Part shown: one piece after another, positions 1 through 64,000 of the stretch | Position numbering within the stretch: position 1 is the first letter of the stretch | Layout: each line of letters begins with the position of its first letter | Assembly: GCF_038397755.1 (NCBI RefSeq) | Contig: NZ_CP151637.1 | Location: 1,922,001-1,986,000 of the forward strand | Reading direction: 5' to 3' | Source of the DNA: Microbacterium sp. LWH7-1.2 | Lineage (GTDB): Bacteria > Actinomycetota > Actinomycetes > Actinomycetales > Microbacteriaceae | Length of the DNA stretch: 64,000 nucleotides | Notes under the pieces: generated by a model | Seen by the model: the letters and a program-made list of their open reading frames with translations, nothing else | Databases searched by the model: none | What the model was told of the DNA's origin: nothing | Position numbers and translations under genes: made by a program

Positions 1-423
1 GCGCTCCATGCCCTCGGACTGCATGTTCGCGAGCACCTCGACGGTCGAGAACACGCTGTGGTCGACGATCCGCGAGCGACCGCCTTCGAGCGCCTCGAAG
101 CGGATGCAGTCGATGCTGACCTCATCGGGCCAGCCCTCGAACTCGAACGTCTGGATGATCAGCTCGTTCTCGCGCACCGTGTGGAACACGCCGCGGAACG
201 CATACTCGCCGCTCGCGTCGCGCTGTACGAAGCGATAGCCGCCGCCGGTGCGGAAGTCCCAGTGGGTGATCTCGGTGCGCTCCTCGCCGGGTCCGATCCA
301 CTGCTGGAACAGCTGCGGATCGGCATGCGCCCGGAACAGCGCCTCGACGGGAGCGTCGAACTCCCGCGTGATGTCGGCATACGACGTGCCCGGAACGGCT
401 TCGATGATGAGCGGGTTGCTCAT
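1..423 (-). CDS. SRPBCC/AHSA1 domain protein, partial (C-terminus outside window)
   Basis: The ATG at 423 overlaps the stop of the ArsR gene (ATGA), and the frame stays open to the window edge, so 141 residues are visible and the C-terminus is missing. The residues read like the activator-of-Hsp90-ATPase-homolog branch of the SRPBCC fold: a start ITREFDAPVEALFRAH, then WIGPGE, then GGGYRF and a stretch of hydrophobic beta strands. This family has a helix-grip fold that binds small hydrophobic ligands. Pairing with an ArsR repressor is a very common arrangement for AHSA1 proteins in actinobacteria, usually as a two-gene operon. The ligand is not known, and nothing in the sequence points to one. 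Confidence 0.85.
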   Translation of the reverse strand, partial: MSNPLIIEAVPGTSYADITREFDAPVEALFRAHADPQLFQQWIGPGEERTEITHWDFRTGGGYRFVQRDASGEYAFRGVFHTVRENELIIQTFEFEGWPDEVSIDCIRFEALEGGRSRIVDHSVFSTVEVLANMQSEGMER

Positions 424-794
424 GATTCCTTCTCCTTCGTGTCGGTCCTGCGAGGGTCTCCTGTCGAGGGGACGGATGCTGCCGCCGCGAGCACCGCGTC
501 GAGCCGCCGGTAGGCGCGCTCGGCGTCGAGCCGGTAGCGGTCGATCCACGCGGTGAGCTCCTCGAGCGCCGCGGCGTCGAGGTGGACGGGTCGCCGCTGC
601 GCGTCGCGCGACCGCGTGACGAGCCCGGCGTCTTCGAGCACCTTGATGTGGCGGGAGACCGCCTGCATGGTGATCGGGAACGGCTCGGCGAGCTCGCCCA
701 CCGTCGCCGGCCCGCGGCTCAGGCGCGCGATGATCGCGCGGCGGACCGGGTCGCCCAGCGCCACGAACGCTCGATCGAGTCGGTCATCGCTCAT
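420..794 (-). CDS. ArsR-family winged-helix transcriptional regulator
   Basis: A 124-residue protein with the typical ArsR core near the N-terminus: FVALGDPVRRAIIARLSRGP, then VGELAEPFPITMQAVSRHIKVLEDAGLV, which is the helix-turn-helix with its recognition helix and wing. It has no CxC metal motif, so it belongs to the non-metal ArsR group that partners SRPBCC proteins. It overlaps the downstream SRPBCC gene by four bases, so the two are translationally coupled. An inverted repeat just upstream (813-830) is a candidate autoregulatory operator. The sequence past residue 110 is short and low in conserved residues. Confidence 0.9.
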   Translation of the reverse strand: MSDDRLDRAFVALGDPVRRAIIARLSRGPATVGELAEPFPITMQAVSRHIKVLEDAGLVTRSRDAQRRPVHLDAAALEELTAWIDRYRLDAERAYRRLDAVLAAAASVPSTGDPRRTDTKEKES

Positions 795-812
795 TGCTCA
801 ACGCATCCCTTT

Positions 813-830
813 ATCAACGTTTATGTTGAA
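813..830. promoter_or_regulatory. Candidate ArsR operator upstream of the ArsR/SRPBCC operon
   Basis: TCAAC and GTTGA form five-base arms around a six-base AT-rich spacer, about 20 bases upstream of the ArsR start. The surrounding bases are AT-rich compared with the flanks, as expected of a promoter. Assignment to this ArsR protein is by position only. Confidence 0.4.
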
Positions 831-875
831 TAGAGTACCCGCGATCGGAGCGGTGTCAACCCCTGCTCTTGCCTC

Positions 876-2093
876 TCAGTCGGCGAGGGCGAGAAGGGGT
901 GCGAGGTCGTCGCGGCTGAGGCGGATCCACGGCCCCGCGGGGTCGACCAAGAGGCCGGTGAGTCCCTCGTCGGTGCTCAGCGCCTTCGCGAGCTGGGCGG
1001 GAGTGATGGGCCCCGCGTTGTCGCCACGGCCCATGACCGCGACCTCGAGCGGGTGCGAGTAGACCTCGAGGAAGCGGCGCCCCTCGGCATCGCGTGCTTC
1101 GGCGATCCCGGGCGTGCCGCTGTCCGAGACACCTACGGCGACCCAGAGCGGAACGCGCGTGAGCGCCTCGGCCACCTTGGCGCTGATCTCGGGTGCGCGT
1201 TCCGCGGCGAGGAGCGTCTTGACGGTCAGCTGGGGGTCTGCCTGCTCGACGGCACGCTGCAGCAGCTCCTTCGGCAGCACCGCGCGCGAGGGCGACGACG
1301 CGGGGTCGATGATGATCCCGTCGTACGAGCTCGCGAACACGTGCCGCAGCACCGTGAGCACAGGCTGGCCCATCGCCGAGGTCTCGGTGTCGCCGTCGGC
1401 CTTGACGCTCGCCTGCAGCGCGGCGCCGCTCGAGTAGACGAGCGCGAACGTCCGGTCTCCCGAGTTCGCGATCGCGAGCGGCAGCCCCTTCCCCTCGGCG
1501 AGGAGCGCACGCGCATCCCCCTTGACCCGCAGGAACACGTGCCCCTGCAGCAGCTGCCGCGTGACGTCGAGCAGCGCCTGCGAGGCCGGGGCGTCGCCGA
1601 TGCGCCCGAGCGCGGCGCGCAGCAGCACGTTGTCGCGGAGCCCCGGGACAGTCTCGGTCTGTTCGGGCGCCGTGCGCATCCATTCGCGGGCGCCGAGGCG
1701 GGGCTTCGGCCCCGGCGGCACGGTCTCACCGGCCTCGGGCTCGCGCGGCTCCGCCGGCTGCGACGTCGCCGGCGACACCCCGAGCCCGCCGAACGACGAG
1801 ACGGAGATGGACACGGATGCTGCAGCATCCGTCGCCGCATCTTCCGCTGGCACGTCGGGCGTGGGGTCTTGAGGCGCAGGCCGGGCGGCAGCATCCGTTC
1901 CCGCGGCGGGTGCATCACCGGCAGCGGCGGTGGGCGCATCGCCGGCAGCGGCGGTGGGCGCCTCGTCGGATGCTGGTGCCGCATCCGCGGCAGCGGCCGC
2001 CGTCTCGGCCGCGACCTCGTCCCCCGGCGAGGGCTCGGGGGAGGTCGGCGGCTGCTCGGCGGGCTTCTTCGGACGGCGCGAGAACAAGGCCAT
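876..2093 (-). CDS. SseB-family protein with long Pro/Ala-rich N-terminal linker
   Basis: 405 residues. Residues 1 to about 130 are low-complexity, rich in Ala, Pro, Asp and Glu, with repeated AAAGDAP-like units. From about residue 150 there are two similar alpha/beta halves: the first ends near SSPSRAVLPKELLQRAVEQA, the second contains PLWVAVGVSDSGTPG and finishes with SRDDLAPLLALAD. This is the double SseB N-terminal domain layout common in actinobacteria. No signal peptide or membrane segment is visible, so it should be cytoplasmic. The molecular role of actinobacterial SseB proteins is not established. It has no obvious operon partner: the next gene upstream on the same strand is almost 200 bases away. 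Confidence 0.75.
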   Translation of the reverse strand: MALFSRRPKKPAEQPPTSPEPSPGDEVAAETAAAAADAAPASDEAPTAAAGDAPTAAAGDAPAAGTDAAARPAPQDPTPDVPAEDAATDAAASVSISVSSFGGLGVSPATSQPAEPREPEAGETVPPGPKPRLGAREWMRTAPEQTETVPGLRDNVLLRAALGRIGDAPASQALLDVTRQLLQGHVFLRVKGDARALLAEGKGLPLAIANSGDRTFALVYSSGAALQASVKADGDTETSAMGQPVLTVLRHVFASSYDGIIIDPASSPSRAVLPKELLQRAVEQADPQLTVKTLLAAERAPEISAKVAEALTRVPLWVAVGVSDSGTPGIAEARDAEGRRFLEVYSHPLEVAVMGRGDNAGPITPAQLAKALSTDEGLTGLLVDPAGPWIRLSRDDLAPLLALAD

Positions 2094-2282
2094 TGTGCGA
2101 GCCTAACCCGCCCGCCCTGCCCGATCGCGTGCCGTTCTCAGGATCGCTGAGCGAGGCTGCGGCCGGCGCCCGCGGAATCACGCGAGCCCCGCGCCGCGCG
2201 GCCGCAGTGTTCCTGAATTGCGTACACACGCGAGGCCCGAGGCGACCACCGCGCCCCGCGCCGAAGGCCGCAACGGCGGGCG

Positions 2283-2699
2283 TCAGCCGAGCGCGGCGAC
2301 GCCGACGGCGATCACCGCGATACCGACGGCGAGGAGGGATGCCGCGAGCACGACGACTCCGGCCCACAGGAGCGCGATCGGCCGGCCCGGGCGCTGCGGG
2401 TCGCGTCCCAGCACCGAGAGGAAGAACCCGCCGGGGATGAGGAGCGCGCTCGCGAGCACCCCCACCGATGCCCATTGCCACGCCAGGGGCACGCCGACCG
2501 CCGACACCAGGAGCAGGCTCACGAGCCCGAGGATCACGAGCACGCCGGCGTGGGCGTGCCCCGCGCGAAAGAAGGTCCTCTGAAGCCCGTTGAACGGCAG
2601 ACCGCGCGTCGCGATCCGCAGCAGGAAGGTGCCGCCCGACATGACGCCGATGACGGTGAGGATCGTCGCGCCGGCGACGATCGTGAGGATCGGGTCCAT
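2283..2699 (-). CDS. Small four-helix integral membrane protein divergent from MerR
   Basis: 138 residues with four hydrophobic segments (about residues 5-25, 48-68, 72-95 and 112-136) separated by short charged loops, including an Arg-rich loop LRIATRGLPFNGLQRTFFRAG after helix 1. There is no signal peptide and no known catalytic motif. It is divergent from a MerR regulator across an 80-base gap holding two inverted repeats, so it is probably the MerR target. I do not recognise a named family and assign no function. Confidence 0.65.
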   Translation of the reverse strand: MDPILTIVAGATILTVIGVMSGGTFLLRIATRGLPFNGLQRTFFRAGHAHAGVLVILGLVSLLLVSAVGVPLAWQWASVGVLASALLIPGGFFLSVLGRDPQRPGRPIALLWAGVVVLAASLLAVGIAVIAVGVAALG

Positions 2700-2710
2700 G
2701 GTGACCTCCG

Positions 2711-2754
2711 TTGGATAGTCTGACTCTCCAATATTGGATAGCGATAGTATCCAA
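2711..2754. promoter_or_regulatory. Two inverted repeats between divergent membrane protein and MerR genes
   Basis: TTGGATA (2734-2740) and TATCCAA (2748-2754) form a perfect seven-base inverted repeat with a seven-base spacer. A second, shorter one (TTGGA 2711-2715, TCCAA 2727-2731) lies directly beside it. Both use the same half-site. This is the expected place and shape for a MerR-family operator controlling both genes. Confidence 0.6.
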
Positions 2755-2778
2755 TGTCAAGAGCACGAGGGAGGCGCG

Positions 2779-3387
2779 ATGAAGATCTCTGAACTCTCGG
2801 AGCGCAGCGGGGTGCCGGTAGCCACCGTGAAGTTCTACATCCGCGAGGGCATGCTCCCCCGGGGCGAGGCGGTCTCCACGACGCGGGCCGAGTACGGCGA
2901 GGAGCACCTTGGGCGCCTCAGGCTCATCGCCGCGCTGGCCGACGTGCGCGGGCTCCCGCTGTCGCGGGTGCGCGACATCCTCGGGCTGGTCGATGCCCCC
3001 GACGACGACCCGGTCGCGACGCTCGGGCGGGCGGTCGGGGCACTCCCGCCGTACGTCGAGTCCGACCGCGACGACTATCCCCGGGCGCGGGCCGCCATCG
3101 CCGAGCTGGGCCTGACGTACGACCCCGACTTCACCGCTGTCGCTCAACTCGACGAGGCGCTGGGAGCCTTGGAGGCGGCGGGATTGGATGCCGCCCCGGC
3201 CGTGCTCCGCCGCTACAGCGAGGCGATGCGCCAGGTCGCCGCCGAGGAGCTCGCGCCGCTGGCGGGCATGTCTCGCGCCGAGGCCGTGCCCTATGCGGTG
3301 CTCGGCACCGCGCTCTACGAGCCGGTGATGCTGGCGCTCCGCCGCCTGGCCCACCACCACCTGCTCGTCGAGGGCCAAGCCCGCTGA
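2779..3387 (+). CDS. MerR-family transcriptional regulator
   Basis: 202 residues from the ATG at 2779, chosen because GAGGGAGG lies just upstream and because the protein then begins MKISELSERSGVPVATVKFY, the canonical start of a MerR winged helix-turn-helix. Upstream in-frame starts would add unrelated residues. REGMLPRGEAV and the Arg-rich DVRGLPLSRVRDIL segment complete the DNA-binding domain. The C-terminal part (about 80-200) is helical, without Cys or His pairs for metal binding, so the effector is probably organic. It probably regulates itself and the divergent membrane protein through the repeats at 2711-2754. Confidence 0.9.
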   Translation: MKISELSERSGVPVATVKFYIREGMLPRGEAVSTTRAEYGEEHLGRLRLIAALADVRGLPLSRVRDILGLVDAPDDDPVATLGRAVGALPPYVESDRDDYPRARAAIAELGLTYDPDFTAVAQLDEALGALEAAGLDAAPAVLRRYSEAMRQVAAEELAPLAGMSRAEAVPYAVLGTALYEPVMLALRRLAHHHLLVEGQAR

Positions 3388-3421
3388 GCAGACCGGCCCA
3401 GGCTTGTTCGCCGGCCCACCG

Positions 3422-3551
3422 CGTTTCGACTTCGGGCGCCAGAGCGCCCTTCGCTCAACGACCGGTATCCGCTCGTTGAGCGACCGGTATCCGCTCGTTG
3501 AGCGAGCGGTATCCGCTCGTTGAGCGAGCTTGCGAGTCGAAACGCCCCGAA
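3422..3551. repeat. Intergenic repeat cluster (dispersed TTGAGCGAGCGAAGCGAG family)
   Basis: An inverted unit (CGTTTCGACTTCGGGCGCCA, then GAGCGCCCTTCGCTCAACGA) is followed by three copies of CCGGTATCCGCTCGTTGAGC about 23 bases apart and closes with GAGCGAGCTTGCGAGTCGAA. The two ends are inverted relative to each other, so the whole block could fold into a long hairpin. It sits between the convergent MerR and PcrA genes and may also end transcription. Confidence 0.85.
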
Positions 3552-3579
3552 CTGGGGACGAACGCCGGGCCGCGGGTGA

Positions 3580-6039
3580 TCAGAGCTTCGTGATGGGGGC
3601 GATCTTGATCAGCAGCTTCTTCGGGCCGGCCGAGTCGAACCGCACGTGCGCGACGCGCTTCGCGCCCTCGCCGGTGATGGCGTCTACGCGGCCCTCGCCG
3701 AAGTCGTCGTGACGGATGCGGTCACCGGGCGCCAGCTCGAGGTCGCCGTTGTCGCGCACCTTCGCGGGGATCTTGTTCGCGAAGCGCTCGAGGTTGCCCG
3801 ACGGTTCGCGGCGCGCCAGCGGCACCAGGTCATCGCCGTAACGCCGGCTGCCTGATCCGCCGAACCCGGAGCTCGACCCTGAGCCGCGCCGTGCGTTGAG
3901 CGCGCGTGACTGCGTGCCGCCCCGCGAGTTGACGTCACCCGGAGACTGGCGCCAGTGCAGCAGCTCGGCGGGGATCTCCTGCAGGAACCGGCTCGGCATC
4001 GCCACCGTGACCTCGCCGAACTGCGCGCGGGTCATCGCGAGCGAGAGGTACAAGCGCTTGCGAGCGCGCGTGATGCCGACATAGAACAACCGACGCTCCT
4101 CCTGCGGACCGCCGGGCTCCCCCGCCGAGATCCGGTGCGGGATGAGGTCCTCTTCGACTCCCGTCACGAAGACGGCGTCGTACTCGAGGCCCTTCGCGGT
4201 GTGCATCGTCATGAGCGACACCGAGCCTGACGCGTCCTCGAGGTCGTCGGCATCCGACACCAGAGCGACCTCGGTGAGGAAGTCCAGCAGGGTGCCCTCG
4301 GGGTTGTTGCGCGCGAACTCGCGGGCGACGGCCACCATCTCGTCGAGGTTCTCGATGCGCGCCTCGTCCTGCGCGTCCTTGCTGGCGCGCAGCGCGTCGT
4401 AGTAGCCGCTCTTGTTCAGCAGCAGGGTGAGGCCCTCGGCGACGGCGGTGGGCGGAGCGAGTTCACCCGACGACGGGAGCATGATCTCGGATGCCTCGGC
4501 CAGCACGGCGTCGAGATGCGCGATGGCCGCCTGGATCTTGGGCCCGACCCCCAGCGCGGATGCGTTTGCGAGCGCGTCGCGGAACGTGATCTGCTGATCG
4601 GCGGCGTACCGCGAGATCGTCTCGATCGTCACGTCGCCGATGCCGCGTCGAGGCCGGTTGATGATGCGGCGCATGGCCATCTCGTCGGCGGGGTTCGCGA
4701 CGGCGACGAGGTAGGCGAGGGCGTCCTTGATCTCGGCGCGCTCGTAGAACTTCGTGCCGCCCATGATCTTGTAGGGCAGCGCCGAGCGGATGAAGATCTC
4801 TTCCAGCGCACGCGACTGCGAGTTGGTGCGGTAGAAGACCGCCATCTGCGAGTAGTCCACGCCGCCGCGGCGCAGCGCCTCGATCTCGTCGGCGACGAAC
4901 TGCGCCTCGTCGTGCTGCGAGTAGCCGGTGAAGCCGACGATCTGCTCGCCCTCGCCGACGTCGGTCCAGAGCTTCTTGTCTTTACGGTCGAAGTTGTGGC
5001 TGATCACCGCGTTCGCGGCCGACAGGATGTTCTGCGTCGAGCGGTAGTTCTGTTCGAGCAGCACGACCTTGGCGCCCGGGTAATCCTTCTCGAACTCGCT
5101 GATGTTGCGGATGTCGGCACCGCGGAACGCGTAGATCGACTGATCGGAGTCGCCGACCACCGTCAGCGAGGCGCCGTCCTCGGCGGCCGGTTCGGGCTCG
5201 AAGATCATCATGCCGCCCGACGCGGCGAGGGGCGCAGCATCCGATCCGGGCGGACGCGTGAGCTCGTGGATCAGCGCGTACTGCGCGTGGTTGGTGTCCT
5301 GGTACTCGTCCACCAGGACATGGCGGAAGCGCCGTCGGTAGACGTCGGCGACCTGCGGGAAGGCGCGGAACAGGAAGACCGTCTGGCCGATGAGGTCGTC
5401 GAAGTCGAACGCGTTCGCCTTCTGCAGCTCGCGCTGGTACGCGCCGAACAGTTCGACGAAGACGCGCTCGGCAGGGTCGCTCATGTTGGCGGAGCGGGCG
5501 TAGGACTCCGCATCGGCCAGCTCGTTCTTCAGACGGGAGATCTTCGACTGCGTGGCCGCCGGCGTGAGCCCGAATGCGTCGGCCTCGTGCTCTTTGACCA
5601 GGCGCTTGATGAGCGCGCGCGAGTCGCCGGAGTCGTAGATCGTGAACGACTTGGTGAAGCCGAACTGCTCTGCCTCGCGCCGGAGGATCCGCACGCACGC
5701 CGAGTGGAACGTCGAGATCCACATGCCGCGCGACGAGTCGCCCACGAGGTGCTCGACGCGCTCGCGCATCTCGCCCGCGGCCTTGTTGGTGAACGTGATC
5801 GCGAGGATCTGGCTCGGCCATGCCTCGCGGTTGCGCAGCAGCGACGCGATGCGCCGTGTCAGCACGCTCGTCTTGCCGGAGCCCGCGCCGGCCACGATGA
5901 GCAGCGCCTGCCCTCGGTACGTCACGGCCTCCCGCTGCTGCGGGTTGAGCCCTTCGAGGAGGTCGTCGTCGAGGCGTGCGGCGGGGCCCTGGGGACCGAT
6001 GTCTCTGCCGACGATGATGGGGGTGCTGGCGTCCGTCAT
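3580..6039 (-). CDS. pcrA: ATP-dependent DNA helicase PcrA/UvrD
   Basis: 819 residues, typical length for an SF1A helicase. An N-terminal tail is followed by LNPQQREAVTY (Q motif, about 31-41) and Walker A GAGSGKT at 51-57. Motif II DEYQDTNHAQY, motif III GDSDQSIYAFRGAD, QNYRST, FYRTNSQSRALEEIF, MTMHTAKGLEYDAVFVTG and EERRLFYVGITRARKRLYL all appear in the expected order. After a Gly/Ser-rich linker the C-terminus carries the PcrA-type RNA-polymerase-interacting Tudor-like domain (GDRIRHDDFGEGRVDAITGE). It unwinds 3' to 5' in nucleotide excision repair and in clearing replication and transcription conflicts. It stands alone, convergent with MerR. Confidence 0.97.
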   Translation of the reverse strand: MTDASTPIIVGRDIGPQGPAARLDDDLLEGLNPQQREAVTYRGQALLIVAGAGSGKTSVLTRRIASLLRNREAWPSQILAITFTNKAAGEMRERVEHLVGDSSRGMWISTFHSACVRILRREAEQFGFTKSFTIYDSGDSRALIKRLVKEHEADAFGLTPAATQSKISRLKNELADAESYARSANMSDPAERVFVELFGAYQRELQKANAFDFDDLIGQTVFLFRAFPQVADVYRRRFRHVLVDEYQDTNHAQYALIHELTRPPGSDAAPLAASGGMMIFEPEPAAEDGASLTVVGDSDQSIYAFRGADIRNISEFEKDYPGAKVVLLEQNYRSTQNILSAANAVISHNFDRKDKKLWTDVGEGEQIVGFTGYSQHDEAQFVADEIEALRRGGVDYSQMAVFYRTNSQSRALEEIFIRSALPYKIMGGTKFYERAEIKDALAYLVAVANPADEMAMRRIINRPRRGIGDVTIETISRYAADQQITFRDALANASALGVGPKIQAAIAHLDAVLAEASEIMLPSSGELAPPTAVAEGLTLLLNKSGYYDALRASKDAQDEARIENLDEMVAVAREFARNNPEGTLLDFLTEVALVSDADDLEDASGSVSLMTMHTAKGLEYDAVFVTGVEEDLIPHRISAGEPGGPQEERRLFYVGITRARKRLYLSLAMTRAQFGEVTVAMPSRFLQEIPAELLHWRQSPGDVNSRGGTQSRALNARRGSGSSSGFGGSGSRRYGDDLVPLARREPSGNLERFANKIPAKVRDNGDLELAPGDRIRHDDFGEGRVDAITGEGAKRVAHVRFDSAGPKKLLIKIAPITKL

Positions 6040-6117
6040 TGCCCGTCAAGTCTAGGCGCGCGCGCCGACACCCATGCCGCCGGCGTCGTGCCGTTCACGC
6101 GCGACGAATGCTGTGCC

Positions 6118-6999
6118 TCACGGCAGCCGGGAGGCAGCCGCCTTCAGCTTCCGCAGCGCCGGCGACACCTCGGCGAGCCGTTTCTCCGCGTCGTCACGCA
6201 GCAGCTCAGCGATCGTGTCGTAGGCGTCGGACAGCTCGCCCGCTCGGCCGGCGAGGGCACCTTCGTGCGCGACCCGGAGCGCGAGCAGCATCGCGTCGCG
6301 GTGCCCACCGAGCGCGTCGTGCAGGTCGTCGCCGGCCTTCGCGATGGCCTCGACCTCCTTGGGGAACAGATCGGGAGCGACATCGGCGATCGCCTCGGCG
6401 ACGTACCGCGTGCGACGCGCGGCCTTGCGCAGCTCGTGGTGAGCCTCGTCCGAGCCGTCGAGGCGGTCCTCGGCCTTCGCCACGCGCCGCGCCTGCTTCG
6501 CCAGCACGGCCGCGAACAGGTCGGCCGCAGGCTGATCCGGGTCCCCGACGACCGCGGGATCGACGAACTCGCGCAGCAGTCGGACGCGCTCCTCCGACCG
6601 CGGCGAGCGGGCGAGCTCCACGAGCCGCTCGTGCGCGGCGGGGTAGAGGCCGCGCTCACTCTCGACCAGCCGGCGCCGGACCGCGGGGTCGTCGATCTCG
6701 GCACGCTCCAGCATCTCTTCCGCGACGTCGGCCCGCACCTCGATATCGCGCACGACGCCGAGCTCGCGCCCCCACTCCGCGTACGCGACGCGCAGCCTAT
6801 CCGCCGCGCGCGTGTCGAGGGCCCGGCGGAAACCGCCGAGCACGCTCCGCAGCCGCCGCACCCGCACGCGATGCTGATGCACGCCGTCCGGCTCGTCCGC
6901 CAGGGCGGCAGCGGCGGTGTCCTCGACCTCGGCCGCCGTGCGGCGCAGGATCTCTCCCAGCACGTCTCCGACGGTGGGATCCTCGCGCAGCCTGCCCAT
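6118..6999 (-). CDS. CHAD domain-containing protein
   Basis: 293 residues, all helical and strongly charged. It contains the two hallmark basic motifs of the conserved histidine alpha-helical domain: HQHRVRVRRLRSVLGGFRR near residue 41 and HHELRKAARRTRYVAEAIAD near residue 185. CHAD domains bind inorganic polyphosphate through these conserved basic residues. There is no fused CYTH (triphosphatase) domain and none next door, so this is a stand-alone CHAD protein. No signal peptide is seen. The upstream neighbour is unrelated. Confidence 0.88.
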   Translation of the reverse strand: MGRLREDPTVGDVLGEILRRTAAEVEDTAAAALADEPDGVHQHRVRVRRLRSVLGGFRRALDTRAADRLRVAYAEWGRELGVVRDIEVRADVAEEMLERAEIDDPAVRRRLVESERGLYPAAHERLVELARSPRSEERVRLLREFVDPAVVGDPDQPAADLFAAVLAKQARRVAKAEDRLDGSDEAHHELRKAARRTRYVAEAIADVAPDLFPKEVEAIAKAGDDLHDALGGHRDAMLLALRVAHEGALAGRAGELSDAYDTIAELLRDDAEKRLAEVSPALRKLKAAASRLP

Positions 7000-7131
7000 C
7001 CCCCGAGCCTAGAGAGGCGCCGCAGCGAGAGCCAGCGGCGCGAGCGATCGGCACCTGGGTCGCAGCATCCGTGCGCGGCCCGCGAGCAGGAGGCGTGTGG
7101 TCCGACCACGGCCGGTCTCGCACCCCCCCTC

Positions 7132-10100
7132 TCAGGAGGGAACGGATGCTGCGCCCCGCCGCCGTCGCCACGGCACCGCGAGCAACAGGCCGACGATGAG
7201 CAGCGCACCACCCGACGCGGCCGCGGCCCAGGGTGTGGCATCCGGGATCTCGAGGTACGTGGTGATCCCGAGTATGCGCGCGAGGCCCCACGGGAGCAGG
7301 CCCATCTCGTCGTTCCACCGGCTCAGCGCGGTCTCGAGGCCGACGAACCCGACGACGACCGCCGGCACGAGCAGCCCCGCGCCCGCAGCGGCGAGCACAT
7401 ACCCGGTCGCGCGCCGCGCGCGCACCTGCGCCGCGAGGGCCCAGCCGGCCGCGACGAACACCCAGACGAACAGCGCGAACGCGACGGTGATGTACACGGT
7501 CCGCAGCACGGGGTCGGTCCAGAACGCGAACCAGTAACCGCCCGGTCCGGAGAACGACAGGGCGAACAGCGTCACGATGCAGCGGAGCATCACGACGCCG
7601 CCGACGGCTGCGATGACAGGCCACGGCGAGCGCTCCCACACGAAGAGGCGCAGTACGAGGGCGAACACGACCCAGGCGCCGATGACGACGGCGAGGTGCG
7701 TCCACGACAGGAACGACGTCTGCACGGCGCGCGTCGCGATGAGCAGCCCGGCGGGCACGACCAGCAGCAGCCAGCGGTCGAGCTCCAGCATGCCGAGGGT
7801 CGACTCGCGGGCCCGCCACGGCCGGGTCGACGCGATCCACGTCGCGCGCGCCGCCGCGGCGCCGGGCTTCGCGACCAGGCGCGTGCGGGCGGCGAGCATG
7901 CCGATCACGACCCAGGCGACGGCGAGCACGAGCAGAACGCGCGCGAACCACGCCATCGTCTCGTCACGCTCCCCGCGCTCCACGCCGAGCCGCGCGGCGG
8001 TGAGGTTGAACGCCGGGTAGTCGATGTTCCCCTCATAGGCCTCGAGGTGCTGGGCCGCACGCTCCTCGTAGACGGCGCGGTCCGCGTCCCACCGGGCATG
8101 CGCCTCGGGCGAGAGCGTGTCGTGCCACTGCCCCTGGTGCAGGATCATCGCGCGATACGCCTCGAGCAGCCGCAGGGTGTCGAGCTCGTAGTCGAGCGTG
8201 TCCAGGAACGCGGCCCGGATGTCGGCGGAGTGCCAGGTGGCAGCATCCGTCTCCGAGACCAGATCGCGCATCTGCTCGACCGCGGCCACCGCGTCGGCTC
8301 CGGGGGCGATCGCCGCCTCGACGCCGTCGGGGCCACTGTCGCGGACGATCGAGTACAGCACGTCGAGCACCGCGGAGTCGCCGGTGAGGATGTCCCACTC
8401 GAAGATCCACATCATCGGCGGCGGCTCGAGCCCGATGGCGAACACCCGCTGCTCGGCGAACTGCGGCACGTACATGCCCTGCGCGATCGCGTCGCGGGAG
8501 TGCGTCATCGCCGCGACGATCGCCTCGACCGTGGCGGGGTCTTCGGAGAAGTACTCGCGCGCCCACGCGGCGGTGATGCCGGCGACGTCGCCGTCGGGAT
8601 TCTGCGCAAGGGATGCTGCGAGCTGAGTGTTCAGCTCGTACAGCTGCCAGAACCCGGACTTCAGGTACAGCGACATGGGTCCGGCTCGCCAGGGTCCGCC
8701 GTCCTGGGTCCAGACCCAGACACCCTCGACCTGGTCGTTCGCGGCGAGCAGCTGCTGCAGCGCCGACTGGTACTCGGGGCCGAGGTCGTTGGGGAACGCG
8801 CCGAAGCTCTCGAACTCACGCCGGCTCTGGAACTCGACGATGCGCCGCTGCGCCCCCTGCTCGAGCGTGTCGTTGAGCGGCGGCCACGTGTAGAAGTCGC
8901 CGAGCGTGTACTTCGTCGACACGATCAGCGCGGGCGAGTCGATGCCGCCCAGCACCGCTTCATACGACGCGCTGTTGGTGTGCATGTCGCCGACGGCGCC
9001 GACCCCCACCGACCACGTCCGGAAGATCACTTCGCGATCGGATGCCTCGGCCTGCCCCGTGAACGCCTCGAGCATCGTCCGCACGGCGTCGACCGAGGTC
9101 ACCTCGAGCGCGGAGTAGTAGTCCCAGCCGCCGACGTCATAGACCGGACCGGCCTCGCCGATACGGATGAGCACCCCGTCGAGCGCCGGCACGGCGGCGT
9201 AGAGCTCGTCGAGGCCGGCGGTGTAGACGCTCCACAGCTCGGGGTTCTCGGTGTCGAGCGAGCCGAACTCATCCGTGAGGTGCTGCTCGAGCGGCCCGGT
9301 CAGGGCGAGCATGTCGGTGCGCAGGAACACCTTCATGCCGAGCTCGTCGGCGCGCTCCCAGAACGGTGCGTACGCGTCGCGGAGCGCCAGCGCCTTGTCG
9401 CGGTGATCGTCGCCGTCCGCGTAGACCGGGCCGCCGGGAGCGTCGTCGAACGTCACGTACTCGACGAATCCGGGGAACGCGACCGCGTTGAACCCGTTCG
9501 CGAGCGAGTGCCGCAGGAACCCGTCGAAGTCCTCGAACGCCGCGGCGAGCGCGGTCTGGTCGACGTAGGGCGGCTCGGGCTGCATCACCGCCGCGAACGC
9601 CTTTGACGCGTGCGAGTAGTCGTCGCCCGACTCCCACTCCGCCGGGTCGGGGATCACGCCGACGGCGCCGAGATCGGTCATGCGCACCGGCAGGCGCGAG
9701 GCCTCGTGTTCGCCGATGAGCTCGGTGAGAGGCGCGGCGGCGCGCACCTGGTTGCTGAGGTCGTAGATGCCTCGCGTGACGCCGGCTTCGCTGCCGGCGC
9801 GCACGAGCAGCGACGCGGCATCCCCTTCGAGCGTGTACGCGTCATCGGTCGCGACGAGGGTCGGGTCGATCCGCACCGTGAGCACGCCTTCGCCGGAGGT
9901 TCCGGATGCTGCGGCCGCAGCATCCGTCAATTCCTCCAGTGCGACCGCCACGCGCTCGGTGTCGGGAGCATCGAAGGTGAGGGACGGCGGCAGAACCGGG
10001 TCGGCGACGTCCGGGACGAGCGGGGCGGCCGGTTCCATCTGGGCCGAGGGCTCAGTGCGGATGCCGAGCGCGTCGCCGACGGCGACGGCGACCCCGGCGC

Positions 10101-10164
10101 CGAACGCCAGCAGGATGATCGCGGTGACGGCAGCGAGGATGCCTCGCCGTCGCGCCGTCGTCAT
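7132..10164 (-). CDS. Large membrane protein with an extracellular GH67-like (alpha-glucuronidase-like) domain
   Basis: 1010 residues. Residues 11-34 form a membrane anchor or uncleaved signal. The region from about 60 to 640 resembles family 67 alpha-glucuronidases: a small N-terminal alpha/beta domain with RAGSEAGVTRGIYDLSNQVR, then a barrel-like part with SLANGFNAVAFPGFVEYVTF, GVLIRIGEAGPVYDVGGWDYY, VIFRTWSVG and STKYTLGDFYTWPPLNDTLE. The Glu of RIGEAG aligns by position with the general acid of GH67, but I cannot confirm the second catalytic pair. From about residue 730 there are roughly seven transmembrane helices to the end, which GH67 enzymes lack. It is probably a surface-anchored or sensory relative rather than a standard glucuronidase. 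The neighbours give no substrate hint. Confidence 0.6.
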   Translation of the reverse strand: MTTARRRGILAAVTAIILLAFGAGVAVAVGDALGIRTEPSAQMEPAAPLVPDVADPVLPPSLTFDAPDTERVAVALEELTDAAAAASGTSGEGVLTVRIDPTLVATDDAYTLEGDAASLLVRAGSEAGVTRGIYDLSNQVRAAAPLTELIGEHEASRLPVRMTDLGAVGVIPDPAEWESGDDYSHASKAFAAVMQPEPPYVDQTALAAAFEDFDGFLRHSLANGFNAVAFPGFVEYVTFDDAPGGPVYADGDDHRDKALALRDAYAPFWERADELGMKVFLRTDMLALTGPLEQHLTDEFGSLDTENPELWSVYTAGLDELYAAVPALDGVLIRIGEAGPVYDVGGWDYYSALEVTSVDAVRTMLEAFTGQAEASDREVIFRTWSVGVGAVGDMHTNSASYEAVLGGIDSPALIVSTKYTLGDFYTWPPLNDTLEQGAQRRIVEFQSRREFESFGAFPNDLGPEYQSALQQLLAANDQVEGVWVWTQDGGPWRAGPMSLYLKSGFWQLYELNTQLAASLAQNPDGDVAGITAAWAREYFSEDPATVEAIVAAMTHSRDAIAQGMYVPQFAEQRVFAIGLEPPPMMWIFEWDILTGDSAVLDVLYSIVRDSGPDGVEAAIAPGADAVAAVEQMRDLVSETDAATWHSADIRAAFLDTLDYELDTLRLLEAYRAMILHQGQWHDTLSPEAHARWDADRAVYEERAAQHLEAYEGNIDYPAFNLTAARLGVERGERDETMAWFARVLLVLAVAWVVIGMLAARTRLVAKPGAAAARATWIASTRPWRARESTLGMLELDRWLLLVVPAGLLIATRAVQTSFLSWTHLAVVIGAWVVFALVLRLFVWERSPWPVIAAVGGVVMLRCIVTLFALSFSGPGGYWFAFWTDPVLRTVYITVAFALFVWVFVAAGWALAAQVRARRATGYVLAAAGAGLLVPAVVVGFVGLETALSRWNDEMGLLPWGLARILGITTYLEIPDATPWAAAASGGALLIVGLLLAVPWRRRRGAASVPS

Positions 10165-10249
10165 CCTCTGATCCTAGGTCCGCCGCCGAGGCCCCCTTCG
10201 ACGGGTGCGCCCAACCGTTGCGGACATGTTGCCGAGCGGAGGGAACCGT

Positions 10250-10993
10250 TCACGGGAAGACGATCTCGGAATCCGGCTGCCGGATCAGGAAGCCCTGTGC
10301 GCGATCGCATCCCAGCGCCACCGCGATGTCGAGATGCGTGAGGGTCTCGATGCCCTCGGCCACCACGCGCAGCCCGTGCTCACGTGCGCGCTCGACCTCG
10401 TCGCGCAGCGCGGACCGCGCGTCGCCGTCCGCCGCCCGCACGAGGGATCCCGGCAGCTTCACCTCGGTGAGCGGCAGCCGCGGGAGGAGCCCGCGCGATG
10501 CGGGACCGGTGCCGAACCCGGCCATCGAGAACTCCACACCCATCTCGCGCAGCAGGTGCAGCTGCGACAGCACCGCACCATCGCTGAACGGGACGTCGTG
10601 GGCAAGCTCGAAGACGAGCGAACCGGGAGCGACCGCGCGTCGCGAGATCTCGCCGGCGACGTCACGGGCGAACGCCTCGTCTTCGAATTGCACCGGCGAG
10701 ACGTTGACGGCGACGGCCCAGTCCCTGCCGGTCTCGCGCCATCCGGCGAGCGTGCCGAGGCACTCGTCGAGCATTCGCCGGCCCAGCGCGTGGATCGCTC
10801 CACTGCGCTCGGCGACGCCGATCATCGTCACGGGGTCGATGTCACCGAGCCGCGGATGCCGCCAACGGCACAGCGCCTCGGCGGCTACGATCGACCCGCT
10901 CTCCAGCGACACCTGAGGCTGGTAGACGGCGAAGACATCGGAGCCGCCGACAGCCGCCGCCAGGTCATCCGCGAGGTCTCCAGTGGTGGGCAT
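10250..10993 (-). CDS. EAL-domain protein with degenerate catalytic site
   Basis: 247 residues, almost entirely one EAL domain, with no sensor domain attached. The EAL motif itself is kept (AEALCRWRHP), as are NVSPVQF, VVAEGIET and the final GCDRAQGFLI. The metal-binding DDFGTG loop is changed to MAGFGTG, losing both Asp residues, and the usual LKIDRSFV is EVKLPGSLV, losing the Asp. These changes normally abolish cyclic-di-GMP hydrolysis, so this is more likely a cyclic-di-GMP-binding or protein-interaction module. It lies about 1 kb from a GGDEF protein of the opposite strand, which could supply the ligand. Confidence 0.85.
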   Translation of the reverse strand: MPTTGDLADDLAAAVGGSDVFAVYQPQVSLESGSIVAAEALCRWRHPRLGDIDPVTMIGVAERSGAIHALGRRMLDECLGTLAGWRETGRDWAVAVNVSPVQFEDEAFARDVAGEISRRAVAPGSLVFELAHDVPFSDGAVLSQLHLLREMGVEFSMAGFGTGPASRGLLPRLPLTEVKLPGSLVRAADGDARSALRDEVERAREHGLRVVAEGIETLTHLDIAVALGCDRAQGFLIRQPDSEIVFP

Positions 10994-11150
10994 CCCTCAA
11001 GTCAGCCCTGCGGAGCGCCTCCCTCGCAAGCCGACGCACGAGGAGCGACGATCGGGTACAGTCCCGCCCTTCCACGAGCGCAGGTGGTCTTCGAGGGCGG
11101 ATCCCCGGATCCTATACTTTTCTCGTCGCAGAGGCAGCGGAAGGATCGCG

Positions 11151-11495
11151 ATGGCGTTTCGGAATCTGAAGACGTTGGAGTCCTGGCTCGCCGAGTATCG
11201 CGCGCAGGGGAAGCCTCTCGCCGGCGCCGCACGTGTGATGGTGCAGGATGGCGAGGGCGGGGCGAACACGGGCCTGGTGGCGTTCCGGCTCGGTCACGCT
11301 CCGACGGGCGTCACCATCCAACCCGCGACGCCGGAGGACTCGACCTGGGTCGCGACGATGGAGCCGCGCGACGAGAGCCTCGTCCTCGACGCCGCGGGGC
11401 TGCTCGAGCTGTCCGCCGAGCTGGCCGCGGTCTCCGAGCTGTGCGCGTTCCTCGAGGCGAAGTCGCAGGAGTATCAGGGCACCGACGTCGCCTGA
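11151..11495 (+). CDS. Conserved-looking hypothetical protein (114 aa)
   Basis: The start at 11151 is chosen for the upstream GGAAGGATC and for the TATACT -10-like hexamer at 11113-11118; the in-frame extension upstream is unlikely. The protein begins MAFRNLKTLESWLAEYRAQ, is acidic, has no membrane segment or signal and no motif I can name. It is followed nine bases later by the end of the convergent MarR gene. The clean start signals and actinobacterial codon pattern make it a real gene, but the function is unknown. Confidence 0.6.
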   Translation: MAFRNLKTLESWLAEYRAQGKPLAGAARVMVQDGEGGANTGLVAFRLGHAPTGVTIQPATPEDSTWVATMEPRDESLVLDAAGLLELSAELAAVSELCAFLEAKSQEYQGTDVA

Positions 11496-11503
11496 GCGAC
11501 CGG

Positions 11504-11944
11504 TCAGCGCCGCGCGCCGACCGTGGCGGCGGTCAACGCCTCGAGCAGGGCGGCGGAGTCGCTGACCTTCGTCTGATCGGCAGCACCGACCGCGACGTCG
11601 AAGTCGTCGTCGAACCGGTTGAGTAGCGACCAGGGATCGACGGCGATGTCGATCGTCGCCGTGATGCGGTTGACGCGCCTGTCGGAGGGGTCGACATCAC
11701 GCCGCACGAGGGAGCGGCTGACGAGCCGATCGATCAGCGTCGTCACACCGGCCGACGTGATCCCGAGGTATTCACGCAGCGCCGTCGGCCGTGTTCCGGG
11801 GTTGCCGACCACGAACAAGAGGGCGCGCGCGTCGATGTCGCTGATCCCGAGGCTGGCGCGCGCCGTCACCAGAGCGGCGTTGCGCGCCTCGAGGTACTCG
11901 CGCAGCGCTTGCCCGAGGGTCAGCGCCGGTGTCTCGTTCGCCAT
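11504..11944 (-). CDS. MarR-family transcriptional regulator
   Basis: 146 residues with the MarR winged-helix pattern: an N-terminal dimerisation helix, SLGISDIDARALLFVVGNPGTRPTALREYLGITSAGVTTLIDRLVSRSLV as helix-turn-helix plus recognition helix, and the wing RRDVDPSDRRVNRITAT. The C-terminal helix is shorter and less typical than usual. It is divergent from the GGDEF gene, and the 140-base AT-richer gap between them (around 11975-12020) is the probable control region for one or both. The ligand is unknown. Confidence 0.85.
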   Translation of the reverse strand: MANETPALTLGQALREYLEARNAALVTARASLGISDIDARALLFVVGNPGTRPTALREYLGITSAGVTTLIDRLVSRSLVRRDVDPSDRRVNRITATIDIAVDPWSLLNRFDDDFDVAVGAADQTKVSDSAALLEALTAATVGARR

Positions 11945-12110
11945 GCCGATTCTCCCCTCAGCCGCTTCGGGAGCAGAATAGCTCAGTCACGAATATTTAA
12001 GAAGACTAACTAAGTTTGCGAAGTATCGCCTAGGGTGGAGTGATCACCACGCGACGTCGCCCGCCGTCTCGCCACTATCCACCGCCTCGTGCAGAAGCTG
12101 GGAGGCCATC

Positions 12111-12182
12111 GTGACCGACGGAAATGCTCTGATCGTATGCCGCATCCTGTCCACCCCGCACGCCACGGTCGACCCATGCTAG
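12111..12182 (+). CDS. Possible 23-codon leader ORF coupled to the GGDEF gene
   Basis: GTG at 12111 follows a good ribosome binding site (GGGAGG at 12100-12105, five-base spacing) and reads 23 codons to a TAG at 12180. The ATG at 12176 that would start the cyclase exactly at its PAS domain overlaps this stop. The cyclase ATG itself has no clear binding site, so the leader may provide translational coupling. The alternative is a decayed N-terminus of the cyclase. Confidence 0.35.
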   Translation: MTDGNALIVCRILSTPHATVDPC

Positions 12183-13543
12183 GTCTCGCGAGCTGCGGGC
12201 TGATCGCCGTGGATCGGCAGTCGACGATTCTCGACGCGAACGAACAGGTCCTGGAGTGGTTGGGCTGCGACCGCGATGACGTCATCGGGAAGCCGCTGGA
12301 ATCGCGCCTCACCCTGCGCATGCCGCTGGCGGACGCAGGCGGAATGCGCCCGACCGATGCCACCCTCCACGGCGTGTCAGGGGTCGTCCGCCCCGTGGTG
12401 GTCGGCTCGTTCGGCGAGGACGAGTGCGGCGTGGAGCGCATCGCCGTGTACGACGTATCGATGCGGTCGTCCTTCACTCTCGGATTCCAGGGCGCGGAGG
12501 CGAAGACGGAACGCGGCCGGCAGCGACTGCAGATCCTGCTCAACGCCGCGGTCGGATTCGGCAACGTGAGATCCGAGGTCGACGCGGCCGAGCTCCTCGT
12601 GGACGTGGCTCAGCGGGCGTTCGCCGCGAGTGCGGTGAGCGTGCATATCAGCGGTCCCGATGGGCTGACCCAGGTCGCCGGCGTGAACCCGCTCGCCCCT
12701 CATTGGCCGACGGACCTGCAGCCGGCCGGAACGATGACCATGCTCGGCGGCCAGGTGCTGATCGTTCGCTCCCCCGAAGACGCGAACTTCTTCATGCCCG
12801 GCGTCGGCATGAGCGAGATCTACCGAGCGGGTGGCGTGCACGCGGCAATCGCCTCGCCCATGCGATCCCACGGTGATGCGGTCGGTTCGATGGTGTGCTT
12901 CTTCGACCATCCGCGGGAGTTCGACGAAGAGGCCGTTCCGCTCGCCGAGGCGCTGTCCAATCAGGCAGCCCAGGCGATCGCGCGCATCCGCCTCGAACAC
13001 ACGCTGCGGCGCGCGGCCATGCATGACGAAGTGACCGGACTGCCGAACCGGCGATTGATAGAGGAAGACGTCACGCGCACGCTTTTCCCCGACTACTCGG
13101 CGCTGACGGTGATCTTCATCGACCTCGACGGCTTCAAGGCCGTGAACGACATGCTCGGTCACGCCGCCGGAGACGCGCTCCTCCGCGAGATCGGCCAGCG
13201 GCTGCGCGCCGTCATCCGTGAGAAGGACGTGCTCGGACGATTCGGCGGCGACGAATTCATCGCGGTCGCCGCGGTGGACAGCATCGCCGCCGCGGCGCTC
13301 GCCGACCGCATCCGCGCCGCGATCGCGGAGCCGTACGACGAGCTGCCCCCTGCGCTGACCATCACGGCCAGCGTGGGCGTGGTCACCGTCGGCAACGACG
13401 GCGCCCCGGTCATGGACCAGCTCATCCGCGCCGCGGACCACGCCATGTACGAGGCGAAGATGGCCGGCGGAGACCGCGTCGCCGTCGCCCACCACGCATT
13501 CACCCCCGCGACCCCCGCTATCCCCGCTGTTCCCGCTCGTTGA
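12176..13543 (+). CDS. PAS-GAF-GGDEF diguanylate cyclase
   Basis: 455 residues from the ATG at 12176; an in-frame GTG at 12089 would add 29 residues without a good binding site. The PAS domain starts at once (SCGLIAVDRQSTILDANEQV), followed by a GAF domain (about 130-290), then GGDEF. The cyclase signature RFGGDEFIAVA is intact, and an RxxD inhibition site (REKD) lies five residues before GGDEF, so an active, product-inhibited cyclase making cyclic-di-GMP from GTP is expected. MHDEVTGLPNRRLI marks the domain start. No membrane helices are present, so sensing is cytosolic. The stop codon TGA falls inside a copy of the dispersed repeat, and the tail HAFTPATPAIPAVPAR looks non-conserved. Confidence 0.92.
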   Translation: MLGLASCGLIAVDRQSTILDANEQVLEWLGCDRDDVIGKPLESRLTLRMPLADAGGMRPTDATLHGVSGVVRPVVVGSFGEDECGVERIAVYDVSMRSSFTLGFQGAEAKTERGRQRLQILLNAAVGFGNVRSEVDAAELLVDVAQRAFAASAVSVHISGPDGLTQVAGVNPLAPHWPTDLQPAGTMTMLGGQVLIVRSPEDANFFMPGVGMSEIYRAGGVHAAIASPMRSHGDAVGSMVCFFDHPREFDEEAVPLAEALSNQAAQAIARIRLEHTLRRAAMHDEVTGLPNRRLIEEDVTRTLFPDYSALTVIFIDLDGFKAVNDMLGHAAGDALLREIGQRLRAVIREKDVLGRFGGDEFIAVAAVDSIAAAALADRIRAAIAEPYDELPPALTITASVGVVTVGNDGAPVMDQLIRAADHAMYEAKMAGGDRVAVAHHAFTPATPAIPAVPAR

Positions 13544-13711
13544 GCGAGCGTGCGAGTCGAAACGCCCCGAGCCCGGCGCAGGCCGCCGGATCCGAGGCGT
13601 TTCGACTTCGGGCGCCAGAGCGCCCTCCGCTCAACGAGCGAGGAAAGGCGCCAGAGCGCCCTCCGCTCAACGAGCGAGGAAGGCGCCAGAGCGCCCTCCG
13701 CTCGCCGAGCG
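13533..13711. repeat. Intergenic repeat cluster, dispersed family, with three short tandem units
   Basis: A forward copy (CGCTCGTTGAGCGAGCGTGC, then GAGTCGAAACGCC) is followed by an inverted copy (GCGTTTCGACTTCGGGCGCC) and then three tandem units of about 36 bases containing GGCGCCAGAGCGCCCTCCGC. The first bases supply the stop codon of the cyclase gene. It separates that gene from the convergent ABC exporter. Confidence 0.85.
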
Positions 13712-13721
13712 GTGAGGAGTG

Positions 13722-14516
13722 TCAGCTGCTCTTTCGCATCGCCCGGATTCCGACGGCCAGCCCGACCACCGCGAGCACGATCGCGGCCACCCAGCCCCAC
13801 AGCACCTCGACTGCGCCGAGATCGCCGGCGAACAGCGCGCGCTCGGCCTGCACGACCCAGTTCACCGGGTTCACCGTCGACACGGCGCGCATCCACGCCG
13901 GCCCCTCGTCCAGCGGCAGGAGCATGCCCGACAGGATCAGCAGCGGGAAGATCAGCGTCTGCTGCACGCCCCAGAACAGCCACTCGCGGTCCTTCGTCTT
14001 GAGGGCGAGCGTGTACGACAGCGACCCCAGGCCGACGCCGAAGACGGCGAGCAGGGCGAGCCCGATCACGAGCCCCGGCGCGTTGATCGTGAACCCGAAG
14101 GGCCACGCGATGAGCACGATGATGAGCGCCTGCACGACGATCGGCGCGATCTCCTTGAGCGCCCGGCCGACCAGCAGTGACGACCGCGCCAGCGGCGCCA
14201 CCAGCGTGCGCTCGTGCGAGCCGGTCATCATCTCGTACTGCAGGTTCGACCCTGTCGCGCCGGTGCCGAACAGCACGATCATCACGAGCACGCCCGGCAC
14301 GAACCATTGCAGGGTCTCCCCTACGGGCGCACCCGACGACCCGACCAGCAGCGGTGCGAAGAGGCCGAGGAAAACCAGGGGCTGCACAAGGCTGAAGATC
14401 AGCGTGAACGGGTCGCGTACCACCGGCTTCAGCTCGCGGGTCAGCACGTTCCAGACGTCACGCGCAGGATTCGCCCGCACCGCGGTGTCGGGCCGGGTCT
14501 CGATCTGAGTGCTCAT
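13722..14516 (-). CDS. ABC-2 type exporter permease (DrrB-like)
   Basis: 264 residues with six hydrophobic helices and a cytoplasmic N-terminus that contains NVLTRELKPVVRDPFTLIFSLVQP, the usual entry of the DrrB/ABC-2 family. The family motif region appears as YEMMTGSHERTLVAPLARSSLLVGRALKEI. It overlaps the upstream ATPase gene by four bases, so the two form one exporter. Such pairs export hydrophobic drugs or lipids; the substrate is not visible from sequence. The gene ends within a few bases of the repeat cluster. Confidence 0.92.
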   Translation of the reverse strand: MSTQIETRPDTAVRANPARDVWNVLTRELKPVVRDPFTLIFSLVQPLVFLGLFAPLLVGSSGAPVGETLQWFVPGVLVMIVLFGTGATGSNLQYEMMTGSHERTLVAPLARSSLLVGRALKEIAPIVVQALIIVLIAWPFGFTINAPGLVIGLALLAVFGVGLGSLSYTLALKTKDREWLFWGVQQTLIFPLLILSGMLLPLDEGPAWMRAVSTVNPVNWVVQAERALFAGDLGAVEVLWGWVAAIVLAVVGLAVGIRAMRKSS

Positions 14517-15568
14517 CGCTTCGCTCCTGTCGTCTCGTTCACCTGTTCGGTGACGGATGCCTCGGCCGCAGCATCCGTGTTCTCCTCCGGTTCACCCTCA
14601 CCCTCGCCGGCCTCGCGCAGCGTGCGTCCGGTGAGCGCCACGAACACGTCGTCGAGCGTCGGCGGCACGCCGGTCGCGGTCCGCACCGTGAGCCCGGCCG
14701 CGTCGAGCGCGCGCACCGCGGCGGGCAGCAGCGCATCGCCCTCCGGGACCGTGAGGACGACGGATGCGGCTTCCCTTCGCACCTCGCGCTCGGTGAGCCT
14801 CTGCACCACGGCGACGGCGGCGGCAGCATCCGTCTCGCCTCCGAAGCCGAAGGTGAGCACGTCGCCGGCGAGGTCCGACTTCAGCCGCGCGGCGGTGTCG
14901 TCCGCGATGACCCGCCCGCGGTCCATGACCATGACGCGTTCGGCGTAGCGGTCGGCCTCCTCGAGGTAGTGCGTCGTGAGGAAGACCGTCGTGCCGTACT
15001 GCGCCCGCAGGTCGATGATGTGCTGCCAGAGGTTGGCGCGGCTCTGCGGATCGAGTCCGGTGGACGGCTCGTCGAGGAACAGCAGCGGCGGCGCGTGCAT
15101 GAGCCCGAGCGCGATGTCGAGCCGGCGCTTCTGCCCGCCCGACAGCTGCTGCACCGTGCGGGTCGCGAAGCCCGTGAGGTCGAGCGACTCGATGAGCTCG
15201 TCTGCCCGCGTGCGGGCAGCGGACTTCGACATGCCGTAGAACGCGCCCTGGCTCAGCAGTTCGTCGCGGGCGCGCTGCGAGAAGCTGCCGCTCGTGAGCT
15301 GGCCGACGTAGCCGATGCGCGCGCGGACTTCGGCGGGCTGCTTCAGGATGTCGAACCCGACGACCCCGGCCGTGCCCGACGTCGGCGGGATGAGCGTCGT
15401 GAGCATGCGCAGGCTGGTCGATTTGCCCGCGCCGTTGGGTCCGAGGAATGCGACGAGCTCGCCGCGCGCCACCTCGAACGCGAGGTCGGTGACGGCCTCG
15501 ACGGTCTTGCCTTTCACGGTGAAGCGCTTGGTGAGCCCTTGCGCTTGGATGATCGATTCGTTCGCCAT
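14513..15568 (-). CDS. ABC exporter ATP-binding protein (DrrA-like)
   Basis: 351 residues. Walker A GPNGAGKS, signature LSGGQKRRLDIALGL, Walker B LLFLDEPSTGLDP and switch TTHYLEEADRYAERVMVMD are intact. The C-terminal domain (about 230-310) is the DrrA-type extension, and the tail is acidic, rich in Glu and Ala. It is the first gene of a two-gene operon with the permease, with only about 60 bases to the divergent WYL regulator, which is the probable controller. Confidence 0.95.
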   Translation of the reverse strand: MANESIIQAQGLTKRFTVKGKTVEAVTDLAFEVARGELVAFLGPNGAGKSTSLRMLTTLIPPTSGTAGVVGFDILKQPAEVRARIGYVGQLTSGSFSQRARDELLSQGAFYGMSKSAARTRADELIESLDLTGFATRTVQQLSGGQKRRLDIALGLMHAPPLLFLDEPSTGLDPQSRANLWQHIIDLRAQYGTTVFLTTHYLEEADRYAERVMVMDRGRVIADDTAARLKSDLAGDVLTFGFGGETDAAAAVAVVQRLTEREVRREAASVVLTVPEGDALLPAAVRALDAAGLTVRTATGVPPTLDDVFVALTGRTLREAGEGEGEPEENTDAAAEASVTEQVNETTGAKR

Positions 15569-15629
15569 GCCCCCAAGCTAGGAGCAGATGCGGACAGATC
15601 CTGTCCGCGATGCATGAGATTCTTTTCTC

Positions 15630-16652
15630 ATGTCCGACACGACCACCCGAGCCCTCTCGCTGCTCAACCTGCTCCAGACGCACCGGCATTGGCCGGGTTC
15701 CGAGCTGGCCGATCGGCTGGGCGTCACCGAGCGTACGGTGCGGCGCGACGTCGAGCGGCTGCGTGAGCTGGGCTACCGCATCGAGTCCATCCCGGGGGCT
15801 GCGGGCGGTTATCGCCTCGAGGCCGGCAGCGCCGTGCCGCCGTTGCTGCTCACCGATGAAGAGGCCGTGGCGATGGCCATCGGGCTGCGGGTGGCAGCAT
15901 CCCAGCGGCTCGTGAGCGGCCCCGAGACGACCATCACCGCGCTCGCGAAGCTCGAGCAGGTGCTGCCCGCTCCCCTGCGGCGTCGCGTGGCCGCGCTGGC
16001 CGAGGCCGTGCAGCCCGCAGGACTCAACGTCGGCGCCGCCGTGTCGGGCGAGGTGCTCGGCGAGCTGGCGCTGGCCACCCGCGACCACGAGCGCGTGCGC
16101 TTCACGTACACCGCGGCGTCGGGCGAGGTCACGCACCGCCGCGTCGAGCCGCACGCCCTCGCGCCCGCCGACCGGCATTGGTACCTGCTGTGCTGGGACC
16201 TCGACAAGGACGACTGGCGCACCTTCCGCGTGGATCGACTGGCGGATGTCGCGCACACGCGCGTGCTCTTCGCCCCCAAGCCGCTCACCCCCGAGCAGGT
16301 CGAGGAATTCATCTTCGTGGCGCGCTCGTGGGCGCGGCAGGCGGTCGAGGCGGATGCGGTGATGGAGCTGCCGTTCGATGAGATGCGGGAGTACTTCGGC
16401 CAGTGGGGGCAGGGGGCGTCGGCTGAGGACGAGAGGCACACGCGGTGGCCGGTGGGTGGCGCGGACTTCCGCGAGACGATGTACGGTCTGTCGTGGATCC
16501 CGTCGGGGGTCGAGTACACGACGGACCTCGCCTCGCCGGCCCGGGAGGAGCTGCGCGAGACGCTGGAGCGGATGCTGCGCGCCCTCGACGCGCCGGCACC
16601 CCCTGTCCCGCCCGAACGGGCGTCGGCGCGGGAGCGCCAGCTGTCGGGGTGA
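15630..16652 (+). CDS. WYL-domain transcriptional regulator (YafY type)
   Basis: 340 residues. The N-terminal winged helix reads LSLLNLLQTHRHWPGSELADRLGVTERTVRRDVERLRELGYRIES, followed by PGAAGGYRLEAG as the wing. The WYL domain lies around 140-215 and includes RRVEPHALAPADRHWYLLCWDLDKDDWRTFRVDRL, with the W-Y-L residues kept. WYL domains sense nucleic acid or nucleotide ligands. It is divergent from the DrrAB-type exporter across 60 bases and likely controls it. The C-terminal tail is Pro-rich. Confidence 0.92.
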   Translation: MSDTTTRALSLLNLLQTHRHWPGSELADRLGVTERTVRRDVERLRELGYRIESIPGAAGGYRLEAGSAVPPLLLTDEEAVAMAIGLRVAASQRLVSGPETTITALAKLEQVLPAPLRRRVAALAEAVQPAGLNVGAAVSGEVLGELALATRDHERVRFTYTAASGEVTHRRVEPHALAPADRHWYLLCWDLDKDDWRTFRVDRLADVAHTRVLFAPKPLTPEQVEEFIFVARSWARQAVEADAVMELPFDEMREYFGQWGQGASAEDERHTRWPVGGADFRETMYGLSWIPSGVEYTTDLASPAREELRETLERMLRALDAPAPPVPPERASARERQLSG

Positions 16653-16757
16653 TACGAGGAGCCGCCCTGACGGGCCGCCAGCCGCAACATGTCCCGGTCA
16701 AGCGGAAGTTGCAACGTTGTGCTGATCGTGGCGCGCGACCGAGGTGACGGGACCGAA

Positions 16758-16802
16758 GACGAGGCGGCGCTCCGGCGGGATCACCGCAAGCGCCGCCTCG
16801 TC
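16758..16802. terminator. Strong hairpin between convergent WYL and MalG-type genes
   Basis: A perfect 14-base stem (GACGAGGCGGCGCT paired with AGCGCCGCCTCGTC) with a 17-base loop, placed between two converging genes. There is no T tract, as is usual in high-GC actinobacteria. It probably ends transcription from both sides. Confidence 0.7.
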
Positions 16803-16808
16803 GGCGGG

Positions 16809-17738
16809 TCAGCCCTTGACGGCTCCCGCCATGACACCGGCCACGAGATGCCTACCCGCGAGCACGAGGACCAGGAGCAGGGGCAGGGCGACCAGGAAGA
16901 CGCCGGCCATGACGAGCCCGGTGTCCGACGTGAACGCGCCGCGCAGCTGCGGAACGACGAGCGGCATCGTCAGCTGGGAGCGCATCACCACCGACGGCCA
17001 GAAGAAGCTGTTCCACGAGCCGATGAAGGTGAACAGGGCGAGGGTAGCCGCCGCGGGCCGGGCGGCGGGCATCGCGATGGACCAGAACGTGCGGAACATC
17101 GAAGCGCCGTCGACGCGTGCGGCCTCGATGAGCTCGTACGGCAGCGCTTCCTGCAGGTACTGCGTCATCCAGAACACGCCGAAGGCGCCCACGAGACCGG
17201 GCACGATCAGCGCCAGCACCGAATCGATCCAGCCGAAGTCGTTCATCATCACGAACAGCGGGATCGTGCCGACCTGTGCCGGGATGATCAGGGTGACGAG
17301 GACCGCGACATAGAGAGCCTGCCGGCCCGGGAACCGCAGCTTCGCGAAGCTGAAGCCGGCGAGCGTGGAGAAGAACACGACGGAGGCGCTCACCGCGACC
17401 GCGACGAGCAACGAGTTGCCGAAGGCGAGCCAGATGCTGAACTGCTCCGATGCGAAGACCTGGCCGAAGTTCTCCCACAGCCGGACCGTCGGAAGCCATC
17501 GCGGGAGATTGCCGACGGCCCTGGTGATCTCGGTCGTCGTGGATGAGCCGTACATCGCCGCGGCATAGAGAGGGAAGACAGACAGGAGGAAGACCAGGGC
17601 CAGGATGCCGTAGGTGACGAGCCCCGGACGCCGGCCCGAGGGAGCATGCGAGGCGATCGGCCGGCCGCGCGCCGCACGCCTGGCCGCGTACCTCGCGGCC
17701 CCTCGGCCGGCGGTGTTCTCGATGAGTGCCGTGTTCAT
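16809..17738 (-). CDS. Carbohydrate ABC transporter permease (MalG type)
   Basis: 309 residues, six transmembrane helices after a basic N-terminal tail. The EAA loop of CUT1 permeases reads YELIEAARVDGASMFRTFWSIAMPAARPA, which docks on the ATPase. It is the last gene of the GH39 operon and overlaps the preceding permease gene by four bases. No ATPase gene is present in the cluster, so a shared MsiK-type ATPase elsewhere is expected. A strong hairpin follows 7 bases after the stop. Confidence 0.93.
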   Translation of the reverse strand: MNTALIENTAGRGAARYAARRAARGRPIASHAPSGRRPGLVTYGILALVFLLSVFPLYAAAMYGSSTTTEITRAVGNLPRWLPTVRLWENFGQVFASEQFSIWLAFGNSLLVAVAVSASVVFFSTLAGFSFAKLRFPGRQALYVAVLVTLIIPAQVGTIPLFVMMNDFGWIDSVLALIVPGLVGAFGVFWMTQYLQEALPYELIEAARVDGASMFRTFWSIAMPAARPAAATLALFTFIGSWNSFFWPSVVMRSQLTMPLVVPQLRGAFTSDTGLVMAGVFLVALPLLLVLVLAGRHLVAGVMAGAVKG

Positions 17739-18817
17739 CGGCCTGCTCCTTCCATCGCGTCATCCGCGACTTCGTGTGCGATCACGGACGGCGTGCCCGG
17801 CTGCCCCGCGGTGGAAGCGGACCGGCTGCGCCGGCGCGGACGGCGGGGCGCAGCATCCGTCGAGGAGATCCGCCGGGTGAGGGAGAAGTTCAGCAGCGAG
17901 ATCACCAGGATGATGAACGCGAAGATCCACCCGACCGCCGCCGCCTGACCCAGCCGGTCCTGCCATTGACCGAAGCCGAGGTTGAAGAGGTACAGCATCA
18001 CGGTCGTCCACTGGTTGTCGGTGCCGCCCTGACCGCCGCCCGTGCCGCCGCCGTCGAACAGGCGCGCCTCGTCGAAGATCTCCAGGCCGCCGATGGTCAT
18101 CGTGAGGATGACGAAGATCAGCGTCGGACGGATGCTCGGGATCGTCACCGAGAAGAACTGCCGTGCCCGACCCGCGCCGTCGACGGTTGCAGCCTCGTAC
18201 AGCTCGCGCGGCACCGCCTGCATGGCTGCGAGCAGGATGAGGGCGTTGTAGCCGGTCCAGCGGAACACCACCATCGAGCCGATCGCGACGTGCGAGAGGA
18301 ACCGGTCCTGGAAGAACGGCGAACTGCTGTCGGTGAACAGGCCCAGGGCGTGGAGGTTCGGCACCAGGATCCCGAACTGGCCGAACACCTGGCCGAAGAT
18401 CATCGACGTCGCCACCGGCATGACGACGAAGGGGATGAGAACGCTCATGCGCCAGAACGTCCGGGCGCGAAGATTCTGGTCGAGGATGGCCGCGATGATC
18501 AGGGCCAGGACCAGCTGCGGGACGCCGCCCAGCAGGAAGATCGAGATGGTGTTCTCGAGCGAACGCCAGAAGAGCGGCTGCTGCAGCACCCAGGCGAAGT
18601 TGTCGAGCCCGACGAAGTCGCCCATGCCCGCACGCCGATGCCAGTCGTGGAGGGCGACGACGACGTTGAACAGCAGCGGGAAGATGCCGAACACCGCGAA
18701 AAGCAGGAAGAAAGGCGAGATGTAGAGGTACGGCGAGACCTTGACGTCCCAGCGCGAGAGCCGCTGCCCCCAGCCGATGCGCCGCGGGGTGCGCGGCAGC
18801 GCTGAAGTGAGAGCCAT
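17735..18817 (-). CDS. Carbohydrate ABC transporter permease (MalF type)
   Basis: 360 residues from the ATG at 18817, chosen for the AAGGAGC site just upstream; a longer frame would run into the binding-protein gene. Six helices start at YLYISPFFLLFAVFGIFPLL. The EAA loop reads RELYEAATVDGAGRARQFFSVTIPSIRPT. The long Arg-rich C-terminal tail after the last helix (SARRR-like, about 40 residues) is unusual. Together with the MalG-type gene it forms the membrane part of a CUT1 importer for an oligosaccharide, most likely a xylo-oligosaccharide given the GH39 gene in the same operon. Confidence 0.92.
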   Translation of the reverse strand: MALTSALPRTPRRIGWGQRLSRWDVKVSPYLYISPFFLLFAVFGIFPLLFNVVVALHDWHRRAGMGDFVGLDNFAWVLQQPLFWRSLENTISIFLLGGVPQLVLALIIAAILDQNLRARTFWRMSVLIPFVVMPVATSMIFGQVFGQFGILVPNLHALGLFTDSSSPFFQDRFLSHVAIGSMVVFRWTGYNALILLAAMQAVPRELYEAATVDGAGRARQFFSVTIPSIRPTLIFVILTMTIGGLEIFDEARLFDGGGTGGGQGGTDNQWTTVMLYLFNLGFGQWQDRLGQAAAVGWIFAFIILVISLLNFSLTRRISSTDAAPRRPRRRSRSASTAGQPGTPSVIAHEVADDAMEGAGR

Positions 18818-18855
18818 CTTCGGCTCCTTCCGTGGAGTGGGTGCGATGTGGGGTG

Positions 18856-18893
18856 TCGCGGTCCGGCCGCGCGTTCGCGCAGCCGGACCGCGA
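18856..18893 (-). promoter_or_regulatory. Intercistronic hairpin after the sugar-binding protein gene
   Basis: A 12-base perfect stem (TCGCGGTCCGGC with GCCGGACCGCGA) lies just downstream of the binding-protein stop and before the first permease start. Such hairpins between binding protein and permease genes often protect the upstream message or attenuate read-through, giving more binding protein than permease. The role is inferred from position. Confidence 0.6.
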
Positions 18894-18900
18894 ACAGAGG

Positions 18901-20217
18901 TCAGTCCGCCGTGTCGAAGCCGAGCGCGTCGAACTCGCTGACGACCGAGTCCCACGCTTCCTGGGCCGTCGCACTGCCTGACTCGACCTGGCGGATGCCG
19001 TCGGTGACGAGGGTCTGGATGCCCGCGAAGTTCTCACCGCGGTAGCCTCCCGCCGCGGCATCCCCCGCGCCGGCCGCGAGGTCGCCGTAGATCTGGCCGA
19101 GGCGCTGGCCACCGAAGAACTCGTTCTCGGTCTCGGCGATGTCAGGGCTGGCGATCGCCTCGAGCTGCGAGGGGAACTGGCCCGTCTCGTGGAACCACTG
19201 CACGGCGGCATCGGGAGAGGTCAGGTAGTCGGCGAGCTTGACCGCCCATGCGGTGTTCTCCCCCGTGGCCGGGACCGCGAAGAATGAGCCGCCCCAGTTG
19301 CCTCCCCCGTCGGGGAAGGTGCTCGAAACGCGCCAGCCGGGCACGCCATCGGCGTTCTCGGCGATGATGCCGGCCATCCAGGCGGGGGTGACCACTGACG
19401 CCCACTGGCGGTTCTGGAAGCCCGCGCCCCAGTCCGCGTGGCCGATCGGGATGCCTGCCGAGATGCCGTCTTCCGCCGCCTCGGCGAACATCATGAAGAG
19501 CTCTTCGATCTGCGCGTTGTCCGCCAGCTCATACGGCTGACCGGAGTCGGCGTCCTCGAACGCGGCCGGAAGCAGGTTGATCGCCGCCTGGAACGCGCTG
19601 GAGAGGGAGTCGATGTAGTAGTTGTCGGACGCCGCGACGTACTGACGCCCGGCGTCGAGGAACGACTGCCACGATGCGGCGTCGCCGCCGATGAGCTCGC
19701 CGAACGACTCGGCGTCGGTCGCGACGCCCGCCGCGGCCATCATCTCCTCGTTGTACGCGATGCCGAGCGGGCCGATGTCGGTGCCGTATCCCGTGATCAC
19801 GCCGTCGACGGATCCCTGTTTCACCTTCCAATCGACCCACCGATCGGGGATCTCGGGCAGCTCCACCCAGTCTTCGGGGACGGCCATCATCTCGGTCCAC
19901 CAGTCCAGCTCGATCAGGTGCACGTCCGACAACCCGGCGCCGTTGGACGACAGCCCGTTGCGCAGCACGGTCTGCGCGGACGCCCCGTCAGGGAACGAGT
20001 TCACGACGACCTCGATGCCGTACTCGTCCTCGAAGGACTGCAGCAGCTCGGGCGGGAAGTCCATCCAGGCCGCGACGGTGAGCTTCTCGGGCTTGTTGTC
20101 GCCTGTCGCCTCACCGCCGCCGCTGCCGCCGGAGCCGCCTCCGCTGCAGGAGGCGAGGGCGAGGGCCGCCAGCGCGGCAGAGGCGATGACCGCGCCGGCT
20201 CGTGTGCTGATTCTCAT
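18901..20217 (-). CDS. Sugar-binding lipoprotein of an ABC transporter (family 1)
   Basis: 438 residues from the ATG at 20217 (preceded by AAAGGATCC); upstream in-frame extension is not protein-like. The signal peptide ends in the lipobox LALASCSGGG, so the protein is anchored to the outer face of the membrane by the Cys. A Gly/Ser linker follows, then the family 1 solute-binding fold (EKLTVAAWMDFPPELLQSFEDEYGIEVVV). It captures the oligosaccharide for the two downstream permeases. It follows GH39 by 41 bases. Confidence 0.93.
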   Translation of the reverse strand: MRISTRAGAVIASAALAALALASCSGGGSGGSGGGEATGDNKPEKLTVAAWMDFPPELLQSFEDEYGIEVVVNSFPDGASAQTVLRNGLSSNGAGLSDVHLIELDWWTEMMAVPEDWVELPEIPDRWVDWKVKQGSVDGVITGYGTDIGPLGIAYNEEMMAAAGVATDAESFGELIGGDAASWQSFLDAGRQYVAASDNYYIDSLSSAFQAAINLLPAAFEDADSGQPYELADNAQIEELFMMFAEAAEDGISAGIPIGHADWGAGFQNRQWASVVTPAWMAGIIAENADGVPGWRVSSTFPDGGGNWGGSFFAVPATGENTAWAVKLADYLTSPDAAVQWFHETGQFPSQLEAIASPDIAETENEFFGGQRLGQIYGDLAAGAGDAAAGGYRGENFAGIQTLVTDGIRQVESGSATAQEAWDSVVSEFDALGFDTAD

Positions 20218-20258
20218 GGTGGATCCTTTCGTGACGTCGTTGTACGCGGAGATGATGG

Positions 20259-21890
20259 TCAGGGGTTGCGTGGCGCGATCGACATCACGGCCCAGGGTGC
20301 GAGGGTGATGTCGATCTCCAGCACGCCGTCGGCGCTCACGGTGAGCGATCGGCGGTCGAGGTCGTCGGCGATCGCCGCGAGGTCGGCGACCTGCCGGGGG
20401 CTGAGATTGAGCGGCTCGCCCAGCCGATGCCACGCCTCGGCCACGTTGCCGTGCTCGAGGTCCAGGGTCTCGACGGCGTAGGCGTCACCGGGGCGGAGTC
20501 CCGTCACGGTGTGCGCGATGTGCCGGTCCGGCCCTTCGCCGGCGAGCCGGTGGGTCTGCACGTACCGGGTGGCGCCGCCGATGGACCGCGAGCCCATGGA
20601 GTCCGGGTAGTTGAAGAACACGGCGGCGACGGCATCCTCTGATGTCCGGGTGATGATGCCGTGCTCCGTCTGCAGCGCGATCCGGTCGCCGAGCCGGTTC
20701 AGCATCGCCATGGCGTGGAACGTCGGCTTGTGGATGCCCTGCTCGTTGACGAAGCCGAACCCACCGTGGAAGGGGCCGATGCCGCCGCCACCCTCCTCGA
20801 AGACGTCGGTGAACGTCCAGTACGAGATCGAGTCCGCAAGGCTGTGACACTGCAGGAACGCGCGGGCGATGTAGGTGGCCGCGTAGACGGTGTCGTGCAT
20901 GTTGTCGCGGCTGGACGGCGACGTGGACCACTCGGTGATGTGCAGCTCGGCGTGCGGGTAGGGCGACCGCGCGATCACCTGGCGCATGACCTCGAGGTCG
21001 CTCCGCGTCGCATCGCGGTCTCGGCTGATCGAGCGGCCCACGCCCTGGGTGTCGAATGCGTAGTCGGTCGGGTAGAGGTGCGTGGAGAGGAAGTCCAGCG
21101 GGAGCTCTCGTTCCGCGCAGTACGCGATGAGCTCGTGGATCCACACCGGCTTCCAGGGCAGCGCGTCGGGGTCGGTCGCCTCCGCCGTCGCGGCTTCGAC
21201 GGACTTGTCGTGGTACTCGCCGTCGTAACGGGAGTCGGGCACGAAGACCGATGACGAAGGGCCGCCGACCTTGAGGCTCGGATCGATCGCCTTGATCGCC
21301 CGGGCCGTCGCCTCGTAGAGCTGGAAGTACTCGGTTCGCGTGCCCGTCCAGAAGTGGGGCACGAGGTTCGGTTCGTTCCAGACCTCGAACGGCCACGTGC
21401 GCACCTCGTCGAGGCCGTACCGTTCGATCCAGTGCTCGACGGTCGCCGTGACGAGCTCGACCCACGCCGCCATGTCGGTGGGCGGGCTGCAGTGCGCCTT
21501 CCACCAGAACAGCGTCTCGGTCTGCGTCGCGAGCTCGCGGGGCATGAAGCCCAGCTCGACGAACGGGCGGGCTCCAGCGGCGAGGATGGCGTCGAAGACC
21601 TTGTCGACGTAGGCGAACGTATAGACGGGCGCCGTGAGCGGCGTCGGCGGTCCGAAGCCGCCCCCGTTGGATGCGCGGTACACGAACATGTCGTCGTGGA
21701 AGAGCCCGTGGAACCGCACGTAGCGCGCTCCCAGCGAGCCGACGGCCTCGCGGAAGTGACTCTGCCAGTCCGCGCGCAGTGCTTCGTTGGCACGACCCGC
21801 TCCGAGGCACACGCTCCACACGTGGGGCAACGGCGCCTCGGCAGAGGCCCGGCCGTCGATGGTGAGAGCGAGCGACGTATCGACGGACAA
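20259..21890 (-). CDS. Glycoside hydrolase family 39 (beta-xylosidase-like)
   Basis: 543 residues starting at a TTG with a well-spaced GGAGG; no other in-frame start is as good. The barrel carries the family 39 markers: VRFHGLFHDDMFVY near 75, PFEVWNEPNL with the acid/base Glu (NEP) near 170, and HITEWSTSP with the nucleophile Glu near 310. It lacks a signal peptide, so it hydrolyses imported xylosides inside the cell. A C-terminal beta-rich domain completes the usual GH39 length. It is the first gene of the operon with the binding protein and permeases, facing a divergent LacI repressor. Confidence 0.9.
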   Translation of the reverse strand: MSVDTSLALTIDGRASAEAPLPHVWSVCLGAGRANEALRADWQSHFREAVGSLGARYVRFHGLFHDDMFVYRASNGGGFGPPTPLTAPVYTFAYVDKVFDAILAAGARPFVELGFMPRELATQTETLFWWKAHCSPPTDMAAWVELVTATVEHWIERYGLDEVRTWPFEVWNEPNLVPHFWTGTRTEYFQLYEATARAIKAIDPSLKVGGPSSSVFVPDSRYDGEYHDKSVEAATAEATDPDALPWKPVWIHELIAYCAERELPLDFLSTHLYPTDYAFDTQGVGRSISRDRDATRSDLEVMRQVIARSPYPHAELHITEWSTSPSSRDNMHDTVYAATYIARAFLQCHSLADSISYWTFTDVFEEGGGGIGPFHGGFGFVNEQGIHKPTFHAMAMLNRLGDRIALQTEHGIITRTSEDAVAAVFFNYPDSMGSRSIGGATRYVQTHRLAGEGPDRHIAHTVTGLRPGDAYAVETLDLEHGNVAEAWHRLGEPLNLSPRQVADLAAIADDLDRRSLTVSADGVLEIDITLAPWAVMSIAPRNP

Positions 21891-21933
21891 GGACGACCTC
21901 CATTGGTCAGGAGTGAAGGATTGAGATTCGATA

Positions 21934-21952
21934 TTGCGAAAATATTTCGCAA
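21934..21952. promoter_or_regulatory. LacI-type operator 1 of the GH39 operon
   Basis: TTGCGAAAATATTTCGCAA is a perfect eight-base inverted repeat with a three-base centre, 44 bases upstream of the GH39 start. It lies in the gap between the operon and the divergent LacI gene. Confidence 0.7.
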
Positions 21953-22000
21953 CCTGTATCGTTCGATCAGGCTAAGCATTCAAGCGCCGCCTGTCAAACT

Positions 22001-22018
22001 CTTTCCAACGTTGCAAAG
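22001..22018. promoter_or_regulatory. LacI-type operator 2 near the LacI promoter
   Basis: CTTTCCAACGTTGCAAAG has a central CG and near-perfect dyad symmetry (one mismatch per arm), typical of LacI-family sites. It is closer to the LacI gene and could mediate autoregulation. Confidence 0.6.
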
Positions 22019-22080
22019 ACTCCAGGAGGCTCGTCGATGGAGCTGAGTATCGAAACTTGTTCGCCCGATCAGGCGAAACC

Positions 22081-23121
22081 GTGAAGCGTCCAACACCGCA
22101 GCGGGCCACGCTCGCAGACGTGGCGACGGCGGTCGGCGTCTCGCGCGCCACCGTGTCGAAGGCCCTCAACGGGCGGGGTGACATCTCCGACGAGACGAGG
22201 GAGCGGGTTCTCGCGGTCGTCGCTGAGCTCGGCTACCGCTCGACGACGGACCCGACTCCGTCGCCCGGCCGACGCTCGATCGCCGTCGTCTTCGACATCC
22301 CCGCGTCGCCGTACATCGTGGGCGTGCTCCAGGGCGTCCTCGCAGCCACGACCGAGGCCGGCGTCGATCTGCTCACGCGGTTGGCCCCGGACCGCTCGTC
22401 GCGCACCCAGCGCGCCGTCGCCCGCGAATGGGTCGCGCAGCAGCAGGCGTCGGGGGTCGTCGGCATCATCGGCCTGACGCTCGCGCGCCCCGACGGAATC
22501 CTCGAAGCCTCGAGCAGCGCGGGCCTGCCGTTCGTCATGGTCGACCCGGTCGACGCCCACCATCGCCAGATGGTGAGCGTCGGGTCGAGCAACTGGGCGG
22601 GAGCGCGCACGGCAGCCGAGCACCTGATCGGGCTCGGTCACCGTCGAATCGCCTGGATCGGCGGCCCCGAGGTGTCCGATGCCGCACGCGACCGGCTCTA
22701 CGGCTATCAGGCAGCCCTGGACGCTTCAGGGGTCGAGATCGACCCGTCGCTGATCCGTGCCGGGCAGTTCGCCATCGCGACCGGAGCGGAGTTCGCGCGC
22801 GAGCTGCTCACGTCCCCAGAGCCCCCGACGGCGATCATGGCCGCCGGCGACGAGATCGCGGTAGGTGTGCTGGCGATCGCTCACGAACTCGGCGTCTCGG
22901 TGCCGCGGAGTCTCAGCGTGATGGGCTTCGACGACACACCGCAGGCGGCGTGGACCTCCCCACCGCTGACCACCGTGCACCAACATCTCGAGGGCATGGG
23001 AGCGATGGCCGTACAGACGATCCTCGTGATGGCGGACGGGCACCAGCCTTCGTCGCGTCACGTCGAGCTTGCGACCTCGCTCATGGTGCGCAACAGCACC
23101 GGGCCCGTACCCGCGCAGTGA
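22081..23121 (+). CDS. LacI-family transcriptional repressor
   Basis: 346 residues from the GTG at 22081; a TTG 24 bases upstream is possible. The N-terminus has the LacI helix-turn-helix and hinge (ATLADVATAVGVSRATVSKALNGRGDISDETRERV), then a periplasmic-binding-like effector domain with LGHRRIAWIGGPEVS and SVMGFDDTPQAAWTSPPLTTVHQ. It is divergent from the GH39 operon, and two palindromes lie between them, so it is the probable xyloside-responsive repressor. The effector sugar is inferred only from the operon. Confidence 0.93.
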   Translation: MKRPTPQRATLADVATAVGVSRATVSKALNGRGDISDETRERVLAVVAELGYRSTTDPTPSPGRRSIAVVFDIPASPYIVGVLQGVLAATTEAGVDLLTRLAPDRSSRTQRAVAREWVAQQQASGVVGIIGLTLARPDGILEASSSAGLPFVMVDPVDAHHRQMVSVGSSNWAGARTAAEHLIGLGHRRIAWIGGPEVSDAARDRLYGYQAALDASGVEIDPSLIRAGQFAIATGAEFARELLTSPEPPTAIMAAGDEIAVGVLAIAHELGVSVPRSLSVMGFDDTPQAAWTSPPLTTVHQHLEGMGAMAVQTILVMADGHQPSSRHVELATSLMVRNSTGPVPAQ

Positions 23122-23268
23122 CCGCACCGCGAGGCCGCCGCAACGTTCGTGCTCGGGAGCAGGAGCCCGGGCGCCAGCCACGGATCCCCGATCCCCGGAT
23201 AACCGCGCCCTGAATCCCCGCCGCCCGCGCGCGCAGCATGAGAAGCACCCACCGACACAGGAGCCCTC

Positions 23269-24216
23269 ATGGCCAAGCCTCTCGACATCCCCGTTCCCGA
23301 CCTCACCGGCAAGCTCGCCCTCGTCACCGGCGCGAGCGACGGCGTAGGCCTCGAGATCGCCGCGCGTCTCGCCCGCGCCGGCGCCGACATCCTCATGCCC
23401 GTCCGCAACCAGCAGAAAGGCGAGGCTGCGGCCACCCAGATCGCGCAGCGGACCAACCGCGGCAGCATCCGTGTCCTCCCCCTCGACCTCGCGTCTCTCG
23501 ATTCGGTCGCGACCCTCACCGCGCGGCTGAACGACGATGGCCGCCCCATCGACCTCCTTATCGCGAACGCCGGCGTGATGAACCCGCCGACCCGCCAGGT
23601 CACCGCCGACGGATTCGAACTGCAACTCGCCACGAACCATCTCGGCCATTTCGCGCTCGTCGCCCAGCTGCACCCGCTGCTCGTCGAGGCGAAGGCGCAC
23701 GTCACCAGCCAGGTGAGCATCGCCGCCGATCGGGGCGCCGTGAACTGGGACGACCCGAACTGGGAGCACGGCTACGACCCGATGAAGGCGTACAGCTCGT
23801 CGAAGATCGCGTTCGGCCTGTTCGCGATGGAACTGCAGCGGAGATCGGATGCTGCGGGCTGGGGAATCCGCAGCAACCTGTCGCATCCCGGCATCACGCC
23901 GACGAATCTGCTCGCCGCGCAGCCGGGCATGGGCCGGTCCACGGACACGACCGCGGTGAAGTTCATCCGGGCGATGTCGCGCCGCGGCATCCTGTTCGGC
24001 ACTGCGTCCTCGGCGGCGCTGTCGGCGGTCTACGCCGCGACGAGCCCCGACGCCCGCGACGGACACCTCTACGGGCCGAAGGGCTTCGCCCACCTGAGCG
24101 GCCTGCCGGCGGAGCAGCCGATGTACTCCCGCCTCGAGAGCGAGACCGACGGTGGCCGCGTGTGGGACCTCTCCGAGCAGCTCACCGGCGTGCGCGTCGC
24201 GCCACTCGGTCGTTGA
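23269..24216 (+). CDS. Short-chain dehydrogenase/reductase
   Basis: 315 residues. The cofactor motif is TGASDGVG near residue 25, ARLARAGADILMPVRN follows, and the NAG motif is at LLIANAGVM. The catalytic Tyr and Lys are in YSSSK, preceded by a Ser in QVSIAADRG. The length and the C-terminal LYGPKGFAHLSG extension resemble the retinol-dehydrogenase-like SDR group. The start has CAGGAGCCCTC ahead of it. The stop codon TGA lies at the beginning of a repeat copy, so the last residues may be recent. Confidence 0.9.
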   Translation: MAKPLDIPVPDLTGKLALVTGASDGVGLEIAARLARAGADILMPVRNQQKGEAAATQIAQRTNRGSIRVLPLDLASLDSVATLTARLNDDGRPIDLLIANAGVMNPPTRQVTADGFELQLATNHLGHFALVAQLHPLLVEAKAHVTSQVSIAADRGAVNWDDPNWEHGYDPMKAYSSSKIAFGLFAMELQRRSDAAGWGIRSNLSHPGITPTNLLAAQPGMGRSTDTTAVKFIRAMSRRGILFGTASSAALSAVYAATSPDARDGHLYGPKGFAHLSGLPAEQPMYSRLESETDGGRVWDLSEQLTGVRVAPLGR

Positions 24217-24287
24217 GCGAGCGCAGCGAGTCGAAACGCCAACCCGCCACCTCCGGTCGTTGAGCGAGCGCAGCGAGTCGAAACGCG
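24208..24287. repeat. Two direct copies of the dispersed repeat
   Basis: Two copies of CGTTGAGCGAGCGCAGCGAG then TCGAAACGC, about 47 bases apart, in the same orientation. The first supplies the stop codon of the SDR gene. It carries GCAGCGAG where most copies read GAAGCGAG. Confidence 0.85.
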
Positions 24288-24324
24288 AGCGGGGGAGCCC
24301 CAGTCCCTGGTTGAGGAATGACGG

Positions 24325-25188
24325 ATGCCGCAGACTCAGGTGATGGACAGAGCACAGTTGGCCGACTTCCTGCGTCGCCGCCGCGAGGCGCTGCAGCCCG
24401 AAGACGTCGGGCTGCGGCGCGGGACCCGGCGCCGCACGGCCGGCCTTCGGCGCGAGGAGGTCGCGGTGCTGTGCGACATGTCGACCGACTACTACAGCAG
24501 GCTCGAGCAGGCCCGAGGTCCCCAGCCGTCGGAGCAGATGCTCGCCGCGATCGCCCGCGGCCTGCGGCTGACGTTGGACGAGCGCGACCACCTGTTCCGG
24601 CTCGCGGGTCACACGGCGCCGGCGCGGGCACTGCGCGGCGAGCACGTCTCACCCGGACTCATGCGCATTCTCGACCGCCTCGCCGACACGCCCGCCCAGG
24701 TCATGACCGAGCTCGGCGAGACGCTCGCCCAGACACCGGCGGCCCGCGCGCTGTTCGGCGACGAGACGCGCTTCGACGGCCTCATGCGCAGCGTCTGCTA
24801 CCGGTGGTTCGTCGACCCGTCGGCGCGCGACGTCTACCCGGCCGAGGACCATCCCGCGCTCTCGCGCGTCTGGACCGCCGAGATCCGCACCGCCTACGCG
24901 AAGTTCGGCGCCGACTCGCGCGCCGGCGCGATGGTGTCGGCGTTGCTGCGCGAGAGCCCGGAGTTCGCCGAACTGTGGGCCGAGCACGAGGTGCGCTCGA
25001 CGCATGCCCGCGAGAAGCGCCTGCAGCACCCCGAGGTGGGCGTGATGGACATGCAGTGCCAATTCCTCATCGACCCCGAGCAGGGTCAGACTCTTCTCGT
25101 GCTCACCGCGACGCCCGGTACCCCGAGCTACGAGCGGCTGCAGCTGCTCTCGGTGATCGGCACGCAGGAAATCGCCGCCGGCCGCTGA
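24325..25188 (+). CDS. XRE-family regulator with MmyB-like ligand domain
   Basis: 287 residues (start 24325, with an alternative ATG at 24343). The N-terminal helix-turn-helix reads LADFLRRRREALQPEDVGL, then RRTAGLRREEVAVLCDMSTDYYSRLEQARG, the exact pattern of the MmyB/XRE family of actinobacteria. The C-terminal domain contains MTELGETLAQTPAARALFGDET and YRWFVDPSARDVYP, the MmyB-like fold that binds fatty-acid-like ligands. Targets are often neighbouring dehydrogenases; the SDR gene immediately upstream is a candidate. Confidence 0.92.
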   Translation: MPQTQVMDRAQLADFLRRRREALQPEDVGLRRGTRRRTAGLRREEVAVLCDMSTDYYSRLEQARGPQPSEQMLAAIARGLRLTLDERDHLFRLAGHTAPARALRGEHVSPGLMRILDRLADTPAQVMTELGETLAQTPAARALFGDETRFDGLMRSVCYRWFVDPSARDVYPAEDHPALSRVWTAEIRTAYAKFGADSRAGAMVSALLRESPEFAELWAEHEVRSTHAREKRLQHPEVGVMDMQCQFLIDPEQGQTLLVLTATPGTPSYERLQLLSVIGTQEIAAGR

Positions 25189-25247
25189 AACGTGCGGGAG
25201 AGGCTCGGCGGTCGGACCGCTTCGTCGCGCTCCTCTACGCTCGGCGT

Positions 25248-25772
25248 ATGCGCTGCGTCGCCTTCATGCGGAACGTCAACCAGGGCCAGCGCGGCCATCC
25301 GTCGACCGCCGACATCGTGGCCGGCTTCGCCGACGCCGGCTGCCCCGACGTGCGGACCTTCCAGAGCAACGGCACGGTCCTCTTCGACTCCGACGAACCT
25401 GCCGAGTCGGTCGAGAGCGCAGCGGAGGCGATCGCGGCGAGGTCCGGTCATGATCGCGACATCCTGTGGATCCCGCTCGCCGAACTCGCGGCGATCGTCG
25501 ATCAGCACGGCGCGACACCCGACCCGCGCCGGCACGAGTTCACCCTTCATCGCGGCGGCACGGTCGATGCCCACGCTCCCGACGCGATCAGCCTCACCGC
25601 GCAGGCGCGGTGCTCGATCGTCGACGCCGGGCCCGGCTGGGCGCTCGTCAGGAACGACATCGACGGTCAAGGCAACGCCACCCCCGTGCTGGAGCGCCTC
25701 ACCGGTGACCGAGCGACCTCCCGCGGACTCCCGACGCTCGTTCGCCTGATCGCCCGCTTCGGCTCCCGCTGA
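25248..25772 (+). CDS. DUF1697 family protein
   Basis: 174 residues starting MRCVAFMRNVNQGQRGHPSTADIVAGFADAGCPDVRTFQSNGTVLF in outline, which is the typical DUF1697 N-terminus (short beta strand, FMRNVN, then S/GNG). The C-terminal half with RNDIDGQGNATPVLERLTGDRATSRGLPTLVRL matches the NP-E-x-LG-x-x-TTRNWNT-like end of the family, though weakly. It is cytosolic with no known activity. It ends in a hairpin that overlaps the stop codon. Confidence 0.8.
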   Translation: MRCVAFMRNVNQGQRGHPSTADIVAGFADAGCPDVRTFQSNGTVLFDSDEPAESVESAAEAIAARSGHDRDILWIPLAELAAIVDQHGATPDPRRHEFTLHRGGTVDAHAPDAISLTAQARCSIVDAGPGWALVRNDIDGQGNATPVLERLTGDRATSRGLPTLVRLIARFGSR

Positions 25773-25786
25773 TCTCAGCGGGAGCC
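25761..25786. terminator. Terminator hairpin overlapping the DUF1697 stop codon
   Basis: A ten-base perfect stem (GGCTCCCGCT with AGCGGGAGCC) and a six-base loop. It separates the converging DUF1697 gene and the small acidic ORF and can serve both. Confidence 0.7.
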
Positions 25787-25808
25787 TCGCCCCGCGACGT
25801 GCCGCCGA

Positions 25809-25991
25809 TCACGACCGTTCGTCGTCAGCCGCCTCATCCTCTTCCGGCTCGAACGTCGACGGCTCACCGGTGTACCCGGCGGCGACGCCGTCGGGGTCGT
25901 CGGGGATGGTCCCGTCCCGTCCCAGCCCACCGGGCTTGCGCTCACCGGCGTCATCGCCGGTCGGGCGCCGGCGCTCCTCGTCGTTTCCCAT
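25809..25991 (-). CDS. Small acidic hypothetical protein (60 aa)
   Basis: 60 residues, hydrophilic, rich in Asp, Glu, Gly and Pro, with no hydrophobic core, so probably disordered. The start has GGAGCGGAAC just ahead. The composition (RRPTGDDAGERKPGGLGRDG, PDDPDGVAAGYTG) looks like the small disordered proteins that are common in Microbacteriaceae. I do not know a function. Confidence 0.6.
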   Translation of the reverse strand: MGNDEERRRPTGDDAGERKPGGLGRDGTIPDDPDGVAAGYTGEPSTFEPEEDEAADDERS

Positions 25992-26161
25992 GTTCCGCTC
26001 CTCCTGTCAGTCCCACGCCGACGGCGTTCGTCTCCTCCCGTGCATCGTCGTGGAAGGAGGCTACGGACGCGCGGGCGGACCGCCGTACCCGGTTGACACA
26101 GCTCGCGCGCAGTGCCACCCTCGGCGCCTCGCGCCGACGCTGCAACCGGTGCCGGGCGGAG

Positions 26162-27055
26162 TCAGTCCTCGAAGATCCCCACCGACTCCGACAACCGCGT
26201 GACCTCGTCCGCGCTGAGCTCGAGGTCTGCCGCGTGGGCCGAGTCGATGATGGATGCTGCGCGCCGAGCTCCCGGAATCGGAATGACGTGCGAGCCCAGC
26301 GCCAGCTCCCACGCGAGCACCGCCTGCTGCGGGCTGACGCCGTGCGCCTCGGCGACCTCCCGGAACGCCGAGAACCGGTCGCCGACCCGGCGCGCTCCCC
26401 CGCCCGTGCCGCCCAGGGGGCTCCACGGCAGGAAGGCGATGCCACGCTCCCCGCAGAAGCGCAGCTCGTCGATGCTCGCCGGATGCTTCGGTGAGAACTC
26501 GTTCTGCACGCTGGCGAGATTGCCCTCTCCGAGCACATCGATTGCGATCTGGATCTCTTCGACGCTCGCGTTCGAGATGCCGATCGCACGGACGAGCCCG
26601 TCGTCCTGCAGCGCTTTCAGACCCGCCATGATGTCGCCGTAGACGAGCCAGCGGTCGGGACGGTGGTACTGGTACAGCTCGATCTGGTCGACGCCCAGGA
26701 TGTCGAGCGACCGCTCGACCGCCGACCGCAGGTACGCCTCGGATCCGTCCCGTCCTTTCGAGCCGTCGTCGCCGAGCGTGATGCCGCCCTTCGTCGCGAC
26801 GAAGATGCCCGACCCGTCGCCGCCCCACGTGCGCAGCGCCTCCGCGACGATGCGCTCGTTGTGCCCCATCTCCTCGCCGTCCGGCGCGTAGATGTCGGCG
26901 GTGTCGATGAGTGTGACGCCGGCGTCGAGCGCCGCGTGCACCGTGGCCACCGCATCGTCGAACGACGGATACACCTTGTCGTTGTTCATCGACAGCGGCA
27001 TCGCACCGAGCCCGATCGCCGAGACCTGTCGCCCTGCCAGCGTGCGCTGCTTCAT
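26162..27055 (-). CDS. Aldo/keto reductase
   Basis: 297 residues from the ATG at 27055, with AAGGAGATGCG immediately before it. The protein begins MKQRTLAGRQVSAIGLGAMP as this family does. Catalytic Asp and Tyr appear in LIDTADIYAPDGEEMGHNER, the Lys in VATKGG, and the His in ELYQYHRPD. The C-terminal NADPH-binding loop contains IPIPGARRAASI. It reduces aldehydes or ketones with NADPH in the cytosol; the substrate is unknown. No cotranscribed partner is seen. Confidence 0.93.
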   Translation of the reverse strand: MKQRTLAGRQVSAIGLGAMPLSMNNDKVYPSFDDAVATVHAALDAGVTLIDTADIYAPDGEEMGHNERIVAEALRTWGGDGSGIFVATKGGITLGDDGSKGRDGSEAYLRSAVERSLDILGVDQIELYQYHRPDRWLVYGDIMAGLKALQDDGLVRAIGISNASVEEIQIAIDVLGEGNLASVQNEFSPKHPASIDELRFCGERGIAFLPWSPLGGTGGGARRVGDRFSAFREVAEAHGVSPQQAVLAWELALGSHVIPIPGARRAASIIDSAHAADLELSADEVTRLSESVGIFED

Positions 27056-27171
27056 CGCATCTCCTTCTCGCATGGCCCCACCCTGCCAGGCCGGTGCGAC
27101 AGGAATCAGGGGACTGGACACCGGCCGCCCGGCCCGATAGACGCCAGATGCAGCATCTGCTCACCCACGCC

Positions 27172-27639
27172 TCACCCGAGTCCCGACATCGCCTCCCGCC
27201 ACAGCTCCCGCAGCCGCCGGTTCGGCTCGGGCGCAATACGGTTGCCCGAGCGGAACTGGAACCGCCACGCCACTTCCGGCACGATCACCTCGAGCACGTC
27301 CCGCGGCACCCGGTCGCCCTCGACCACGAGCTCGTCGAACGCGACGTCGACGAAGCTCGCCGTGCGCCGCGGATCGGCGAAGTGCACGTCTTCGTACGGA
27401 TCCGTCAAGACGGTGCCGTGCCCGATGAGCCCGTACGACCCGCCCTGCCGCAGCAGCCATGCGTCGGTCCCCGGTTCGACCGCCTTGCGGGCGCCCACCG
27501 ACCACTGCGTCACGAACGGCGTGCCGTTCGCGACGCCTCCCACGACGCCCGCGTACGTGCCTGGCCACTCGTCCCACAGCCTCGGATTCCAGCCCAGGAT
27601 GATGCCTGCGTCGCGCCAGTGGTCAGATGCCTCGGCCAT
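27172..27639 (-). CDS. EVE/PUA-like single-domain protein
   Basis: 155 residues from the ATG at 27639; the longer frame upstream is not protein-like. The motifs ILGWNPRLWDEWPGTYAGVV, TQWSVGARKAVEPGTDAWLL, then LRQGGSYGLIGHGTV and DVHFADPR resemble the N-terminal PUA-like (EVE-type) domain found fused to HNH endonucleases in actinobacteria, with its WNP...W and GD-like turns. Here the HNH part is absent. EVE-like domains bind modified DNA bases. There is no defence gene directly next to it. The similarity is from memory of the family pattern, so the call is tentative. Confidence 0.45.
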   Translation of the reverse strand: MAEASDHWRDAGIILGWNPRLWDEWPGTYAGVVGGVANGTPFVTQWSVGARKAVEPGTDAWLLRQGGSYGLIGHGTVLTDPYEDVHFADPRRTASFVDVAFDELVVEGDRVPRDVLEVIVPEVAWRFQFRSGNRIAPEPNRRLRELWREAMSGLG

Positions 27640-27758
27640 GCGCCCGACCCTAACCTGCTCTGAGGCGCCACCTGCTCCCCATACCGACGCTGGGCGCGGT
27701 GGCCCCCTCTGCGCAACGGGGTTCCGATGCGGTCCCGCCGCCCCTACGCTCGCGTGGC

Positions 27759-28958
27759 ATGAGCACGAACGATCGCGAGCACGACATCGTCCTGCTCGGC
27801 GCGTCCGGCTTCGTCGGCAGGTACACCGCGCAGCACCTGGCACGATCGGCTCCCGACGGTGTGCGGATCGCCATCGCCGGCCGATCCGCGCGACGCCTCG
27901 ACGACGTCACCCGCGAACTCGGCGTCGACTGGCCGACCATCGAGGTCGACACCTCGGACAACGCCGCCGTCGTGGGGGTCGCAGCATCCGCTTCCGTCAT
28001 CGCCACCACCGTCGGACCGTACCTGCGCTACGGCACGGCGGTCGCGGCGGCCTGCGCCCGCGCCGGCACGTCGTACGCCGATCTGTCGGGCGAGAGCATC
28101 TTCGTCGCGCGCAGCATCGAGCGCAATCACGCCGTCGCCGAGACGACGGGCGCCAAGATCGTGCACTCGTGCGGCTTCGACTCGATCCCGTCCGACCTCG
28201 GCCTCGGTCTCGCCCACGCCGCCGCCGGCGGTGTGCCGATCGTCGCCGCCACCCTCAAGGTGCGGTCGCTGCGCGGCGGCATCAGCGGCGGCACGATCGA
28301 CTCGCTGCGGGAGCAGGTGAAGGAGGCGAAGACGGATGCTGCGACCCGCCGCCTTCTGGCAGACCCCTTCGCGCTCACGCCCGGGCCGACCGTGCGGCTG
28401 CCGGGCCGTCCCGGCAGCGGCTGGGGCAAGGTGCGCGGCACCTGGCAGGCGCCGTTCATCATGGGCTCCTACAACCAGCAGATCGTGCAGCGCAGCAACT
28501 ACCTCACGGGGTGGAGCTACGGCGAGCTCCTGCAGTACCGCGAAGTCGTGGTGACCGGGCGCGGCCCGGCGGGGTTCGTACGGGCAGGCGGGATCGCTCT
28601 CGGGACGGCCGCCTTCGTCGGCGCGCTCTCGTTCCCTCCGACCCGGGCGGTCCTGGATCGGGTGCTTCCCTCCCCCGGACATGGACCCGGGGCCGATGCG
28701 GTCGAGCACGGCCGCTTCGTCCTGGACGTCGACGTCTACCCGGTCGAGGGCCGGCCTGTGCGCACGCACATCGCCGCCCCATACGATCCCGGCTACGGCG
28801 GAACCGGGGTCATGCTCGCCGAGTCGGCGCTGAGCCTCGCCCTCGACGACCTCCCCGACCGCGCCGGGGTGCTGACCCCGATGGTCGCCATGGGCGAGCA
28901 CCTGGCCGATCGCCTCCGCGCGCACGCCTTCACGTTGGGTACAGGCGCGCTGCCCTGA
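27759..28958 (+). CDS. Saccharopine-dehydrogenase-like / trans-acting enoyl reductase family protein
   Basis: 399 residues from the ATG at 27759. The N-terminus is a Rossmann fold: HDIVLLGASGFVGRYTAQHL, then IAIAGRSARRLD. GTSYADLSGESIFVARSIE and KIVHSCGFDSIPSDLGL are the conserved segments of the mycobacterial trans-acting enoyl reductase group within the saccharopine dehydrogenase-like family. It probably uses NAD(P)H. A hydrophobic helix near 290 (GIALGTAAFVGALSF) is typical of the group. In mycobacteria relatives reduce polyketide lipid intermediates; here no such cluster is nearby, so the substrate is open. Confidence 0.85.
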   Translation: MSTNDREHDIVLLGASGFVGRYTAQHLARSAPDGVRIAIAGRSARRLDDVTRELGVDWPTIEVDTSDNAAVVGVAASASVIATTVGPYLRYGTAVAAACARAGTSYADLSGESIFVARSIERNHAVAETTGAKIVHSCGFDSIPSDLGLGLAHAAAGGVPIVAATLKVRSLRGGISGGTIDSLREQVKEAKTDAATRRLLADPFALTPGPTVRLPGRPGSGWGKVRGTWQAPFIMGSYNQQIVQRSNYLTGWSYGELLQYREVVVTGRGPAGFVRAGGIALGTAAFVGALSFPPTRAVLDRVLPSPGHGPGADAVEHGRFVLDVDVYPVEGRPVRTHIAAPYDPGYGGTGVMLAESALSLALDDLPDRAGVLTPMVAMGEHLADRLRAHAFTLGTGALP

Positions 28959-28995
28959 CCCCACCCCTTCCTCCCCCTCTCCCCCTCCTCCCCCC

Positions 28996-29120
28996 CGCTC
29001 GTTGAGCGAGCGAAGCGAGTCGAAACGCCCCGAGCCGCCGAGCAACCCCGCCCCTCCCCTCCCCCCGCTCGTTGAGCGAGCGAAGCGAGTCGAAACGGCC
29101 CGAGCCGCCGAGCAACCCCG
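28996..29120. repeat. Two tandem copies of the dispersed repeat, 70-base period
   Basis: Two near-identical units begin at 28996 and 29066, each with CGCTCGTTGAGCGAGCGAAG, then CGAGTCGAAACG and GAGCCGCCGAGCAACCCCG. They lie between the converging enoyl-reductase-like and DMT genes. The long extension to GAGCAACC is also seen at 55.6 and 59.1 kb. Confidence 0.88.
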
Positions 29121-29142
29121 CCCCGCAGCATCCGTTCCGGGA

Positions 29143-30060
29143 TCAGCTCTCGAGCGATGCGTCGCCGACGCTCGCCTGCTGAGCCCGGGCGAGATCGAAC
29201 ACGCCCCATACCGCCACCGCGCCGGCCGCTGCCAGCAGGAGGAGCGACCAGACCGGCGCACCCGTGGCCTCGCCGAGGATGGCGATGCCGAGCACGACGG
29301 CCACGAAGGGATCGATGACGGTGAGTCCGCCGACGACGACTTCGGGCGAGTTGACGGTGTGCGCCCGCTGGATGAGGTAGATGGCCAGGCCGCCCGAGAG
29401 CGCGATCCCCACAAGGCACGCCAGCGTCAGCAGGTTCGAGGCGTCGAAGCGGTAGTCCTGGGTGGTGAGGACCGTCTGCACCCGCAGGATGACGGTCTTG
29501 CCGAGCGTCGCGACGAAACCCGAGAACACGCCGGCAGCGATGACGATCACGACGGCGGGCATGCGGTGTCCGCGTCCGACGACGGCTGACACGATCGATA
29601 CGCAGAGCACGACGGCGAGCGTCAGCAGGATGGCGACGAGCTGGCGGTCCTCGATGGTGCGCTGGGTGCTCACGAGCGCCGCCACGGTGACGAAAGCGCC
29701 CACCCCGATGACGCTGGTCGCGATGGCGCGCATCTCTCTCCGGGAGGGCTTCCGGTGTGTCGCACGGGCGGTGAGCAGCGAGGCGAAGACCAGTGCGACG
29801 ACTCCCACGGGTTGCACCACGATGAGCGGTGCGAACGTGAGACTCGCCAGCTGAAGCAGGATCGCCGCTCCGATCAGCAGCGCGCCGATCACCCAGGGCC
29901 TGTTGCGCAGGAGTGCGAAGAACTGCTTGGCGCCGAAGGCTCCGGCCTCGCCGCTTCGCACTCCGCGCGCCTGCATCATGTTGCCCAGCGCCAGCATCGC
30001 TGCCGAGGCGACGGCGAGGACGATGCCCAGCACGGGGAACGAAGCGATGGTGGAAGGCAT
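29143..30060 (-). CDS. DMT-superfamily (EamA/NIPA-like) membrane transporter
   Basis: 305 residues with about nine hydrophobic helices and very short loops. The first helix reads GIVLAVASAAMLALGNMMQARGV and the second FAPLIVVQPVGVVALVFASLL, features of the NIPA-like branch of the drug/metabolite superfamily. The two halves show the internal duplication of the family. The substrate cannot be told; NIPA relatives carry Mg2+, others carry metabolites. It is followed by the repeat pair and stands alone. Confidence 0.8.
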   Translation of the reverse strand: MPSTIASFPVLGIVLAVASAAMLALGNMMQARGVRSGEAGAFGAKQFFALLRNRPWVIGALLIGAAILLQLASLTFAPLIVVQPVGVVALVFASLLTARATHRKPSRREMRAIATSVIGVGAFVTVAALVSTQRTIEDRQLVAILLTLAVVLCVSIVSAVVGRGHRMPAVVIVIAAGVFSGFVATLGKTVILRVQTVLTTQDYRFDASNLLTLACLVGIALSGGLAIYLIQRAHTVNSPEVVVGGLTVIDPFVAVVLGIAILGEATGAPVWSLLLLAAAGAVAVWGVFDLARAQQASVGDASLES

Positions 30061-30089
30061 CCGTCCCCCTCTCCGCGGTGGGGCTCAGG

Positions 30090-30989
30090 CTACACAAGCG
30101 CCCGCGCGATACCGGCGATGGCTGCAGGGCCGACACGACAGCATCCGCCGATGAAGCGCGCGCCCGCCTCCGCCCAGGAGTTCGTGAGCGCCGTGTCGAA
30201 CTCGGGCTCACCGACCCATCGACGAGCTGCGCCATCCCAGATCTCGCCCGAGTTGGGATAGACGATGGCGGGCTTGCCGCTCGCCGCGATCGCGGACCGC
30301 ACCGCCGGCAGCACGTCGCCGGGCGCGCAGCAGTTGACGCCCACGGCCACGATGCCACTATGGTCGGCGGCCAGCGCGAATGCCTCGGCGGCCGGCCGCC
30401 CGTCGCGCAACCGGTCCCCGGCGATGGTGCACGACAGCCAGGCGGGCGTCGCGAACTCGTCGGCGAGATCGAGGAGTACCGAGACCTCGTCGAGATCCGG
30501 GATCGTCTCGAGCGCGAACATGTCGGGGCCCGCGCTTGCCAGCAGCTCCATCCGCGGGGCGTGGAAGTCGCGCAGCGCGGTGCGACTCAGGCCGTAGCGG
30601 CCGCGGTACTCCGATCCGTCGGCGAGCACTGCTCCGTACGGGCCCACGGATGCCGCGACCAGTCGAACCGCATCGTCACCGGCGGACGCGGCGACGTCGT
30701 CGCGCACCTCGCGGGCGATCGTCACACTTCGGGTGATGAGATCCTTCGCCTCGGGGCGGGTCATTCCGGCGCGCTCGAACCCGGCGAAGCTCGCCTGATA
30801 GCTGGCGGTGGTGGCGACCTGCGCGCCCGCGTCGAAATACGCACGGTGCACGGCAGCCACCTCACCGGGCGCGTCGCGCAGCAGCCGCGCGGTCCAGAGT
30901 TCGTCGGTGAGATCGTGGCCGCGTTCGGCGAGCGCGTTGGAGAGCCCACCATCGAGCACGACCACCGCCGGTGTCCGCGACGTCTTCAC
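30090..30989 (-). CDS. Homocysteine S-methyltransferase (MmuM-like)
   Basis: 299 residues, the normal length. The barrel starts VVLDGGLSNALAERGHDL and contains ATTASYQASF near 65. The zinc-binding Cys residues are in GVNCCAPGDV near 215 and IGGCCRVGP near 280. It transfers a methyl group from S-methylmethionine or S-adenosylmethionine to homocysteine to give methionine. It starts at a GTG that overlaps the stop of the upstream PLP enzyme gene (GTGA), so the two are coupled. Confidence 0.92.
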   Translation of the reverse strand: MKTSRTPAVVVLDGGLSNALAERGHDLTDELWTARLLRDAPGEVAAVHRAYFDAGAQVATTASYQASFAGFERAGMTRPEAKDLITRSVTIAREVRDDVAASAGDDAVRLVAASVGPYGAVLADGSEYRGRYGLSRTALRDFHAPRMELLASAGPDMFALETIPDLDEVSVLLDLADEFATPAWLSCTIAGDRLRDGRPAAEAFALAADHSGIVAVGVNCCAPGDVLPAVRSAIAASGKPAIVYPNSGEIWDGAARRWVGEPEFDTALTNSWAEAGARFIGGCCRVGPAAIAGIARALV

Positions 30990-32239
30990 CCACCCATCCT
31001 CTCCGACTCGAGGACCTGTGAGCGGTGCCCTCGCGGCGACGCAAACGTCGCGTCGAGGGCGGCTTCGAGATCTGCGAGCAGATCGGAGGTCTCCTCGATG
31101 CCCACCGAGAGGCGCAGGTGGCCGAAGGTGCGGAAGGGCAGCGGGTAGGTGGCGACGCGACCGCCTTCGGTCCCGGTGTGCACGATGAGCGAGTCGTCGT
31201 GCCCGAGGGAGAAGCCCGAGGTGATGAGTCGGAGGTTGGCGACGAACCGGTTCTGGGTGTCGGGGTCGCCCGCGACGGCGAAGGCGATCATGCCGCCGTA
31301 GCCGCGACCGCCGAACTGCCGCGTCGCCAGGGCATGCTCGGGGTGTGAAGGCAGGCCGGGATAGTAGACGTATTCGACTCGAGAGTCGTCTTCAAGGAAC
31401 TCGGCGACGGCGAGCGCCGACGCCATGTGCTGCCGGAGACGCAGCGGCAGGGTCACCGACCCGCGATGGATCTGCCACGCGTTGAAGGGTGAGATCACTC
31501 CGCCCACGTCGACCATGGCGTCGGCCTTGATCGGCTCGATGAGCTCGCGTGAGCCGATGACGGCGCCTCCCATGGCGTCACCGTGCCCGTTGATGTACTT
31601 GGTCAGCGAGTGCACGACGAGATCCGCACCGTCGGCGAGCGGGCGGTAGAACGGCGGCGGCGTGAAGGTCGAGTCCACCATCAGGATCGCACCGGCAGCG
31701 CGGGTGATCTCCGCGATCGCGGCGACATCGGCCACCTTCGTGGTGGGGTTCGCGATGGCCTCGATGCAGACGAGCCGGGTGCTGGGGCGAAAGGCCGCGC
31801 GCAAGGCATCCAGATCGCCCACGTCGACGAACGTCGCCTCGATGCCGTATCGCTGGGGCAGAAGTTCGGTCCACAGTCGCCAGGTCGCCTCGTACGTGAC
31901 GTCGCTGACGATGACATGGTCGCCGACGCGGACGTGCGTGAAGAAGACCGAATGCAGGGCGGCAACCCCGGATGCCAGCGCAACGGCGTCCTCCCCTCCC
32001 TCGAGGGCTGCGAGCTTGTCTTGCAGGCCGGCCTGGTTGACCCCCGTGTTGCGGGTGTACAGGCCCGGCGCGGAGGCCGACCAGCTAATGTCGCTCGGAT
32101 CGTCGGGAAGCTCGTACGAGTTCGCCATCACCAACGGCGTGCGCAGCGCCTTCGTGGAGTCGAGGCGATTGCCGCCGTGCACGGCGAGGGTGAGGTCCGA
32201 CAGGGTCTCGGCCCGTCGGCGGTCAGGCCGTTGCGACAT
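30986..32239 (-). CDS. Cys/Met-metabolism PLP-dependent enzyme (cystathionine gamma-synthase/lyase family)
   Basis: 417 residues from the ATG at 32239, which has AAGGAAC ahead; a TTG 48 bases upstream is less likely. The family signature with the PLP Lys is LVVHSLTKYINGHGDAMGG near 205, and YTRNTGVNQAGLQDKLAALEG and SGFSLGHDDSLIVHTG are typical. Methionine gamma-lyases have an active-site Cys just after the YG motif; here the segment reads VSDVTYEATW, without Cys, so a methionine lyase is less likely than a cystathionine- or homocysteine-type enzyme. It is cotranscribed with the homocysteine methyltransferase and faces an Lrp regulator. Confidence 0.88.
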   Translation of the reverse strand: MSQRPDRRRAETLSDLTLAVHGGNRLDSTKALRTPLVMANSYELPDDPSDISWSASAPGLYTRNTGVNQAGLQDKLAALEGGEDAVALASGVAALHSVFFTHVRVGDHVIVSDVTYEATWRLWTELLPQRYGIEATFVDVGDLDALRAAFRPSTRLVCIEAIANPTTKVADVAAIAEITRAAGAILMVDSTFTPPPFYRPLADGADLVVHSLTKYINGHGDAMGGAVIGSRELIEPIKADAMVDVGGVISPFNAWQIHRGSVTLPLRLRQHMASALAVAEFLEDDSRVEYVYYPGLPSHPEHALATRQFGGRGYGGMIAFAVAGDPDTQNRFVANLRLITSGFSLGHDDSLIVHTGTEGGRVATYPLPFRTFGHLRLSVGIEETSDLLADLEAALDATFASPRGHRSQVLESERMGG

Positions 32240-32320
32240 TGCGTTCCTTACTGTGCGGCGAAGGGGATAGTGTGCGAGGGTCGGCAACCGATCGAAGGTT
32301 CCCGATCTAAGTTAGTGTGT

Positions 32321-32340
32321 GCAATTGACACTCGCAATTG
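32321..32340. promoter_or_regulatory. Two GCAATTG half-sites between the PLP enzyme and Lrp genes
   Basis: GCAATTG occurs at 32321-32327 and 32334-32340, 13 bases apart (close to one helical turn and a bit), in an AT-rich stretch. Lrp/AsnC proteins bind AT-rich repeats of this kind, so the pair is a candidate autoregulatory and target site. Confidence 0.5.
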
Positions 32341-32358
32341 CTAATCGTGCACGGAGGC

Positions 32359-32805
32359 ATGGTGGCCGGACCGCACCTGGACGACATCGACCAGCAACTG
32401 CTCGCAGCGTTGACCGCGGATGCGAGGCTGCCGATGGTGACTCTGGCAGCCCAGGTGCATCTGTCGCGCAACGCGGTGCGGCAGCGCATCGAACGCATGG
32501 AGCGCGACGGCGTCATCGCCGGTTACACCGTCCTCCGGGGCGCCGCGTCGCGCCCGCGCGTGACCGCGATGGTCATGGTCTACCGCGTCGACCGCATGCG
32601 AGACGATCGGGTGATCCCCGCGTTGCGCGGCATCCCGGAGGTCACCCGCTGCGACGTGCTGTCGGGGGCGTACGACCTTTTCGTGACGCTGGAAGCCGAC
32701 TCGATGGATCGCGTGGGTCAGATCTGGGAGCAGATCGCCGCCCTGCCGGGCGTGGCCGACACGGTGACCGCGGTCTCGCTGTCGCGGGCCATCGACCGGC
32801 GGTGA
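32359..32805 (+). CDS. Lrp/AsnC-family transcriptional regulator
   Basis: 148 residues from the ATG at 32359; the GGAGG is only one base away, so the GTG at 32362 or an upstream start is also possible. The helix-turn-helix reads LDDIDQQLLAALTADARLPMVTLAAQVHLSRNAVRQRIERMERDGVI, then IAGYTVLRG. The RAM domain follows with VTRCDVLSGAYDLFVTLEADSMD, the usual G-x-YD ligand loop. It is divergent from the PLP enzyme/homocysteine methyltransferase pair and probably responds to an amino acid such as methionine. Confidence 0.92.
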   Translation: MVAGPHLDDIDQQLLAALTADARLPMVTLAAQVHLSRNAVRQRIERMERDGVIAGYTVLRGAASRPRVTAMVMVYRVDRMRDDRVIPALRGIPEVTRCDVLSGAYDLFVTLEADSMDRVGQIWEQIAALPGVADTVTAVSLSRAIDRR

Positions 32806-32835
32806 CGCTGCCGCCCGGGAGTCCGGGCGGCAGCG
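32806..32835. terminator. Terminator between Lrp and aspartase genes
   Basis: A 13-base perfect stem (CGCTGCCGCCCGG with CCGGGCGGCAGCG) and a GAGT loop, directly after the Lrp stop and five bases before the end of the converging aspartase gene. It probably works in both directions. Confidence 0.8.
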
Positions 32836-32839
32836 CACC

Positions 32840-34219
32840 TCAGTGGGCCAAGAGCTCAGCTGCCTCTTCTCGCGACAGTCCGGTGTGCTGCGACACGGCG
32901 TCGGCGATCGGGATGCCGGTGCGAAGCGCGTGCTGAGCCGCCCGGGCGGCCGCCTCGTAGCCGATGGACGGCACCAGGGCCGTGACGGTGCCGACAGACG
33001 ATGCCACGTAGCGCGCGAGCACGGTGTCGTTCGCTTCGATGCCCTCCACGCAGAACCGGCGCAGCGCCGAGACGCCGTTGGTCACCCAGCTCAGCGATTG
33101 CAGGAGCGAATGCGCGATGATCGGCTCGAAGGCGTTCAGCTGCAGCTGGCCGCTCTCGGCGGCGACGCCGATCGTGACGTCCGCGCCCATGACCGCGAAG
33201 GCGATCTGGTTCACCACCTCGGGAATGACCGGGTTCACCTTGCCTGGCATGATCGACGACCCGGCTTGGCGGGCGGGGAGGCGGATCTCGCCGAGACCTG
33301 CCTGCGGCCCGCTGGCGAGCAGCCGCAGATCGTTGCTGATCTTCGACAGCTTGATCGCGGTGCGGCGGAGCACCGCGGAGGATTGCAGGAAGGCGCTGAC
33401 GTCCCAGCTGGCTTCGAACAGGTGCGCCGCCGGGGTCAGCGCAAGCCCGGAACGCTCGCGGAGTCGCTCGAGAGCGAGATCCCGATAGCCGGCCGGGGCG
33501 GTCACACCGGTGCCCACGGCAGTGCCGCCGAGGCTGCATTCCAGCAGCAGCGGCACGGTGTCGCCGATGCGCACCACGTCTTCGCGGATGGCGACCGCGA
33601 ACGCGGCGAACTCGTCGCCGAGGGTCATCGGCACGGCATCCTGGAGCTGGGTCCGGCCGATCTTGACGATGGCGCCGAACGCGACGCTTCGCTCTTCGAA
33701 CGCCTCGGCCAGGTCCTCCAGCTCCGGCACCAGCCGCAACAGTCCCTTCACCACGGCGATCTTGACCGCGGTCGGGTAGACGTCGTTGGTCGACTGGCTC
33801 CGGTTCACGTCGTTGATCGGGTGCACGACGTCGTAACGGCCGCGCGGCAGCCCCAGGTGCTCCAGGGCGGCGTTGGCTATCACCTCGTTGGCGTTCATGT
33901 TCGTGCTCGTACCCGCACCGCCCTGCAGGACGTCGACGCAGAACTGGTCGTGCAGCTCACCGGCGCGCACCCTTCGGCAGGCGAAGGCGATGGCCTCTGC
34001 CACTCCCGCCGGCAGCAGCCCGAGCTCGTGGTTGGCGGCGGCAGCAGCATCCTTCACGGTGACAAGGGCGTCGACGAGATCAGGATGCCGCGAGATCGGC
34101 GTGCTGCTGATCGTGAAGTTCTCCCGGGCGCGGGCCGTGTGCACGCCCCAATAGGCGTCGGCCGGCACCGCCAGCTCGCCGAGCGAATCGCGCTCGATCC
34201 GGGTTGTGGACGCGCTCAT
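32840..34219 (-). CDS. aspA: Aspartate ammonia-lyase
   Basis: 459 residues, typical for class II fumarase/aspartase enzymes. The superfamily signature [15 protein letters not shown] with the catalytic Ser is near residue 315; the N-terminal [27 protein letters not shown] is also typical. [17 protein letters not shown] and [17 protein letters not shown] are the substrate-binding segments and favour aspartase over fumarase. It converts L-aspartate to fumarate and ammonia. It is the last gene of an operon after homoserine dehydrogenase and aldehyde dehydrogenase, overlapping the latter by four bases, and so would complete a homoserine-to-fumarate route. Confidence 0.92.
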
Positions 34220-35625
34220 GCGTTGATGCAGACGACTTTGGGCTGGGTCATCTCCTCATACGCGAATCGCACGCCCTCGCGGCCCATGCTGCCGTACTTC
34301 GATCCGCCGAACGGCATGCTGTCGACCCGGTAGTCGGAGGAGTCGTTGATCATCACTCCTCCGGCCTCGAGCTTCTCCGCCACCCGCAGCGCCCGCGTGA
34401 TGTCGCGGGTGAAGGTGGCAGCGTGCAGCGCGTAGTCGACCTCGTTCGCCTGCGCGATCGCCTGTTCCTCGGTCTCGAACCGAGACAGCACAACCACCGG
34501 CGCGAAGGCCTCGTCGGCCCACAGCTCGCACGAGAACGGCACTCCTTCGACGACGGTGGGCCAGTACACCGCGCCCTCCCGGCGGTGCCCCGCCAGCACG
34601 CGGCCGCCCGCCGCCACCGCGTCGTCCACGAGCCGCTCGGCGGCCTCCGCGGACGCGACGGAGATCATCGGGCCGACGTCGGTGGCCTCCTCGCGCGGGT
34701 CGCCCGCGCTGAGGGCGATCGTCTGCGCCGCGAACCGGTCGCGGAACTCTTCGTACACCGCGTCCTGCACGAGGATGCGCTGCGCGCCCACGCAGTTCTG
34801 CCCGGCCGCCCAGAACGCGCCCGACACGCACGCCTCGACCGCGGCCGGGACGTCCGCGTCGGAGAACACGATGACCGGAGCATTGCCACCCAGTTCCATC
34901 GCAAGCTTCTTCAGACCCGCGTTGCGGGCGATCGCTTCACCTGTGGCGAACCCTCCGGTGAAGGACACCATCCGCACCTCGCGGGCCGAGATGAGCGCCT
35001 GCGCCAGTTCACGGTCGCCGTGCACCACGGTGATGATCTCATCGGGGAGACCCGCGTCGATCAGCAGGTCGACGAGGAACCGTGCGGTCAGCGGGGTCAG
35101 CTGCGAGGGCTTGAGCACGACGGAGTTGCCGCCCGCGATGGCCGGACCGAGCTTGTGCGCGACGAGGTTCAGCGCATCGTTGTAGGGAGTGATGGCGACG
35201 ATGATGCCCAGCGGCTCGCGGGTGAACCACCCGCGCCGGTTCTCCGAGCCTTCGAACGCGTCGAACGGGACGACCTCCCCCGCGTCGGAGCGAGCCGCGT
35301 CGGCAGACAGTGACAGCGTCATGACTGCGCGGGCGACCTCCTTCCGCGCCTGACGGAGCGTCTTTCCCGCCTCCCGCACGATCAGTCCCGCGGCGGTCTC
35401 GGCGCGCTCGCCCAGCAGCGTGGACGCGCGCTCGAGGATCTTGTGCCGCGAGAACCGCGACAGCGACCGTGACAGCCCGAACCCGGTGCGGGCGCGGTCC
35501 AGGATCTGCTCGAGCTGGACGGGGCCGGCCTGCGGGACGGTGCCGATCACCTCGCCGTCGAACGGATTCGTGACGACCAGGTCGGGGTATCCGGAGATGG
35601 TCTGTGTGTTCGCCATGACGCTCAC
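34216..35625 (-). CDS. NAD(P)-dependent aldehyde dehydrogenase (putative aspartate-semialdehyde oxidising)
   Basis: 469 residues. Start GTG at 35625 overlaps the stop of the homoserine dehydrogenase gene (GTGA). It has the catalytic Cys in [16 protein letters not shown], the Glu in [12 protein letters not shown], and the cofactor segments [21 protein letters not shown] and [14 protein letters not shown]. The family oxidises aldehydes to acids. In an operon between homoserine dehydrogenase and aspartase the obvious substrate is aspartate semialdehyde, giving aspartate. It is unrelated to the phosphate-dependent biosynthetic Asd. Substrate assignment is inference from gene order. Confidence 0.88.
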
Positions 35626-36677
35626 CGCACAGCCTCGGCGCGAGCGCGCTGGTGCGCGTCGATCGCGATGATGTCCGACAGCAGCGCGTAGGCGGTCTCG
35701 ATGCGACCCGCGCCGGGGCCGGAGACGGTCACCGTGCCGAGGAGATCGGTGTCGAACGAGACCGCGTTCGTCGGACCGCTGACGCTGGCGAGCGGGTGGG
35801 TCAGCGGCAAGGCGACCGGCTCGACCTTCGCGGTGACCGTTCCGGCGGCGTTGCGGAACGCCGACCCGATGAGCTTGTAGCGCTTGCCCTGCGCGGCGGC
35901 TTCGATGATGTCGGCAGCCGAGACCTCGGAGATCCCCCGCCGGGTCACGTCAGCCGTGGTGATGTCGGCGCCGAGGAGCTCGTTCGCCAGGATCACGACC
36001 TTCAGCTGGACGTCGGAGCCCTCGATGTCGGCCGTCGGGTCGGCCTCGGCGTAACCGAGCGCCTGCGCCTCCGCGACGGCGGCGTCCAACGTCATGCCCG
36101 ACTCCATCTGACCGAGCACGTAGTTGCTCGTGCCGTTGAGGATGCCTTCGACCGCGTCGATGCGCAGGCCCCTGAGCGTCTCGGAAGCGAATCGCAGGAT
36201 GGGCGTTCCGCTGACGACCGACCCCTCGTACTGGAAGGTGACGCCGTTCGCGGCCGCGAGACGGTTCAGCTCGAGCCCGCCCAGCGCGACCGGCCCCTTG
36301 TTGGTCGTGGTCACGCTCTTGCCGCTTTCCAGCGCGGCACGCACGTGCGAGATGCCCGGCTCACCGTCGATCGGGTTGGTGAAGGTGGCCTCGACCACGA
36401 TGTCGGCCGTGCTGTTGCGGATCACGTAATCGTTCTGCGGCGCCGCCGTGCCACCCGGCTTGCCGGCGAAGGTCTCACCTTCGGACATCGCGAACACCTC
36501 GGCGAGGTCGATGCCGTCGGCCTGCATCAGCGAGCCCAGGCGGAGATCGGTGATGGCCACGACGCGCAGCGTGAAGCCGAGCTCGGTGGCGAGCTCGTCG
36601 CCGCGGTCGAGGATGATCTGCGCCAGCGCGCGGTTGACGCCGCCGAAGCCGATCAGCGCGATGTCATGACGGTTCAC
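35622..36677 (-). CDS. Homoserine dehydrogenase-like protein without ACT domain (probably catabolic)
   Basis: 351 residues from the GTG at 36677, preceded by GAAGGAGC at good spacing; a TTG 15 bases upstream would place the binding site inside the gene. Rossmann start [20 protein letters not shown]; catalytic region TTTNKGPVA; signature [15 protein letters not shown] and [19 protein letters not shown]. It ends soon after the catalytic domain, without the roughly 80-residue ACT domain of the biosynthetic actinobacterial enzyme, so threonine feedback is not expected. With the coupled aldehyde dehydrogenase and aspartase this suggests oxidation of homoserine to aspartate semialdehyde as a catabolic step. 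Confidence 0.88.
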
Positions 36678-36837
36678 GTCGAGCTCCTTCAAGAGAGGGA
36701 AGAGGTTCGACCCAGCATCGCGGGCGGTCTGGTCAGCCCGCGCCTGCCAGATCGCTCCTGCAGAATGTCAAACTGACCGCCGCGCGGAAGGTCTGCCGGA
36801 ATCGCCCCTGAACGCCGCGAATCCCCGTGCCCGTCTT

Positions 36838-36896
36838 GTGCACCGCGCACCGTGCCAGGTAATCTGCCCGACACATCGTGCGTGCACCATAGGCAC
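36838..36896. promoter_or_regulatory. Two GTGCACC...GCAC palindromic boxes in the divergent control region
   Basis: GTGCACCGCGCAC (36838-36850) and GTGCACCATAGGCAC (36882-36896) share the GTGCACC half and a GCAC partner. They lie between the homoserine dehydrogenase operon and the permease gene. They are candidates for an IclR-family regulator, two of which are encoded downstream. Confidence 0.45.
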
Positions 36897-36958
36897 ATTG
36901 TTGTGATGATGTGGCACAGATTTCCCACACCCGACTTCTCACCCGAATGCGAGAACTC

Positions 36959-38482
36959 ATGAGCCCGCTGCCCCAAGAGAGTGCGCTTCCGAACGCCCTC
37001 CCTCACACCACCGCCACCCAGGTGCCGCTGCGACGACTGCAGCGTTCCATGGACGCGCGCCACCTGATCATGATCGCCCTCGGCGGCGTGATCGGGTCCG
37101 GGCTCTTCCTGAGCTCGGGTTACACCATCAGCCAGGCCGGCCCGCTGGGCGCCATCATCGCGTACCTCATCGGCGCGTTCGTGGTCTGGCTGGTGATGGC
37201 GTGCCTCGGCGAGCTGGCGCTGGCCTATCCCGTGTCGGGCGCGTTCCACATCTACGCGGCACGCTCCATTGGCCCTGCCACGGGCTTCACCACCGCGTGG
37301 CTCTACTGGCTGTGCTGGGTCGTCGCGCTCGGCTCGGAGTTCACGGCATCCGGCATCCTGATGCAGCGCTGGTTCCCGGGCGTCGACGTGTGGGTGTGGT
37401 GCCTGATCTTCGCCCTGGGGCTCTTCACCATCAACGCCATCTCGGCGCGGGTCTTCGGTGAGACGGAGTTCTGGTTCTCGCTGATCAAGGTGGTCGCCAT
37501 CGTCGCGCTCATCGTGTTCGGCGGCATGGCGATCTTCGGCTTCACGCCGCTGTCGAGCGAGCATCCCGCGGCTCCCCTGTTCAGCAACTTCGTCACCCCG
37601 GAAGGCCTGTTCCCGAACGGCGTCGCGGGCGTCGTCGTCACCGCCCTCGCCGTCTTCTATGCGTTCAGCGGCTCGGAGCTGATCGGCGTCGCCGCCGGAG
37701 AGACCAAGGATCCCGGCAAGAACATCCCCAAGGCCATCCGGTCGACCGTCCTCCGACTGCTGATCCTGTTCGTCGGGTCGATCACCGTCATCGCCGCGCT
37801 CCTCCCGTACGAGGACGCAAGCCTCACCAGCAGCCCGTTCGTGGACGTCTTCGAGTACGTGGGCATCCCCTACGCCGCCGACATCATGAACTTCGTCATC
37901 ATCACCGCGCTGCTCTCCGCCGGCAACAGCGGCCTGTTCTCGTGCGCCCGCATGCTCTTCTCGCTCGCCGAGGAGGGCCACGCGCCGCGCGTGCTGCAGC
38001 GCCTGACGCGCCGGGGAATACCGCTGGTCGCACTCACCGTGAGCCTGGCGCTGGGCCTGGTCTCGCTGATCTCCAGCGTGATCGCCCCGCAGACCGTCTA
38101 TCTCGTGCTGGTGTCGATTGCGGGATTCGCCGTCGTCGCCGTGTGGATGTCGATCGTCGCATCGCAGTTCTTCCACCGCCGCAGGTTCGTGCGCGAAGGC
38201 GGCGACGTCTCGGCGCTGCCCTACCGCACACCGCTCTACCCGGCCCTGCCCATCCTCGCCTTCGTGCTGCTGCTGGTCTCGCTCGTGGCCATCGCGTTCG
38301 ACCCGAACCAGGTCGCGGCGCTGTACTTCGGGGTGCCCTTCGTCGGTCTCTGCTACCTGTACTTCTGGTGGCGCTACGGACGCCGCGGCGCGCGCCGGGT
38401 CGTCGCGGTGTCGGAGGAAGCCCCCGTCGACGAGGCGGACGACCCCGTCGCAGAAGAACCGGTCCGCCAGCCCCGCGGGTGA
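36959..38482 (+). CDS. Amino acid permease (APC superfamily)
   Basis: 507 residues from the ATG at 36959; a GTG at 36911 would add 16 residues. The first helix carries the APC substrate motif [20 protein letters not shown], and about twelve helices follow with the [20 protein letters not shown] motif after helix 3. The tail is acidic. It imports an amino acid by ion symport. It is the first of two plus-strand genes (racemase 25 bases downstream), divergent from the homoserine dehydrogenase/aldehyde dehydrogenase/aspartase operon, so homoserine is the best guess for its substrate. Confidence 0.93.
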
Positions 38483-38507
38483 TCGCGGACACCGACCACC
38501 GCCGCCC

Positions 38508-39653
38508 ATGAGCACGACGCCCGCCTGGGTCGAGATCGACGCCGGTGCCATCGCCCACAACCTCGGCCTCGTACGCGGCGAGCTCGGGAGCACGACACGA
38601 CTGTGCGGCGTGGTGAAGGCGGATGCCTACGGACACGGCATCTCGGTCGTGCTCCCGATCCTGATGGCGGCCGGCGTCGATGCCATCGGGATCACCTCCA
38701 ATACGGAGGCCGAGGGGGCACGTCGACGGGGTTTCTCGGGACGCGTCATCCGCCTCCGGGCGGCGCTGCGCGAAGAGGTCGAAGACGGTGGCCGGTTCGA
38801 TATCGAAGAGTGGGTGGGTGGTGGCGAGCACGCGCGTGTCGTGACCGCCGCCGCCCGCTCGCTCGGGCGCCCGGTCCGCGTCCACCTCTCCCTCAACTCC
38901 ACGGGCATCAGTCGAGACGGCATGGACTGGAACGACGCGCAGTCGCAGCGGCACCTTCGTCGTGTCGCGGCGAGCCCCGAGCTCACCGTGGTGGGAATCT
39001 GCTCCCACTTCCCGTGTGAGGACGCCGCGGATGTGATGGCCGGCGCCCACGTCTTCCGCCATCAGGCCGGCGCCGCAGAGCGGCTCCTGGGCGCTTCCCG
39101 CGGGCTCCTCGAGAAGCACTGCGCCACCTCGTATGCGGCGCTGAGCGTTCCCGACTCACGCATGGACATGGTGCGGATCGGTGCAGCTCTCTACGGGGAC
39201 ACCTCGGCCGCAGCCCCCGGGCTTCGCCCCGCCATGCGCCTGGTGTCCCGTATCGCGGCGATCAACGCCTACCCCGCCGGCAGCACCGTCGGGTACGACC
39301 GAGCCGGACGGCTCGACCGTGCCGGCAAACTCGCCGTCGTGCCCCTCGGGTACGCCGACGGATATCCGCGTGTGCTCGGCGGTCGCGCGAACGCGCTCGT
39401 TCGCGGTGCCTTCGTGCCGGTGGTCGACCGGCTCGCGATGAACAGCCTGATCGTCGACGTCACCCATGTGCCCTCGGCCGGCGTCGGAGACGAAGTGGTA
39501 CTTTACGGACGGCAGGGATCGGCACAGATCCACTCGGCCGACATCGAGCGGGCAAGCGGCACCATCGCCGCCGCGGCGTACACGGCGTGGGGTCGACTGA
39601 ACCCACGCGTCGTCGTCAACGTGCCGGTCTCGGCGCCGACTCCCACTCCGTGA
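38508..39653 (+). CDS. Alanine racemase-fold, broad-specificity-type amino acid racemase
   Basis: 381 residues. PLP Lys in GVVKADAYGHG near 38 and catalytic Tyr in NAYPAGSTVGYDRAG. The segments VHLSLNSTGISRDGMD, CSHFPCEDAADVMAG, HCATSYAALSVPDSRMDMVR and VVDRLAMNSLIVDVT match the broad-specificity racemases (Bsr) better than biosynthetic Alr, which has C-M-D where this has A-M-N. Bsr enzymes usually carry a signal peptide; this one does not, so it acts in the cytosol. Next to an amino acid permease and the homoserine operon it may interconvert D- and L-homoserine or a related amino acid. Confidence 0.85.
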   Translation: MSTTPAWVEIDAGAIAHNLGLVRGELGSTTRLCGVVKADAYGHGISVVLPILMAAGVDAIGITSNTEAEGARRRGFSGRVIRLRAALREEVEDGGRFDIEEWVGGGEHARVVTAAARSLGRPVRVHLSLNSTGISRDGMDWNDAQSQRHLRRVAASPELTVVGICSHFPCEDAADVMAGAHVFRHQAGAAERLLGASRGLLEKHCATSYAALSVPDSRMDMVRIGAALYGDTSAAAPGLRPAMRLVSRIAAINAYPAGSTVGYDRAGRLDRAGKLAVVPLGYADGYPRVLGGRANALVRGAFVPVVDRLAMNSLIVDVTHVPSAGVGDEVVLYGRQGSAQIHSADIERASGTIAAAAYTAWGRLNPRVVVNVPVSAPTPTP

Positions 39654-39690
39654 CCAGACGGTGACCCCACCGGCCAGAAAGCACCGAACC

Positions 39691-40443
39691 ATGAGCGCCC
39701 CTTCCTCGCTGCTGCAGGGCATCGCGCTGCTCGACGCGGCGATCGCGCAGGAGCGATCAGGTCGCCAAGGCCACAATGCCTCCCGCCTCTCCGAGGTGAC
39801 CGGCATCGAACGCAGCCGCGTCTCGCGTCTCACCCGCGAACTGCGCGACCTGGGCTACCTCGACCGCGACGACACAGCGGTCTTCAGCGCGGGTGACGAG
39901 TTCTTCCGCGCCGCGGGCGCATTGAGCCGGCCGTGGCTGCGCGCGGCCCGCGAGGACCTGCGCGTCCTGGCCTCCCGGCTGGGAGTCTCGGCCCAGCTGA
40001 TGGCGGCCGAGGGACCGGGCGCCATTCTGCTGCGCTCCGAGAAGGGTCCCGGTGTGTCGGCCGACTATCTTCGCCCTGGCATCGTGACCCCCATCTGGTG
40101 CACCGGTGCGGGGAGGGCACTGCTCTGGGACCACGCCCGGGCGGAGCTTCACGCCCTCCTCGACGACGTGCAGTTCGTCGGCGTCGGCGGTCCCGGTGCA
40201 GCGCGGTCGGTCGACGAGCTCCACCAGCGCCTCGAGCGAGATCGGGATCTCGGGATCGTGGACGCGCGCGAGGAGTACGTCGAAGGCGTGCAGGAGTATG
40301 CGCTGCCGATCCGCGATGACCGGGGCATCGTGGCATCCATCGGCATCAGCGGCGGGGCGCTCTCGGCGCGTCGTGCGAAGGAAGCGCAGAGCGCGCTCCT
40401 GGAGGCCCACACGCGTCTGACCAGCCTCATCCAGGAGCCCTGA
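39691..40443 (+). CDS. IclR-family transcriptional regulator
   Basis: 250 residues from the ATG at 39691 (an in-frame GTG at 39661 is an alternative). N-terminal winged helix: ASRLSEVTGIERSRVSRLTRELRDLGYLDRDD. The ligand-binding domain contains RPGIVTPIWCTGAGRALLWD and a C-terminal EYVEGVQEYALPIRDDRGIVASIGISGG, the conserved effector core of IclR proteins. It follows the racemase by about 40 bases and is probably cotranscribed with permease and racemase. A control role on the divergent catabolic operon is likely. Confidence 0.9.
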   Translation: MSAPSSLLQGIALLDAAIAQERSGRQGHNASRLSEVTGIERSRVSRLTRELRDLGYLDRDDTAVFSAGDEFFRAAGALSRPWLRAAREDLRVLASRLGVSAQLMAAEGPGAILLRSEKGPGVSADYLRPGIVTPIWCTGAGRALLWDHARAELHALLDDVQFVGVGGPGAARSVDELHQRLERDRDLGIVDAREEYVEGVQEYALPIRDDRGIVASIGISGGALSARRAKEAQSALLEAHTRLTSLIQEP

Positions 40444-40457
40444 GACCGAGCGGGCTC
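40435..40457. terminator. Short hairpin between two converging IclR genes
   Basis: GAGCCC and GGGCTC pair across the stop codons of both genes (11-base loop). The genes end only 12 bases apart, so this is the only space for a terminator. The stem is short. Confidence 0.45.
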
Positions 40458-41250
40458 AGCTGGTCCGCGCGGCAGCGGCGCCCAGCGCCGCGGAGAGCCG
40501 GCGGGCCGCGTCGACGCACGCCGCCCCCAGCGCCGCCGACCTCGGCTCGAGCCGGTGGCGCTCTCCCACGATCTGCAGCCCCGCGATGACCTCGCCGCGA
40601 AAGTCCCAGACCGGCGCCGACACGGAGTACAGTCCCGGCTCCGCCTCCTCGGCCACGATCGCGTAGCCCCGGGTCCGCGCCTCTGCCAGCCGCGTGAGGA
40701 ACTCGTCGACCGACGTCGCCGCGTTCGGGCCGGTGCTTCGGAACTCGGTGCGGCTGAACACTCCGCGGATCTCGTCGTCCGAGGCATCCCACAACACCGC
40801 CTGGCCCGCGTCGCTGCAGAACGCCGGGTACCCGCGGCCGATCCACGAACCGATCATGCGCGCGCCGGCCGGCACGCTCTCGACGATGGTGACCGTCGCG
40901 TCACCCTCCAGAACGCCCAGGAAGCACGCCTCTCCGACGCTCGCGGAGAGGTCGTCGAGGATCGTCAGGCCTTCGCTGCGCAGGCGCCGGTCGACCAGCT
41001 GCTCCGCGGTCGCATACCAGCCCCATGCCAGGTGGTAGAGGCCGTCCGGGCCGCGGGTGACGAGCCGTTCGCCTGCCAGAGCGGCGAGCGTGCGCGAGAT
41101 CTGCGAGCGGTCGCGCTGCAGCTCCCGAGCGATGTCCTGGACGGATGCACCGCGTGCACTCGACGCCGACAGCTGGGCGACGCAGGAGAGCACGTCGATC
41201 CCTCTGCCCATGCTGGTCCGCTCGGGAACGAGATCCTCACGAAGCGACAC
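40456..41250 (-). CDS. IclR-family transcriptional regulator
   Basis: 264 residues from the GTG at 41250; ATG at 41211 is possible and would start directly before the helix-turn-helix. DNA-binding part: GASVQDIARELQRDRSQISRTLAALAGERLVTRGPDGLYHLAWG. Effector domain: IGRGYPAFCSDAGQAVLWDASDDEIRGVF and the C-terminal GYAIVAEEAEPGLYSVSAPVWDFRGEVIAGLQIVG. It is similar in layout to the converging IclR gene but clearly different in sequence, so the locus has two IclR regulators. A region rich in pyrimidines precedes the GTG and no ribosome binding site is seen, which suggests leaderless translation. Confidence 0.88.
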   Translation of the reverse strand: MSLREDLVPERTSMGRGIDVLSCVAQLSASSARGASVQDIARELQRDRSQISRTLAALAGERLVTRGPDGLYHLAWGWYATAEQLVDRRLRSEGLTILDDLSASVGEACFLGVLEGDATVTIVESVPAGARMIGSWIGRGYPAFCSDAGQAVLWDASDDEIRGVFSRTEFRSTGPNAATSVDEFLTRLAEARTRGYAIVAEEAEPGLYSVSAPVWDFRGEVIAGLQIVGERHRLEPRSAALGAACVDAARRLSAALGAAAARTS

Positions 41251-41328
41251 AAGGAGAGGATATCCAGGGAATTGCGCGGCGGCGTCCGGAGCCGCGATCA
41301 GTGTCGGTCCGCGCCGGGGCACGGACGA

Positions 41329-41368
41329 ACCGTGGCGGGCCCCCTGCGTCATCGGGGCCCGCCACGGT
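41329..41368 (-). terminator. Strong terminator downstream of the fasciclin gene
   Basis: A perfect 15-base stem (ACCGTGGCGGGCCCC with GGGGCCCGCCACGGT) with a ten-base loop, 12 bases after the stop of the fasciclin gene. It is one of the strongest hairpins in the window. Confidence 0.8.
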
Positions 41369-41380
41369 CGGTCCGCGTTG

Positions 41381-41971
41381 CTAGGACGCGGGAACCAGCA
41401 CGCGGTCGATCGTGTGGATCACACCGTTGGTGGCGGGGATGTTGATCGCCCAGACCACGAGCCGAGGATCGGCGAGCGCCGGCGTCTCGTCGCGCAGCTT
41501 GACGCCGCGCGGCTCGACCATGCCACCGTTCGCCATGGTCAGCGAGCCTGCGGTGACGATCTTCACCAGGCCCAGCTTCTCGCCCGCCACCACGTGGTAG
41601 AGCAGGATGTTCGAGATCTGCTCGACGGTGAACGTCGACGTGATGGCCGCCAGCGCGTCGGCCTCGCTCGCCGGCACCGTGCCGGTGAGGTCGGTCACGA
41701 GTCGCAGGAACGCGCGGTCGTTCGGCGCGAACACCGTGTAGGTCTTGCTCGTATCTGCAAGCGCGCCGTTCAGACCCGTGGCCAGCACCGCCTGGACGAG
41801 GATGTCGTAGTCCCGGGGGTTGTCGTCGGGGGTGCCACCGCCGGATGCCGCGACCGCGACGTCGACGATCGTGCCCGTGGGCGCGGATCCGCCGGAGGCT
41901 TGCGCGGGCGTGGCCGCGAACACCAGCGCCAGAGCGGCGAGCGCCGCGATGGCCAGGCGAGACTTCTTCAT
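41381..41971 (-). CDS. Secreted fasciclin (FAS1) domain protein, MPT70/MPT83-like
   Basis: 196 residues from the ATG at 41971, with AAGGAGATC ahead. The signal peptide MKKSRLAIAALAALALVF ends at AQASGG. One FAS1 domain follows: H1 region KTYTVFAPNDRAFLRLV, the YH motif LLYHVVAGE, and H2 region NGVIHTIDRVLVPA. There is no lipobox Cys, so it is secreted and soluble like MPT70. It lies directly downstream of rskA and sigK and has its own SigK-type promoter (42029-42057), paralleling the mycobacterial SigK regulon, whose main targets are FAS1 proteins. Confidence 0.93.
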   Translation of the reverse strand: MKKSRLAIAALAALALVFAATPAQASGGSAPTGTIVDVAVAASGGGTPDDNPRDYDILVQAVLATGLNGALADTSKTYTVFAPNDRAFLRLVTDLTGTVPASEADALAAITSTFTVEQISNILLYHVVAGEKLGLVKIVTAGSLTMANGGMVEPRGVKLRDETPALADPRLVVWAINIPATNGVIHTIDRVLVPAS

Positions 41972-42028
41972 GGTCCGATCTCCTTCGATGCGATGCCGGC
42001 ACGGTCCGAACGGAAGGTGCCAGAGAGG

Positions 42029-42057
42029 TATTCGCCCGAACCTGAGGAGTTGGATGC
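42029..42057 (-). promoter_or_regulatory. SigK-type promoter of the fasciclin gene
   Basis: On the minus strand GCATCC (42052-42057) and CGAATA (42029-42034) are separated by exactly 17 bases. The mycobacterial SigK consensus, as I recall it, is CCATCC and CGAATA. The bases just after the -35 (AACTCC) are shared with the promoter at 44964-44992. The start codon is 58 bases downstream. Confidence 0.75.
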
Positions 42058-42128
42058 AGCGGCCCAGAACTTTTTCGTCGGGCCGGGCCCGGCACGCCGA
42101 GCGCGGGCGTCCGCGCCGAACCCGGTGG

Positions 42129-42872
42129 TCAGCTGAAGTCGAGCTGCCCGCGGACGATCGAGTCGCCGGAATGGGTGGGATCGCCGTCGAGTGGCTCCTG
42201 GGAGACGTCGACGAGCACGTAATCGCGCAGGTCGACGTCGGCCGGAACGACGAACGTCCCCTTCCTGCCATCGAGCTCGCCCAGGCTCACGAGATCCGAG
42301 GCGTCGGCCGTGATGAGCCAGACCTCGCGGAACCCGTCGCTCTCGTCGACGTCGTCGAGGCTCACCGTGATCGTGCGCTCCCCGTCCGCGAGCTCGGTCA
42401 CCTCGGCCGTTCCCATCGCGTTCGGGTGGGCGGGGAAGGCGGCCAGGGTCGCCGACGCGATCTCGACCGACTCCGGCGCTCTGACGAGGTTCCACACCCC
42501 GACGACCGCCAGCACCGCGGCGATGCTCGCCGCCAAGGCGAACAGCATCCGTCCGCCTCGGCGCCCGCGGCGCGGCTCTGGCGGTTCCTTCGTGACGGGG
42601 GGCGGAGGCACGACGGTCACATCGTCCTCCACCGCGGATGCCGCGGCCGCCGGCTGCGACCGCACCTCGTCGAGGATCCGCTCCCAGACCCGCTCCGGCG
42701 GCGTCTCGAGCTCGCCCAGGGCCACCGTGGATCGGCCGACCGCCACGGTGTGCTCGAGCTCGGCGAGCTCGAGCGAGCAGGCGTCGCACGTCGCGAGGTG
42801 TTCCTGCTCAGCATCCGTCAGAGATTGGCCGACGGCGACCAGCGCGAGGCGCTCGGGGTCAAGATGCGACAT
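42129..42872 (-). CDS. rskA: Anti-sigma factor RskA-like
   Basis: 247 residues. The cytosolic N-terminal anti-sigma domain has a zinc-finger-like H-x3-C-x2-C (H25, C29, C32) in EQEHLATCDAC. A Pro-rich linker leads to one membrane helix (MLFALAASIAAVLAVVGVWNL, about 110-130), then an extracytoplasmic domain containing AVSLDDVDESDGFREVWL-like strands of the RskA family. It holds SigK inactive at the membrane; regulated cleavage would release it. It overlaps the sigma gene by 14 bases. Confidence 0.92.
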   Translation of the reverse strand: MSHLDPERLALVAVGQSLTDAEQEHLATCDACSLELAELEHTVAVGRSTVALGELETPPERVWERILDEVRSQPAAAASAVEDDVTVVPPPPVTKEPPEPRRGRRGGRMLFALAASIAAVLAVVGVWNLVRAPESVEIASATLAAFPAHPNAMGTAEVTELADGERTITVSLDDVDESDGFREVWLITADASDLVSLGELDGRKGTFVVPADVDLRDYVLVDVSQEPLDGDPTHSGDSIVRGQLDFS

Positions 42873-43410
42873 GAGGCACCTCCAATCGGTCGCGCAGTCG
42901 GGTGAGACTTCGGCGGATGTGACTCTTCACCGTACCGAGCGGCATGTCCAGGCGCGTGGCGATCTGCTGGTGGGTGAGGTCGTCGTAGAAAGCCAGCCGC
43001 ACCACGCGCTGCGCGTCGGGCTCGAGACGGTCGATCTCGTCGGCCAGCAGCAGGCGGTCTCCGAGGTCGATGTCGGACGAGCTCGACTCGTCGGCGACGG
43101 CGAACTGCTGCAGCTTCTCCTGCAGCTCGCGCACGCGCCGGCGGGCCTCGAGGGTGTCGGCGATGCGCCGGCGCGTGATCGTGACGAGCCACGTCGACAG
43201 CCGGCCCTTCGCCGGGTCGTATGACGCGCGCGATGCCCAGGCCGAGACGAACGTCTTCTGCGTCACGTCCTCGGCATCCCCTCTGTCTCCGAGCACCCGC
43301 AGAGCGAGTGTGAACACGATCGGCGACCAGCGCCGGTAGATCTGCTCGAGAGCGCGCTCGTCGCCGGCGGCGAAACGGCCGCACAGCTCGCGCTCTTCGT
43401 CGTCGTCCAC
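42859..43410 (-). CDS. sigK: ECF RNA polymerase sigma factor, SigK type
   Basis: 183 residues from the GTG at 43410, with AAAGGGGAA ahead. Region 2: CGRFAAGDERALEQIYRRWS, RVLGDRGDAEDVTQKTFVSAW and GRLSTWLVTITRRRIADTL. Region 4: LEPDAQRVVRLAFYDDLTHQQIATRLDMPLGTVKSHIRRSL. The layout with rskA directly downstream and a fasciclin target beyond is that of SigK. Upstream, two genes (sortase F and DUF4397 protein) are in the same direction, and the operon has a SigK-type promoter, so positive feedback is expected. Confidence 0.95.
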   Translation of the reverse strand: MDDDEERELCGRFAAGDERALEQIYRRWSPIVFTLALRVLGDRGDAEDVTQKTFVSAWASRASYDPAKGRLSTWLVTITRRRIADTLEARRRVRELQEKLQQFAVADESSSSDIDLGDRLLLADEIDRLEPDAQRVVRLAFYDDLTHQQIATRLDMPLGTVKSHIRRSLTRLRDRLEVPHVAS

Positions 43411-43447
43411 GCTGATTCCCCTTTGCTGCTCCGACGCCCTCGCCGGC

Positions 43448-44077
43448 TCACGTGATCGGGGTCGCGATCGCGACCACGTTGTCCGCGTAGCGGCCGGTAC
43501 GGGAGTCGAATTCCCCACCGCATGTGATGAGCACGAGACTGCGCGTGCCCGATCGGGCGAACAAGTCCTTGACCGGCAGGTCTGCCTTCGGGTAGTAGCT
43601 GACGCTCTGCACCGCGTAGCGGCGCATGTTACCCGCGGCATCGGTCACCTCCACCACGTCCTCGGCAGTCAGGTCGCGCAGGCGGCTGAACGGCCCGATC
43701 GGGTACTGCGGCGAGTCGACGTGCGCCGAGATCACGACATTTCCATCGGATGCCGCGGGATCGGCGCCGAAGCGGTACCACCCGCCGATCGCGGGATCGG
43801 CCGGCAGCTCCATGAAGCCGCCGGTCTCGACGCCGACCGGCACCACCGGCACGTCGACATCGATCGAGGCGGCGACCACCCTGACCGGCGGCACCGGAGT
43901 GCGCACGGGAGACGGGGTGGCCGCCGCGACCGGCACCTCGACGGCGGGCGTGGGGAGCACCGTCGCCGTCGCAGAAGGTGCCGGCGCCGACGGTGCGACT
44001 CGTGGGGGTGAGGCGCATGCCGTCAGCGCGAGGGCGATCGCAAGAGAAGCTCCCACCCCTGCGACCGCCCTGGTCAT
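43448..44077 (-). CDS. Class F sortase, lipoprotein-like
   Basis: 209 residues from the ATG at 44077. N-terminal signal with a lipobox-like LALTACASPP, so the protein is probably lipid-anchored. After a Pro/Ala/Thr linker the sortase barrel holds the catalytic His in GNVVISAHVDSP, the Cys in SLVLITCGGEFD and the Arg in SRTGRYADNVV, the pattern of class F sortases in actinobacteria. It may join proteins to the cell wall or to each other. It lies 11 bases after the DUF4397 gene and before sigK. The DUF4397 protein with its C-terminal helix is a possible partner, though it has no clear LPxTG. Confidence 0.92.
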   Translation of the reverse strand: MTRAVAGVGASLAIALALTACASPPRVAPSAPAPSATATVLPTPAVEVPVAAATPSPVRTPVPPVRVVAASIDVDVPVVPVGVETGGFMELPADPAIGGWYRFGADPAASDGNVVISAHVDSPQYPIGPFSRLRDLTAEDVVEVTDAAGNMRRYAVQSVSYYPKADLPVKDLFARSGTRSLVLITCGGEFDSRTGRYADNVVAIATPIT

Positions 44078-44088
44078 CTCTCGGACCT

Positions 44089-44916
44089 TCAGCGCTGTGC
44101 CCGGCTGCGAGCGACGACGACACCGGATGCTGCGACCAGCACGGCCACGGCGATGCCGCCGACGGCCCACATCCACTGCTGGAACAGGTCGCGCTGCGCG
44201 AGCTGGCCGCCCGTGCCCGAGTTCACACCGTCGGGCGCGGAGTGCAGGCCCGTGATCGTCTGCACGGCGAGCTGGAGATTGCCCTTCTCGAGGCTTCCCC
44301 ACGCATAGGCGATCGTGAGCACCCCCTCCTGCACCTCGAGGGGTGCGGGTCCGATCACGGGTTCGGTCGTACCGGCTGCGGCGACGGATGCCTCGATGGT
44401 TCCGGCAGCCAGATCCAGGGTCGCCTCCTCAGGATTGGCGAGTCCCTGGATCACGGCTGTTCCGCCCGCGAGCACGTCGACCTCGGGCGCGGCCGCATCG
44501 TGCCGCACGGTGAGGCGTCCCTCCCCCGCCGCGGTGGGCGACGTGTCGTTGACATATGGGGTGACCGTCGGCGCCGCACCGGAGGCGTTGAGGTGGGCGA
44601 CCGCGGTGTAGTTCTTGCCCGCCTCGAGCGTCAGTGTCACGGGCCCCACCACGGGTGAGCTGGCGTCGGTGGCGTCCGTCGCCGTCAGTGCGACCTCGTA
44701 GGCGCCTGCGGGCAGATCGAGCGGCCCAGCCAGGTCGCCCGGCTGGAAGTCGTCGAGGGTGAGCTCGCCGTTGACGTAGACGTCGACCGGCGTATCGGGA
44801 ACGCCGTGCAGTACCGAGAGCACGGCGTTGCCGCTCGTGGCGGCGGTTGCGGGGGCGCCCAGGCCGAGCGCGGCGACGATGCCGGCGGCGAGTCCCGCGA
44901 GAAGCGTCTTTCGCAT
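44089..44916 (-). CDS. Secreted DUF4397 domain protein with C-terminal membrane anchor
   Basis: 275 residues. Signal peptide MRKTLLAGLAAGIVAALGLG ends at AATS. Two DUF4397 units follow: AVLSVLHGVPDTPVDVYVNG and GRLTVRHDAAAPEVDVLAGG, each with the LPAGxYEVALTA-type strand. Near the C-terminus a hydrophobic helix AVGGIAVAVLVAASGVVVA is followed by RSRAQR, the layout of a sorted surface protein, but the helix is preceded by GTGGQLAQRDLFQQW rather than LPxTG. First gene of the sigK operon, with a SigK-type promoter just upstream. Confidence 0.9.
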   Translation of the reverse strand: MRKTLLAGLAAGIVAALGLGAPATAATSGNAVLSVLHGVPDTPVDVYVNGELTLDDFQPGDLAGPLDLPAGAYEVALTATDATDASSPVVGPVTLTLEAGKNYTAVAHLNASGAAPTVTPYVNDTSPTAAGEGRLTVRHDAAAPEVDVLAGGTAVIQGLANPEEATLDLAAGTIEASVAAAGTTEPVIGPAPLEVQEGVLTIAYAWGSLEKGNLQLAVQTITGLHSAPDGVNSGTGGQLAQRDLFQQWMWAVGGIAVAVLVAASGVVVARSRAQR

Positions 44917-44963
44917 GGTGATCCTCCTTCTCCGAGCGGCTCTTTCGCCGCCGTGTGAAGAGT

Positions 44964-44992
44964 GATTCCGGCGGGAGGGGGAGTTCGGATGC
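44964..44992 (-). promoter_or_regulatory. SigK-type promoter of the DUF4397-sortase-sigK-rskA operon
   Basis: On the minus strand GCATCC (44987-44992) and GGAATC (44964-44969) are 17 bases apart, the same spacing as at the fasciclin gene. Bases after the -35 (GAACTCC) match AACTCC there. The -10 is one base off the CGAAT core, so it may be the weaker of the two. The start codon is about 48 bases downstream. Confidence 0.65.
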
Positions 44993-45096
44993 AGGAGCCA
45001 ACAGGTTTTCTCGAACGCCGTGGTCGTCGCCGTTGCAGAAGTCGGCCGCGAGCGTCGGCGCCTGCCTCGCCGATCACGAGCGCGTCAACGCCTCCG

Positions 45097-46590
45097 TCAC
45101 GCGCGCGTGGGCGTGGGAACGGAGAGTTCGCGAATCGTCACATCATGGAAGACCGCGGTCGCGCCGCGCGCGAAGAGTCGGATGCCGTCATCCCCGGGGG
45201 CCGGGAAGACGCGGTGCGACTGCACGCTGCGACCGCTGTCCACGAACAGCTCGACACTCGTCCGATCGACCAGGAGGCGGATCCCCACGCGTCCGGCCGA
45301 CGGGTCGAGCGGGGCTTGCGTGCGGCCTCGCGTGGGGTTGACGGTCAGCGTTCGGTCCACATAGGCGTGCGGACCGAACAGGTTGAGCCCGGCGGCGACG
45401 AAGCGAGACCCGCCGGCGGCACGGCACACCTCGAAGCCGATGTCGCCGGTGTGGTCCGCAGCGTCGGAATCCCACTGAATCTCGCAGCTCAGGTCGTACG
45501 CGGGCGCGCGGACTTCGAGATCGAGGTCACCGTCGACCTCGACGTCGCCGAGGCGGTGCGTGCGAGTGGCGTACCCCGTCAACGCGGCGGTGGGAACGGC
45601 GGCGAGGGCGTATCCGTCGTGCTCGCGCACCAGGCGAAGGTCCCGGACGATCATGTCGTCGCCGTTGTAGCCGTCGGCCACGAGGGTGAGAGTGTTGTGC
45701 GGGTAGTCCCAGAAGTTCGCCCAGCCGATCGCGTGGCGAAGGGACGGGTCTTCCGCACCGGAGGCGTCGTGGTGCGCGTAGGTGACGGCGCCGTAGAAGT
45801 CGAAGCCCCAGTCGAGCCAGCGGGGCTCGTGCGCATCGGGAAGGAACCGGCTGCCGTCGAAGGCACCCGTCCAGTAGGCATAGGTGGCGGGAAGGCCGCG
45901 GTACTTCGCGTTGGCGCTGACCCCGAGAACCCACTGCGACGATCCGTCGTCGGCGGTCATCTCGAAGATGTCCGGGCACTCCAGCAGTCCCAGGTCGCCG
46001 CGGGCGAACTCGCCGACCCGCGTCCAGGTGGCGAGATCGGGCGACGCGTAGAAGCCGAGGCGGTAGCCCTCGGCGAGGGCCATGAACCACCGGCCACGGC
46101 TGCCGTCCCAGATCACCTTGGGGTCGCGGAACTCCGTGCGGTCCGGGTCGGCCAGCACCGGGTCGTTCCCGCCGGGCCGGAAGGATCGGCCGCCGTCGGT
46201 GGAGTACCAGATGAACTGTGCCTGGCCTCCCTCGGGCACCTGGTCGACCCGGGCCTGGGTGACCACGGCGATCACCGCTCCGCGTCCGAACCCGGCGGTG
46301 TCCTCGGTGTCGATGACGAGCGATCCCGACCAGCAGTCACCGTTACCGTTGGTGAACTTCTCTATCGCGACGCCATGATCGACGAAGCTCACGTGATCCC
46401 GGGTGGTGGCCCGGCGCCACGACGTGCCGATGCCGCCGGCGAGGTAGTCCGCGTTGTACAGGTAGTAGTAGTGGTACTCGCCGTCGACGAAGATGGGCCG
46501 CTGCGGATCGTTCTTCCAGTTGTCGGGCACGCTGAAATGAAACTCGGGCCGCATGGTGCGCCCCGCCGGCTGCCCGGGGCCGATGCTCAT
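45097..46590 (-). CDS. Glycoside hydrolase family 32 (fructosidase) 1
   Basis: 497 residues from the ATG at 46590, which overlaps the stop of the second GH32 gene (ATGA). Motifs: nucleophile Asp in PDNWKNDPQRPIFVDGEYH, RDP in TEFRDPKVIWDG, and acid/base Glu in GLLECPDIFEM. The usual C-terminal beta-sandwich follows (RLLVDRTSVELFVDSGRSVQSHRVFP). WKNDPQRP replaces the common WMNDPNG, placing it in a separate subgroup, perhaps levan- or inulin-type. No signal peptide, so it acts on imported fructo-oligosaccharides. Last gene of a seven-gene operon. Confidence 0.92.
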   Translation of the reverse strand: MSIGPGQPAGRTMRPEFHFSVPDNWKNDPQRPIFVDGEYHYYYLYNADYLAGGIGTSWRRATTRDHVSFVDHGVAIEKFTNGNGDCWSGSLVIDTEDTAGFGRGAVIAVVTQARVDQVPEGGQAQFIWYSTDGGRSFRPGGNDPVLADPDRTEFRDPKVIWDGSRGRWFMALAEGYRLGFYASPDLATWTRVGEFARGDLGLLECPDIFEMTADDGSSQWVLGVSANAKYRGLPATYAYWTGAFDGSRFLPDAHEPRWLDWGFDFYGAVTYAHHDASGAEDPSLRHAIGWANFWDYPHNTLTLVADGYNGDDMIVRDLRLVREHDGYALAAVPTAALTGYATRTHRLGDVEVDGDLDLEVRAPAYDLSCEIQWDSDAADHTGDIGFEVCRAAGGSRFVAAGLNLFGPHAYVDRTLTVNPTRGRTQAPLDPSAGRVGIRLLVDRTSVELFVDSGRSVQSHRVFPAPGDDGIRLFARGATAVFHDVTIRELSVPTPTRA

Positions 46591-48076
46591 ACGCCGGCCG
46601 CCGCGTCCCGTGCGACCCGGTGCATGGACCAGACGCGCAGCTGCGCCGGGACGCCGTCCCCCGACAGGCGGATGGCGAGGGCGTCGGGACGGGTCGGGTA
46701 GACGCGCGCCGTCAGCGGGACTCCGCCCGCGAACACCTCGAGCGCCGAATGGTCCACGAGGATCCGCACGTCCAGGCCCCCGTCGGCGTCCACGGGCACC
46801 TCTCCCGCGCGCGGGCTCGCGTCGACCACGGGGTCCAGGCTCGACCGGGTGCGGTCCAGCCTCAGCTCGGCGCGATCGCCGTGCCGCCGCAGGTGCAGGA
46901 CCGTGCGCTCGGCGTCGTCGTCGGTGGCCCGCAGGGCGATCGTGACGGCACCGTCGTCGGGAATCGTCAGCCGCAGCTCGAGATCGAGCTCGTCCCCACG
47001 GACGACGTCCACCGGATCGGCGCTCAGCACCGAGGAGAAGGACGCCACCTGCTCGTCGCGTAGCGCGTCGACCTCGGGAGCCGGCGCCTGATGGATGGAT
47101 CCGTCCGGCGCGGCCGTCACCACGCGCGGCAGGGACATGACGCCCGACCACCCCGCTGCGACGGCGGCACTGTCGGGTCGCCCCTCCTGCAACCAGCCGA
47201 ACATGAGGCGCCTACCCGACTCGTCGCGCATCGACTGCGGCGCGTAGAAGTAGCGTCCGCCCAGATCGAGGCGATGGAGCGCCGCCGACGTGAAGCGGTC
47301 GCCCTCGTACCGACCGGACCAGTACAGCGGGTGGTGGGTGACGCCGTCGTCCCACGCCGAGAACACGAGGATGTCGCGGTGCGCGGCATCCTCCCCGCCG
47401 ATCCGGAACAGGTCGACGCACTCCCACATGGTGCCGGTCCAGTCGGGAGCGCCCGCCTCGCCCACCGCGCTGTCGCCGACCAGCAGTGGCCCGACGTAGG
47501 CCCACTCGCGCAGGTCGGTGGACTCGTAGAGGAACGCCGTTCCTCCGCGGCCCCGGATGCCGGAGCCGATCAGCTGGCGCCAGGTCTCACCCTCGCGCCA
47601 CACGCAGTGGTCGCGGAACGCAGTGACCTCGACACCCGCCGGTGGCGCCGCGATCACCGGGTTCTCGGCGACCTTCGTCCACTCGACGAGATCGGGCGAA
47701 CCGGTCGCCACGCACGGCAGCTCCCTGTCACCGTGCCGACCGGAGTACACGATCGTGGGCGTGTCGCCGTCGTACACGAGCACGCCGGACCAGCATCCGT
47801 CGACGTCGGGGCCGTCGCTCGGGGTCAGCGCGATCGGCAGATCGCGCCAGTGCACCAGGTCGGTGCTGACGGCGTGCCCCCAATGGATGCGGTGGTGCAG
47901 CGGCGCATACGGGTTGAACTGATAGAAGAGGTGGTACTCGCCGTCTCGCTGGGTCAGGCCATTCGGATCGTTCAGCCATCCCGCAGGCGCAGTGAAATGG
48001 TAGGCCGGGCGGTGCGGATCAGCGGCGGCGCGCGCGATCAGCTCGGCCGGGACGAGCGTGGATGTGGATGTCGCGG

Positions 48077-48080
<4 letters not shown>
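46587..48080 (-). CDS. Glycoside hydrolase family 32 (beta-fructofuranosidase-like) 2
   Basis: 497 residues from the ATG at 48080, overlapping the ATPase stop (ATGA). Motifs are canonical: AGWLNDPNGLTQRDGEYHLF with nucleophile Asp, VTAFRDHCVWREG as the RDP region (RDH here), and TMWECVDLFRIGG with acid/base Glu. WKD-like FYQFNPYAPLHHRIHWGHA is typical of sucrose/fructan hydrolases. C-terminal sandwich ends with VRILVDHSALEVFAGG. No signal peptide, so intracellular. Together with the neighbouring GH32 it would break down imported sucrose-type or fructan oligosaccharides. Confidence 0.93.
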
Positions 48081-49107
<1,027 letters not shown>

Positions 49108-49111
<4 letters not shown>

Positions 49112-50025
49112 GAGATCGTCTCCGTGATGAGGGATGCGCCGTCGCTCGGTGCGACCCAGTGCGTGGGTCCGACCTGTTCGAGGTCGGCGATGTCGCGGAA
49201 CCGCACGCCTTCGCCCAGCCCCTGCAGTCGTGCCCGCGGGCCCGACATGGGCGGGAAGGCGTTCATCAGAGCGCGGGTGTACGGATGCTGCGGCGCGGCG
49301 AAGATCTCTCCCGCTCGCGCAGTCTCGACGAAGCGCCCCCCGTACATCACGGCCATGCGGTCCGACAGCTCGACCATGAGCGACATGTCGTGGGTGATGA
49401 AGAGGATCGCGAACCCGAGCTCGCGCTGCAGGTCTTTGATCTGCGCCATGATCTCCTGCTGCACCACCACATCGAGCGCCGTGGTGGGCTCGTCCATGAT
49501 GAGCAGCGGTGGTCGCAGCGCCGTCGCCATCGCGATGACCACGCGCTGCCGCATCCCGCCCGACAACTGGTGCGGGTACGACTTCAGCCGCTCGCGGGGG
49601 ATGCCGACGAGATCGAGCAGCTGGCCCGCGCGGGCCAGCGCGCTCTTGCGGGACGCGCCCTCGTGCGTGGTGAAGATGTCGGCGATCTGGTCCCCGACGG
49701 TCATCACCGGGTTGAGCGAGTTCATCGCGCTCTGGAACACCATCGCCACCTGGCGCCAGCGGAACTCCCGCAGCTCTTCTGGGGTGAGCGCCAGGACATC
49801 GGTGCCGGCGAAGCGGATCGAGCCGCCGGAGATGAGCGCGGGGTCGCGCAGCAGCCGCAGGATCGCGTTGGCGATCGTGGACTTGCCGCAGCCGGACTCG
49901 CCCGCCAGACCGAACACCTCGCGTTCGGCGATCGAGAACGACACGCGATCGACGGCGCGCACGGTGCGGGCCTCGGTGACGTACTCGACGGAAAGGTCCT
50001 GGACCTCGAGCAGCGGAGCGCTCAT
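49108..50025 (-). CDS. Peptide/oligosaccharide-type ABC transporter ATP-binding protein (DppD/OppD-like)
   Basis: 305 residues. Walker A GESGCGKST, FQSAMNSLNPVMTVGDQI as the Q-loop region typical of DppD, signature LSGGMRQRVVIAMALA-like (MATALRPP), Walker B LLIMDEPTTALDVVVQ, then ITHDMSLM. HPYTRALMNAFPPM marks the oligopeptide ATPase C-terminus. It overlaps both neighbours by four bases. The two ATPases form the heterodimer driving the two permeases. Confidence 0.93.
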
Positions 50026-51032
50026 CGCGCTGCCTCCTTCCGCGTGCGCGCGGCGACACGGGTGGGTGCATCGGGCGTGGTGCGCCGGCGCGGGCGTCGC
50101 AGGCGGGGGTTGGTCGTCTCGTCGACGCCGTAGTTGACGAGCGCGAGTGCGAAGGCGACGAGGGCGATGCACACGCCGGGAGGCACGAACACCCACCAGG
50201 CTCCCGTCAGCAGGGCACCGTCGTTGCTCGCCCAGTACAGGTTGGTGCCCCAGCTGACGGTGCTGATGTCGCCGAGTCCGAGGAACTCCAGACCCGCCTG
50301 GGCGCCGATGCCGAAGATGACGCACGCGAGGAACGTGCTCATGACGATCGACGCCATGTTGGGCAGCATCTCGCGGAACATGATGCGCAGCCCGCCCTCA
50401 CCGGTGACCTGGGCGGCGGAGACGAAGTCCTTGCCGCGGATCGACATGGCCTGCGAGCGCAGCACGCGGGCGGAACCGGCCCAGCCCGTGATGACGAGCA
50501 CCAGGATGACGGTGCCGAGGCCCTGCGGCAGGAACGCGGCGAGGATGACGAGCAGCGGCAGCCCGGGAAGGAGCAGGAACACGTTGGTCACCAGGGACAG
50601 GAGGTTGTCGATCGTGCGGCCGAGGTAGGCCGACGCGAGACCGACGAGGAGGCCGACGAAGGTGGCGGCGATGCCGACCGTGAACCCGACGAACAGCGAC
50701 GATCGCGCGCCCCACACGTTCAGGGCGAAGACGTCCTGTCCCTTCGCGGTCGTGCCGAGCCAGTGCTCGGCGGACGGCGGCTGAGAGCCGATGCCCTGGA
50801 TCAGGGTCGGGTCGCCCGGCGCGATGACCGGGGCGAAGATCGCCATGAGCGCGAAGAGCACCAGGATGACGACGCCGGAGAGGGACTTCCCGTTGCCGAG
50901 GAGCCCGCGGAGGAGTCCTCCCCCGCCGCGTCGGCGGGGGGGCGGCGGTGGCGCGACGACCTGGCCGTCGGGGGCGGGGGGCGAGCCGAGATCGAGCTCG
51001 GCCATGACGCGAGGATCTTGCGCGAGTGACAT
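50022..51032 (-). CDS. Peptide/oligosaccharide-type ABC transporter permease (DppC-like)
   Basis: 336 residues, ATG at 51032 with GGAGGGTGC ahead. A Pro/Arg-rich cytosolic tail (PAPDGQVVAPPPPPRRRGGG) is followed by the DppC N-terminal helix and the conserved GTTAKGQDVFALNVWGARSS. The EAA-type loop is GKDFVSAAQVTGEGGLRIMF then REMLPNM. Six helices in total, and the C-terminus is Arg-rich. Second permease of the importer, between DppB and DppD genes. Confidence 0.92.
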   Translation of the reverse strand: MSLAQDPRVMAELDLGSPPAPDGQVVAPPPPPRRRGGGGLLRGLLGNGKSLSGVVILVLFALMAIFAPVIAPGDPTLIQGIGSQPPSAEHWLGTTAKGQDVFALNVWGARSSLFVGFTVGIAATFVGLLVGLASAYLGRTIDNLLSLVTNVFLLLPGLPLLVILAAFLPQGLGTVILVLVITGWAGSARVLRSQAMSIRGKDFVSAAQVTGEGGLRIMFREMLPNMASIVMSTFLACVIFGIGAQAGLEFLGLGDISTVSWGTNLYWASNDGALLTGAWWVFVPPGVCIALVAFALALVNYGVDETTNPRLRRPRRRTTPDAPTRVAARTRKEAAR

Positions 51033-51046
51033 GTCGCACCCTCCGT

Positions 51047-52024
51047 TCAGCTCACGCGCACGCGCGGATCGAGGCGCACGTACACGATGTCGACGAGGAA
51101 GTTGGCGATCAGCACGGCCGTGGTGATCGTGAGGAAAAGCCCCTGCATGAGGGGATAGTCGAGGTTCTGCACTGCGGCGAGCAGCGTGTAGCCGACGCCC
51201 GGGTAGGCGAAGACGACCTCGGTGAGCAGCGCGCCTCCGACCACGAAGCCGAGCGACATGCCGAATGCGGTGACCGACGGCAGCAGGGCGTTGCGCGCCG
51301 CGTACTGCATCATGACGCGGTTCGGGCGAAGGCCCTTCGCCTCGGCCATGACGATGTAGTCCTCGGCGTTCGTGGCGATCATCGTGTTGCGCATGCCGAG
51401 CATCCAGCCGCCGATCGAGACGAGCACGATCGAGGTCGCGGGCAGGATCAGGTGATAGGCGACGTCGCCGAGGAAGGCGATCGAGAACTCGGGCACGGTG
51501 CCCACCGCGTACGCATGCCGCAGCGGGAAGGCCTGGAGCGTGACCCCGAAGAGGTACAGCAGCCCCATCGCGAGCCAGAAGTAGGGGAACGAGCCGATGA
51601 AGATCAGCACGGGCGGCACGACGGAGTCGAGGATGCCGCCACGGCGCCAAGCCGCCAGGATGCCGAGCACGTTGCCGATGACGACGGCGACGATCAGCGA
51701 TACGAAGCCGAGCAGGAAGGTCCAGCCGATGACGCTGGAGATGACGTCGATGACGGGCGTCGGGAACCGCGAGATCGAGAAGCCCAGGTTGCCGGTGAAG
51801 ACCTGCCCGAGATAGCGCAGGTACTGCTCCCACAGCGGGGCGTCGCTGAGTCCGAAGGACTCTTTCAGCGCCTCGATCTGGTCGGGACGGATCTGCCCCT
51901 GCAGACGCGCGACCATGCGCGACACCGGATCGCCCGGCATGAAGCGGGGCAGGAAGAAATTGAGGGTGATCGACACCCAGAACGCGACGAGATAGAACCC
52001 GAAGCGCCGCAGCATGTAGCCCAT
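51047..52024 (-). CDS. Peptide/oligosaccharide-type ABC transporter permease (DppB-like)
   Basis: 325 residues. Begins MGYMLRRFGFYLVAFWVSIT with the first helix and FFLPRFMPGDPVSRMVARLQ, the DppB hallmark. The EAA-type loop is NAEDYIVMAEAKGLRPNRVM then MQYAARNALLP. The last helix ends at VDIVYVRLDPRVRVS, the standard finish of this family. It lies 63 bases after the binding-protein gene and is separated from it by a strong hairpin. Confidence 0.94.
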   Translation of the reverse strand: MGYMLRRFGFYLVAFWVSITLNFFLPRFMPGDPVSRMVARLQGQIRPDQIEALKESFGLSDAPLWEQYLRYLGQVFTGNLGFSISRFPTPVIDVISSVIGWTFLLGFVSLIVAVVIGNVLGILAAWRRGGILDSVVPPVLIFIGSFPYFWLAMGLLYLFGVTLQAFPLRHAYAVGTVPEFSIAFLGDVAYHLILPATSIVLVSIGGWMLGMRNTMIATNAEDYIVMAEAKGLRPNRVMMQYAARNALLPSVTAFGMSLGFVVGGALLTEVVFAYPGVGYTLLAAVQNLDYPLMQGLFLTITTAVLIANFLVDIVYVRLDPRVRVS

Positions 52025-52038
52025 GATGTGTCTCCACG

Positions 52039-52078
52039 GTCGTCCTGCTGCGCCGCACGGGCGACGCAGCAGGACGAC
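52039..52078 (-). promoter_or_regulatory. Intercistronic hairpin after the family 5 binding-protein gene
   Basis: A 14-base perfect stem (GTCGTCCTGCTGCG with CGCAGCAGGACGAC) lies just after the binding-protein stop and before the DppB start. The same arrangement is at 18856-18893 in the GH39 operon. It probably stabilises the upstream message or partly ends transcription. Confidence 0.65.
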
Positions 52079-52086
52079 GCGATGCG

Positions 52087-53757
52087 TCAGTCGGCGACGA
52101 CCGGTTCGAGGCTGGTGAGGATGAGCACGGCGGTTCGCGCACGCACGCCCCCCAGGGGTGCGTACGGGTTTTCCTCAGTCGGCCAGCCCGTGAAGCGCTG
52201 AGTGCTGGCGGCCCCGAACTCCGGTCCGGGGAACAGCGTCGCCACGGGGGCCACCTCGGCGAACAGAGCCTGAAGATCGTTCATGATCGACTGCTGCTCG
52301 GCCTCGTTCGAGCTTGCGGCGAACTGCTCGAGGAGCACGTCGGCCTCCGCGTTGCCGAACCGGTGGTAGTTGTCGAACGTCTGCTCGCCCACCGGCTTCA
52401 CAGTCTCGGTCGACATCACGCCGCGGTAGAACTGGTACGGCGTGGGGGCGTTGGCGCTCCACACGATGCCCGAGTCGAAGGTGCCGTTCTCGTACGAGGC
52501 GACGACGTCACCCCAGTCTTTCGCGGCGACCGTCACGGTCACGCCCAGCTCGGCGAGGTTCTGCGAGATGACGTTGCCGACCGACACCCAGTCGCTCGAG
52601 GTCGAGCCGACCGAGAAGTCGAAGGCGAACGGCGACCCATCGGGCAGGACGCGCTTGCCATCGGCGCCGAGCGTGATGCCTGCGGCATCCAGCAGCTCAC
52701 CGGCACCCTCGAGGTCGCGCTCAGTCCACGTGCACGAATCGACGACGGCCTCGTCACGCCACGCATCGTACGAACCCGACAGGCCGGTGCAGTCGGCGGG
52801 GTGCGTGTAGCCCTGCATGCCGATGTCGGTGACCTGCTCGCGGTCGACCGCCATCGACAGCGCCTTGCGCACGTTCGCGTCATCGAACGGCGCCTTGGAG
52901 GTGTTGAACTGCCAGTTGATCATCGACCCGGTCGTCGGGAACCAGTAGAACCGGTGTTCGGGGTCCTTCGCGACGTACGCCTCGTCGATGTTCGGGATGA
53001 ACTGAGGAGCCCAGTCGACATCGCCGTTGGCGGCGGCGAGGTTCGCGCCGTCGTTGCCGGCGAAGGCCAGCATGCGGATGCCTTCGATCTGCTGCTTCTC
53101 GGGCTGCCAGTAGTTCGGGTTCTTGCCCAGGTCGAAGGACTGCGCCTGGAAGTTGGTGATCTCGGTGTACGGCCCGGTGCCCACGGGCTCTTCGTTGGCG
53201 AACTTGGTCGGGTCGTCGACGTCGTTCCAGATGTGCGCGGGAGCGATCACCTGCTGACCGATGTCGAGCAGCGCGGGCGAGAACGGCTCGGTGAAGTCGA
53301 ACTGCACCGTGAGCGGGTCGACCGCCGTCACGGACTCGATGTAGTCGAACCCGCCGCGCACCTCGCGCTGGAGGTCGAACGAGACCACGACGTCGTCGGC
53401 GACCAGAGGCTCGCCGTCGGACCACTTCACTCCCTCGCGCAGGTGGTACGTGATGCCCATGCTGTCGGGCGCGACCTCCCATTCGGTCGCAAGCCACGGC
53501 GTGGTCGAGCCGTCGGCGGGGTTGTAGACGAGCATCGACTCGTAGATGGCCACGTGGGTCATCGGGAAGTCGGGGTTCGCGAACGGGTTGAAGTTGCGGT
53601 CGAACGTCCCCATGTCCTCACGGGGGATGGTCAACAGCTGCGAGCCGTCGAGCGAGTCGGCGGGTTCGCCTCCGCCGGCGCTGCAGCCGGAGAGGGCGAG
53701 TGCTGCTGTGGCCGCCAGGGCGGCGGCGATCAGCACCGCTTTGCGGTGAACTGTCAT
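52087..53757 (-). CDS. Family 5 solute-binding lipoprotein of an ABC transporter
   Basis: 556 residues from the ATG at 53757. Signal peptide with lipobox LALSGCSAGGG, then SLDGSQLLTIPREDMGTFDR, the start of the SBP_bac_5 fold. ADGSTTPWLATEWEVAPDSMGITYHLREGVKWSDGEPL in outline matches the family's conserved entrance region, and QFNTSKAPFDDANVRKALSMAVDRE the C-terminal lobe. Anchored outside the membrane, it delivers substrate to DppBC-type permeases. First gene of the operon after the LacI gene, which is on the same strand. Confidence 0.93.
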   Translation of the reverse strand: MTVHRKAVLIAAALAATAALALSGCSAGGGEPADSLDGSQLLTIPREDMGTFDRNFNPFANPDFPMTHVAIYESMLVYNPADGSTTPWLATEWEVAPDSMGITYHLREGVKWSDGEPLVADDVVVSFDLQREVRGGFDYIESVTAVDPLTVQFDFTEPFSPALLDIGQQVIAPAHIWNDVDDPTKFANEEPVGTGPYTEITNFQAQSFDLGKNPNYWQPEKQQIEGIRMLAFAGNDGANLAAANGDVDWAPQFIPNIDEAYVAKDPEHRFYWFPTTGSMINWQFNTSKAPFDDANVRKALSMAVDREQVTDIGMQGYTHPADCTGLSGSYDAWRDEAVVDSCTWTERDLEGAGELLDAAGITLGADGKRVLPDGSPFAFDFSVGSTSSDWVSVGNVISQNLAELGVTVTVAAKDWGDVVASYENGTFDSGIVWSANAPTPYQFYRGVMSTETVKPVGEQTFDNYHRFGNAEADVLLEQFAASSNEAEQQSIMNDLQALFAEVAPVATLFPGPEFGAASTQRFTGWPTEENPYAPLGGVRARTAVLILTSLEPVVAD

Positions 53758-53822
53758 GATGAGGGTGTTCCTTTCTTCTTCGTTGAAGCCGAAGGGGGCT
53801 GCGCATCGGACGAGATGTCCAG

Positions 53823-54839
53823 TCACACCGATGCGCGTTCGAGGAGCGGGCAGTCGACCGTCACGGTTCCCGTGCCGGTCGACTGACCCGCGATCATGCC
53901 GGCGAGGAGTTCCACGCCGAGGGCGCCCATCGTCTCGAAGGGCAGTGCAACCGTCGTCAGACCCGGCCGCAGGTAACCCGCGATGAGCTCCTGGTTGTCG
54001 AATCCGATGACGGCGACATCATGGGGGATGCGCAGACCGCGTTCCTTGATCGCGTCGTACGCTCCCATCGCCATGCGGTCGTTCGCGCAGAAGATGGCGG
54101 TGGGCGGGTAGGCGAGATCGAGAAGAGCGGATGCTGCGTCATAGCCGCCGTCAGCGGTCGCGTGTCCAGAGATCTCGAGGTCGGCGTCGGCGGCGATGCC
54201 GGCTTCCTGCAGCACCTCGTGATAGCCGCTGAGCCGGCCGACGGCGGCGGGGATGTCGGGATCCAGGTTGATGAACCCGATGCGGCGGTGCCCCGCGGCC
54301 AGTAGTCGCTCCGTCGCGCGGCGACCACCGGTGCGCTCGTCGGGAACGACAGCGGGATAGCGGCCTTCGGCGTCGAAGCAGTTGACGAGAACGGTCGGCA
54401 CCTCGCGCGCGACCTCGGGCAGCTCGACCGCGCGGTGCCAGGTGGCCGCGTAGATGAGCCCCTCGACCCGCTGCTCGAGCAGCCGCTCGATCGCCGCCGT
54501 CTCGACGGCGGGGTCGGACTCCGTCGACGCGATGAGCAGGTACTTCTCGTCGACGAGGGCGCGGTCCTGGGCCCCCTTGATGATCTCGACGGCGAAGGGT
54601 GCGGTGACGATCTCGGTCACGAGGCCGTACCAGTCGCTCTGCTTCTTCGCGAGCGCGCGGGCGCCCGCGTTGGGGCGGTATCCCAGCTCGGCCGCGGCGG
54701 CGAGCACACGATCACGCGTGTCTTCGGCGATGCTGACCGAGCGCCGGTCGTTGAGCACGAACGAGACGGCGGAGCGCGAGACGCCGGCGTGACGGGCGAC
54801 GTCCGCCATGGTCACCGCACGCTTGGTCGTCTCTGACAT
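53823..54839 (-). CDS. LacI-family transcriptional repressor of the fructan operon
   Basis: 338 residues. DNA-binding part: [49 protein letters not shown]. Effector domain with [19 protein letters not shown] and [27 protein letters not shown]. It lies 66 bases upstream of the binding-protein gene on the same strand and has two palindromic sites just before its own start, so it likely represses itself and the operon. A fructose-containing sugar is a likely inducer, by context. Confidence 0.93.
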
Positions 54840-54869
54840 GTCGTGTCCTTCGTTGGAAGCGCGAACAGT

Positions 54870-54917
54870 ACTAACGCGCGTGAGTTTGGGGCGACACCGA
54901 TGCTAACGCGAGTTAGC
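54870..54917. promoter_or_regulatory. Tandem LacI-type operators upstream of the LacI/fructan operon
   Basis: ACTAACGCGCGTGAGT (54870-54885) is a 16-base near-perfect palindrome with central CG. GCTAACGCGAGTTAGC (54902-54917) is a second, with six-base perfect arms. Both share CTAACGCG, and are 32 bases apart centre to centre, about three helical turns, suiting cooperative or looping repression. Confidence 0.7.
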
Positions 54918-54999
54918 AGATGAGCGCAACCCCCCGTCTCTGCCCACCCAACCCCGCGTCTCCGCCCGCGCAACCCCACGTCTCTGCCCGCGCAACCCG

Positions 55000-55045
55000 G
55001 TCGTTGAGCGAGCGAAGCGAGTCGAAACGCCCGAGCCGACGAGCA
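55000..55045. repeat. Dispersed repeat copy upstream of the MFS remnant
   Basis: GTCGTTGAGCGAGCGAAGCG then AGTCGAAACGCCC and GAGCCGACGAGCATCC, one copy in the same orientation as the copy at 55568. Together the two bracket the pseudogene. Confidence 0.85.
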
Positions 55046-55113
55046 TCCGGCGGCCGCAGGATCCGTCGGTCCCCTACCGGGCGGTGCTCGCCTGCTTGTC
55101 TGCGGCGTCCGGC

Positions 55114-55548
55114 TCAGCGGGGGTCCGAGTGGTCCTCATGCCGCGCATCGCGCAGCGGCGACATCAGGATGACGACCCAAGAACCAGACGTGCACCGACA
55201 GCGCGAGCGGCCGGAGCGTCAGGTGCCGATAGGTGTACTGCAGGCCCTCGGCGATGTCGTGCCCGACGTGTCGCCCCGCCGGTCGCGGCTCCGGTCTCGG
55301 CTCGACCACCTTGATCCGCCACTGCAGGAACGCCGCGATGGCGTTGATGAACGCGTCGAAGGCGAACAGGATCGATGGGCCGAGGAGGTTGATCAGCGCG
55401 CCTCCGATGGCCGGCCCTGCGGTCGAAGCCACGGTCTCGCTCTGCCCCAGCCGCGCGTTCGCCATCACGAGCGAGCCTCGCGGAACGAGACGCGGCAACA
55501 GCGGCTGCGCTGCGGAATCCGCGAACAGCGCGAGGATGCTTCCTCCGC
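55114..55548 (-). pseudogene. MFS transporter remnant (EntS-like), truncated and frameshifted
   Basis: On the minus strand the frame from about 55548 reads SILALFADSAAQPLLPRLVP, then LGQSETVASTAGPAIGGALI and LFAFDAFINAIAAFLQWRIK, ending at ALSVHVWFLG. This is helices 4 to 7 of a major facilitator of the EntS/MFS_3 type. There is no start and the first helices are missing. After WFLG the frame shifts and continues as VILMSPLRDARHEDHSDPR to a stop at 55114, which looks like the true C-terminus, so the later helices were deleted. It lies between two direct repeat copies. Confidence 0.8.
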
Positions 55549-55567
55549 TCTTCCTCCCCTCTTGCTC

Positions 55568-55626
55568 CGCTCGTTGAGCGAGCGAGGAACGAGCGAGTCG
55601 AAACGCCCCGAGCCCACGAGCAACCT
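55568..55626. repeat. Dispersed repeat copy downstream of the MFS remnant
   Basis: CGCTCGTTGAGCGAGCGAGG then AACGAGCGAGTCGAAACGCC and CGAGCCCACGAGCAACC. It has a longer spacer with an extra CGAG unit. It lies five bases before the stop of the PLD-helicase gene. Confidence 0.85.
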
Positions 55627-55630
55627 GGCG

Positions 55631-58600
55631 TCAGAGCACGAACTCCGCCATCCACGCGCACCGCGGCTCCGCCACCGTCACCGCCGGCGTCAACGGCTCC
55701 GCCACCGTCTCGATCTGCCGGGGCAGCACCGCCGGGATCAGCGGCTCGATCCGCCCCGGCTGGGCGTGCAGCGGCCCGGCGAGCGCCCACCGCTCCCCCA
55801 CCTGGACCACCGCGAGCGGATGCCCGTCCGCCGTCGCTACTCCGGCCTCACTTCCCAACGAAGCGAGCAGCGCGGCGAGGCTCACCTGCACCTCCGCCTC
55901 CGACGCCTCGCGCGAACGCAGAACCGCGTGGGGTGACCGGAGGTCGGTGCGGTCCGAGCGCCGCAGCAGCGCCCGCAGGTTGGTTCGCATCGCGACGACC
56001 GCGGCCTCGGGGTCGCTGTGCTGCTCCGACAACGCGAGCGCGATCGGCCAGAGTCGAGGGTCTGCGGCGATGAGGGGACGGATGTCGCCGAGCAGACGTT
56101 TCCGCTCACCCTGAAACAGTCGCCGCACCCCGCGGGCGTGACTCAGCACCGAATGAACCTCAGGCAGGTCGCCCGACAGCCGCGCGGCCACCTCGACCGG
56201 CGTGCCGGGCCCCGTCCCCTCCGGAACGTCCGCCACGAGGTTCGCGTACCCGAAGTCCCCGTCCCGCGTGTAGAGGAACACATCGGCCGCGACCTTCCCT
56301 GCCGACCGCGGGGGCAGCACCAGGTCGATCGGCCCCTGCGCCGGCCTCGTCGTAGCGATCGCGCGACTCGTGCCCGTGTTGCTCAGCGCTGTGACCCGCG
56401 CCTGCGTGTTCGTCGTTCGATACGTCAGCTCCAGCCCGACCAGAGGCGACACATCGAAGTCCGCCCGAGACCCCACGATCTCCGCGAACCCCTCCGCCGA
56501 TACGTCCACCCCGCGGGGCCGCGCGTTGATCCCATCCGGCGACGCGAACCCGGCCGCCCGCGCTCTGCGCCAGAGCGGAGGCAGGTGCTCGCGGTGGTGC
56601 TGGGGCTGCAGCATCCGTTCCAGCATCCAGAGCAGTCGACCCAACCCGCGTTCCGGGTGCGGCGAGAGGTGCCACCACGTCAGCCGCCGCGCGAGGTCGC
56701 CGGCGACGGCGGGCGCCCAGGTGGAGGCGTCCGCGTATCCGAGCGCCGCCACCCAGGCGAGGTAGCGGGGCATGTCATCCGCCGCGCGGCGCAGCTCGGC
56801 CATCGAGACGCCCGCCGGCGGGTTCTCGCGGGTGCGAGCGGGGGCGCGCAGCACGAGCTGCGCGGCCGCCATGCAGACGCGCGCGCCGAACCACTCGCCG
56901 GCGCGGGCGAGGACCCGGGGCGACCAGCCGGTCAGCAGCTGGTCGACGTAGTCGGTGTACGTGCGCTCGTTGACGGGCCGTTCGCGCAGCGACGCGACGG
57001 CGGTCGCGACCGTCTGCAGCACCAGCTCTTCGGCTTCGTCGGCGGTGGCCGGCACGGGCAGCGACGTCAACGCGACCAGCAGCGAACCTGCGGAGTCGGT
57101 GTCGATCATGAGGCGCGAGGTCAGCACGCCGATCTCCGTCGGAGCGAGCCGTCCATCGACCTCGGCCGCGAACCCGCGGCCCAGCAGTTCGTCGACCACG
57201 GCGTCGAGGTCGACGGCCTGCCGGTTCTGCGCGAACGCGAGCGTCTGCTCGAACCACGACCGCGCGGTCTCGCGGTCGATCACCGATCCGAGCAGCAGCT
57301 CCGCGAGGATGGCGTCACCGAGCTGCGTCGTGATGCGGCTGTTCGCCGCGTATCCGTCGCTGAGCTTCAGCTTCCAGGCGCCCTCTTCGGTGCGCGGCAC
57401 GAGCATGAATCCGAAGCCCTCGGGCTCCTGCCCCGCCCGGCCGGCCCGCCCGAACATCTGCTGGGCCTGGCTCACCTCGAGCGGCGTCATCCCGAGTTCG
57501 AGGTCGCGGATGATCACGAACTTCGCGGGCGTGTTCACGCCTGTCGACAGCCCCGACGTGGCGACGAGCACGCGCAGCTGCCGCGATCGGAACGCCTCCA
57601 GCGCCCGATTCGCGCGGGGCGCGTCACGGAAATGGATGCCGACACCCCGGCGAAAGCACGCTTCCACGAGCGCGTCCAGCTCGACGCCGTGAAACGGCAC
57701 TCCGGCCGCGCGCGCCGCGGTGCGCAGCACGGCGGCCTTGCTCCCGCAGAATACGACGGCACTGGATGCTGCGCCCCCGTCGCCCGCGGCGGTGCCGAGG
57801 TCGCTGCCGATCAGGCTCCGCAGGAGGGGCACGACCATCTCGTCCTTCGCGGACTCGTACTGCTCGCGCTTGCCCTGCGTCGGCACGTCGTACGGCACCA
57901 GCTGCGTCGTCAGCACCGTCGGCCGCCACGCGGAGCGCACGAGGTCGGCGTGGAACCACGCGGCCAGCTCGTCGGCGTTCGATACCGTCGCCGAGAGCGC
58001 GACGATCCGCGTGCGCCCCTCGGCGACGCGCAGCCGCGCGATGAGCGACTCGAGCGTGGCACCTCGGGTGGGATCACCGACGAGGTGGACCTCGTCGATG
58101 ATGAGGCATCCGATCCGTCCGATGACGTCCTTCAGCGACGCCCGCCGGTACAGCGCCTCGAACTTCTCGGTGGTCGCCACCCACAGCTGCGCCTGCCGCA
58201 CCGCATCGCTCGACATGTTCGTCTCGCCGGTCAACTCGATGGTGCGGATGCCGTGCGCGTTCCACCGCCGCGCGATCTCGGCGACCTCCGCGGCGAGCGC
58301 GCGGGCGGGCAGCAGCCATACCGCGGGCTTCCCGTCCGACACGATGGACCGCAGCGCCGCGACCTCGCCGATCAGCGTCTTGCCCGAGCTTGTGGGCGCG
58401 ACGATCATCACATGCCCGCTCGTCGACAGCACCGCCGGCACCGCCTTCGACTGCAGCGGGTTCAGCCGGTCGAACCTGTCGAGGTACCTCTGCAGGTCGG
58501 GTGGGATGAGGGTGGATGCCGCGGTCCAGGCCTCGTCGCCGTGCACGACCGCGTTCGCATTGTCGATGAGCGAGGTGAAGCCGAGCTCGACGGCGTCGAC

Positions 58601-59008
58601 CATCGCGGGGTCGGTGTGCAAGAACCCGGAGTTCTGGTTGCGACCGGTCTCGGACGCCGTGAAGTTCATCGAGTGCGTGATCGCGACGTCGTCGGCGAGC
58701 AGTTCCTTCTCGTGGATGTACCGCACGGGCACGATCGGCACGTCAGCGCTTCGGAGTTCGCGGATGATGGCGTCGTTCGAGGATTCGGGCCGGCAAAGCA
58801 CCTTGACGTCGACGCCTCGCCGGTGGGCCGCGAGCACAGATTCGAGGAGGAGGCGCGCGACGGGCGACGCATCCCACCACGGCACCTTGACCCACACGCG
58901 AGTGCGGGCGGACGAGATGGCGTCGATGAGCGCGACGAGCAGGTCGGCACCCTCGCCGTAGTTCGACAGCCGCCGCGGCTCCCCCGCCGGCTTCACGTGC
59001 TCCCCCAT
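55631..59008 (-). CDS. PLD-nuclease/Ski2-like SF2 helicase fusion protein
   Basis: 1125 residues from the ATG at 59008. Residues 15-165 form a phospholipase-D-type nuclease half: H99-x-K101-x4-D106 in IHEKELLAD, then SMNFTAS at 113-119. A helicase of the Ski2/Brr2-like SF2 group follows: LNPLQSKAVPAVL, Walker A APTSSGKT (204-211), DEVH (305-308), LSATVSNADELAAWF, VATSGLSTGVNTPAKFVIIRD and QMFGRAGRAGQEPEGFG. The last 450 residues have no motif I recognise. One HKD motif per chain implies a dimer. PLD-plus-helicase pairs occur in antiphage systems such as DISARM, but I do not recognise this exact fusion. No methylase or partner gene is next to it. Confidence 0.82.
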   Translation of the reverse strand: MGEHVKPAGEPRRLSNYGEGADLLVALIDAISSARTRVWVKVPWWDASPVARLLLESVLAAHRRGVDVKVLCRPESSNDAIIRELRSADVPIVPVRYIHEKELLADDVAITHSMNFTASETGRNQNSGFLHTDPAMVDAVELGFTSLIDNANAVVHGDEAWTAASTLIPPDLQRYLDRFDRLNPLQSKAVPAVLSTSGHVMIVAPTSSGKTLIGEVAALRSIVSDGKPAVWLLPARALAAEVAEIARRWNAHGIRTIELTGETNMSSDAVRQAQLWVATTEKFEALYRRASLKDVIGRIGCLIIDEVHLVGDPTRGATLESLIARLRVAEGRTRIVALSATVSNADELAAWFHADLVRSAWRPTVLTTQLVPYDVPTQGKREQYESAKDEMVVPLLRSLIGSDLGTAAGDGGAASSAVVFCGSKAAVLRTAARAAGVPFHGVELDALVEACFRRGVGIHFRDAPRANRALEAFRSRQLRVLVATSGLSTGVNTPAKFVIIRDLELGMTPLEVSQAQQMFGRAGRAGQEPEGFGFMLVPRTEEGAWKLKLSDGYAANSRITTQLGDAILAELLLGSVIDRETARSWFEQTLAFAQNRQAVDLDAVVDELLGRGFAAEVDGRLAPTEIGVLTSRLMIDTDSAGSLLVALTSLPVPATADEAEELVLQTVATAVASLRERPVNERTYTDYVDQLLTGWSPRVLARAGEWFGARVCMAAAQLVLRAPARTRENPPAGVSMAELRRAADDMPRYLAWVAALGYADASTWAPAVAGDLARRLTWWHLSPHPERGLGRLLWMLERMLQPQHHREHLPPLWRRARAAGFASPDGINARPRGVDVSAEGFAEIVGSRADFDVSPLVGLELTYRTTNTQARVTALSNTGTSRAIATTRPAQGPIDLVLPPRSAGKVAADVFLYTRDGDFGYANLVADVPEGTGPGTPVEVAARLSGDLPEVHSVLSHARGVRRLFQGERKRLLGDIRPLIAADPRLWPIALALSEQHSDPEAAVVAMRTNLRALLRRSDRTDLRSPHAVLRSREASEAEVQVSLAALLASLGSEAGVATADGHPLAVVQVGERWALAGPLHAQPGRIEPLIPAVLPRQIETVAEPLTPAVTVAEPRCAWMAEFVL

Positions 59009-59048
59009 GTCCGGGCCAGCGTACCCGTGCACGCGGACACCGGTTTTC

Positions 59049-59152
59049 GGTCGTTGAGCGAGCGAAGCGAGTCGACACGCCCCCTCCCCGCCCCAAGTGA
59101 TCGGTCGTTGAGCGAGCGAAGCGAGTCGAAACGCCCCGAGCCTCCGAGCAAC
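59049..59152. repeat. Two direct copies of the dispersed repeat upstream of the PLD-helicase gene
   Basis: Two copies (about 59049-59082 and 59103-59152) in the same orientation, CGTTGAGCGAGCGAAGCGAG then TCGA(A/C)ACGCC; the second has the longer GAGCCTCCGAGCAACC extension. They lie in the promoter side of the helicase gene. Confidence 0.85.
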
Positions 59153-59241
59153 CGCACCCCGCAGCATCCCATCCAATTCCCCCCTCACTCCGAACAACCC
59201 TCACAGCACGGCAGATCGCCGCTGGGAAAGAGAGGTCTCTC

Positions 59242-59649
59242 ATGGGCTCGTCACCGAACCGCATCGTCGCCACGGTCTTCGGCGCCGTCTACCTCCTCGT
59301 CGGCCTTCTCGGGTTCTTCGTCACCGGCCCCGTCATCTTCATCGCGACCGAGGGCGGGCTGCTCCTGGGCATCTTCGAGGTCAACCCGCTGCACAACGTC
59401 GCGCACCTGCTCATCGGGGCGGCGCTGCTGATCGCCGGCATCGCCGGCTCGCGCCCGGCCAAGATCGTGAACATCACGGTCGGCGCCGCGTACCTGCTGC
59501 TGGGTGTCGTCGGCTTCTTCCTCGTCGGGACGCCGGCGAACATCCTCGCGCTCAACGCGCCCGACCACTTCCTGCACCTCGCCAGCGCCATCGTGCTGCT
59601 CGGCGTAGGCCTGGCCGCCGAGCGGTCGCCGCGAGTCGCGACGGCGTGA
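59242..59649 (+). CDS. DUF4383 membrane protein
   Basis: 135 residues with four transmembrane helices: VATVFGAVYLLVGLLGFFVTGP, then HNVAHLLIGAALLIAGIAG, KIVNITVGAAYLLLGVVGFF and DHFLHLASAIVLLGVGL. The NPLHNVAHLLIG and DHFLHL motifs are the recognised marks of DUF4383. A GAGAGG site precedes the ATG. It overlaps the next membrane-protein gene by four bases. Function unknown. Confidence 0.9.
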   Translation: MGSSPNRIVATVFGAVYLLVGLLGFFVTGPVIFIATEGGLLLGIFEVNPLHNVAHLLIGAALLIAGIAGSRPAKIVNITVGAAYLLLGVVGFFLVGTPANILALNAPDHFLHLASAIVLLGVGLAAERSPRVATA

Positions 59650-60176
59650 CGATGGTTCAGGCACCCACGACGGGGCGCGTCAGCCGCGCCCCGTCGTGGG
59701 TGCCCGTCGCCGCGTGGGGCTTCGGGCTCGTCGCCGTCGGGCTCGGGGCCGCGGCGATGGTCGCCGTGCAGGCCGACGCGCTCTCGCGGGTGCTTGGCGC
59801 ACTGTCCGTCGCGGTCGGGCTGGGTGCGCTGGGGTGGGGCGCTACGAGTCTCTCCCTCAACCGGACGCCGACGCCGCGAGCAGCCGTCGCCGCCCTGTTC
59901 GTCGGAATGGGTGTCGCGGTGGCGCTCCTCGCGACCGCGCCGGGGCGCGCGAGCATTTTCGCGGTGGCGCTGCTGCTCGGGCTCGGAGCCACGGTTGCGT
60001 GCGGCACAATTCGGGGCACGCGGCATCCGTCCGCGCGGTCGAGCCTTTGGGGTCTGATCGGTTCAGCGGCGCTGGTCACGCTCGTCGTGGTGCCCGCGCT
60101 CGGCGTGTGTCAGGGCGCCGCGCTGCTCGACGCCGACGGGGCCGTGCTCCCCGTCGTCACCCACGACGGACATTGA
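59646..60176 (+). CDS. Hypothetical membrane protein coupled to the DUF4383 gene
   Basis: 176 residues from the GTG at 59646, which overlaps the DUF4383 stop (GTGA); an ATG at 59652 is also possible. Five hydrophobic segments: VPVAAWGFGLVAVGLGAAAM, then LSRVLGALSVAVGLGALGWGA, AAVAALFVGMGVAVALLA, IFAVALLLGLGATVAC and LWGLIGSAALVTLVVVPAL. No known family. Translational coupling suggests a joint role with DUF4383. Confidence 0.75.
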   Translation: MTMVQAPTTGRVSRAPSWVPVAAWGFGLVAVGLGAAAMVAVQADALSRVLGALSVAVGLGALGWGATSLSLNRTPTPRAAVAALFVGMGVAVALLATAPGRASIFAVALLLGLGATVACGTIRGTRHPSARSSLWGLIGSAALVTLVVVPALGVCQGAALLDADGAVLPVVTHDGH

Positions 60177-60293
60177 CGGCTCTTCGGACCGTCTGTGGGT
60201 GATGGGTTAGGCCGTCGGCGCGAGGAGCATGCGGAGCCGGTAGTTGCCGCTGCTGCGGTGCCGCGGCGAGGCGTGGTGCAGGCGCGAGGAGCT

Positions 60294-60770
60294 CTAGTGC
60301 GCGGCTCTCGTCGTCTCCTGTCCCGTACCCGCGCTACCGGTCAGCGAGGCGACCATGCTTCTCAGCGCGGACCGCGCCACATCTTGCTCTTGCGGCGTCA
60401 TCGCCCGCAGCATCTTGGCCTCAACCGATCGGACGGCGGTGCTCGCCTCGTCCAGACGCTGCCGGCCGAGTGCGGTGAGCTCCGCAGGCAGCACCCTCCC
60501 CACTCTCGCCTCCACTGGTCTCGTGACGGATCCGTCCTGCTCGAGGGATTGCAGCAGCACGTTCATCGACTGGCGCGTCACGAACGCTCCTCGCGCAAGC
60601 TCGGAGTTCGACAAGCCCGGTCGCTGTGCCAGCAGTTCGAGGCAGGAGTAGTGGGTCACCGTCATCCCGAGGGGCCGCAGCACAGCCTCCATGGCCGAAC
60701 GGAGTGCGCTGGATGCCTCTTTCAGCAGGTAGCCGAGGGATGTTTCGAGGTCGATCACATCTTGACTCAT
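60294..60770 (-). CDS. MarR-family transcriptional regulator
   Basis: 158 residues from the ATG at 60770. DNA-binding part: THYSCLELLAQRPGLSNSELARGAFVTRQSMNVLLQSLEQDGSVTRP and a short wing EARVGRVLPAELTALG. The palindrome TGTCAGAAGTCTGACA covers its own start codon, so it should repress itself tightly. It is divergent from the VOC protein gene and likely controls it. The C-terminus is short. Confidence 0.93.
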   Translation of the reverse strand: MSQDVIDLETSLGYLLKEASSALRSAMEAVLRPLGMTVTHYSCLELLAQRPGLSNSELARGAFVTRQSMNVLLQSLEQDGSVTRPVEARVGRVLPAELTALGRQRLDEASTAVRSVEAKMLRAMTPQEQDVARSALRSMVASLTGSAGTGQETTRAAH

Positions 60771-60810
60771 GTCAGAAGTCTGACATAGGGTAGTTGTCAG
60801 TTGTTTGACA
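60769..60810. promoter_or_regulatory. Two MarR operators TGTCA-N6-TGACA between MarR and VOC genes
   Basis: TGTCAGAAGTCTGACA (60770-60785, with one more pair at each end) and TGTCAGTTGTTTGACA (60795-60810) share the rule TGTCA, six bases, TGACA. The first spans the MarR start codon; the second is close to the VOC promoter. Their centres are 25 bases apart. Confidence 0.75.
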
Positions 60811-60824
60811 TTCAGGAGTAAAGC

Positions 60825-61193
60825 ATGCCGGTCACCGGTCCCGATTTCGTCTCCCTGCAGGTCCGCGACCTCGATGCGTCGCAGGCGTTCTACGAGCAGT
60901 ACCTCGGCCTCGTGCACTCACCGGCGGGACCGCCTCACGCCGTCGTCTTCGACACGGTTCCGATCACATTCGCCCTGCGCGATATCACGCCGGGAACCGA
61001 CCTCGTGTCGGCCACTCGCCCGGGCATCGGCGCAGCGATCTGGCTCCACGCGACCGACGCGCAGTCGATCCACGACGCTCTCGCCGACGCAGGCCACACG
61101 ATCGTGTCGGCGCCCATCGACGGCCCGTTCGGCCGCACGTTCACCTTCGCAGACCTTGACGGCTACCACGTCACGATCCATGACCAGGCGTAG
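60825..61193 (+). CDS. VOC/glyoxalase-fold protein
   Basis: 122 residues; CAGGAG lies ahead of the ATG. VSLQVRDLDASQAFYEQYLG is the VOC first module, and GRTFTFADLDGYHVTIHDQA the last. Only parts of the usual metal ligands are kept (the first-module His is replaced by Val/Ser), so activity is uncertain. Small VOC proteins of this type often give antibiotic resistance or oxidise/isomerise small molecules, and MarR control suits a response to a toxic compound. Confidence 0.9.
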   Translation: MPVTGPDFVSLQVRDLDASQAFYEQYLGLVHSPAGPPHAVVFDTVPITFALRDITPGTDLVSATRPGIGAAIWLHATDAQSIHDALADAGHTIVSAPIDGPFGRTFTFADLDGYHVTIHDQA

Positions 61194-61326
61194 AACATGA
61201 CGAAGTCGGACCGTTCAGACCCGACTCGTTCCATCGTCGCGTCGATCGTCCCGCAGTTGAGGATCGTTGATTCCCGCCCCACCCGATGGCCGAGGAGCCA
61301 CACTGACGGATGCCGCGACTGCCGCC

Positions 61327-61350
61327 GTGACGCGGCTCGCGCCGCGTCAC
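61327..61350. terminator. Hairpin downstream of the VOC gene
   Basis: A nine-base perfect stem (GTGACGCGG with CCGCGTCAC) with a six-base loop, about 130 bases after the VOC stop. No T tract. It also lies 70 bases before the tRNA-like gene and could mark a boundary. Confidence 0.5.
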
Positions 61351-61421
61351 ATCTCGTCATGACCCGACACGCTCAGACACTCACACGCGGACCACCCACG
61401 CGGCGTCTAGCGTGGTGACAT

Positions 61422-61497
61422 CGCGGCGATCCGGGCGGTCCCGGGCACCGGCTCATACCCGGCAGCGTTGCGGGTTCGACTCCCCTCGCCGCGTCCA
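61422..61497 (+). tRNA. tRNA-like gene with CAT anticodon (tRNA-Met type), unusual D-arm
   Basis: Exactly 76 bases. Acceptor CGCGGCG pairs fully with CGCCGCG, followed by T and an encoded CCA. The anticodon loop is CTCATAC (CAT at 61454-61456) on an ACCGG/CCGGC stem with four pairs. The T-arm GCGGGTTCGACTCCCCT has three pairs plus one wobble and a proper TTCGA loop. The D-arm is odd: CCGG stems with a six-base loop, and positions 8 and 14 are not T and A. It may be a divergent tRNA carried by a mobile element, or a decaying one. Confidence 0.6.
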
Positions 61498-61881
61498 ATC
61501 CGGGAGGACCGCGTCCCCTTGGAAACGCTGGCATCGCGCCCCTCGGCGTCACGGCTGCCGCCGGTCTCGACACAACTTGGACACAGCTGCAGAACGACCT
61601 CGCCGCTCCCGCGCGACCGAGCGGCAGCAACTCGCTCAGCGCTCGGAACCGGACCGCCACGCGCTCCTGCCACTCGCCGGTGCAGGAAGAGGCGTGATCC
61701 CCGTGCCTCACCGGCGCCCCGCGCAAGGCACGTTTGGCGTTCCGCACCCGCGCGGACCAGCGGGCAGGGTAAACGAGCGTCTCGCTCTTCATTTGCAGAA
61801 AGCTGCGGTCTCGCAGAGCCGACCTGGCGCCGCGCGACCGGCGTCCGCGCAGTGACGGACCGCAACCGGGCGCGTTCGCGG
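61498..61881. other. Non-coding stretch between the tRNA-like gene and recombinase remnant
   Basis: 384 bases in which no reading frame looks like a protein: open frames exist on both strands but have Arg/Ser/Pro-rich, low-information sequence with no start signals. I see no repeat of the tRNA 3' end here and no clear attachment site. It is probably decayed element DNA. Confidence 0.5.
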
Positions 61882-62486
61882 TTAGAAGACGTGTGCCTCG
61901 CAGAAAGCGAGGTACATCTCGCGGCGGTGCAGGAGCTCGCGGTAGACAGTTGCGCGGTACCCCGAACAGTTCGGCGATCTCGGTCTGGGAGTACTCGCCT
62001 CGGTCGTAGATTTCGAAGAGGAGCTTGCGCTGGGCTTTGGAGAGCTTGGGCTGCTTTCCCTTCAGTCTCCCCTTCGCACGCGCGACGGCCATCCCTTCCT
62101 TCGTTCGCATGCTGATGAGATCTCCTTCGAACTCGGCGACCATGGCGAGCACGTTAAACATCAGCCGCCCGACGGGATCGGTGGGGTCATAGCGGCTTCC
62201 GCCGGGACTGAGCGCTACTCCCTTCGTGGTGAGCTCATCCGCGATGCCCCGCATCCCTGAGCGATCGAGCGAGCCGATCGAGTTTGGTGACGACGAGAGT
62301 GTCCCCACCGCGCACCGCGGCGAGAGCTTCCCGCAGCCCCGGTCGGGCGCGGTTCGTACCGGTCATTCCGTGATCCACATAGATGTGTGCGTCTCGAACA
62401 CCCACCCGCAGGAGAGCGTCTCGCTGGGCAGTGAGGTCTTGATCGGTGGTCGAGACCCTGGAGTAGCCAATCTGTATTCCACCCAT
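61882..62486 (-). pseudogene. Serine recombinase (resolvase/invertase family) with two frameshifts
   Basis: The N-terminus is intact: GIQIGYSRVSTTDQDLTAQR with the catalytic Ser, then IYVDHGMTGTNRARPGL and VVTKLDRLARSLRDA. Near 62247-62254 the frame slips by one base, and the product continues as RGIADELTTKGVALS, DPVGRLMFNVLAMVAEFEGD and AKGRLKGKQPKLSKAQRKLL. A second slip near 61960-61970 is needed to reach VYREL, HRREMYLAF and a TAA at 61882. Joined, the three parts give about 200 residues, normal for this family. As written it would be inactive unless the shifts are sequencing errors. Confidence 0.85.
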
Positions 62487-62626
62487 GTCCCCAGCGTCCT
62501 CCGGCGCAATCGGCCACCTTCAGTGCAGGTGCCCTTGTGCTCCGCCGTGGACCGACCGACGTGCGCTGAACGACCGGCAGTCGCGCCGACGCATTCGCTC
62601 CCGTTCGCCCGCGTATGCTCGGCCGC

Positions 62627-62797
62627 ATGACCGACAACGCGTTCAAACCTGGAGACGACGTCTTCACCCAGGGCGCACGCGGCACTGTGATCGACGTCCG
62701 GGCAACTCCGTCCGGCAAGTGGGTCTTCGGTGTCGAGGACGCCAACGGGACGGTCGACTACTACACCGCTAGGGCTCTCCGGTCGGCGTCGAGCTAG
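62627..62797 (+). CDS. Small SH3-like hypothetical protein (56 aa)
   Basis: 56 residues from the ATG at 62627; a TTG-type start at 62615 is possible. FKPGDDVFTQGARGTVIDVR and GKWVFGVEDANGTVDYYTAR have the strand-turn-strand look of a small SH3-like or KOW-type barrel (GD.V...G.GTV). No membrane segment. It is divergent from the recombinase remnant. Such small proteins are common near actinobacterial mobile elements. Function unknown. Confidence 0.55.
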   Translation: MTDNAFKPGDDVFTQGARGTVIDVRATPSGKWVFGVEDANGTVDYYTARALRSASS

Positions 62798-63105
62798 CGT
62801 CGGCCTCAGACCTCCGTCGAAGGAGGATGCCTCGCAGGACAGGGCTTGAGGCTAGCGCGGATGGAATCGAGTCATCCACACAAAGAAGAAGCCCCGACTG
62901 TTACCACACAGCCGGGGCGAGACGAATGAGAAGTTCGCCTATCCTGCCCAGAGTACCGCGCGCACCTGGGAGGTGACTGGCGCCGACACCGATCAATTGG
63001 GTCTGAACGCTCTATCCAGCCGACCGACAAGGGACCCTCCACCGAACGAGGAGGCTACGGGTTCAAGTCCCGCTACTCGGCCGCCGTCGGCGCGGTCGAG
63101 GATCC
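62798..63105. other. Intergenic stretch with a hairpin and tRNA-like fragments, no gene
   Basis: About 308 bases. The first half holds the terminator-like hairpin at 62891-62918. Around 63010-63080 are a GCTCTATCCAGC segment (complement of a D-arm) and GGGTTCAAGTCCCGC (a T-arm in the other direction), which do not fit one tRNA and look like rearranged fragments. No open frame of note. Confidence 0.5.
62891..62918 (-). terminator. Rho-independent-like terminator on the minus strand
   Basis: Stem GCCCCG/CGGGGC plus CTGT/ACAG with one mismatch between them, loop TACCAC. On the minus strand it is followed by TTCTTCTTTG, one of the few T-rich tails in the window. It would end transcription of the small minus-strand gene at 63106-63324. 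Confidence 0.6.
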
Positions 63106-63324
63106 TCACTCGGCCAGGTAGCCCGTGCGCGGGTCGATCTCAGACAGGAACGCGCGGATCTCGGAGCGGATCTGCTCGTCTGTGAAGGCTGTGGCGCTCG
63201 ATCCTCCTATCGAGAATCCGTAGCTCGCGTTCGGGCCGCTAACCCAGGTGTGGTGGATTGAGTTGTCATCTCTCACAACGTCGAACTCCTCACCGTCGAC
63301 GACGAATCGCACTGGTTCGGTCAC
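63106..63324 (-). CDS. Small hypothetical protein (72 aa)
   Basis: 72 residues starting at a GTG. It begins TEPVRFVVDGEEFDVVRDDN, a compact beta-rich start, then SGPNASYGFSIGGSS and DEQIRSEIRAFLSEIDPRTG at the C-terminus. It is acidic and soluble, with no known motif. A terminator-like hairpin lies about 190 bases downstream. The composition is clearly protein-like, with less GC at third positions than its neighbours. Confidence 0.55.
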   Translation of the reverse strand: MTEPVRFVVDGEEFDVVRDDNSIHHTWVSGPNASYGFSIGGSSATAFTDEQIRSEIRAFLSEIDPRTGYLAE

Positions 63325-63563
63325 GACGCCATGATCTCACTCCGTCGCACCTCGCCCGCTGACGGACCCCCGTACAATCCCGCCGAGCTTCCGTCACAGC
63401 CGCCACCCGCCCTCAGCTGACAACGTGCATGTCGACTGGCTCGAGCAAGTTCGCAAACGACGCGCGCTTCCGACCTGGCCGCTTTGTCTGGCGAACGCAC
63501 GCCAAAGGAGATGGCGCGCAGGCGAGTTCCATATAGTCTGTCGCAAACCAACAGGAGGATCGG

Positions 63564-63773
63564 GTGGATGCCTTTCCGCTGCTAATCATCATCGGGCTCG
63601 TGTTGTTCATCGGCGCGGCGCTCTTCGTCGACCGATGGAGGAAGAGCGACAAGATCACCGCCGAGAAGCGGCGCATCATCAACCTTTGGTTCTCGGCGCT
63701 CTTGACCATTGGGATCACCGCACTCATTCTCATCACGATTTGGATAGTCATTTCGGTGACCGTGGCTCGATAA
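63564..63773 (+). CDS. Small two-helix membrane protein (69 aa)
   Basis: 69 residues from the GTG at 63564, with AGGAGGATCGG ahead. Helix 1 is FPLLIIIGLVLFIGAALFV, followed by a charged loop DRWRKSDKITAEKRR, and helix 2 is SALLTIGITALILITIWIVI. Low GC compared with its neighbours, which suggests recent transfer. No known family. Confidence 0.6.
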   Translation: MDAFPLLIIIGLVLFIGAALFVDRWRKSDKITAEKRRIINLWFSALLTIGITALILITIWIVISVTVAR

Positions 63774-64000
63774 GCCGCATGACACAAGCGGGTTGGTGGT
63801 CATGCGGCCGCACCGTCTGGGCGCGTCAGCGAATCTACGGTTGCGAACTATCTGGCCCCCGACCTGCACCCGTTCCCCGCCGCCCGGACAGCGACCGCCT
63901 GGCGCGCGGGGTCCTGGGCGTAAGCGGCTCCGCGTTTCGGCACCGGGGACATGCTCGACGAAGGACCCCCGTCCGCACCTTGGCCGACCTCCCACCCCTC
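63774..64000. other. Window end, no supported gene
   Basis: 227 bases to the edge. A frame starting ATG at 63779 stays open to the end, but it is Arg/Pro-rich without start signals or family motifs, so I do not call it. No repeat or RNA gene seen. Confidence 0.4.

What the first reader, a model, noticed from the sequence alone, without database searches (positions are those of the whole stretch)
30986..40443. Putative complete homoserine catabolic locus (D/L-homoserine to fumarate)
Homoserine dehydrogenase (without ACT domain), aldehyde dehydrogenase and aspartase are in one operon with four-base overlaps. Divergent from it are an amino acid permease, a broad-specificity-type amino acid racemase and IclR regulators. 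The order of reactions fits: import, racemisation, oxidation to aspartate semialdehyde, oxidation to aspartate, deamination to fumarate and ammonia. Loss of the ACT domain fits a catabolic enzyme free from threonine feedback. A homoserine catabolism cluster is, as far as I recall, described in Rhizobium leguminosarum, but I know no actinobacterial version with a racemase. The next-door PLP enzyme and homocysteine methyltransferase may be related.
Basis: partly seen in the sequence, partly recalled or inferred. Interest (0 to 1): 0.75.

Follow-up and report, generated by a model that had tools for sequence, protein, structure and literature searches.

The report
Probable canavanine-to-homoserine breakdown gene cluster
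A Microbacterium-type soil bacterium carries a gene cluster that probably takes up an unusual plant amino acid (most likely the legume toxin canavanine), cuts it to homoserine and burns that to fumarate, a pathway so far described in pseudomonads and rhizobia.

Summary
In detail: an ACT-less homoserine dehydrogenase (HSD), aldehyde dehydrogenase (ALDH) and aspartase overlap by 4 bases; divergent are an APC permease, a Bsr-type racemase and IclR genes; an ACT-bearing hom lies elsewhere. It is about 63-68% identical to the PLP enzyme that in Mesorhizobium, Rhizobium, Sinorhizobium and Pseudomonas lies in one locus with HSD, ALDH and a standalone B3/4 gene, the published layout for canavanine utilisation (canavanine -> homoserine + hydroxyguanidine). 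A 36-bp palindrome lies upstream of the PLP gene and again between HSD and permease (chance 0.08 per window); 28 of 29 related HSD loci have both copies, 0 of 46 HSD-less loci have any. In 198 genomes of the genus all 21 catabolic HSDs lie 3.0-4.6 kb from the PLP gene; all 16 Bsr-type racemases lie 2.8-3.0 kb from such an HSD. Best reading: an actinobacterial canavanine locus, the racemase perhaps admitting D-canavanine. Against: no standalone B3/4 editor, no SMR exporter, a clade-specific pocket change, a permease nearest the S-methylmethionine family, mmuM next door. The substrate is inferred, not shown.

The parts
30986..32239 (-). PLP-dependent gamma-lyase of the Cys/Met metabolism fold, canavanine-gamma-lyase-like (417 aa from ATG 32239; the ORF extends to TTG 32287)
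   Evidence: PF01053; about 63-68% identity to the PLP gene of B3/4-bearing loci; motif YEAT where four own-genome paralogues and the methionine gamma-lyase structures shown have YG; tree
32317..32352 (.). 36-bp palindromic, operator-like site, copy 1, between PLP gene and Lrp gene
   Evidence: 0 mismatches to GTGC-N3-AT-N3-CA-N8-TG-N3-AT-N4-CAC on the minus strand, 1 on the plus strand
32338..32805 (+). Lrp/AsnC-family regulator (the listed TTG start lies inside the palindrome; the true start may be a later codon)
   Evidence: PF13404 and PF01037; in 34 of 34 HSD loci, 0 of 46 others
32840..34219 (-). aspartate ammonia-lyase (aspartase)
   Evidence: NCBIfam NF008909 655 bits, over its cut-off of 510; under the cut-off of the narrower aspA equivalog (579 of 681)
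34216..35625 (-). aldehyde dehydrogenase, presumed non-phosphorylating aspartate-semialdehyde dehydrogenase
   Evidence: PF00171; 57-66% to ALDHs next to HSD in Pseudomonas, rhizobia and Streptomyces; no NCBIfam model over its cut-off in the 25 of 45 rows shown
35622..36692 (-). catabolic-type homoserine dehydrogenase without ACT domain
   Evidence: NF004912 433 bits, over cut-off 373; 58-67% in the 40 of 123 plasmid records listed, 37% to the genome's own other hom
36882..36917 (.). 36-bp palindromic, operator-like site, copy 2, between HSD and permease genes
   Evidence: 0 mismatches on both strands
36911..38482 (+). APC amino acid permease, nearest the S-methylmethionine permease family but under its cut-off (609 of 716 bits); the listed GTG start overlaps the palindrome, so the true start may be later
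38508..39653 (+). Bsr-type (broad-specificity) amino acid racemase without N-terminal extension
   Evidence: in 198 genus genomes found at E<=1e-60 in 16, all beside catabolic HSD
39661..40443 (+). IclR-family regulator 1
   Evidence: PF01614, PF09339; in 29 of 34 HSD loci, 0 of 46 others
40456..41352 (-). IclR-family regulator 2
   Evidence: PF01614; in 29 of 34 HSD loci, 0 of 46 others
30090..30989 (-). homocysteine S-methyltransferase (mmuM), 4-base overlap with the PLP gene; accessory, role unexplained
   Evidence: NF007020 356 bits, over cut-off 215; near 11 of 34 HSD loci, 0 of 46 others

Best explanation
An actinobacterial canavanine-catabolic locus. The APC permease imports the plant amino acid canavanine; the Bsr-type racemase brings D-canavanine into the L-pool; the PLP enzyme eliminates hydroxyguanidine at the gamma carbon and water adds, giving homoserine; HSD oxidises it to aspartate semialdehyde, ALDH to aspartate, aspartase to fumarate and ammonia. 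A regulator (Lrp, or an IclR) binds the 36-bp palindrome in both divergent promoter regions. Shown: gene content, conserved linkage, shared palindrome, clade membership of the PLP enzyme. Inferred: substrate, each reaction, direction of racemisation, that the palindrome is an operator and which regulator binds it, fate of hydroxyguanidine (leaves the cell by an unknown route).
For: PLP enzyme about 63-68% identical to that of loci with B3/4, HSD, ALDH and SMR and/or ABC-import genes in Mesorhizobium, Rhizobium, Sinorhizobium and Pseudomonas; in the published canavanine operons the B3/4 editor CtdA lies directly in front, and canavanine-gamma-lyase gives homoserine and hydroxyguanidine (PMC10018355 passages; PMC12508155 passages). 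HSD linkage appears in two separate subclades of the PLP tree. Streptomyces loci L044 and L121 hold PLP gene, trio and two SMR-like genes (32-37% to the rhizobial one); the Pseudomonas SMR protein is nearest SugE, 117 bits, under that model's cut-off of 126. Shared palindrome. Genus co-occurrence 21 of 21. Nearest racemase structure is the P. putida Bsr; P. putida Alr prefers Lys and Arg (PMC6034422 abstract); canavanine can be racemised by Bsr enzymes (PMC10390336 passage).
Against: No standalone B3/4 gene in this genome (one PF03483 hit, in a PheT-like frame behind a pheS-like frame, read from sequence) and no PF00893 (SMR) hit. F344, beside the catalytic-site Ser, is fixed in 38 of 38 HSD- or permease-linked Microbacteriaceae-type PLP rows but V in 7 of 7 B3/4-linked plus Streptomyces rows and 36 of 37 unlinked rows: a possible change of substrate. 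E118 is Q in P. jessenii and D in Streptomyces. Permease nearest the S-methylmethionine family and mmuM next door. The record titles of the carriers name no legume source (titles rarely give a source). A genome of the same order (G063) keeps HSD, ALDH, permease, IclRs and Lrp with no PLP match at E<=1e-120.
Confidence: 0.58

Rival explanations
1. Plain homoserine locus: permease imports D- or L-homoserine, racemase interconverts them, trio oxidises to fumarate; the PLP enzyme only accompanies it, for instance as a methionine or cystathionine lyase.
For: G063 has the HSD/ALDH/permease/IclR/Lrp set and no PLP match; rhizobial plasmid stretches L040 (tblastn) and L045 (annotation only) show HSD-ALDH-dapA-aspartase-kinase-Lrp with no such PLP gene; homoserine catabolism in R. 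leguminosarum is published (PMC10228743 passages).
Against: Shared palindrome at the PLP gene and at HSD/permease; 21 of 21 HSD genomes in the genus sample have the PLP gene within 4.7 kb; 8 loci keep permease plus PLP without HSD.
Confidence: 0.18
2. S-methylmethionine catabolism: MmuP-like permease imports S-methylmethionine, the PLP enzyme releases dimethyl sulfide and homoserine, mmuM uses the same compound to make methionine, the trio burns homoserine.
For: Permease best NCBIfam family is the S-methylmethionine permease, 609 bits against 375 for the next; mmuM overlaps the PLP gene here and lies near 11 of 34 HSD loci, 0 of 46 others; mmuM and the PLP gene share genomes more than chance, 19 genomes (relatedness ignored); F344 tracks the permease.
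Against: Permease under the family's cut-off; of 12 regions fetched around mmuM (of 47 genomes with mmuM) 2 are HSD loci and the other 10 hold no such permease in 15-16 kb; mmuM mostly distant from the PLP gene, under 10 kb in 6 of 19 genomes; no reason for a Bsr racemase; the relatives with published function are canavanine-linked.
Confidence: 0.14
3. The PLP enzyme acts on some other gamma-substituted homoserine derivative; the rest as above.
For: Clade-specific pocket change; many PLP copies stand alone in unrelated surroundings.
Against: No positive candidate substrate found.
Confidence: 0.1

Closest known systems
Canavanine utilisation via canavanine-gamma-lyase in Pseudomonas canavaninivorans and Rhizobiales (Hauth et al. 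2022, not held; described in passages of PMC10018355, PMC12508155, PMC11018352)
   Same: PLP enzyme of the same clade as in B3/4-bearing Pseudomonas and rhizobial loci, next to HSD, ALDH, Lrp and (rhizobia) aspartase; homoserine as intermediate
   Different: APC permease instead of an ABC importer, Bsr-type racemase, two IclRs, own 36-bp palindrome; no standalone B3/4 (CtdA) editor, no SMR gene, no dapA or kinase gene in the locus
Homoserine catabolic cluster of Rhizobium leguminosarum (Vanderlinde et al. 2014, not held; cited in PMC10228743)
   Same: An HSD of the oxidising type lies close to it according to PMC10228743 (passages); HSD-ALDH-aspartase conserved in rhizobial plasmids
   Different: Cluster content RLV_473-482 was not compared; the window adds the PLP enzyme
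Oxidising homoserine dehydrogenase of Arthrobacter nicotinovorans (Liang et al. 2022, not held; cited in PMC10228743)
   Same: An HSD said to run towards oxidation of homoserine
   Different: Its sequence was not compared here
Broad-specificity racemases (Bsr), e.g. P. putida 4dyj
   Same: Best sequence match over nearly the full length; LNSxGxSRxG stretch shared
   Different: No N-terminal extension in front of the domain, so probably cytoplasmic (inference)

Membership tests
Canavanine-gamma-lyase pathway | PLP gamma-lyase of the clade found in B3/4-bearing loci | tested here: met
Canavanine-gamma-lyase pathway | Linked HSD, ALDH and aspartase genes | tested here: met
   that the ALDH oxidises aspartate semialdehyde is inferred
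Canavanine-gamma-lyase pathway | Standalone B3/4 editor (CtdA) in front (usual, not strictly defining) | tested here: not met
Canavanine-gamma-lyase pathway | SMR exporter gene (seen in Pseudomonas, Streptomyces and some rhizobial loci here; not strictly defining) | tested here: not met
   0 hits of PF00893 in the genome
Canavanine-gamma-lyase pathway | Enzyme cleaves canavanine to homoserine and hydroxyguanidine | not testable with these tools
   needs assay
Catabolic homoserine dehydrogenase | No ACT domain, and a second ACT-bearing hom elsewhere | tested here: met
Catabolic homoserine dehydrogenase | Runs towards oxidation of homoserine | not testable with these tools
   needs assay
Bsr racemase | Sequence closer to Bsr than to Alr | tested here: met
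   323 against 143 bits
Bsr racemase | Targeting sequence for the periplasm (as in P. putida Alr) | tested here: not met
   protein starts at the domain with start codon 38508; judged from the alignment, no signal-peptide program was run
S-methylmethionine permease MmuP | Score over the curated cut-off | tested here: not met
   609 against 716 bits
MmuM homocysteine S-methyltransferase | Score over the curated cut-off | tested here: met
   356 against 215 bits

The most novel reading that the evidence does not exclude
In this Microbacteriaceae clade the gamma-lyase has shifted, together with the MmuP-like permease, mmuM and the F344 pocket change, from canavanine to S-methylmethionine, so that the locus turns a common plant metabolite into dimethyl sulfide plus homoserine and burns the latter: a genetic basis for bacterial S-methylmethionine cleavage. 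(A milder novel case, probability about 0.35: a canavanine pathway that accepts both enantiomers through a dedicated cytoplasmic Bsr racemase.)
Probability: 0.13. Interest if true: 0.75.

Novelty: new variant of a known kind. Interest (0 to 1): 0.55.

Why it matters
Canavanine is a plant defence compound and its bacterial breakdown was described for pseudomonads and rhizobia. A racemase-bearing version in Microbacterium and kin would extend the trait to actinobacteria, tie Bsr racemases and D-canavanine to a catabolic route, and correct database names (among 120 relatives listed these PLP enzymes bear names such as methionine gamma-lyase, cystathionine gamma-lyase or homocysteine desulfhydrase where they have one). 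One purified enzyme and three substrates would settle it.

Tried and rejected
Guanidine or other riboswitches: no Rfam match at gathering score in the window. SMR exporter in the genome: none. The membrane-protein-like ORF 29143-30060(-) after mmuM as exporter: no Pfam match at 1e-5, not followed further. Neighbours of stand-alone PLP genes as substrate clue: 10 ORFs typed and some gave trigger factor, MFS, SelO, TPR, sulfate permease, ThiC-associated, P450, hydrolase and others, nothing recurrent. mmuM as core partner: rejected as core, kept as unexplained accessory. Biosynthetic role of the HSD: rejected. Sampling 396 genomes of the phylum gave 2 with HSD at E<=1e-80 (the window's own and G063) and 3 with PLP at E<=1e-120 (the own and two others), too few for statistics. 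The palindrome was read off an alignment of the window and 27 loci, so its recurrence there is not independent; the two window copies against shuffles, the HSD-less loci, and L060 and L073 (not in that alignment) are the fairer tests; L060 keeps one copy only. At 0 mismatches only 13 of 29 loci have both copies. The hypergeometric values ignore relatedness of the genomes. No structure was predicted.
Full report
What is there. Ten genes from 30090 to 41352 were typed with NCBIfam and Pfam. On the minus strand HSD (35622-36692), ALDH (34216-35625) and aspartase (32840-34219) follow one another with 4-base overlaps. HSD has only the NAD-binding and catalytic domains. Aspartase scores over the cut-off of the aspartate ammonia-lyase subfamily model (655 of 510 bits). 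Divergently run an APC permease, a racemase and an IclR gene, then a second IclR on the minus strand. Downstream of the trio an Lrp gene (+) and a PLP enzyme (-) diverge, and mmuM overlaps the PLP gene by 4 bases.

Is HSD catabolic? The genome has two PF00742 hits. The other lies in a 629-residue frame that also carries an ACT domain (29.3 bits, cut-off 27), next to frames with the domains expected of thrC, thrB and lysA. The window HSD is 37% identical to it but 58-67% to HSDs in the 40 of 123 plasmid records listed. Eight of these records were opened. Of the six annotated rhizobial or agrobacterial ones, five have ALDH and aspartase after HSD (in L041 an insertion-sequence gene stands between HSD and ALDH); in the sixth, L039 of Agrobacterium pusense, only an ALDH fragment was found and no aspartase. 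Both Streptomyces records have all three (L038 by annotation, L044 by tblastn). PMC10228743 (passages only) says that R. leguminosarum RLV_0467 belongs to a family described from Arthrobacter nicotinovorans that runs towards oxidation; neither sequence was compared here.

What feeds it? tblastn of the window proteins found the PLP enzyme 64% and 63% identical in rhizobial plasmid loci L041 and L042, where it sits with a B3/4-domain gene, an ABC importer, an SMR gene and HSD-ALDH-dapA-aspartase. A scan of one genome for each of 84,980 species gave 268 relatives of which the best 80 were kept. Among the 80, 34 have HSD nearby. With HSD and without: ALDH and Lrp 34 of 34 and 0 of 46; permease 29 of 34 and 8 of 46; IclR1 and IclR2 29 of 34 and 0 of 46; racemase 23 of 34 and 0 of 46; aspartase 11 of 34 and 0 of 46; mmuM 11 of 34 and 0 of 46; B3/4 4 of 34 and 0 of 46; SMR 3 of 34 and 0 of 46. 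Loci reach about 10 kb to each side and some are shorter, so absences mean absence from the stretch; in L050 the racemase match covers only 41%. The B3/4 loci are two Pseudomonas and two Mesorhizobium; the P. jessenii B3/4 and SMR genes were confirmed by Pfam. PMC10018355 (passages) states that in P. [quoted passage not shown] leguminosarum a homologue lies with canavanine degradation genes, and that canavanine-gamma-lyase makes hydroxyguanidine and homoserine; PMC12508155 (passages) repeats the reaction; PMC11018352 (passages) says that P. canavaninivorans secretes hydroxyguanidine.

PLP family. In the script's 86 family rows Y117 is invariant and the next residue is E in 83 (D, Q and G in one each), where four paralogues of this genome and the methionine gamma-lyase structures shown have G. 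The G row is L123, where the script picked a paralogue, as the tree shows. In the tree (90 rows, IQ-TREE) 85 rows are separated from the paralogues; the six B3/4-linked rows form one clade (97/81) next to Streptomyces L121; 41 HSD- or permease-linked rows, all from Microbacteriaceae or unnamed Actinomycetota bins, form another (100/100); stand-alone copies lie elsewhere. So HSD linkage stands in two separate subclades. Results against a shared substrate: F344 is in 30 of 30 HSD-linked and 8 of 8 permease-only rows, V in 7 of 7 B3/4-linked plus Streptomyces rows and 36 of 37 stand-alone rows; W124 and C159 separate the same two clades and T356 mostly does; E118 is Q in P. jessenii and D in Streptomyces. 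That residue 344 borders the catalytic site follows from the alignment to C. freundii lyase with site knowledge recalled.

One regulon. Aligning the two intergenic regions over relatives showed the same 36-bp palindrome in both. In the window it occurs at 32317-32352 and 36882-36917 and nowhere else at up to 2 mismatches; 100 shuffles gave a mean of 0.08 and none reached the observed 4 strand-wise matches. Over the 29 HSD loci of Microbacteriaceae type, both copies are present in 13 at 0 mismatches, 25 at up to 1 and 28 at up to 2 (L060 keeps one); 0 of 46 loci without HSD have any at up to 2 (885 kb); of the 5 other HSD loci one (L122) has a match at 2 mismatches, away from the PLP gene. G063's locus has none at up to 2. 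That it is an operator, and for which regulator, is inference.

Genus survey. Of 198 genomes of the window's genus (no names; Microbacterium by inference) 21 have the HSD at E<=1e-80, 37 the PLP enzyme at E<=1e-120, 16 the racemase at E<=1e-60, 47 mmuM at E<=1e-40. All 21 HSDs are 3.0-4.6 kb from the PLP gene; all 16 racemases are 2.8-3.0 kb from the HSD; mmuM shares a genome with the PLP gene in 19, on the same contig in 16, under 10 kb in 6. So 16 of 37 PLP genomes lack the HSD: there the PLP gene must have another outlet.

Racemase. The six best PDB matches (E<=1e-60) are named broad-specificity, lysine or alanine racemases, the best being 4dyj, a broad specificity amino acid racemase (that 4dyj is the P. 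putida enzyme is recalled). P. putida Alr prefers Lys and Arg and is periplasmic (PMC6034422, abstract and outline). The window protein has no N-terminal extension. PMC10390336 (passage) says, citing Aliashkevich et al. 2021 (not read), that canavanine can be racemised by microbial Bsr enzymes. That this racemase acts on canavanine is inference.

Rivals. The S-methylmethionine reading rests on the permease (its relatives L036 and L066 likewise, whereas the P. jessenii permease is nearest asparagine permease) and on mmuM, and is weakened, where 10 of 12 regions fetched around mmuM are not HSD loci and none of these 10 holds such a permease. The plain homoserine reading rests on G063, which has no PLP match at E<=1e-120, and on rhizobial stretches L040 and L045.

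Verdict. My odds: the chemistry from homoserine to fumarate about 0.85; that the PLP enzyme feeds it about 0.8; that the fed compound is canavanine 0.58. Literature: the listings of searches (12 of 18 listed; 15 of 336 listed) showed no actinobacterial canavanine or S-methylmethionine locus of this kind, but the library lacks the main paper, and I cannot say that it does not mention actinobacteria.

Noticed in passing
L066, L068, L075, L076, L078, L080, L081, L082: Eight loci, several from M. testaceum, keep only the divergent permease-PLP pair without HSD, regulators or the 36-bp palindrome; possibly a detoxification version.
   Followed up: partly
L077, L083, L084, L086-L097 and others (38 of 80 loci): Copies of the PLP gene in many actinobacterial genera with none of the locus genes nearby and unrelated neighbours where typed.
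   Followed up: partly
L036 15563-15598: In G063 a palindrome resembling the operator-like site (3 mismatches to the pattern) lies shortly upstream of a 43%-identical mmuM homologue.
   Followed up: no
L148 6789-8528; L149 9508-11180: A 53%-identical mmuM stands head to head with the IclR2 gene at the far end of the locus, so mmuM has joined the locus in two different places.
   Followed up: partly
L039 7992-10735: In an Agrobacterium pusense plasmid the HSD is followed by only a fragment of the ALDH, then a phosphotransferase and Lrp; it looks decayed. A PLP relative on the same plasmid lies about 138 kb away (H49).
   Followed up: no
window 29143-30060: A membrane-protein-like ORF 29 bases after mmuM on the same strand has no Pfam match at 1e-5.
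   Followed up: no
window 45097-47151: Long minus-strand ORF that reads like a glycoside hydrolase family 32 fructan or sucrose hydrolase (read from sequence only).
   Followed up: no
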